From: a virus
Length of the DNA stretch: 28,342 bases
Virus record (IMG/VR): IMGVR_UViG_3300042691_026406
Coordinates: 1 to 28,342 of that record
Strand: one strand, 5' to 3'
Shown here: one piece after another, positions 1 through 28,342 of the stretch
Layout: the number at the start of each line of letters is the position of its first letter
How positions within the stretch are numbered: position 1 is the first letter of the stretch
Translations under genes and position numbers: made by a program
Notes under the pieces: model-generated
What the model saw: the letters and a program-made list of their open reading frames with translations, nothing else
The model's database searches: none
What the model was told of the DNA's origin: nothing

Positions 1-782
1 CTACTACCACCACTCAAGAATTTTACGATGGTCAGTGGGTGACTATCAAAGCTGGTTTTATTGATTTTCCTAGCCTTGCTGCTTGCATTGAATACTTAGT
101 CACGCGCTGGTACAAAGACTATCGTCAATTCAAGGGCATTAATCATGCTCCCAATCGTTACGCTGCGGCACGAATGCTCAAGGAGCAAAGCTATGCCACT
201 GATCCAGCGTATCCAGCAAAGCTGTCTAAGCTCATGAAAGAATATGCTCCTGAGAGCACTGCTGTTACTATGATCGGCCCCAAGAAACGTCCGCAAGATT
301 TTGGCTTCAAGAAAGGCGATTCGCATTTGATTGTGAATGATGCCGTTGAGACCATGAAAGCTTTCTCTTTTGAAGGGAAGCTTCTATGGGAAATCCCTTG
401 TCTTGCTCGCGGACAATATAGTGATTTTGAATGGAAGATCACAAATTCTGACACTCCTGTAGGTCTGTACAAGATCGGCGCCATCTACAAAGACTACGAA
501 CGAGTGAGTGATAAGCCTGCTTATGATCGCACGCTCATGGCTTATGGCTGGTACAGCTTTGACATGGTGGAACTAGAGAATCAAGAAGCAGGCAATGGGC
601 GAGCCGGAATTATGGCCCATGGCGGCGGCAGTGCAAATGGTTGGCCTGGTGCATGGGCGCCCAAACAGCCCCTCGTCCCCACTCATGGCTGCATTCGCTG
701 TCACAATATTGACCTTCGCGATAAAATTCTTCCGCTCTCTAAAACTGGCACAATCTTTATTTCAGTTTTTCAGGAAGGCTGA
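1..782 (+). CDS. Glucosaminidase-like / L,D-transpeptidase (YkuD) cell-wall enzyme, 5' partial
   Basis: The frame is open to the left window edge, so the GTG at 39 is probably an internal codon and the true N-terminus lies outside. Counting residues from that GTG, positions 1-70 look like the C-terminal half of a FlgJ/GH73 glucosaminidase: an aromatic 'F-x-D-F-x-S' strand, then helices, then the hallmark 'YATDPAYPAKLSKLM'. Residues ~95-245 form a YkuD domain with His194-Gly and the catalytic 'THGCIRC' motif (His216, Cys218, Arg220). YkuD enzymes act on peptidoglycan stem peptides, and GH73 enzymes cut the glycan strand. In a phage the pair suggests host wall degradation at lysis or wall remodelling. 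No signal peptide can be judged because the start is missing. Its stop overlaps the next start (TGATG). The YkuD call is strong. The GH73 call rests on its non-catalytic half, since the catalytic Glu would lie upstream of the window. Confidence 0.82.
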   Translation, partial: TTTTQEFYDGQWVTIKAGFIDFPSLAACIEYLVTRWYKDYRQFKGINHAPNRYAAARMLKEQSYATDPAYPAKLSKLMKEYAPESTAVTMIGPKKRPQDFGFKKGDSHLIVNDAVETMKAFSFEGKLLWEIPCLARGQYSDFEWKITNSDTPVGLYKIGAIYKDYERVSDKPAYDRTLMAYGWYSFDMVELENQEAGNGRAGIMAHGGGSANGWPGAWAPKQPLVPTHGCIRCHNIDLRDKILPLSKTGTIFISVFQEG

Positions 783-1189
783 TGAATTGGCAATCCTGGT
801 TTAATGCTCTTTGCTACGAACTAGGCCTATGGGCCGCCTCAAAGCGGCCTTCTCTTGCTTTGCAGCCATGGTTCAAAATGCTCATGGCCCATTGCAGGCT
901 TGATTGGGCAGAATGGAAAACCAAGGGCGTCATGCAGCAAGTTGATCAGCAAGCAAAAACGCTGGTTAAACAATGGGAAAAGGAAGAGCGAGAATCAAAA
1001 GCTAATGCCCTTGCATGGGAAGCTCATAAACTCTTTCCTGATGCCAAGGTGACGCCCCTGCCTAATGCCATTGTCCCATCAGTGCTCATTGAAACGGCCC
1101 CACCAGCAGATGCCAGTGAGGCCATAAAAGCTCTTGGTTTTGGAGAGCTACGAATTACTTATCAACTTCCAAGCAAAGAAGAGCCCTGA
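782..1189 (+). CDS. Small protein of unknown function, translationally coupled to the wall enzyme
   Basis: This 135-residue protein starts at an ATG that shares bases with the stop of the upstream wall enzyme gene (TGATG), so the two are probably co-translated. The N-terminal third is rich in Trp and aromatic residues (MNWQSWFNALCYELGLW). Residues ~50-90 are charged and likely helical, possibly a coiled coil (WEKEERESKANALAWEAHK). The C-terminal part is proline-rich and ends in a short beta-like stretch. No signal peptide or convincing transmembrane helix is visible, so I do not call it a holin or spanin, although its place beside a lysin-like gene makes a lysis role possible. Its last 35 bases overlap the end of a minus-strand gene running towards it. 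Family not recognised. Confidence 0.7.
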   Translation: MNWQSWFNALCYELGLWAASKRPSLALQPWFKMLMAHCRLDWAEWKTKGVMQQVDQQAKTLVKQWEKEERESKANALAWEAHKLFPDAKVTPLPNAIVPSVLIETAPPADASEAIKALGFGELRITYQLPSKEEP

Positions 1190-1367
1190 GGCGCTTCCAC
1201 TTGGCAAGCTCCTTTTCGTGATAGTCCTCCCAAGAGGCAATGGCTTCGCCAAGAGCCCTGCAAGCCATAACAGGATCGTCGTCCGTCAGTAGCTCGGCAA
1301 GAATGTCTGAAAGATGCTCAGTTTGCTGCTTGTACCAATCGCTCTCTGCAATAAAAGGAAAAGCCAT
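1155..1367 (-). CDS. Small acidic helical protein, last gene of the minus-strand block
   Basis: This 70-residue protein starts with ATG and is predicted to be almost entirely helical, with an acidic middle (LTDDDP) and a Trp/Lys-rich amphipathic end (YHEKELAKWKRLRALL). It follows the 278-residue structural gene with a gap of about 30 bases and no strong Shine-Dalgarno sequence. It vaguely resembles small conserved proteins near structural genes in marine and freshwater cyanophages, but that is from memory. It reads as a real protein and not a shadow, because its composition is balanced and the antisense frame is free of the Ser/Thr/Gly bias seen in the fibres. It overlaps the plus-strand gene end by 35 bases, tail to tail. 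Function unknown. Confidence 0.65.
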   Translation of the reverse strand: MAFPFIAESDWYKQQTEHLSDILAELLTDDDPVMACRALGEAIASWEDYHEKELAKWKRLRALLCLEVDK

Positions 1368-1398
1368 GAGAACTAGAAATGCTCTTGCATGCTAGGCG

Positions 1399-2235
1399 TT
1401 ACGCCCATGGACCAACTGACACGTTGCTTCCAGCAGTCCCAATGGGCCAAATGCTAATGAAAGATCCAGCAAGAGTGCTATAAGCGCCTCCTGGAGCAGC
1501 AGATAGCTTGTATTGAGGATTAAAAGTGCCTGCAGCATTCACGCTAAACGTACCATTAAAATTGCCCGTTTGAGTACGCACAGATCCTGCAATGTTGTTT
1601 ATGTAATTTATCAAGGCTGTTCCCGTGTGGATTCCGTAGTTCCAAGCACTAGTTGTCAAGGAACTTGTAGTGGAAGGGGCGGCTTGGTGATTAGAATACA
1701 TGCCCTGTATATGAATATTATTAAAAGTGGCAGTGCCACCATCAAAGCTAAAACCAACGGAATGAGAAGTGGTCCCTGCAGTTTTAGCTAATGTAAATAC
1801 CATTTGCATGGCGTAAATTGTATTGGCCTGCAAAGATACTCCCACACCAAATAAACTTTGTGAAGCTGTGCTATTAGCGCCTGCAAGGTCAGCATTTAGC
1901 CGATAAACCATGACGGAAGGGGATATCCCTCTTCCTGCCGGTGTACTATAAAAAGTTGTGCCGTCGTATTCAATTACGCCAGAGGCGGCAGTTGTCAAAT
2001 TAGTGCCTGCCTGAAATGACAAAGGGGCCAATGATGTAGTGCCAGATGCGACTATCAATCCGCTAGTTAAAGTGCCGCCAGTAAAAGATCCGCCAATAGC
2101 AACCATTGCGCCAGCGGAATTTTTCACATAAAGCGTTCCTGCATTTTTATCCCAAGCGGGTTCACCAGTGTCGAAATCGGATCCATTGGGCACTGTCGTG
2201 CCATTACGAAGAATGATTTTGTTTTGACGAGGCAT
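1399..2235 (-). CDS. Putative receptor-contacting structural protein (short fibre or adhesin)
   Basis: This 278-residue protein begins 'MPRQNKIILRNGTTVP', followed by a 'FDTGEPAWDKNAGTLYVKNSAG' type region (residues ~20-45). That opening is common in phage fibres and adhesins that trimerise on a virion anchor. The remaining ~200 residues are Gly/Ser/Thr/Ala-rich beta-type sequence with scattered aromatic residues (YSNHQAAP, WNYGIHTG, ISIWPIG) and look like a compact C-terminal head domain. It is translationally coupled to the 359-residue fibre upstream: the start is two codons past that gene's stop, and the Shine-Dalgarno sequence lies inside that gene's last codons. As the last large protein of the cluster it could form the distal tip. 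Structural role fairly sure; receptor binding inferred. Confidence 0.68.
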   Translation of the reverse strand: MPRQNKIILRNGTTVPNGSDFDTGEPAWDKNAGTLYVKNSAGAMVAIGGSFTGGTLTSGLIVASGTTSLAPLSFQAGTNLTTAASGVIEYDGTTFYSTPAGRGISPSVMVYRLNADLAGANSTASQSLFGVGVSLQANTIYAMQMVFTLAKTAGTTSHSVGFSFDGGTATFNNIHIQGMYSNHQAAPSTTSSLTTSAWNYGIHTGTALINYINNIAGSVRTQTGNFNGTFSVNAAGTFNPQYKLSAAPGGAYSTLAGSFISIWPIGTAGSNVSVGPWA

Positions 2236-3315
2236 CTAAAAGGTTCCTCCATCCACAGTGCTATTTGTATCAAGATAGTCGGTTCCTGCAATAGCGGCAG
2301 TAAACGCAGACGCACCATTGCCCTTCAAGATGCCAGTCAGTGTTGTTGCTCCTGTGCCACCATCAGCAACGGCTAACGTGCCAGTGATACTAGAAGCACC
2401 AAGATCAAGCGCAAGCTCTGTGCTTTCAATGACCAAGCCACCATTGGCTTTTAAGTCAACTGATAATGTGCCTCCAGCAAGATCAAGGCCATCGCCAGCA
2501 GCAAAGCTTACGCCAGTAGATTCAATGGTGATACTGCCATTTCCATTTGTAATTGAAATGCCACTACCAGCAGTTAGCGTGGCTTTTGTAAGCGTATTGC
2601 CAGTGGAATTGCCAATCAATAATTGACCGTCTGTATAGCTCGATTGCCCCGTGCCGCCTTTGTCCACTGCAATGATTGATGCAGACCATACGCCGGAAGT
2701 GAGAGTGCCAACGCTTGTCAAGCTAGAGGAAACAACGCCACTACCCAGTGCGTTGCCGCTCAAAACATTATTGCCATTGATGAAATAAGACTTGCCACTA
2801 GCAACTGCAATGTGCTCGCTGCTCGTCCAAGAGTCAGTGGCGTTAAGCCAATAAATAGTCTTATCAGTGTCTCCTTTAAGGAGAATACCTCCTCCGTCTG
2901 CCGTAGTATCAGTGGGGCTTGCAACACTGCCTAGCTCAATGTTTTTGTCATCGACAGTAACAGTGGTGCTATTGACAGTCGTAGTCGTGCCGTTAATGGT
3001 AAGATTTCCGCCAACTGTGACATTGCCAGTGGTGCTAAAGCCGTCAATTGTGGCACCGCTCATTGTTAGCGTGCCAGTAAAAGTTTTATTGCCGCTGATT
3101 GTTTGTGAGCCAGTAAGATTTACAAACGCACCATCCCCACCAATAGCAACAACTTGCGTGGCGCTTCCACCAGCGCCGCCAGTGCCGTAACCATAGTAAA
3201 GAATGCCATTTCCAGCATCGCTTTCGTTATAGGCAAGTTCAGCATTGGCCAAGCTCGCTGGCGCACCAGTGCTACCTCCAGAGGCTCTGCGCTTAATGCG
3301 AATAATATTGGCCAT
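2236..3315 (-). CDS. Repetitive tail fibre / structural protein
   Basis: This 359-residue protein starts 'MANIIRIKRRASGGSTGAPASLANAELAYNE', a virion-attachment style N-terminus found in many phage fibres. The middle is repetitive beta structure with motifs such as 'GNKTFTGTLTMSGATIDG', 'GGNLTINGTTTTVNSTTV' and two 'GGTG' units (VDKGGTGQSSY, VADGGTGATTL). It ends in 'STVDGGTF'. The ATG overlaps the upstream stop by one base (TAATG) and is preceded by a good GGAGGT at 3324-3329. Its own last codons carry the Shine-Dalgarno sequence for the next gene. It probably forms a shaft between the small 100-residue protein and the 278-residue downstream protein. No enzymatic domain is visible. Confidence 0.75.
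   Translation of the reverse strand: MANIIRIKRRASGGSTGAPASLANAELAYNESDAGNGILYYGYGTGGAGGSATQVVAIGGDGAFVNLTGSQTISGNKTFTGTLTMSGATIDGFSTTGNVTVGGNLTINGTTTTVNSTTVTVDDKNIELGSVASPTDTTADGGGILLKGDTDKTIYWLNATDSWTSSEHIAVASGKSYFINGNNVLSGNALGSGVVSSSLTSVGTLTSGVWSASIIAVDKGGTGQSSYTDGQLLIGNSTGNTLTKATLTAGSGISITNGNGSITIESTGVSFAAGDGLDLAGGTLSVDLKANGGLVIESTELALDLGASSITGTLAVADGGTGATTLTGILKGNGASAFTAAIAGTDYLDTNSTVDGGTF
2246..2250 (-). promoter_or_regulatory. Ribosome binding site inside the 'DGGTF' codons
   Basis: GGAGG lies in the Gly-Gly codons near the end of the 359-residue fibre gene, 10 bases before the ATG at 2235. It fixes that start and couples the two genes. Confidence 0.75.
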
Positions 3316-3617
3316 TAGAAATTACCTCCGTCAGTAAGAAGAGTGGTAGTAATTGTTGCGTCTGCTTTAAACTTTGCAGCAGCGGCATCGTAATAGACCA
3401 CACTTCCATCAATCTTAGCGGTTTCGTCTAAATTAATTCCTTTTTCGCCTTGAGGGCCAACAGCCCCTTGCGGACCATTGGCAAAAAAATCAAGCCTTGG
3501 CGATGGTGGAGGGGCCTGTATTTCTATTGCATTATTTTCTTCGTTGATAACAACAATAGAATCCTCTGCCTCCGTAATTGAGACAATGGAAGGAGACTGT
3601 TGTATAACGACTGTCAT
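3315..3617 (-). CDS. Small fibre-associated protein with a short collagen-like segment
   Basis: This 100-residue protein has an N-terminal beta-rich region (residues 1-38, alternating Val/Ile with acidic residues), a proline stretch (APPPSP), a short Gly-X-Y collagen-like run (GPQGAVGPQGEKG, residues ~48-60), and a C-terminal part ending 'LLTDGGNF'. Collagen-like segments commonly trimerise phage fibre parts, so it may be an adaptor or collar between the Ig-like protein upstream and the fibre downstream. Its start overlaps the previous stop (ATGA), and its stop overlaps the next start (TAATG). The sequence GGAGGT that encodes its penultimate Gly-Gly serves as ribosome binding site for the next gene. 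Confidence 0.68.
   Translation of the reverse strand: MTVVIQQSPSIVSITEAEDSIVVINEENNAIEIQAPPPSPRLDFFANGPQGAVGPQGEKGINLDETAKIDGSVVYYDAAAAKFKADATITTTLLTDGGNF
3324..3329 (-). promoter_or_regulatory. Ribosome binding site inside the 'DGGNF' codons
   Basis: GGAGGT encodes the Gly-Gly just before the end of the 100-residue protein and lies 8 bases before the ATG at 3315, which it fixes as the start of the 359-residue gene. Confidence 0.8.
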
Positions 3618-3952
3618 TTGAAACTCAAGCCAAGATTGATGAAGGCATTGCCTTCTACAAGATAATACTTGCTATTGTCAGGCTCTGTAATCAAAACGTC
3701 ATATTGTCCTTGTTCAGTGATGCCGCTGGTGCCAGATGCTTCAAGGCGAAGCTTGAAGATGCCACTCGCTTGACTTACATACGTTACGGCAAAATCAGCA
3801 AGCTTATTGCTGCCTAGCCGATCATATAGCTTAGATGCTACGGTGTACCCGCTCATATTAACGGGCACACCAGAAGCGTCTTTATATTGCAACTGCAGCT
3901 CGAACGTTGCGCCTTGATAAATCGTAATATCGTGCTTACCTGGCGTAATCAT
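3614..3952 (-). CDS. Ig-like / baseplate-upper-protein-like small structural protein
   Basis: This 112-residue, all-beta protein has the pattern 'KHDITIYQGATFELQLQY', then 'GVPVNMSGYTVASKLYD', then 'GQYDVLITEPDNSKYYLVEG'. It resembles the N-terminal Ig-like or BppU-like domain often found in phage baseplate or fibre-attachment proteins. No further domain is present, so it may be a stand-alone adaptor that links fibres to the tail. It follows the 407-residue structural protein with a gap of ~29 bases that holds a TACAAT box, and it overlaps the next gene by four bases (ATGA). The fold assignment is by pattern only. Confidence 0.65.
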   Translation of the reverse strand: MITPGKHDITIYQGATFELQLQYKDASGVPVNMSGYTVASKLYDRLGSNKLADFAVTYVSQASGIFKLRLEASGTSGITEQGQYDVLITEPDNSKYYLVEGNAFINLGLSFK

Positions 3953-3969
3953 GATGAGCTTTTTCTTTT

Positions 3970-3975
3970 ATTGTA
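3970..3975 (-). promoter_or_regulatory. Candidate -10 box (TACAAT)
   Basis: On the minus strand TACAAT lies 17 bases before the ATG at 3952, in the only untranslated gap of this cluster. A second TACAAT stands at 5226-5231, 20 bases before the ATG at 5205. No convincing -35 box is seen in either case, so the promoter call is weak. Confidence 0.25.
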
Positions 3976-3981
3976 AACGAA

Positions 3982-5205
3982 TTAAGTGATTTCCACCCAG
4001 CCGATCATGCCAAGAGCTTTAGCGCTGACTGCACTATCGACGGTCAAGATAAGAGTGTCGCTTTCACCAGAGGCATTTTGCCCCAAGGCAAGACGAATGG
4101 CCACTGCAATGTCGTAATTATTCGCACTGCCTTGACTGACAAAGCCTGCGTCAACCACTGTGCCGCCTGTTGCAGTGCCACTAGTTGTCACCTCCACATT
4201 GCCCCTTTGATTGTCCGCAGCACTCCAGGTGACGTCACTTAGCGTTGGATTTAAACGCAAGCGCCACAACACCACATCGCTAGAAGCAGTGGCAGTGGAA
4301 ATCCTTACGGGAAGAATGACATTACCAGTGCGACCACTTGCCATGCGAATGCCAGCAGTGATGCGTTCGCCAGATGTGTTTGGAACAGAATTCAGATCGT
4401 GATTCACTGAATACACGGCACCATCTGGCTCATATCCCCCCTCACTAAGAATGCTGCTGCAAATTTGCTTCATGGTGCGTCCTGAAGCTTGAGCAGAGGC
4501 ATTATGAATGCGATAGGACAATGGCAAAATAGCCGTTGTCATATATGCACTAGTCAATGTGTTGTAATGATTAAATTCATGGCAATAAATGATCTCGCCA
4601 TTAACGACAAAACCAGTCCTCACTCGCCCCACGCCAAGCCATTCAAGATCGGCAGTGAAAATTTGAGCTTTAGAGAAGTCGAGCGAATCAAGAGTGTTAA
4701 TGTTCCACGCTGATTGATCAACTACATTTTCAACAACTGCGCCAGATGTGAAGCTTCTGACGACCATTTGCAACGTAGTGCCACTTGCCCTAATCATCAC
4801 TCCATTCTGATCATCAAAGAAGCCCACTTCTTGAATAAGGCCTGCTGTTGGCGTGGTACCAGCAAAGCTTTGCATGATCATCATGCTCTTTCCTGGTTGG
4901 TACGGGAAGTATTGCTTGGTTCTACGCAGCACTGTATCGCCAGACGCAGTGGTAGTCGTCAAGGCAGTGCTGCTTTCGTTTGTTAAATATGTGACAACGC
5001 CTCCATTAGAAATACGATCAAACCATTGATCAGCACGCTTGTTGTAACGCATCGTGCTATCAAAAAGCGTATAGGGAGCGCTCGTGCGAGCACGCCCAAA
5101 AGCATCAACTGCTCCGCTATCTGGGCCAGTCTTCAAGATTTGCCCGCGATAATCAGCCTCAATGTGAGTTTCAAACTGTTCGCCCCCAGCAATTATTTGT
5201 CCCAT
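3982..5205 (-). CDS. Conserved phage structural protein, probable tail or fibre component
   Basis: I choose the ATG at 5205 (407 residues, 'MGQIIAGGEQFETHIEADYRG') over an upstream TTG at 5238, because the 'MGQII' start matches the usual N-terminus of this family and the TTG lies next to a terminator. Recognisable conserved stretches are 'VDAFGRARTSAPYTLFDS', 'QYFPYQPGKSMMIMQSF', 'LEWLGVGRVRTGFVVNGEI', 'CHEFNHYNTL' and 'ICSSILSEGGYEP'. I know this pattern from structural proteins of cyanophages and other aquatic phages, where it is often labelled a virion or tail protein of unknown function. It is the first gene after the terminator at 5236-5263, so it probably has its own promoter. Structural role likely; exact position in the virion unknown. 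Confidence 0.75.
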   Translation of the reverse strand: MGQIIAGGEQFETHIEADYRGQILKTGPDSGAVDAFGRARTSAPYTLFDSTMRYNKRADQWFDRISNGGVVTYLTNESSTALTTTTASGDTVLRRTKQYFPYQPGKSMMIMQSFAGTTPTAGLIQEVGFFDDQNGVMIRASGTTLQMVVRSFTSGAVVENVVDQSAWNINTLDSLDFSKAQIFTADLEWLGVGRVRTGFVVNGEIIYCHEFNHYNTLTSAYMTTAILPLSYRIHNASAQASGRTMKQICSSILSEGGYEPDGAVYSVNHDLNSVPNTSGERITAGIRMASGRTGNVILPVRISTATASSDVVLWRLRLNPTLSDVTWSAADNQRGNVEVTTSGTATGGTVVDAGFVSQGSANNYDIAVAIRLALGQNASGESDTLILTVDSAVSAKALGMIGWVEIT

Positions 5206-5225
5206 GGAAAAGAATGCTTTCTTCC

Positions 5226-5231
5226 ATTGTA
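5226..5231 (-). promoter_or_regulatory. Candidate -10 box (TACAAT)
   Basis: On the minus strand TACAAT occurs directly after the terminator U-tract at 5236-5243 and 20 bases before the preferred ATG at 5205. A promoter is expected here because the preceding unit ends in an intrinsic terminator. No -35 match is visible. Confidence 0.3.
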
Positions 5232-5235
5232 CTAG

Positions 5236-5263
5236 CAAAAGAAAAGAGGCCTTTCGGCCTCTT
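5236..5263 (-). terminator. Intrinsic terminator after the 43-residue gene
   Basis: On the minus strand a perfect 8-bp stem (AAGAGGCC at 5256-5263 with GGCCTCTT at 5244-5251) closes a GAAA tetraloop and is followed by TTTCTTTTG. It begins two bases after the stop codon of the 43-residue gene, so it ends that transcription unit. Confidence 0.88.
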
Positions 5264-5265
5264 GA

Positions 5266-5397
5266 TTATTTGCCTTGTCCTCGCGGAAGCTTTCGCCCGT
5301 GCGAAGCTTTACTATTTGCTCCATTGCCTTGGCGCGTCTTCTTACGACGATTAGGAGAATGAAGCTTTTGCCCGTTAATGGTTTTACTTGATGCCAT
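5266..5397 (-). CDS. 43-residue highly basic protein
   Basis: Translation from the ATG at 5397 gives 43 residues. It opens 'MASSKTINGQKLHSPNRRKK' and ends 'GRKLPRGQGK', with about 13 Lys/Arg residues and no acidic residue. Three facts support a real gene: its ATG overlaps the stop of the 103-residue gene by one base (TGATG); the frame runs to a TAA that is followed at once by a strong terminator; and the neighbouring minus-strand genes are packed the same way. Its charge suggests nucleic acid or capsid-lumen binding, but that is inference. The 'RRKKTRQGNG...RGQGK' pattern recalls small basic proteins in cyanophage genomes, from memory only. Confidence 0.75.
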   Translation of the reverse strand: MASSKTINGQKLHSPNRRKKTRQGNGANSKASHGRKLPRGQGK

Positions 5398-5708
5398 CAG
5401 GACCAGGGCAGGCCAGTGCCAGTGGTGGGAGTGCGCTGTTGTTCGATTTGTGCGGCGAGAGCAGCTTCAATTTCTGCCACTTTCTCAGCGCCAAACTTTT
5501 CCTTCACCCAGCCAGTGACAATTTCAGGCGTGAGTTGTGCGTAAGGAATGGCATCATCTTCGTCAGGAGCTTCGAGACCAAGACTGCCATAGGCCGAGCC
5601 GGCATAGGTGCCATCATCAGCGGAAATTGTATAGTGAACCGTGTAGACGATTCCATCAGCAAGTTGGCGCTCAAGATTAGCGACGCCCCATTGGTAAGTG
5701 ATTGCCAT
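5397..5708 (-). CDS. Conserved cyanophage small protein (DUF7936-like)
   Basis: This 103-residue protein has the pattern 'W-x-V-x-NLER-x(3)-DG-x-VYTVHY-x-I-S-A-DDGTY-x-GSAYGS', then an acidic segment (LEAPDEDD), 'PYAQLTPEIVTGWVKEKFG', a helix, and a terminal 'TGLPW'. I associate this pattern with a small conserved family of unknown function in cyanophages (I believe DUF7936; not checked). It looks like a compact beta sheet followed by helices. It is the first of two genes in a unit bounded by terminators at 5744-5773 and 5236-5263, and it overlaps the 43-residue gene (TGATG). The Shine-Dalgarno sequence is poor. Real gene: high confidence. Function: unknown. Confidence 0.8.
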   Translation of the reverse strand: MAITYQWGVANLERQLADGIVYTVHYTISADDGTYAGSAYGSLGLEAPDEDDAIPYAQLTPEIVTGWVKEKFGAEKVAEIEAALAAQIEQQRTPTTGTGLPWS

Positions 5709-5743
5709 GATTAAAAAGAATGGTCTTTGCTAGTTTAACAATG

Positions 5744-5773
5744 GAAAAGAAAGCGGCTTCTTCGGGAAACCGC
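5744..5773 (-). terminator. Intrinsic terminator after the 1153-residue fibre gene
   Basis: On the minus strand an 8-bp stem (GCGGTTTC at 5766-5773 with GAAGCCGC at 5753-5760, one G-U pair) closes a five-base loop and is followed by TTTCTTTTC. It lies about 70 bases after the fibre stop codon, beyond a second hairpin at 5798-5830. Confidence 0.83.
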
Positions 5774-5797
5774 CAAGTAGAGAAGAGTCAAAGACTG

Positions 5798-5830
5798 CTG
5801 GGTCTAGCTGGTATGAGTAGCCAGACCCAG
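5798..5830 (-). other. Long hairpin in the 3' untranslated region of the fibre gene
   Basis: A perfect 8-bp inverted repeat (CTGGGTCT / AGACCCAG) continues past one mismatch with three more pairs (GCT/AGC) around a nine-base loop. No T-tract follows on either strand, so it does not look like a terminator itself. It stands between the fibre stop codon and the real terminator and could protect the transcript 3' end from exonucleases. Confidence 0.6.
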
Positions 5831-5842
5831 AGGAGAAGGGGT

Positions 5843-8800
5843 CTACAACTTCAGCAGTCCAAGCTGTTTTAGCGCTTTAACAACATCGTTGATGCGGTAG
5901 GCAGTTGTGCCAAGGTTACCGGTGAAGGTTGAGACGTCGTTAACAGCAGTACCTGTGCCAGCGGTGAAGCCTGTGGCCTCACCTGTACCAGCAGGTTGTG
6001 CGATGGCGTCTGTGCCATAGAAACCCACACCACCGCGAACCGTCAGGTCCTGCGCGATCTCTGCATTGCCATTAATGTTGGTAGTACCAGTGAGATCAAT
6101 GGTGGCGCTGGGGATGCTGTATTGATAAACGGTGTCGTTGGTGGTCCCAACAATGTAAAACTTAGTGCCGTCAGGTTTAACAAACAAACCAATTGGCGAA
6201 GTCTCTTGAGCCGCAACACTAAATGCGGTTACAAACGATGCAGTGGTGATGTCCCATGGCGTTGTTAAATTGTAGATATTTACATCATCTCCACTAGTTC
6301 CCATAATAAATAGTCGGGAACCATCGGCGCTAAAACTAATTGAACTTACGCCGGTCTCTTGTGCTAAAACACTAAAAGAACTAGTTAATACTGCTGTTGA
6401 AGCATTCCAGGCAGTGCTTAATGTGTACTGATAAACAGTATCATTTGCGCCGCCTAGTATGTATAAAGTCAAACCATCAGGCTTTAAAAATACTCCAATA
6501 GGCGCTGTGTCTTGCGTGCCAACCGCAAACGAAATGCTGTCGTAAGATGCACTTGCAATACTCCAGGGGGTGTTCAACGAGTATTGATAAACAGCATCAG
6601 TTGCGCTGCCTATAACATAAAGTTTTTTCCCGTCATTTCTAAAATAAAGGTCATTCGGAGCTATATCCTGTGCTGACACAGAGAACACAGTGACATAAGT
6701 TGCAGTGGAGACGTTCCAAGGAGTTGACAGAGTGTATTCATTAATATCATTTCCCGAGTCGCCCAGGACAAACATCTTGCGTCCATCAGGACTGAAGAAG
6801 AGGCCAGTGGGGGCGATCTCTTCTGCTGCAACCGAGAAAGAGATACTGTCGTAAGTGGCACTGGTCAGATCGACGTTGCTGATGATGGTATCGCCGGCCA
6901 CATGCGCCAAGGCAGCAGGTGCGGTGGTGGCAAGGCCCAAGCGACCAGTACTGGTGATTCTCATCCGCTCCGTCGGAGAACTCGCCCCGTCCGCAGTAGT
7001 GCTGAAGACCAAGCGGCCTGGCATGTCATTAGTGTCAGGGGTGCCGTCTACAAAAGCAGTAATCCCTGCCGCTCTTGAAGTCAGATCAACGCCATCATAA
7101 GATGCAAATTCAATAGATCCTATAGAGTCGTTGTCTTGACTTATAACAGGCGCAGCTTTTGTCCCTCGCGCCTTCCCTATTGTTAGATAATTACCAAAAC
7201 TGCTATCACTAAAACGAACTAACGTTAGAGATCCGGCGTTCCCATCATTACCTTCGAGTTGAATACCTCCAGATGGAGAGCCTACCTGACGACTACTAGA
7301 CGTACCAACTAAGAGCCTGCCGCTGGAGTCGATGCGGGCGCGTTCACTACCGTCAACGGAAAAAGCCAAGTTGGAATTAACGCCTGCATTGGTTGGATCA
7401 GCGGCGAGTTCAATAGAGTTACTGGTACTACCTGCGCTTACAAGGTATCCAGATGTTCCGCCATCTTCACTGCCTACGCTCCATCCAGATGTGGCATTAC
7501 CGTAGCCAACGACACTGAGAGCATTGCCAGGCGTCGTAGTGCCAATCCCTACGCTGCCTGCCGAGGTGATGTGCAGGCGTGCGTTGCCGCTTGTGTACAG
7601 GGTCGTTTCGGTAAGACCAGTCGATGCTGTAGGCGTTACACTTAATCCGTCGATTAAAGCGCCAGTAATATCGGAAACCGCCAATCGCAAAGATGACGTG
7701 CCTCCAGCAGTTGATGTAGCAACTGCATCAATAACAGCGTGAGTCTTTGGTCCAGCATTTGAAGCGTCAGCGCTGTAGAAACTGAAGCGGCCCCAAGGGG
7801 TTGTTGTTGACCAATCGCTGGCGTTTGTTGTAGTAGCAATCCTCAGTTCAGTTGGAGTAGGGGTGGCACTGCCAGTTGCAGATGACAAATGCAGCAACGT
7901 GGCAGGCGCACTAGTCCCTATGCCCACGAGCCCTGCCGAGGTGATGCGCAGGCGTTCGCTGGCCGAGGATGCTCCAGAAGGTGTGGTACTAAAAATTAGT
8001 GTACCTGGCGTGCTTCCGCCACTTACTGAGCCTTCGACAGCAGAGGAAATGCTGCTAATAACACCATAAGCAGAGCCATCATATCCTTGAAAAAAGATGG
8101 TTCCGCAGGTACTCGTTGCATTGTTTCCGCTTGATCCTCGAACAAGAGAAAATGTTGATGCCCCGTTGGTTCGAAGGATAGCTCCGTTTGCGGTAGAGGC
8201 GGAGGTTCCTTCAATGTAAAAGCTAGGTGTACCGCCAGCCAAGGCAACTGCACTAGAAGTCCCCACCAACAGCCTGCCGCTGGAGTCGATGCGCAGTCGT
8301 TCGTTAGTCCCCGTGTTAAACGCAATATTGTCAACAGTGCGGGCACCAGTAGACCGAGTGACGTTTAGCCATGCAGTGGATGTGTTGAACGCATCATTGA
8401 TGCCCTCAAAACGAAGAATGCTTCCGTCTGCGCGGATGCGCCAATATTTCTCATCTACGCCCGCGTCAGTTTCTTCTAGCAGAACGGCAGGATCTGTTGA
8501 TGCAATGTGTAAATCATCAAGAGGTGCGCTGGGGGCAATCGACGAAGCGGTGCCAAGTCCCACTCTCCCTGTAGAGCTAACAAATAATCTGCCAGTGCTA
8601 TTTGTCGCCAGTGCCACTGTATTGGCGGCGCTAAGATAGAGGCCGTTTGTTGGCGCTCCGCTGCTGGTAGGAATGAAGCTGGCGGCGGTGCTAGTGCCAG
8701 TGGAGGTAAGATTCTGACTACCAAAATTAGGGCTAATCTTTGTGCCAGCAATTGCTGCAGATGCATTTACATCGGCATTGGCAATGGTGCCATCAGCAAT

Positions 8801-9304
8801 CATTGTGCTGGTGACAGTGCCAGTGTCGCCAGTGGTTACAACCGTGCCAGTGATGTTGGGCAGAGTAATTGTCTGATCAGCCGTAGGATTTGCAACAGTT
8901 AGCGTGGTCTCAAAGCCATCGTCAACGCTGCCTTCAAAAATTAAAGTGGCTGCTGGTCCCATCGTCAGGGAACCAGTCATCGTATCGCCAGTGACGTTTA
9001 CAAACTCTCCACTTTCACTGCGCCATGCACTTCCATCCCACACCTTAAATACATAGGTGCCGCCACTATTATCCAGCCATTGCTCGCCAATTGAATTACC
9101 AGAGGTGCCACCACTTGCTGGCGACATATTAGGCGCTCCACTCCCCACATGAACGGGGCCAATCTTTACTACATTGCCAGCAGCGTCCTTAAAAAACAGA
9201 CCAGGACTGCCACTTGCCGTATTGATGGCCAATTGGCCATCTGCCATGCCAGAAGCCTGAGGGCGCTTGTTGACAGTGGACGAACGAAGATGCTTAAGAG
9301 TCAT
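5843..9304 (-). CDS. Long tail fibre with a five-unit propeller-like repeat
   Basis: 1153 residues. The N-terminus 'MTLKHLRSSTVNKRPQASGM' plus 'DGQLAINTASGSPGLFFKD' (to ~residue 50) is a typical virion-anchoring start. A 'YVFKVWDGSAWRSE' module follows at ~80-95, then 'TLIFEGS...TITLPNITGTV' (~105-160), shared with the next fibre. Residues ~180-810 are shaft-like with returning 'RIDSSGRLLVGTSS' and 'ITSAG-x-VGIGT' units. Residues ~813-1068 hold five ~50-residue repeats with the core 'FSVxAQExxPxGLFFxPDGxKxYVxG-x(3)-D-x-VYQY-x-LSTPW', suggesting a beta-propeller that could bind a receptor. The end 'YRINDVVKALKQLGLLKL' is a C-terminal helix common in cyanophage fibres. The gene follows a 66-base gap with small inverted repeats. 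No chaperone or peptidase domain is seen. Confidence 0.8.
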   Translation of the reverse strand: MTLKHLRSSTVNKRPQASGMADGQLAINTASGSPGLFFKDAAGNVVKIGPVHVGSGAPNMSPASGGTSGNSIGEQWLDNSGGTYVFKVWDGSAWRSESGEFVNVTGDTMTGSLTMGPAATLIFEGSVDDGFETTLTVANPTADQTITLPNITGTVVTTGDTGTVTSTMIADGTIANADVNASAAIAGTKISPNFGSQNLTSTGTSTAASFIPTSSGAPTNGLYLSAANTVALATNSTGRLFVSSTGRVGLGTASSIAPSAPLDDLHIASTDPAVLLEETDAGVDEKYWRIRADGSILRFEGINDAFNTSTAWLNVTRSTGARTVDNIAFNTGTNERLRIDSSGRLLVGTSSAVALAGGTPSFYIEGTSASTANGAILRTNGASTFSLVRGSSGNNATSTCGTIFFQGYDGSAYGVISSISSAVEGSVSGGSTPGTLIFSTTPSGASSASERLRITSAGLVGIGTSAPATLLHLSSATGSATPTPTELRIATTTNASDWSTTTPWGRFSFYSADASNAGPKTHAVIDAVATSTAGGTSSLRLAVSDITGALIDGLSVTPTASTGLTETTLYTSGNARLHITSAGSVGIGTTTPGNALSVVGYGNATSGWSVGSEDGGTSGYLVSAGSTSNSIELAADPTNAGVNSNLAFSVDGSERARIDSSGRLLVGTSSSRQVGSPSGGIQLEGNDGNAGSLTLVRFSDSSFGNYLTIGKARGTKAAPVISQDNDSIGSIEFASYDGVDLTSRAAGITAFVDGTPDTNDMPGRLVFSTTADGASSPTERMRITSTGRLGLATTAPAALAHVAGDTIISNVDLTSATYDSISFSVAAEEIAPTGLFFSPDGRKMFVLGDSGNDINEYTLSTPWNVSTATYVTVFSVSAQDIAPNDLYFRNDGKKLYVIGSATDAVYQYSLNTPWSIASASYDSISFAVGTQDTAPIGVFLKPDGLTLYILGGANDTVYQYTLSTAWNASTAVLTSSFSVLAQETGVSSISFSADGSRLFIMGTSGDDVNIYNLTTPWDITTASFVTAFSVAAQETSPIGLFVKPDGTKFYIVGTTNDTVYQYSIPSATIDLTGTTNINGNAEIAQDLTVRGGVGFYGTDAIAQPAGTGEATGFTAGTGTAVNDVSTFTGNLGTTAYRINDVVKALKQLGLLKL
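6100..6868 (-). repeat. Five tandem ~50-residue protein repeats (propeller-like)
   Basis: Residues ~813-1068 of the 1153-residue fibre. Each unit carries 'PDG' or a close variant, then 'K-[FLM]-[YF]-[VI]-[VIL]-G', a Gly/Asp turn, '[VI]-[YN]-x-Y-x-[LI]', and (in four units) 'TPW' or 'TAW'. The repeats have diverged at the DNA level but keep length and spacing. Confidence 0.75.
7314..7336. repeat. 23-base direct repeat, copy 1
   Basis: Identical to 8271-8293. Both copies lie inside the fibre gene and encode the 'RIDSSGRL' unit. They could serve as recombination points for module exchange. Confidence 0.7.
8271..8293. repeat. 23-base direct repeat, copy 2
   Basis: Identical to 7314-7336. The coding context is the same ('RIDSSGRLLVGTS'), while the sequence on either side differs. 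Confidence 0.7.
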
Positions 9305-9370
9305 GATTAAGACTGTCTCTTAACGCTTTGCAGCCGAGACTAATTTCTTAATCAGTCTAATTATCTTGCG

Positions 9371-12300
9371 TCAATATGTGCCGTCATCAATGGTGGCATC
9401 AATGGTTCCAGCCGAGAAATTACCACTTTCATCTCGTGCAACAATCGCGCTAACAGTGTTGGCGCTAGTAGCAGTGGTGGCACTATTGCTCACTTTACCA
9501 GCCGTGGAGATGGTGGAAAGCTTGGTATCGGCAATGCTGCCAGCAAGCATTGCATTGGTGACAGTGCCAGTGTCTCCATTCGTAATGACAGTGCCAGTAA
9601 TATTTGGCAACGTAATAGTGCGATCGGCAGTGGGATTAGCAACAGTTAGCGTTGTTTCAAACGCATCACTAGTTGATCCCTCAAAGATTAATGTGACACT
9701 AGCGCCAAGCTCCAAATTACCAGTGAGCGTGCCTCCGGCTTTTGGTAATGCTGCATTGGCCAGGTCATAAGCACTCTTCACCGCCGTGGCAGTGGCGGCT
9801 AACACAGAGCTTGTCGTAGAAGTGCTATCACTTAATTGCACCACGCCAGCAGCGCTAGTAGTGGCTCCGCTAATTGTGAGGTGAGGAGTGGTGGTGCCAC
9901 TTACTACGGACAATGGTGCGGTGGCATTCACACTCAAGACGGTGCCACTTGCTGGCACCAGCCATTCAAGGCCAGTGGCAGTGGCAGAGTTAGCAGTAAG
10001 CACTCGGCCATTCGCGCCAACAGCTAACTTGGCAAATCCAGTAGTGCCAGATGCTGCCAGTAAATCGCCCTTTGTATAAGAAGCAAATCCAGTGCCGCCA
10101 TACCCAGGAGCAAGAACGCCACTTGCAACATTATTAAGATTGCGACACTCGTTATTAACTTCTTCAATCGCAGCTTGCACATTGGTGCTACTGATTGTTC
10201 CGCCAGAAGTGAAAGATACTTGCAAGGCGGTTTGCGCCACATAAGTAGAACTCACATCAATATGAGTCCAAGCACTGCCGTTGCAAAGAATGATGTCTGG
10301 CGGCTGCAGCGGGTCAGTGGGAGCTGGTGATACGCCAGTACCACCACTTGCCACTACAACATAATATTTATTGAAAATAGACGATGCAGCGGGAAGTGGT
10401 TGTCCAACAGACAAACCAATAGCAGTGCCTTCTCCAGTGACAGAAGCAACAGTATTGCCGCTTGCATTGTAAGTGCCGGCAAAGACAATTTCGCCAACGC
10501 TAATCCCCACTGGATTCCAAACGTTACCATCCCACAGATAGAGGTCTTTAGAAAGAGGATTAAAGAAATATTGTCCAATAAAGTCTGCGTTGGGAAGCGC
10601 TTCGCCAAATTGAGTGGTGGAATAATCACCAAGGTTAGGTGCCAACACAGCATCAGCGCCAATAAAGGCATTACCAAAAGCGCCAGTGGTAATTTTGTTT
10701 GCATCTAAAGAAGGAATGTCCTCCGCCACTAGAGATGTAGCTCCAGAGCTTACGTGCCCTTGGTCATCCACTTGCACCTTGTAATAAACGCCACTAACTA
10801 CAGCATTGCTATGGTTCAGTGTGGAACCAGTCATTGCAAGACCAGCACCAGCAATTACCGCGCCTTTTGTGCTAGACGTGGCATCAGGAAGATCGTTGCC
10901 AACAAGAGTTCTAAATGATGGAGCAGCATTGACTCCACTTGCGGGACCAGCAAAAATAATATTTGCGCCCTGTGTATTCAACGATGCTGTAATTACAGCA
11001 GAATATTCATCTGGGTATGCAGTGGCGAATGAATATACGCTATCTCCAGAAGCAACGACAGTATTGAGGGCAGATTGTTGCAGCCACTCAGTGCCAGTCC
11101 AAGTGTATTCAATGGCATCATTAGTGTTAATCCATTGCTGACCAATAAATGCACCACTTGCGCTGGGAGACGCCGCTGCTACAACTGATGCACTTTGATC
11201 AGCCAGTTTTACTGCAGTAATGGCTCCATTTGCCACTTTGTCCACAGTAACCGCATTATCCGCAATTTTCCCTGCAACGATTGCACTGTTAGCAATAGTT
11301 GTAGCGAATGTGCCAGTGCCAGTACCAGTGACATCCCCAGTGAGAGCAATTGTCTGGTCGCCAGTATTAGTACCAGTGGATGTGCCAGAAAATGAACCAT
11401 CTTGAATGGCAAGACTGCCAAGCTCAAGAGTTGCACGAATATCTGCAATAGAAGCATCATCAAGAATAGAACGCGCCGCTGAAGTGCAGGTAATTTCTTC
11501 TAGCTGCCCACCACTCGCCGTTGCTCTGCCAATTAAAATATTTGACTGGGAGGAATTAGCTAAGCGGGAAAGTTCAATGGTGCCGGGAGCAATCTTTGCG
11601 CCGGTAATGCTTTCATTAAGAATGGCATTCGCTGTAACTGCACCAGCAGAAATATCTCCACTGCCAATGGCCAGAGAATTGAGAAGAGCAATACTACCAA
11701 GCTCTAGGGCATTACGCATGCCGCTAATTGTTGGGGAGGCAACTACACTTCGTGCTACGCTTGAGAACGGAGCGCTCGCAATGGCGCCAGAGGCCGTAGT
11801 GTGGAAGAAAAGATCAGTGCCACTTGCGGCAGTAGTGATGTTCGCTAGCGAAGAGCTATAAGCTTGAACGTCGGAGCCAATAACAAGACCAAGATTGGTG
11901 CGAGCATCAGAAGCAGTGGAAGCTCCAGTGCCTCCATCTGCAACGGCTAAATCAGTGATGGCAACAATGGTGCCGCCGCTAATTGTTACATTATTACCTC
12001 CCAAAGTAACATTGCTAATAGTGCCGCCAGAAATAGAAACGCTACCAGCATCTTGCGTCGAAATAGTCCCAAGGCCAATAGTAGAGCGAATGCCAGATGC
12101 AGATGCTCCACTCAGTACGGCTAAACCAGTGGTTCCAACCGTTCCAGTGGATACCACTCCAGATGCACTGGAATAGACAAAAACATTGCTGGTGTCAAAC
12201 GCAGTGGAAAGCTGATCAAGGGAGGAGCTATAGGGCTGAACATCGGTGCCAATTACAAGACCAAGATTTGTTCGGGCTTCAGACGTAGTGGAGGCCCCAG

Positions 12301-12841
12301 TTCCACCATCTGCAATGGCCAAATCGGTGATGCCACTAATTGTGCCGCCAGAAATGATTACATTGTCAGCAATAAAGGTGACGCCACTAATCGTGCCACC
12401 ACTTACGACGACGCTTCCTGCATCCTGCGATGCGAGTGTCCCAAGTGTGGGAAGTCCAGTCAGGCTCGCGTAGGTACCGCTTGTAGCCACTGGAGCCAAG
12501 CCAGTTACACTACTGGCAGTAATGGCAATGGAAACGCCAGTAGCAGTTGTAATTAAGCCTTGAGCATTGACAGCAAACTGGACTACTGTAGATGAATTAC
12601 CATAGGTGTTAGCAATTACACCAGTGTTATTAAAAGCCGTAGATGAAAGTTTTGTTGCGGAACTTTGATTAAGCTTGGAAAGATCAATAAAAGAAGACGG
12701 CGCTCCACTAATGCCAACAGTGATCAGATTGGCCACTGAAACCTGTTTGGTTTCGCCCGCACTAAGATCTACAATTGGCAGAACATCTGCTTGAGAAAGA
12801 TCAGCAGAAAGTTCGACGAGTTCAGAAATACGGACGGTCAT
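9371..12841 (-). CDS. Long tail fibre / tip-attached structural protein with internal repeats
   Basis: 1156 residues. The N-terminus 'MTVRISELVELSADLSQADV' followed by 'LPIVDLSAGETKQVSVANL' is a familiar tail-attachment motif of phage fibres. Two ~80-residue units (residues ~132-210 and ~254-334) share 'QDAGSV-x(3)-SGGTI', 'ADGGTGAST', 'ARTNLGLVIG' and 'YSSSL'. Weaker copies follow ('LELGSLAIQDGSFSG'). Two 'W-[TD]-G-x-x-W' modules lie near residues ~574 and ~764. A 'AYDLANAALPKAGGTLTG' stretch precedes a 'TLIFEGS...TITLPNITGTV' region (~1035-1095) that closely matches the next fibre. It ends 'ATIDDGTY'. The start has an AGGGAG ribosome binding site inside the end of the previous gene. It follows the two tail-tube-like genes, so it is probably attached at the tail tip. 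Confidence 0.78.
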   Translation of the reverse strand: MTVRISELVELSADLSQADVLPIVDLSAGETKQVSVANLITVGISGAPSSFIDLSKLNQSSATKLSSTAFNNTGVIANTYGNSSTVVQFAVNAQGLITTATGVSIAITASSVTGLAPVATSGTYASLTGLPTLGTLASQDAGSVVVSGGTISGVTFIADNVIISGGTISGITDLAIADGGTGASTTSEARTNLGLVIGTDVQPYSSSLDQLSTAFDTSNVFVYSSASGVVSTGTVGTTGLAVLSGASASGIRSTIGLGTISTQDAGSVSISGGTISNVTLGGNNVTISGGTIVAITDLAVADGGTGASTASDARTNLGLVIGSDVQAYSSSLANITTAASGTDLFFHTTASGAIASAPFSSVARSVVASPTISGMRNALELGSIALLNSLAIGSGDISAGAVTANAILNESITGAKIAPGTIELSRLANSSQSNILIGRATASGGQLEEITCTSAARSILDDASIADIRATLELGSLAIQDGSFSGTSTGTNTGDQTIALTGDVTGTGTGTFATTIANSAIVAGKIADNAVTVDKVANGAITAVKLADQSASVVAAASPSASGAFIGQQWINTNDAIEYTWTGTEWLQQSALNTVVASGDSVYSFATAYPDEYSAVITASLNTQGANIIFAGPASGVNAAPSFRTLVGNDLPDATSSTKGAVIAGAGLAMTGSTLNHSNAVVSGVYYKVQVDDQGHVSSGATSLVAEDIPSLDANKITTGAFGNAFIGADAVLAPNLGDYSTTQFGEALPNADFIGQYFFNPLSKDLYLWDGNVWNPVGISVGEIVFAGTYNASGNTVASVTGEGTAIGLSVGQPLPAASSIFNKYYVVVASGGTGVSPAPTDPLQPPDIILCNGSAWTHIDVSSTYVAQTALQVSFTSGGTISSTNVQAAIEEVNNECRNLNNVASGVLAPGYGGTGFASYTKGDLLAASGTTGFAKLAVGANGRVLTANSATATGLEWLVPASGTVLSVNATAPLSVVSGTTTPHLTISGATTSAAGVVQLSDSTSTTSSVLAATATAVKSAYDLANAALPKAGGTLTGNLELGASVTLIFEGSTSDAFETTLTVANPTADRTITLPNITGTVITNGDTGTVTNAMLAGSIADTKLSTISTAGKVSNSATTATSANTVSAIVARDESGNFSAGTIDATIDDGTY
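11838..12080 (-). repeat. Internal fibre repeat, unit 2
   Basis: Encodes residues ~254-334 of the 1156-residue protein, paralogous to 12210-12445. It shares 'QDAGSV', 'SGGTI', 'DGGTGAST' and 'NLGLVIG' in the same order, and the two differ at many silent positions, so the duplication is not recent. Confidence 0.7.
12210..12445 (-). repeat. Internal fibre repeat, unit 1
   Basis: Encodes residues ~132-210 of the 1156-residue protein, paralogous to 11838-12080. Confidence 0.7.
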
Positions 12842-12842
12842 T

Positions 12843-13775
12843 CTAGTCTGTCTCCCTTAGAACACCAAGCTGTTCCAGTGTAGATTCATTGCCAATGCTA
12901 ACACCATTTTCAGTGGTCAATTCGATGGGGCTATCGCCAGTGCGCAATGCAAATTCGCCTGAAGTGATGAAATCAAAACTACATTCAGCAATTTGATCCG
13001 CCCTTACAGTAAGAGCAGAGCTTGTCAGCATACCTTCCACTTCGTAATACACCCCTTCTGTCAGTTCATATCCTGGTGGCTGTGGAGACCCTGGCTCCAG
13101 GATGTAAAACCGCCCAGAAAATTTACTCCCCACTTCAATCTTTTGAATGAGCTGCGATAATGCAAGGGGAATTTCTTCCCCAGAAAGATTTTTAAAATCA
13201 AACAAACAGTCAACACTTCCGCTTCCACTGATAGCACTAGCCGAAAACTGTTTATATTTGTTTCCTAATGCAGTGGTATCTACGGATTCTCTGTCAGTAG
13301 TAATTTGAAATCCTTGCACTTGACCAAGCGTATTAAAAGAGCCAGCCAATAAATTAATATTCACTTGCCAATCAGCGCTGCCGCTTGCTTTGCTAATTGG
13401 AATGGCTAAATAGCGAACGCCTGGATTTGAAAGCGCATCAGAAAAATTGCGATACATCCGAATGGCGCCCATTCTGTCTACATTGGCAAAAAACTCCAAT
13501 GGCAGAATGCCGGCTCCAGGATTATCGACATACACAGTATTGGCAACATTTTTATACCAACGGAAGGGTAATCCCCTGCTGTCTTGAGTGCTAATCCTTA
13601 CTCTATCGCCAGTGACAATAGTGCCAAACGGAATATCTAAGCCATTCTGCAGGCCAAGCGTAAACCGTTTTCTGGATACATCTAAGTCAGATGCATCAAC
13701 ATAGCATTGGATGGTTTCCGGCGAGCCAATTCGCTTGAAATCAATGCTGCCATAGTGACCGGCAAATACCGTCAT
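12843..13775 (-). CDS. Tail-tube-like structural protein (second paralogue)
   Basis: This 310-residue protein starts 'MTVFAGHYGSIDFKRIGSP'. Around residues 165-205 it carries 'ESVDTTALGNKYKQFSAS' followed by 'ISGSGSVDCLFDF', which matches in order and spacing the stretch 'EVIETTALGDVTKTFAPS' plus 'ITSGDGSATLMFYED' of the upstream 267-residue protein. That TTALG / Ser-Gly-x-Gly-Ser signature is typical of phage tail-tube-fold proteins. Since a better candidate for the main tail tube lies at 27775-28342, this one may form a distal ring or fibre socket; that is inference. It overlaps nothing upstream (15-base gap) and its end carries the ribosome binding site of the 1156-residue fibre gene. Confidence 0.68.
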   Translation of the reverse strand: MTVFAGHYGSIDFKRIGSPETIQCYVDASDLDVSRKRFTLGLQNGLDIPFGTIVTGDRVRISTQDSRGLPFRWYKNVANTVYVDNPGAGILPLEFFANVDRMGAIRMYRNFSDALSNPGVRYLAIPISKASGSADWQVNINLLAGSFNTLGQVQGFQITTDRESVDTTALGNKYKQFSASAISGSGSVDCLFDFKNLSGEEIPLALSQLIQKIEVGSKFSGRFYILEPGSPQPPGYELTEGVYYEVEGMLTSSALTVRADQIAECSFDFITSGEFALRTGDSPIELTTENGVSIGNESTLEQLGVLRETD

Positions 13776-13790
13776 AGCTTTAAGTTTTAA

Positions 13791-14594
13791 TCAAAGCCTA
13801 ACTACGCCTGGCTTTGAAGGCACATCAAGCAGAGGGCCATCGACAGTGAAATTAGTCGCAACGGTCACCACTTCTCCATAACTTACGCTTACGCTTGCGC
13901 TGGTAATGTAAGCGTTAAAAAGAAAATTTGTTTTATTCAAATTGGCACCGTTCACCGTGGCAAAGCCGCCATCCACCGCCAAGTTCATGATCACTCGCGG
14001 AGGCACATTCCTTGGGAAGAGTAAATCTACCAGTTCAAAAATATCTTTATTAGCAAGAGTGGTATCGCCAGCAAAGCTGTCTTCATAGAACATTAAAGTG
14101 GCACTGCCATCTCCAGACGTGATGGATGGAGCGAAGGTTTTAGTGACATCACCGAGGGCCGTGGTTTCAATGACTTCACTATTGCTGTTGTATGACCAAT
14201 CACGAATTTTTGCAATGCGATATTCTTCTGTTACGATGTCAAGTTCGCTATCCACGCCGCGAGTAAGGACCGTGCCCACGGTAAAGTCGCTTGTCATTCG
14301 CACCCATTGATTGTCCACATAGCGAGCAAGATAAATCCTGTCAGCAGCTTCGTAATTAGAGCCTCCAGACTTAACGGTAAAAGTGCAGCTCCGAGAAGTG
14401 GCATTAGTCAATACTTCGTTTCCTGCCGTAAACGTGGCTCCAGTGCCGCTGCCACTTACTGTTAAAGCAGTAAGCGCTTGATTGACAACAACGGATTGAC
14501 CCGCGACAATATTAAGCGTTTGAGTGCCAGTAAGCGCAGATGACTGCCTGCGAGCAATATAGATGCGTCCGTTATTGCCAGTGTAGATAGCCAT
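13791..14594 (-). CDS. Tail-tube-like structural protein (first paralogue)
   Basis: This 267-residue protein starts 'MAIYTGNNGRIYIARRQSSA'. Residues ~25-80 form an inserted-looking Ser/Thr/Gly region (VSGSGTGATFTAGNEVL). Residues ~135-170 hold the tail-tube-type signature 'EVIETTALGDVTKTFAPS'. The C-terminal third is beta-rich and ends 'VATNFTVDGPLL' and 'PSKPGVVRL'; 'SYGEVVTVATNFTVDG' is a common closing strand pattern of tail tube proteins. It directly follows the tip protein gene. Together with the next gene it suggests a pair of tube-like proteins devoted to the tip or fibre attachment. A major tail protein role is the alternative. Confidence 0.7.
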   Translation of the reverse strand: MAIYTGNNGRIYIARRQSSALTGTQTLNIVAGQSVVVNQALTALTVSGSGTGATFTAGNEVLTNATSRSCTFTVKSGGSNYEAADRIYLARYVDNQWVRMTSDFTVGTVLTRGVDSELDIVTEEYRIAKIRDWSYNSNSEVIETTALGDVTKTFAPSITSGDGSATLMFYEDSFAGDTTLANKDIFELVDLLFPRNVPPRVIMNLAVDGGFATVNGANLNKTNFLFNAYITSASVSVSYGEVVTVATNFTVDGPLLDVPSKPGVVRL

Positions 14595-14626
14595 TACGCG
14601 AAAGTAGCAATCCTATTGGTTTTATG

Positions 14627-17600
14627 CTAACCAATAAAAAAGAGGCTTGCATCAAAATTGGCTATAAGGCTTTTTGTTTGCCCTGCCTCTTCTATACAAG
14701 GATGCTCAATGGCGCGAATGGTAATCTCTCCTTCTTCCTCCATTGCCACTTCTGTCACGCGAAATACGCGCTTTTGCTGCACTTGCGTGCCGAGTACAAA
14801 CAACACCCCTTTGCCTTTGTAGGCAGACAATGTAGCGGATTGACCGTTGACATAGGCAATGCTTTGTTTGAATGGCTGCTTGCCAGGCTCGTAAATCAAT
14901 GTATCGTAAGTGCCATTAATTGTTTCGCTAGCAAATGGAATGTTAATAGTGCCATCGTCTAGCACTGCTCCCGAGTGAATATCATTCCATTGATTTTCTT
15001 CCATATGCACATACACGTAGGAACCAGGAGCGATTGGCGCTTCAGTTGGAAATGTTTTAAATTCAACCGCACGCCTTGAATGACGACGCTGCTGTACTAA
15101 CAGCATCGCATAGTTAATTGCTTGATTTCTGTTGGTGACGTAATCAGATAGGTCAAAAGTTTGACGAGAAGCCAGTGTCTCCTCCGCGTCCTTAAGCTTA
15201 ATCGTTACGCTTGTGTTACGAGGAAATGGCTCAGCATTAGCCTGGTCGCGATAAACCACTGTCGCAATAAGATCCTGAGTGCTTTCGCCGTAATCAAGAA
15301 ATTCTTCTTTGTAACTATCTTCAAGAATATTCCCCTGATTAAACAATGCAGAAATAGTTACATTGCGAGTGAAGGTGCCGTCTCCCGTTGTGGGCACGGC
15401 AGGAATTAGGGTTTCTTTGCCGCCAATACGCGCAAGCTCCAATAGGCTATAAGGCGCCACTTCACTCCAGAATGCACGCCACGATCCACGCGCTGCAATT
15501 ACGCCATCCATAAAATAACTCCGCTTCATGCAAAATGCCTTAGATAGCGCAAGCTTTGTAATATCCAAACCATTGGCATTTATTCCATCAACAAAGGCCC
15601 CTATGCCATTCTCTCTATCAAGGACAGTATCGAGGAAAATATCTGAGGCAAAACACGATGGTCCATTTGGTGTAGAGGGGAACGATGGAGGGGAAAGCTC
15701 AATAAGGCGCACCTTCTTTCCTTTGTTAACAAATACACTTAAATTGCGCATGCTTGTTAAGCCTACTCCGCTGTACGCATTCAATCCAATTGTCGCAATG
15801 TTTTTATATAAATCAGTGAACGAGGATAGATTTTCAAACTGCTGCTCTGACACTGCTGTAATGGCGAACTCTGGTCCATTGTCAAAAGAATACTGAATAG
15901 AAGTGTCGGCGTGAGCAGAAAAAATCATCCATTCGTCAACGCGAAAAGGCGATTTGTTCTTTGGTGGGACATTGTTGATGCCAGGCGCTCTGACATTTCC
16001 TTGATAAAAGAAAATATTGTCTATATTTTGAACAGGACCGCGTGCTACTAAGTAGACAAAATTAAGGGCAGCGCCTGCTTTTTTGGATTCAGAAGGGGCG
16101 TCAAACACCGGCTCAAATCGAAATTGCCATTTCTTTTGGCCAACATCATCAGGACTTCTAAAAATCAAAGGAATAAACGCATCCTTATCGTAGGTTTTTC
16201 TCACGCAAAAAATTACATTAGGACTTTTCCAGACAGTATCACTTGGCCGCTTGTAATACACCCTAAACATGGCAGTCCGAGGTTTGCAACCGTTATCGGC
16301 GTCTGAATATTTTTTTGCTTCCACTTCACCATATTTACTGGCTCGTCCTTGAATTCGCATGAACACTTTGGCCTTTAATGAAAAATGAACGAGGTTAACA
16401 GGAGAAAGCGTCTCGTATTCTGCCTCGTGCAAGCGCACCAAGCATTTTGTGCCAAGATGATCATTGAAGCTATCTGGATTACTAAGCTGTGCCTTTACGC
16501 TCTCAAGTTCAGCTCGTGCGTTTGCGATTAATTGATTAAGCCGAGCTTTTTCCGCATTAAATTTATCGTAATCAATCCCGCCAAGTTGCAGAAGTAAATT
16601 TTCAATTTTGGCATAAATATTCTTCAGTTTCCTTAAAGCTTCCCGCTCCTTTCGTGCCATCTTTTCCGTCCTGCCAAGACCAATGGATGCAAAAAGAGGA
16701 TCAACTTGGGAGAAAATTTTATTGTATTCAGGAAGTAAGACTCCGTTTACTGTAAACTCACTCCTAAATTCACTTTTCAACTCTGCCGTTAAGCCATTTG
16801 CGCCATCCACTTGAGAATCAATGAACCCATTTGCAAATCCCGTCTCTCTCAGTGCGGTAGCTAATTTTGAACGCAAACTTTTTAGCTCTTTCTGGTATTG
16901 ACTTATGACATTTTTTGTATCCTTAAGATTGCTTTCGCGTTCCGGCGTAGAGCCTAGTCTTTCAATATTTCCATTAATCCTCTCTTTTTGATCTCTAGCG
17001 TCTTCCAAGTTGCTTTCGACCGCCTGTATATTGTTTGCGTAATCCAAAACTGTCTGAGAAAATTGCTTGCCGCCGTATTGTTCCTCTGCTTGAAGAACAA
17101 GTTCATCCATTTGACTCCTGTTTCGATTAAAAGAAACAGCAGTTTCATATAATTGCTCTAATTGATCTCGCTTGACTCTAACCCTTTCCAGCAGCCTCAC
17201 CTGCTTCGCGCTCCAGTCTGGAGTGATAAAATAGCTAGATTCGGACAAGTGGCTAAGTTGGTATTCATAACTGTTAGGAATGTTTACATTTAAAAGATCT
17301 TCAAGCTCCTTCTCCCTTGCTTCTAGCTCTATTACTTGCTCTGCAATATCTTCCGTCTCGTAATCCCCAAACGGTCCCATTCCTGCTTCAACGCATTGAA
17401 TGGTTGCGGTGATATTGGTTTTTGAGATGTCTGTATCACCACTAATATTGGTAATTTCAAATTTTGCGCTCCCAAGTTTATACAACGCTCCTAGCTCTAA
17501 AGATTCAACCGATGATTCCCTAATGTCATCCGCAAAATTGTTGGCTACGCCTTCGTTCCTGGTTTCTTTCGCCTTCGCAATGGTAATCGTCAGAGTAGCA

Positions 17601-18526
17601 CCAACGGGAATAAGCCGTCTCCCTCCAGTGGCATAAGAATCAGGCCAGTAAGTGGTGCGATCAGTCCCACCAGCAGTGATGCGTACGGGTGCTTTTTGAT
17701 TCTCGCCTTTTTCATTGCGAGCAATTACATTCATGAAAATAGGAATGGGAGCTGTAATTCCAAATTCCCTGGATGACGATGGGGAAAAGGCTTGACTAAA
17801 TCCTTGAGAGCGAGTGGTGGCATCAATCAATGGATCGTAAACAGTGCGAGAACTTGCTACACCAGCAAGCCGTGGATCTTGGCCGCTTCCTCTCTTTTTG
17901 TCACTAATTAAAATTGGCCCGGAATTCCTAAAGTATTGCCATGTTGCAGCGCGACTACTTGTAGTTGATCCGCCTTGGAAAAGCTTGATTAAGGTTTGTC
18001 CAACAGCGGTGAGATTGTAATCAATATCAACAATTTCCCCAGCGCCGATAGCCGCCATCATTTGAATGTACTGAGCATTGCCAAAACTATAAACAGCGGA
18101 CCACAACAAAGAAGTGCCAGCCCTTACCCCACCATCGGGATTAGCAAGTGCATCATTAACACTTGTTTTTTCTGTACCTCGTTGGCAGTAAACCAAGTTA
18201 ACTGTTTCGCCATACTGGGCAAGATTTTGCAAAGAATCAAAGCCATAGCGTGGCGCAAACCGCTTATCGCGAGCACGTCTACCGCCGCCGTCCTGATCTG
18301 GCGCTTCAGGGCGAGGAGCAAGCAATGCTGCTGCCACTTGGGCGACAGTGCCAACAATGGAAAGAATGAGGGCAATAGTACTTACCGGCTCATTGCGAAT
18401 GTCCAGTATTGTCCCTGTCTTCGGATCCTTGTATTCACGCTGTGCCTTCCTGAAAATAAAGTACTCCTCTTCCGAGATACCGAGCGCTTCAATCAACGCA
18501 TGTTCGTAAGGAAGAAGATTTCGCAT
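14627..18526 (-). CDS. Tail tip protein: lambda gpI-like N-terminal region fused to a J-like hub
   Basis: 1299 residues. Residues ~48-72 are a hydrophobic segment (TIALILSIVGTVAQVAAALL), followed by 'APRPEAP', a Gly/Arg/Asp-rich linker and 'GFDSLQNLAQYGETVNLVYC'. This order matches the C-terminal half of lambda gpI as I remember it (hydrophobic 'GGVAQMLAP', then 'SSLDNMVAQGNVLPVLYG'). The rest is J-like: 'GSWRAFWSEVAPYSLLELARIGGKE' and 'IPAVP' near residues ~1010-1045, and 'NRNQAINYAMLLVQQRRHSRRAVEF' near 1155-1180, typical of the hub domains of phage tip proteins. Residues ~390-685 are a long charged helical, coiled-coil-like insertion. The protein stops after the hub; lambda J's fibronectin-type C-terminal part is missing, and separate fibre genes follow. 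Confidence 0.82.
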   Translation of the reverse strand: MRNLLPYEHALIEALGISEEEYFIFRKAQREYKDPKTGTILDIRNEPVSTIALILSIVGTVAQVAAALLAPRPEAPDQDGGGRRARDKRFAPRYGFDSLQNLAQYGETVNLVYCQRGTEKTSVNDALANPDGGVRAGTSLLWSAVYSFGNAQYIQMMAAIGAGEIVDIDYNLTAVGQTLIKLFQGGSTTSSRAATWQYFRNSGPILISDKKRGSGQDPRLAGVASSRTVYDPLIDATTRSQGFSQAFSPSSSREFGITAPIPIFMNVIARNEKGENQKAPVRITAGGTDRTTYWPDSYATGGRRLIPVGATLTITIAKAKETRNEGVANNFADDIRESSVESLELGALYKLGSAKFEITNISGDTDISKTNITATIQCVEAGMGPFGDYETEDIAEQVIELEAREKELEDLLNVNIPNSYEYQLSHLSESSYFITPDWSAKQVRLLERVRVKRDQLEQLYETAVSFNRNRSQMDELVLQAEEQYGGKQFSQTVLDYANNIQAVESNLEDARDQKERINGNIERLGSTPERESNLKDTKNVISQYQKELKSLRSKLATALRETGFANGFIDSQVDGANGLTAELKSEFRSEFTVNGVLLPEYNKIFSQVDPLFASIGLGRTEKMARKEREALRKLKNIYAKIENLLLQLGGIDYDKFNAEKARLNQLIANARAELESVKAQLSNPDSFNDHLGTKCLVRLHEAEYETLSPVNLVHFSLKAKVFMRIQGRASKYGEVEAKKYSDADNGCKPRTAMFRVYYKRPSDTVWKSPNVIFCVRKTYDKDAFIPLIFRSPDDVGQKKWQFRFEPVFDAPSESKKAGAALNFVYLVARGPVQNIDNIFFYQGNVRAPGINNVPPKNKSPFRVDEWMIFSAHADTSIQYSFDNGPEFAITAVSEQQFENLSSFTDLYKNIATIGLNAYSGVGLTSMRNLSVFVNKGKKVRLIELSPPSFPSTPNGPSCFASDIFLDTVLDRENGIGAFVDGINANGLDITKLALSKAFCMKRSYFMDGVIAARGSWRAFWSEVAPYSLLELARIGGKETLIPAVPTTGDGTFTRNVTISALFNQGNILEDSYKEEFLDYGESTQDLIATVVYRDQANAEPFPRNTSVTIKLKDAEETLASRQTFDLSDYVTNRNQAINYAMLLVQQRRHSRRAVEFKTFPTEAPIAPGSYVYVHMEENQWNDIHSGAVLDDGTINIPFASETINGTYDTLIYEPGKQPFKQSIAYVNGQSATLSAYKGKGVLFVLGTQVQQKRVFRVTEVAMEEEGEITIRAIEHPCIEEAGQTKSLIANFDASLFFIG

Positions 18527-18554
18527 GGTGGACTACAGGCTTTATTTAGTTTAC

Positions 18555-18941
18555 TCAGTCTTTGTCAATAGGAGTCCAGAATTTCGCCTCTACCCCCATG
18601 GGAACCCAAAATGATGGACCTTTTTCTGTGATGGTCAAGATACCATCATTAATCACCACACCAAGCCCCAAATTAAAAGCACGCGCTGGCAATAGCACCA
18701 AGTCGCCATTTAGTGGAGAAAGAGTGGGAGCCGCAATTTGCTTGATTTGCCGAAAGATCTTTTTTAATGGCAGCTTGCCATTGTCCATTGCACCATACAC
18801 CCATTCAAATTCTTCATAGTAGTCTCGCATGCCAAGGCGATGGCGCACTTCCGAAAATAAAGCAAAACAATCAATGGTCTTGCAATGCGGGAAGAATTTT
18901 GCAGCGGTCTCGTGGCGAAGGCCAATTAAATCATTGATCAT
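18555..18941 (-). CDS. NlpC/P60-like tail tip protein (lambda gpK C-terminal type)
   Basis: This 128-residue protein lies between the L-like and I/J-like genes, the place of lambda K. 'KTIDCFALFSEVRHRLGMRD' (Cys25) resembles the 'DC-x-x-L-x(3)-Y' active-site helix of phage NlpC/P60 peptidases, and 'NGDLVLLP' (residues 78-85) is the usual strand before the catalytic His. At the expected His position the sequence reads 'FNLGLGVVINDG', so the His seems replaced by Leu91 while Cys25 is kept. The JAMM domain that forms the N-terminal part of lambda gpK is absent. It may be an inactive scaffold in the tip complex. The gene overlaps the L-like gene by four bases (ATGA). Confidence 0.7.
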   Translation of the reverse strand: MINDLIGLRHETAAKFFPHCKTIDCFALFSEVRHRLGMRDYYEEFEWVYGAMDNGKLPLKKIFRQIKQIAAPTLSPLNGDLVLLPARAFNLGLGVVINDGILTITEKGPSFWVPMGVEAKFWTPIDKD

Positions 18942-19441
18942 TGCAAGCTCAAATCAGCATTCAATGGCAATCGTCCAACGTTATCACGAGTGAGGGTGCG
19001 GGCAGGGAAATTAGCATTCACACTATCCATTGCGCTCTTGAAACGCAGTTCAATTGTAGTGTCAGAAAAGCTTGCACCAATGCCGGTATAAAAATCAGTG
19101 TACTGAGCACTGGCGATATAGTCCGATGGAGCATTGCCACTGCTATTTGTTTCAAGCCATATTGTTTTCATTTCCATAGAGGAGAGCCTATTTCCATTTG
19201 CTTCTTCTACGAGCCTCACGCCAAACGTGGTGAATGGAAAGAGTACTTGCAATATATTATTCTCCCCGTTAAGTTGAGCAGTGGCGCCTTGCACTGAAAA
19301 TGGAGCAAAGGCATACAACGGTGAATCAGTGCCTGGAATGGCAATAGAATTTGAAGACGATGCGTTGTAGAAGAAATTTTGAAAGCGCTTTACACTGCCT
19401 CCCTTCGGAGTGATCGCAATAAAATTAGCAATATTGATCAT
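18938..19441 (-). CDS. Lambda gpL-like tail tip protein without cysteines
   Basis: This 167-residue protein sits in the L position of the tail module. 'YAFAPFSVQGATAQLNGEN' and 'IELRFKSAMDSVNANFPARTL' correspond in order to the 'YPYPIQGSGFELNG' and 'FPGRIML' parts of lambda gpL as I recall them. The protein stops just after this point and contains no Cys at all, so the C-terminal iron-sulphur domain of lambda gpL is missing. It probably forms the beta-barrel ring between the M-like protein and the tip. Start and stop both overlap neighbours by four bases (ATGA), so it is translationally coupled with M and K. Confidence 0.68.
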   Translation of the reverse strand: MINIANFIAITPKGGSVKRFQNFFYNASSSNSIAIPGTDSPLYAFAPFSVQGATAQLNGENNILQVLFPFTTFGVRLVEEANGNRLSSMEMKTIWLETNSSGNAPSDYIASAQYTDFYTGIGASFSDTTIELRFKSAMDSVNANFPARTLTRDNVGRLPLNADLSLQ

Positions 19442-19851
19442 GGCGTGTAACGCAACTCCCCAATGAGACTAACTTGCACTGTACTATAAGACGTGGAAAC
19501 GCTTTCAATCTGCGGAGGTTCTGCGTAGTACCAAATGATACTACCCATGCGATTGGCGCGAGAAATAAAGCTTTGGCTGGTGTCCGCCGCATATTTTGCG
19601 CCATAGCCGCTAAAGATGGCGTCTGGAATGGAAAAGCCTTTCATGCTTTGATTGTCATGATAGTGGTCCCAAATAATGGATAGCGCTTGCTCGTTAATAT
19701 TTTCAAATGCGAGGGACAATTGATAGCCAAAGCGTTGATTGCCAAAGTTGCGACGAACAATGGCACCATTGAGCGCACGATATTCTTTAATGGGAGCTTG
19801 TCCCATGGAAAGAGAACGTTGTGTGGGACGTAGTTCAGGAAAAGCTGCCAT
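19438..19851 (-). CDS. Lambda gpM-like minor tail (distal ring) protein
   Basis: This 137-residue protein directly follows the tape measure gene, the place of lambda M. Its layout fits the family: 'NGAIVRRNFGNQRFGYQLSL' (repeated Arg/Gly-rich entry strand), a helix 'INEQALSIIWDHYHDNQS' corresponding to the family's spacer helix, 'MKGFSIPDAIFSG', and a final strand 'STVQVSLIGELRYTP'. Such proteins form the first distal ring under the tail tube and bind the tape measure C-terminus. The start codon overlaps the tape measure stop by one base (TAATG) and the end overlaps the L-like gene (ATGA). Confidence 0.72.
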   Translation of the reverse strand: MAAFPELRPTQRSLSMGQAPIKEYRALNGAIVRRNFGNQRFGYQLSLAFENINEQALSIIWDHYHDNQSMKGFSIPDAIFSGYGAKYAADTSQSFISRANRMGSIIWYYAEPPQIESVSTSYSTVQVSLIGELRYTP

Positions 19852-22800
19852 TAGCTCATGCCAAGTTGACGACGAGTGGAAGGAGAATTACGAAGCTTGC
19901 TTAATGCTAACTGACTTCCTTGAGCGGCCCCGTCACGAGCAGCCATTTTGCGGGTTTCAGCCATTGCAGCTTCAAGCTGAGCACGATCTACGTATTCCAC
20001 TCCATTAATAGTGGTGCTTTGGAAGTTCATGGACAGAATTGGAGAAGCGGCTTGTTGTTTGGCTTTGCCGCCGAGAAGATCACGAGAAGATCCGCTGCCG
20101 AGCTGTACGGGAATGGAACGGCCATCAGGGAGGGGAACAACTGCTTCGTTGTACTTACCTTCTCCTACAAGACCGAGAGTGGGGCCACTGACTGTGCCAC
20201 CATTGGCAAAGGCACGGAATCCACCAAAAGCAATGCCACCATTTGCAAATGCCATGCCGGCCGGCATTTGAGAAACTGGCATATCTACGCCTTGAACGAT
20301 GCTGCTTGCTCCTGCCCCTCCGCCAAATAGGCCTCCAAAGCTTCCAAGCAAACTGCCAGCCATAGAAGCAATCATGCCAATGCCACCAAGCACGTTAGAC
20401 GTGCCCCCTTCCTTAATCTGACCAATACCAGAAGCAATGCCCATAATGGCTCCAGCAGCAATACCAATGCCTTGAACAGTCTTGCCAAGCGCTTCCTTGA
20501 ACTTAGATCCTTCTTTGCCATTTTCTCCGGCCTCTTCACCGGCCGCGCCAACAGCTTGGCTAATTCCCGAAAGAGAAGAATTAACGGTTTCGGCGTTTTG
20601 TTTAATGCCAGAAGAATACTGGGTCATATTTGCGAGCAGGCCGCTAAGGCTATCGCTTGCAGTCGCGATTTCTCCAAAAGATTGCGAAATTTTGCTGATG
20701 TCAAACGCCGCCCCTGGAAGCATCGCTCCTTCAAACTGCCCTTCAACGCCCGGCTGGATGCGAGGCTGTTCCATGAGCCTTTCAAGCTGTTCTTGCAACA
20801 GTCCTGGCTGTGTATACTGCGGAGAACGATAAAATTGCTCACCTACAGGAGCCGGCATGCCAAATCGTTTCATAGCATCTTGCGCATAACGATGGCCAGA
20901 AGCCGCCTCTTGTGAAAGCGTCTCCTGAAAAACTCCTTTGAATTTGCTGACAATAGGAGTGAGATCGCTAATGGCCTTCTGGAAAGAGGGCATAGCAGAT
21001 GGATCCCTGTTATTTCCAGTGAATTGCCGCAATTCAGCAAAACTTTGGTCCATCGCCTTGCTAAGTACTTCTTTAATGCCAGTGCCAAGAATTTTTGCCT
21101 GCTGGGGAGAAAGATAGTCTGAAAAATCAAGCATGCTGCCAAGCCTTTCGCCTCTGCCAACAGCAAGTCCACCCGCGCCTCTGACAGTGTCGGAAATACT
21201 TCCGTACATACTCTGAGCAACTCCTACCAATGAAGCCGCTGGTATTGACGAAGGCTTGCTTCGCTTATTGGTTCGCATTTGATTCTCGGTTTCCTTCCAT
21301 TGCGCTTCCAGCGGATTCCAATTCAAGACGGCGTCTTGCATTTTTTGCACTCGTTGAAGCACTTGTTGATTCCTCTGCGGATCAGGTTTGAATGTTTGCT
21401 GGATTTGTTTCTTAGTGGCACCATAGACGCCTTCCATCGCCCCCTGTATTTGTTGCCATATCATGCGGAGCGGACGTGCGGCTTGTTGCTGCATGCGCTG
21501 AATTGGCAATGGAAGAAGACCGGCAACATCTTCGTACCCACGTTCTTGCGTAAGTTGAGCGGCGAGGTCATTCCCTACTCCCATGCCAGTGGTCGAAGGA
21601 ATTGCTGTTGATCCAATCGCCTGAGTCAGGGAACGGATGGCGCTTGTATTGTCAATCACAGCGCTTGTGTTTGCTTCTACTGGCGCAACAAGTTTTTCTT
21701 CGGGAGCCTGCTCTGCTGCCGTTTCCGGGAAGAACATTTTCAAGAAATTGCCAGCAGCCATTTCCTTGAAGAACTTCTCCACAGGCGCCATGGCAAAATC
21801 AAGGAAGATTGTCAGCACTCTATCTTTAAGGCCTTGCTGGAACTTCTTGAGCGATTCCACTGCGTCTTCGCCGCTAATGACTTCCTTGAGGAAGCCCTTG
21901 TAATCGGAAGACGTTTCTGTGACAAAGCTGTCAATGGTTTCGCGAACGGCTTTAATGTTGTCGCGGACTTTTTCAAGATCGTAAATTTGATTTAATTGCT
22001 CTTGCGTGGCGTTTTTATTTTCCTGAGCGATCCTGAGCCTGTTTTGCTCTTCCTTGCTAATCGTTCGTAACAGGGCAATTTCATCTTGAAGCCCCTTAAT
22101 ATTTTCCGCTATTCTTTCTGCCTGTTCTTTCCTGATACGCTCTATCTCTTCTCGCTCTTTCCGTGCTTGCTGCTCGGCAGCCCCTTGCTGCTCAATAATT
22201 GCTTTTTCAATATCCCTCTCCAAGTTAGCCCTGGCAGCTTTTAGGTCATTTGTTTGCTCGTCAAATGCCAAAGCGGTTGCAGCCTTGTCCTTAGAACTTG
22301 CAATAATTTTCTCTCGTACCGCTTCTCTAGCTGTAATTGTTTGATCAATGGCATCAATTTGATACTTAATGTCCAGCAACTTGGCGGCAGACTTCACCAT
22401 TCGCTCGGCCTGCTCTGGATTGATCGCAGAGGCAGCGCGGTTAAGCTCTCTTGCTAGTGCAACCTCCAATTTGGATCGGCGCTCATCTAGTTTGCGCTTG
22501 ATATCCCCTCCAATTAAATCATCAACGGAGAGCTGGCGACCCTCACCTGTCTTGTTTTTCCCTTCCTTTTCTTGAAGATCAATGGGGGTAATAGTGGCGG
22601 CTGCAGTTTGCCCTGGTGCTTCAAGCGCACGGTTAATTTCTGGAAGTTTTTCAAGAGCCTGCTGGCGAATACCTTCAGCTCGCGTCATGCTAATTGCACG
22701 CTGACCAGCTCTGCCAATGATGGGAAGGCCAGCTTCGCGTGCCATTCGCTCCTGCTCTGGAGTGGGCCGCGTGATTCTCATGGCCCCGCCAGCAGCACGT

Positions 22801-25616
22801 TGCAGTGTTTCAATGTTTTGAATGAGGCGTTTAACGCTGCGCTCTTGTTCTATGAGCTGCGTATAGCTCATTTGTCGAATGGCATCGGCAGCCGCAAGGG
22901 CGGAATTCTTTACTTTGTCAGTTTCTTCCTTTACTTTCGTCAAATGCGTAACAAGCATTTCAAGTCCGACCATCATGGTTCCAGCGACAATTCCTCCCAG
23001 CGCGATCTTTGCCGCTCTTGATGTGGCAATGAGAGTGCGCAATGAAGCAATGGTAAGCTTCATATTGCCAATAAATAGCAACAATTGCTGCGTGGCTGCA
23101 ATAATGCCACTCTTAACGAATAGATTGATCGCTGCAGTCGCAATGCCAATATTTACTGCAAGTTTGACGAAAAACTCGCCTACGGGATTTGCTGCGAGAG
23201 CATTAAACACTTGCAAGGCCCCAGAAACAATGTTGCCAAGAGTGCTAAAAACTCCGCCGAGCGATTGAATAATTGCGCCAACGGATGACGCAGTGTCGTA
23301 AACAATTTCAAAGTTACGATAGAGGCCTTGTGCGTTGTCGCTAAGCAAATTAACAGCAGGATTAATGCCTTGCATTTTCAAGCTAAATGCTTCTACTGCA
23401 CTTTGAGTGTCTTTCATCGCTGCAGACACTGCCGGCAAAATTTGATTAGCGATGGATGTTACAAGCGGTTCAAACGACTCATACATGCGTTGAGTTGTAG
23501 TTGCTAGATCATTTAATTGCCCTTGCAATGTTTGAGCTGCACCAACAGCGCCTTTACCGAAGCGCTGTTCCATGACAATGGGAAGATTGGCAAATAGCTG
23601 CTCCATCGCTTTGCCGCTAACCTGTCCGTCCTCCATTGCTTGCTTGAATTCAGCCATGCTCAAACCAGCAGCATCAGCCATCAAGGAAAGAGCGCCAGGA
23701 ATAACATCACCAAGCTGCCCTGTCACTTCTTCGCTCATAACTTTGCCTTTGCTAGCCATCTGCGAGAAAGCATAAGTAACGCGATCCACTTGATCCGCGC
23801 TAAGGCCCAATGTTGCGGATGCTTGCGAAATGCCAACAAATAGATTTTCAATGGTATCAGCGCCCATTCCCGCTGGGCTCATTGATGCGTAAAGGCGCAA
23901 GAAGCCTTCGCGAGCACTTTGCAGCGGCACGTTAAATTGAGCCACTGTATCGTTAATAAACTGAACCGAACGCTGAGCGTTGCTGCTGGAGCCAGTGATG
24001 GCATTAAGTTGGTTGTTAAAAGATTGCAATTCTTTGGACGCGTTTAATGCTTGAGCCGGTAGGTCCGTAAAGAATGCAAGGGCTTTGTAGGCAGTACCAA
24101 AAAGAAGCACTTGCTTAATAGCAAAACCAAACTCTTCCCCTAGTTCACGAATGGCGCCAGAGAACGGCACGCTGCTTCGCTGCAGAATGGGATCTAGCCC
24201 CTTAATTGCCTTGCCAATTTCAAGATAATTTTTAGGCAAAGGAGAAGCGAATGGCGTTGCCTGTCCTGTCAAAGCTTCTGGCACTTGTCGAGGCCCAGCG
24301 ACCATCGCCCCGCCAGCAGCGTAGGGAACAATTGCACTTGTTGGCCTTGCGCTTCTATAGGCGTAACTATAAGGAGATGGAGGACGCCCGGCCCCTCCTC
24401 CCATCACATCCATGCCGCGCAATGCAGAACGTGCATAGGCTTCTGCCGTGCGCCGTGCCATCATTTGCTCACGTGATTCTCCACCAATTGCCCCAGTGGC
24501 ATAACGACTTGGTTCACGGCCAACGCCAGCAGGAAGCAAGCCAGCAATGCGGGCAGCAGGCAATGCGCCTTGCATGGAAGCTCCCATGCCAATACGAACA
24601 GAGCGTGTTTGCGTGCGAATGGAATCAACGAAAGCAAAGGCAGCTCCACGAAGTATTTGCTTTAATTCATCGCTAAGTGCAGTTGGTAAATATCGTTGAG
24701 CGCCAAAGGCGGTGCCAGGCAGTGCGGAAGGGATGGCGCCAGGAGGTAATGCCCGGCCAGTTCCGGATGGTCCAATAGGAATATCTCGACGCGGCACTGT
24801 CGCAGGAAAATTAACTCCAGGTAATGCCCGTCGCTGGGCGGCTTCAGCCCTGATTGCGGCAGGGTCAACGCCTGCGATGCGGAACATGCCGCGAGCAATG
24901 GTATCAAGCACTTTCATCCGTGCCCGCATTAGCCCTTCTACTGCATCAAAAGCCTTATCCATTGAGGACATCATGCCCTGCTGGAAGCCTTCCCCTACGT
25001 TCTGTCCAATTTTTTTAAATTCGCGAGAAGGCGATGCAATGCCAAGAACATCTTTAACCGTCTTGATTAAAGATTCTCCTAGGTATTCAGCGGCTGCCCT
25101 CAGTTTTTCATCTTCACTTTTGAGGCCATTCAGAAGTCCTCTCACGCTCTCACTACCAACAGCCTCCAACGCTGCCACGGCAGAAGCCTTTGTTCTGGCA
25201 ACTTCCTTGCTGTATTCAAGAATGCCGGCTCTCGCTGCTGCACGATAAAGTCTTTCGACATCCCTGCTGCCGAGGCCTCCCGATTGTGGACCTTTCAATA
25301 ACTGACCAAGCCCTAGTCGCTGACTGATTCCCTGCTGAGCTGCCCCCCTGGATCTGCTTAATTCATCTAGCGCTTTAGCCAGTTTAGAGGCATTCTCTAT
25401 TTCAGCCTTTAAATTGGTATTGACATTCAACGTATAACTTCTTCGCTTAATATTTGCGCCAAGTGCATTTAGCTCGTTTTGCACAGAGCGACGATCCAAC
25501 TTAACATTAAGCTGCACGGGCTGCCCCGCAAGCTGCGTACCAATCGCGCTTATTTGCTGTCTAAAAAATGCCAGGTCAAGACTTACCTTCAGCTTCAATT
25601 CGGCGTCTTGAGCCAT
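19851..25616 (-). CDS. Tail tape measure protein
   Basis: 1921 residues, the largest protein here. After a beta-like start (MAQDAELKLKVSLDL) and helical stretches comes the conserved tape measure domain (~500-725), with 'LNAITGSSSNAQRSVQFIND', 'QFNVPLQSAREGFLRLY', 'SQMASKGKVMSEEVTGQLGD' and 'SGKAMEQLFANLP'. Residues ~810-885 hold hydrophobic segments (ATAAINLFVKSGIIAATQQL), expected for a protein that helps DNA cross the inner membrane. Residues ~1040-1240 are charged and coiled-coil-like. A Gly-rich segment at ~1710-1775 and 'FANGGTVSGPTLGLVGEG' plus 'EAVVPLPDG' near the end are typical C-terminal features. No muramidase or peptidase motif was found. The start follows the GT stop by 34 bases with a weak ribosome binding site. 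Confidence 0.95.
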   Translation of the reverse strand: MAQDAELKLKVSLDLAFFRQQISAIGTQLAGQPVQLNVKLDRRSVQNELNALGANIKRRSYTLNVNTNLKAEIENASKLAKALDELSRSRGAAQQGISQRLGLGQLLKGPQSGGLGSRDVERLYRAAARAGILEYSKEVARTKASAVAALEAVGSESVRGLLNGLKSEDEKLRAAAEYLGESLIKTVKDVLGIASPSREFKKIGQNVGEGFQQGMMSSMDKAFDAVEGLMRARMKVLDTIARGMFRIAGVDPAAIRAEAAQRRALPGVNFPATVPRRDIPIGPSGTGRALPPGAIPSALPGTAFGAQRYLPTALSDELKQILRGAAFAFVDSIRTQTRSVRIGMGASMQGALPAARIAGLLPAGVGREPSRYATGAIGGESREQMMARRTAEAYARSALRGMDVMGGGAGRPPSPYSYAYRSARPTSAIVPYAAGGAMVAGPRQVPEALTGQATPFASPLPKNYLEIGKAIKGLDPILQRSSVPFSGAIRELGEEFGFAIKQVLLFGTAYKALAFFTDLPAQALNASKELQSFNNQLNAITGSSSNAQRSVQFINDTVAQFNVPLQSAREGFLRLYASMSPAGMGADTIENLFVGISQASATLGLSADQVDRVTYAFSQMASKGKVMSEEVTGQLGDVIPGALSLMADAAGLSMAEFKQAMEDGQVSGKAMEQLFANLPIVMEQRFGKGAVGAAQTLQGQLNDLATTTQRMYESFEPLVTSIANQILPAVSAAMKDTQSAVEAFSLKMQGINPAVNLLSDNAQGLYRNFEIVYDTASSVGAIIQSLGGVFSTLGNIVSGALQVFNALAANPVGEFFVKLAVNIGIATAAINLFVKSGIIAATQQLLLFIGNMKLTIASLRTLIATSRAAKIALGGIVAGTMMVGLEMLVTHLTKVKEETDKVKNSALAAADAIRQMSYTQLIEQERSVKRLIQNIETLQRAAGGAMRITRPTPEQERMAREAGLPIIGRAGQRAISMTRAEGIRQQALEKLPEINRALEAPGQTAAATITPIDLQEKEGKNKTGEGRQLSVDDLIGGDIKRKLDERRSKLEVALARELNRAASAINPEQAERMVKSAAKLLDIKYQIDAIDQTITAREAVREKIIASSKDKAATALAFDEQTNDLKAARANLERDIEKAIIEQQGAAEQQARKEREEIERIRKEQAERIAENIKGLQDEIALLRTISKEEQNRLRIAQENKNATQEQLNQIYDLEKVRDNIKAVRETIDSFVTETSSDYKGFLKEVISGEDAVESLKKFQQGLKDRVLTIFLDFAMAPVEKFFKEMAAGNFLKMFFPETAAEQAPEEKLVAPVEANTSAVIDNTSAIRSLTQAIGSTAIPSTTGMGVGNDLAAQLTQERGYEDVAGLLPLPIQRMQQQAARPLRMIWQQIQGAMEGVYGATKKQIQQTFKPDPQRNQQVLQRVQKMQDAVLNWNPLEAQWKETENQMRTNKRSKPSSIPAASLVGVAQSMYGSISDTVRGAGGLAVGRGERLGSMLDFSDYLSPQQAKILGTGIKEVLSKAMDQSFAELRQFTGNNRDPSAMPSFQKAISDLTPIVSKFKGVFQETLSQEAASGHRYAQDAMKRFGMPAPVGEQFYRSPQYTQPGLLQEQLERLMEQPRIQPGVEGQFEGAMLPGAAFDISKISQSFGEIATASDSLSGLLANMTQYSSGIKQNAETVNSSLSGISQAVGAAGEEAGENGKEGSKFKEALGKTVQGIGIAAGAIMGIASGIGQIKEGGTSNVLGGIGMIASMAGSLLGSFGGLFGGGAGASSIVQGVDMPVSQMPAGMAFANGGIAFGGFRAFANGGTVSGPTLGLVGEGKYNEAVVPLPDGRSIPVQLGSGSSRDLLGGKAKQQAASPILSMNFQSTTINGVEYVDRAQLEAAMAETRKMAARDGAAQGSQLALSKLRNSPSTRRQLGMS

Positions 25617-25650
25617 TTGCCTATATGCCTACGTTCTCTTCATTCTATAA

Positions 25651-26624
25651 TCATTGTTCCTGATTGCGCCCAGCAAAAGCCTTCATCTCATCAGCAAGCA
25701 ACGCAATCACTCTTCCGTCCATCCTCCTCGTCTTCATTAAACGCTGAAGCACAATCAAGCTGGCGTCTGTCACGCCATCTTCCTTTTTGAGCTGCTTCGT
25801 GTCAAACGGCAGAAAGTCCTCAGGCTTCACTCTGCTCTTCTTGCCCGCCATCATCCCTGCTGCCATAGTGCCAAGCTTGGCAACGGCAACACTGCTGACG
25901 TTGTATTTTGCAACGTCATGCCTGTCTAAGTATTTAAGCGCACGCTTAACGTCATCAAGCTTCTGGAGGCCAAAATTATTAGCACTCCATCGCTCGTCTT
26001 TAAAGTCAGAAGCTGAGAGCCTGAAATAGATTTCGTTCCAATCCGTCAGACTCTTAAGCTGCTTTCTTGCTTGCGCTTCAAGCTTTTCTGCTACTGAGGA
26101 CCATTCCTCTTCGTTGCTTTTTTTGCTTCTACGGCCTCCTGTGTCTCAGCATTCTGCTCTTCAGCAATAAATTCCACTACTTTCGCAATGGCTTTGCGCG
26201 GCAGATTTTTAGTGTCTTCAATTTCCCAATCACCAAGATCTTGCCATTCACCATCAATGAGACCCTGCCCGCGAGAACGAATGAAAGCAGTGACCATGCG
26301 AGCATTTGTAGCTTCCACCGACGAGCCGCTTGTGATCATGCTCAGAGTCTCTTCAGTGAACTCAGAAAGCAACTCCGCTTCCGAAATGGAACCACCGCCC
26401 TGCAGAAGCGCAAATGCCTCGTCCAGGGGAATCTCGCGGGATGCAGCAATACGCTTGGCAAGCTGAACGGCGCGAATGGTAGCTTGGCTTTGCAGCTTGC
26501 TGATTTCTTCTTGTTCAATGGATTCGGCAACAAGCCAACTGCCATATTTCTTCAGGCGAATTTCAGGCAGCAGCTCAAAATAACCTTCAGTTTTGGTCTG
26601 AACCAGAAAGCTGTATTTGCTCAT
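25651..26624 (-). CDS. Tail assembly chaperone GT, made by -1 frameshift
   Basis: After Lys169 of G (counted from the ATG at 26624) a slip of one base back at the A7 run (26118-26124) lets the ribosome read through in another frame, giving 'SNEEEWSSVAEKLEAQARKQ' and 155 residues down to the stop at 25651-25653, for a fusion of about 324 residues. I translated the whole second frame by hand; it is open from before the slip to the end. The T part is helical and charged, with 'WNEIYFRLSASDFKDERWSA' and 'MMAGKKSRVKPEDFLPFD' near its end. In lambda-type phages GT binds the tape measure and recruits tail tube subunits, while G coats it. The place directly before the tape measure fits that role. The T part has no start codon of its own near the overlap. 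Confidence 0.85.
26091..26624 (-). CDS. Tail assembly chaperone G
   Basis: Read without frameshift, this frame gives a protein of 177 residues from the ATG at 26624 (a TTG two codons upstream is the alternative). It opens 'MSKYSFLVQTKTEGYFELLP', is mostly helical and acidic ('EEISKLQSQATIRAVQLAKR', 'SEAELLSEFTEETLSM'), and ends with 'ATKRNGPQ' just after the slippery run. Size, place before the tape measure and the frameshift pair identify it as the G chaperone, which keeps the tape measure soluble during tail assembly. The start lies inside the end of the 87-residue gene (about 38 bases overlap). Confidence 0.82.
   Translation of the reverse strand: MSKYSFLVQTKTEGYFELLPEIRLKKYGSWLVAESIEQEEISKLQSQATIRAVQLAKRIAASREIPLDEAFALLQGGGSISEAELLSEFTEETLSMITSGSSVEATNARMVTAFIRSRGQGLIDGEWQDLGDWEIEDTKNLPRKAIAKVVEFIAEEQNAETQEAVEAKKATKRNGPQ
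26096..26140 (-). promoter_or_regulatory. Programmed -1 ribosomal frameshift cassette
   Basis: In reading order on the minus strand: an internal Shine-Dalgarno sequence AGGAGG (26135-26140); a 10-base spacer; the slippery run A AAA AAA in phase with the G frame (26118-26124); an 8-base spacer (GCAACGAA); and a small hairpin with a GAGGA/TCCTC stem and a four-base loop (26096-26109). The G frame stops at 26091-26093. This is the same arrangement as the bacterial dnaX signal. Confidence 0.82.
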
Positions 26625-26850
26625 GATCAAGAATGTTAAGCAATGCGTTGAACACCTTCACTCGCTCATGGGAAGAACGAAACTCGGGCGGCACTTCAAT
26701 CAGCATTGAATGATTGTCGTTGCTAATTCTAATGGTCGTTTCCCTACAGGAAACAAGACAAAGAATGCCCACTTCCAAGGCTGCGCCATCAACTAAGCAA
26801 TTAATGGCATGAACAGTGTTGTCTGCGCTCCATAAATAGTCAATCTTCAT
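26587..26850 (-). CDS. Small protein of unknown function between joining and chaperone genes
   Basis: This 87-residue protein starts at an ATG that overlaps the previous stop by four bases (ATGA) and runs ~38 bases into the G gene. It has a beta-rich first half with three Cys residues (INCLVDGAALEVGILCLVSC) and a helical second half (ERVKVFNALLNILDHEQIQL). No family is recognised. Coupled translation and tight packing support a real gene. By position it could be a further joining or assembly factor, but nothing in the sequence shows this. Confidence 0.65.
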   Translation of the reverse strand: MKIDYLWSADNTVHAINCLVDGAALEVGILCLVSCRETTIRISNDNHSMLIEVPPEFRSSHERVKVFNALLNILDHEQIQLSGSDQN

Positions 26851-27317
26851 TTGCTGCTCATGGCCATCTTGATTCTGCGCATCAATGCTAGGCGCACGTC
26901 ACTCGCTTCAAACTTCTGTGGATAATAAAGCTCGTCTGTCCATGGACGAGCAGTGATATTGGTACCTTCTCCTTCATGAACATATCTGGCGTAGGGCTTG
27001 CCCGATCCATTTTTAGCATCCCAATTCCATGATGCACTTGCATTGCTTGTTCCCATGGAAAAAGAATAGCTCTCCACGCCACTTCGATAAAGATTGCCGT
27101 AGTCAATAATGTCACGGGGATCGCCAGCATTTTCAATGAAGGCTCCGGGATTTTTTCTTTCTGTCGTCCCTCTATACGGCCAATCCTTAAAGATGAATTG
27201 CTCCTCCCAATAATCCTCATTAACATCTTTCTCCGCCCACTCTTCAAAAGCCTGCAAAAGCTTACCTTCTAGCGTCTTTGCATTAAGCAGGCTCGCGCCA
27301 ACAATAACTAGGCTCAT
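26847..27317 (-). CDS. Head-tail joining / tail completion protein (HK97 gp10-like)
   Basis: This 156-residue protein has an N-terminal helix (LEGKLLQAFEEWAEKDVNED), a middle 'IDYGNLYRSGVESYSF' (the 'tGnLrrSi' strand-turn of this family), and 'YARYVHEGEGTNITARPWTD' near the end. The order 'Y-A-x-Y-V-x-x-G ... A-R-P-[WF]' is the hallmark of HK97 gp10-like and lambda Z-like proteins that seal the end of the tail where it meets the head. A C-terminal helix follows. It overlaps both neighbours by four bases (ATGA), so it is made together with the tail terminator-like protein upstream and the 87-residue protein downstream. Confidence 0.72.
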   Translation of the reverse strand: MSLVIVGASLLNAKTLEGKLLQAFEEWAEKDVNEDYWEEQFIFKDWPYRGTTERKNPGAFIENAGDPRDIIDYGNLYRSGVESYSFSMGTSNASASWNWDAKNGSGKPYARYVHEGEGTNITARPWTDELYYPQKFEASDVRLALMRRIKMAMSSK

Positions 27318-27724
27318 GGCGCCACAAGATTGCGAAGGATCAAATCGGGCACTACAAAACGACAGCGCTCATAAGCAATATCATCACCAGGAAAATACCT
27401 AGGCGTGGCATCAGGAAATCTGCGGATCATCCTGTCCATAGCCAATGCAAGAGTGTTGGAGCTAGGCGTGTATTGCACCAGAACGATTTCCCATAGTTGA
27501 TTCACTTTTACGGTGCCTCCCAATGGAGAGCGAGGAGCGAGTTCAGGGAACTCCCTCATTGTCACTTCCAAGCCTTTCACCTTCCATTCTTTGGGCACAC
27601 TCTGCCTGCCCACTACGTACACTGCGGGAAGTGTGGAATTGTTTGGGAGCGTATAAGTGCCAATCAAATTGGGCGATGCAGAAAGCAGCTCAGTGATGGT
27701 CTCACGCAGTTGAGAAATGTTCAT
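27314..27724 (-). CDS. Tail terminator-like protein
   Basis: 136 residues. 'MNISQLRETITELLSASPNL' is an N-terminal helix, followed by 'IGTYTLPNNSTLPAVYVV', the strand pattern I know from small tail terminator proteins (lambda U, HK97 gp9 type). Further strands include 'KVNQLWEIVLVQYTPS', then a helix 'LALAMDRMIRRFPDATP' and a final strand 'CRFVVPDLILRN'. A tail terminator caps the polymerising tube and forms the joint with the head. The ATG touches the U-tract of the terminator at 27725-27753 and has no Shine-Dalgarno sequence. Family call moderate, from pattern and context. Confidence 0.6.
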   Translation of the reverse strand: MNISQLRETITELLSASPNLIGTYTLPNNSTLPAVYVVGRQSVPKEWKVKGLEVTMREFPELAPRSPLGGTVKVNQLWEIVLVQYTPSSNTLALAMDRMIRRFPDATPRYFPGDDIAYERCRFVVPDLILRNLVAP

Positions 27725-27753
27725 TAAAAAAGCCTGCCCCGTAGGGACAGGCT
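27725..27753 (-). terminator. Intrinsic terminator between the major tail gene and the tail assembly genes
   Basis: On the minus strand a 10-bp stem (AGCCTGTCCC at 27744-27753 with GGGGCAGGCT at 27731-27740, one G-U pair) closes a three-base loop and is followed by a run of six T. The T-run ends one base before the ATG of the tail terminator-like gene. Confidence 0.9.
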
Positions 27754-27774
27754 AGCGAAGATTCAATGGAAGAA

Positions 27775-28342
27775 TCAGGAATTAGGAGCAGTCGGGATGA
27801 TGCTACCAGTCTCCGAAGCATTCTGGTGGATACCAATGCGACCACGGCTGGTCAGATCAAACGTCACTTCCACGAGGTTATCAGCAGGATAGCTCTCGTT
27901 GTAGTTCATCACGCAAGCAACAAATGCCACGCGGTCATAGTAGTAAGTGTTACCAGAAGCGCCCAGTTGCTTATTGATTTCCACGTACACTTCGTGGTTC
28001 TTGTCATAACGACTAGCGCTAACTGCTTGGAAAGCTTCGTCAAAGCTGTTGGGCAGGAACACAGTGCCATCAACGTCCTTCTGGAAGTAGGAAGTGATGG
28101 AAGCAGTGGCCTGGCTGGTGGTAATCACGCTATCAGCGAAACCGCCGCCGCCCAGCAGGTAGAATTCTTGGTTGCCATCGTTAAAGGCAACAGAGGCAGT
28201 AGTAGCTGCTTGCAGAGTGTAGAGAGTGGGAGCGCCGCTAACAGTGAAAGTAGCGCCGCTTTGAGTGATAATGGGACGAGAAGTGCCGCCAATGGAGCCA
28301 ACGCGGACAATCACGTCCTGGCTCTTCACTAGCTCAGTGGGA
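27775..28342 (-). CDS. Major tail (tube) protein, 5' partial
   Basis: The frame is open to the right window edge, and four more codons (Pro-Thr-Glu-Leu) precede the GTG at 28329, which is therefore probably internal. About 189 residues are visible. The sequence is beta-rich: 'KSQDVIVRVGSIGG' at the start, 'GGFADSVITTSQATASITSY' and 'TVFLPNSFDEAFQAVSAS' in the middle, and 'LVEVTFDLTSRGRIGIHQ' near the end. Length, beta content, position at the head of the tail module, and a strong terminator directly after it (expected for the most abundant tail protein) point to the tail tube subunit. It is a less clear TTALG-type match than the proteins at 12843-14594, so the family call is not certain. Confidence 0.72.
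   Translation of the reverse strand, partial: PTELVKSQDVIVRVGSIGGTSRPIITQSGATFTVSGAPTLYTLQAATTASVAFNDGNQEFYLLGGGGFADSVITTSQATASITSYFQKDVDGTVFLPNSFDEAFQAVSASRYDKNHEVYVEINKQLGASGNTYYYDRVAFVACVMNYNESYPADNLVEVTFDLTSRGRIGIHQNASETGSIIPTAPNS

Follow-up and report, generated by a model that had tools for sequence, protein, structure and literature searches.

The 43-codon frame on the minus strand at positions 5266..5397 (stop codon included) of the window, i.e., of the whole stretch of 28,342 nucleotides of IMG/VR virus record IMGVR_UViG_3300042691_026406 analysed here, is almost certainly a genuine gene that codes for a basic microprotein of the phrog_516 family, and it very probably constitutes the second cistron of a two-gene unit with the gene for a DUF7936 protein. 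Its product, MASSKTINGQKLHSPNRRKKTRQGNGANSKASHGRKLPRGQGK (43 aa), has a computed pI of 12.0 and a charge of +11.7 at pH 7. That so short a frame represents a real gene had been proposed in the sequence-only reading, and this is borne out by the kept reading frame, by purifying selection and by the match to phrog_516. In particular, the comparison of 14 distinct 43-codon sequences (91 pairs) gave a mean pN of 0.062 versus a mean pS of 0.370 (pN/pS about 0.17), and the frame, inspected for stops and frameshifts, was found intact in the relatives. An RNA element instead of a protein was rejected as an explanation, since a search of the window at the Rfam gathering scores yielded no matches; at E up to 1 there was a single match to ctRNA, which falls far below its gathering score and lies on the terminator hairpin.

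The window protein matches phrog_516 over its full length (E = 9.3e-7, and 2.6e-7 over positions 1–48 of 48), and a search of its own genome with the phrog_516 profile recovers it with E = 9.9e-9. It shares the core and the C-terminal motif of this family, no difference being seen, and is thus a member of an already catalogued but little-noticed family, which is listed in PHROGs v4 with unknown function. In our alignment A5, 49 of the 63 members match phrog_516, the best with E = 7.6e-27. Family members are cationic, about 36–52 aa long and built around the core K-x-T-x-Q-G-x-G, with RGQG followed by no more than about three residues at the C-terminus, a motif definition drawn from the family sequences compared here and not from published work; the window protein, with the core KKTRQGNG and the ending LPRGQGK, fits the pattern K.T.QG.G followed by RGQG-K/R next to the stop. 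Eight positions (K19, Q23, G24, G26, K36, G40, Q41 and G42) are invariant across the 63 sequences, and among 153 distinct sequences K/R make up 29.5% and D/E 1.4% of residues, with no tryptophan at all. The motif pattern had 167 matches in 1.04 Mb of loci, which had been chosen as expected holders of the microprotein gene or its neighbours, and none after one base shuffle per locus. The AF2 model of the microprotein contains neither a helix nor a strand of at least three residues (pLDDT 70.5, pTM 0.31), and the protein is predicted to be disordered. No papers were found on phrog_516, DUF7936, small basic proteins of cyanophages or syn9 gp96, and no description of the family was recognised in the titles and opening lines of abstracts of the wider literature.

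The first gene of the unit (5397..5708, minus strand) codes for a protein of 103 residues that belongs to DUF7936 (PF25590, phrog_7802; E = 3.3e-37, 127.8 bits, positions 1–103 of 103, gathering score of 27 passed). Its AF2 model (pLDDT 85.6) is a fairly confident fold in which three strands are combined with one long helix. The best Foldseek match of this fold in the PDB had an E-value of only 0.49, and VIA-align gave its top Z score of 6.4 to LptE chains, a level that according to the tool possibly reflects only a common arrangement; the 21 matches in BFVD at E up to 0.001 are all DUF7936 proteins or nameless. The pairing of the two genes in other phages, for which the sequence-only reading had suggested a search, is indeed recurrent: the microprotein gene lies directly 3' of the DUF7936 gene in 65 of 80 IMG/VR loci, these being the best 80 of 99 relatives. 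Among the 15 loci missed, L152 carries a microprotein with a variant ending as judged by eye, while the other 14 code for DUF7936 proteins with at most 67.1% identity to that of the window, some of them with little downstream sequence. The family PF25590 thus also includes more distant loci without an adjoining microprotein.

In the window, the TGA stop of the DUF7936 gene shares its A with the ATG of the microprotein gene (TGATG, an overlap of one base), and the microprotein is probably translated there by stop-start coupling. Since the spacing varies among the 67 pairs measured (one shared base in 18, a 3-base gap in 25, a 23-base gap in 22 and a 70-base gap in two), this overlap is limited to the closest group of the window.

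The gene pair had also been supposed to be bounded by terminators, and both hairpins were found and are conserved. The downstream intrinsic terminator (5236..5263, minus strand), two bases 3' of the microprotein stop, consists of an 8-bp hairpin at 5244–5263, AAGAGGCC-GAAA-GGCCTCTT, and a U tract, with a folding energy of −14.3 kcal/mol (z = −3.5) that was reached by none of 200 shuffles. This hairpin recurs in 77 of 80 sequences, the window included, and 7 or 8 of the 8 stem positions are paired in 38 of 41 distinct downstream sequences, both sets comprising related contigs and some contigs twice. In addition, there are compensatory changes in the stem (pair 5: G-C 31, A-T 5; pair 6: G-C 19, A-T 12, G-T 7). 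The upstream terminator (5743..5774, minus strand; stem 5752–5774), recognised by scan, folding and comparison of upstream sequences, has −12.9 kcal/mol (z = −2.65), a stability equalled by 4 of 200 shuffles, and is common to close relatives while being absent from some. By itself the consensus terminator scan is weak evidence and unconvincing, because it gave 9 sites in a 6-kb stretch versus 6.1 expected; it is the conservation that makes the terminators convincing.

Between the upstream terminator and the DUF7936 gene, i.e., where a promoter had been expected (between 5709 and 5743), comparison of close relatives revealed a promoter-like or leader block TTAAACTA(A/G)CAAAGACCATTC at 5718..5738 on the minus strand (block common to close relatives: TTAAACTAACAAAGACCATTC), nearly invariant in most of the upstream sequences of close relatives compared and putatively the promoter of the pair. 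A further promoter-like element, TACAATNNAAGAAAG, lies at 5217..5231 on the minus strand, after the downstream terminator and before the next gene, and is likewise conserved in close relatives; it has two matches in the window with at most one mismatch versus 0.07 expected, one upstream of a 418-aa frame and the other upstream of an LtfC-like gene starting at 3952. We infer that both elements act as promoters, and the DUF7936 and phrog_516 genes very probably form a small operon that has terminators, and probably also a promoter, to itself. The 418-aa frame is the next gene (3982–5238, minus strand); it probably does not begin with the TTG at 5238 given in the list of frames but with the ATG at 5205, which follows TACAATNNAAGAAAG and gives 407 residues.

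Members of the family occur in phages of several kinds. By tblastn with the window protein, the siphovirus S-CBS4 was found with 73% identity over 86% of the query, together with the T7-like phages S-RIP1, S-CBP1, S-CBP2, S-CBP3, S-TIP28 and DSL-LC07, with S-EIV1 and with the T4-like phages ACG-2014g, S-SRM01 and P-SSM3; several of these matches have E-values above 1, membership resting in their case on the common motifs. When a T4-like member served as query, 450 out of 50,697 phage records were matched with an E-value of 1 or less, all of them bearing the labels Synechococcus (358), Cyanophage (63), Prochlorococcus (24) or Marine virus (5); baseplate gp6, used for comparison, matched 2,320 records (Synechococcus 373, Cyanophage 61), the two lists being compared as totals and not record by record. 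These counts are lower bounds, as low-complexity masking by BLAST probably trims the microproteins, which is suspected because a Syn5 query aligned over only 55% of its length to its own genome. The phrog_516 form was seen only in records labelled as cyanophage, marine virus or uncultured phage, and it is present in single copy in all 19 IMG/VR records that were searched as a whole (20 loci, two of them in one record), which had been chosen for known loci of the family or its neighbours. A scan of genome contigs for host homologues, using two narrow peptide patterns, found as sole relative one phrog_516-type gene on a contig of a Sphingobacteriales MAG, which is probably a misbinned phage contig.

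Near-universality in cyanopodoviruses is ruled out by P-SSP7, S-SBP1, 9515-10a, SS120-1 and P60, in which neither profile A5 (E up to 1) nor A10 (E up to 10) nor the pattern scans found a match, and a looser listing of basic open reading frames gave no recognisable member; the microprotein is therefore dispensable or replaced in some lineages. Nor did either profile match the non-cyanobacterial records inspected (two Rhizobium, one Mesorhizobium, Vibrio D531 and Roseobacter CRP-227). Among the T7-like records fetched, six out of seven lack an annotated gene at the microprotein locus, so that surveys of annotated genes will have missed it there.

A second group of proteins, in which TSIG replaces TRQG, widens this distribution. 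Syn5 (gp19) and S-CBP42 were matched weakly by A5 (E = 7.8e-4 and 0.005) and on inspection turned out to be of this type, with the same YRGQGK ending. A scan for the TSIG variant gave 78 loci, grading into sequences with SRPKNKHKKR ahead of the ending, and tblastn with TSIG-type queries found matches in Pelagibacter (SAR11) and Methylophilales phages, as well as a single short match at the C-terminus in a Roseobacter phage (E = 0.7). The TSIG-type proteins of Syn5, S-CBP42 and the SAR11 and Methylophilales phages resemble phrog_516 in length, K-rich start, T..G core and C-terminal YRGQGK but differ in having TSIG rather than TRQG and a different middle part. Two of seven TSIG-type sequences tested were matched by the phrog_516 profile (E = 0.0004 and 0.0016), and a profile-profile comparison gave a probability of 96.7 and E = 4e-10, an E-value that ignores the common basic composition. 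As both families are basic, a shuffle control was run, in which 39 of 57 TSIG sequences outscored all 1,140 shuffles and the remaining 18 did not. On these comparisons, common ancestry of phrog_516 and the TSIG-type proteins is likely, though not proven. Strict specificity for cyanophages is countered by the TSIG form in SAR11 and Methylophilales phages.

The genomic contexts are equally varied. In T7-like phages the exonuclease gene is preceded by the microprotein gene in 77 of 80 loci, the latter overlapping the exonuclease start in nearly all cases and lying about 200 bases off in a few; as for the three exceptions, the microprotein gene is missing from L192, reads frame-shifted in L229 and in L247 codes for a variant ending as judged by eye. 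In S-TIP28 the gene precedes that for SSB. In T4-like phages it was found by pattern upstream of gp25 in 26 of 42 loci, three of the 16 misses (L266, L269 and L273) being regained by profile; several of the 16 are loci with little upstream sequence. In S-EIV1 it stands before the lysozyme gene, and on other contigs it adjoins lysozyme or other small genes. In siphophages and T4-like phages it is located among tail and baseplate genes. In several of the loci L042–L092, the microprotein gene is followed by a small gene whose product begins much like a signal peptide (e.g., MLKTLIASGVVGIASVLALPAHA; 29 of 71 downstream neighbours). The earlier suggestion that the role is linked to the virion region is thus not upheld, given the homologues in the replication module of T7-like phages, near gp25 and near lysozyme, and the neighbourhood provides no argument for packaging.

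With respect to function, binding of DNA or RNA, as previously proposed, is plausible from the composition. The microprotein would act in trans inside the infected cell, on a target present in several bacterial groups, as suggested by its charge, the few acidic residues and lack of tryptophan, the invariant motifs near a fixed C-terminus, the single copy and the variety of modules in which the gene is found. The basic chain would bind RNA or another nucleic-acid-rich target, and the two glycine-glutamine motifs would give specificity. Tails that bind rRNA are typically disordered basic chains with motifs of glycine, glutamine, arginine and lysine, and RNA, possibly ribosomal, would for this reason be the first choice, in the form of rRNA or mRNA. 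Taken as a whole, a cationic microprotein that binds RNA or other nucleic acids inside infected cells is the explanation that we tentatively prefer, and nucleic-acid binding within the cell, judged from sequence features, is a possibility to be held with some reserve. No similarity names a target, as there was no consistent match of the microprotein family in Pfam and the profiles A5 and A10 matched none of 177,635 PDB sequences at E up to 10. Mimicry of ribosomal proteins, with segments of uL4, uL15, bL27 and bL20 as candidates, was dropped in view of these empty PDB searches and of the lack of any ribosomal family among the Pfam matches, a resemblance in function being possible.

The position next to the exonuclease gene in T7-like phages and before the SSB gene in S-TIP28 would also suit a small DNA-binding protein that assists in replicating or recombining phage DNA, which is nonetheless unlikely, as the copies in siphophages and T4-like phages reside amid tail and baseplate genes and not replication genes. 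Similarly improbable is a host-takeover peptide that inhibits one conserved host protein or machine such as RNase E, RNA polymerase or the ribosome. Its presence across unrelated phages of common hosts, in one copy per record, and a motif invariance exceeding what charge alone would require are in line with such a peptide; however, the PDB searches revealed no mimicry of a solved protein, and the relatives in SAR11 and OM43 phages make a target confined to cyanobacteria less likely. That the microprotein is a minor component of the virion, packaged along with the DNA or the tail, as its strongly basic character and the tail-region position in the window and S-CBS4 might indicate, has only a slim chance of being correct in view of the replication-module position in T7-like phages. 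In S-CREM2 the only candidate relative, a weak match to a TSIG query (37630–37716, E = 2), has no entry in the virion table of 52 proteins (PMC10665884), which is weak evidence against packaging, the relationship being weak and tryptic mass spectrometry nearly blind to such proteins. Indeed, no tryptic peptide of the window protein exceeds 8 residues, and peptides of at least 9 residues are lacking in 31 of 63 family members, versus 0 of 42 for DUF7936; tryptic proteomics thus cannot settle packaging because the peptides are too short.

Cyanophages and SAR11 phages target the most abundant bacteria of surface waters, and the maintenance of a tiny protein by selection in unrelated phages that infect them suggests a common need during infection. 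It is conceivable, if rather speculative, that phrog_516 and the TSIG-type proteins make up one RGQG microprotein superfamily that is spread over the siphophages and the T4-like and T7-like phages of picocyanobacteria, SAR11 and OM43 and provides all of them with a takeover factor directed at RNA or the ribosome, mostly missed by standard gene calling and tryptic proteomics.

Two further observations concern other parts of the window. The frame at 39–782 (plus strand) matches Glucosaminidase with E = 2.4e-6, just under the cut-off, and the L,D-transpeptidase family YkuD with E = 1.9e-5, over the cut-off, and might possibly code for a two-domain cell-wall enzyme, perhaps cut by the start of the window. 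The frame at 5843–9304 (minus strand) codes for a tail-fibre protein of 1153 aa, the C-terminal part of which matches beta-propeller models (SGL over the cut-off, WD40 types under it), an unusual end for a fibre.
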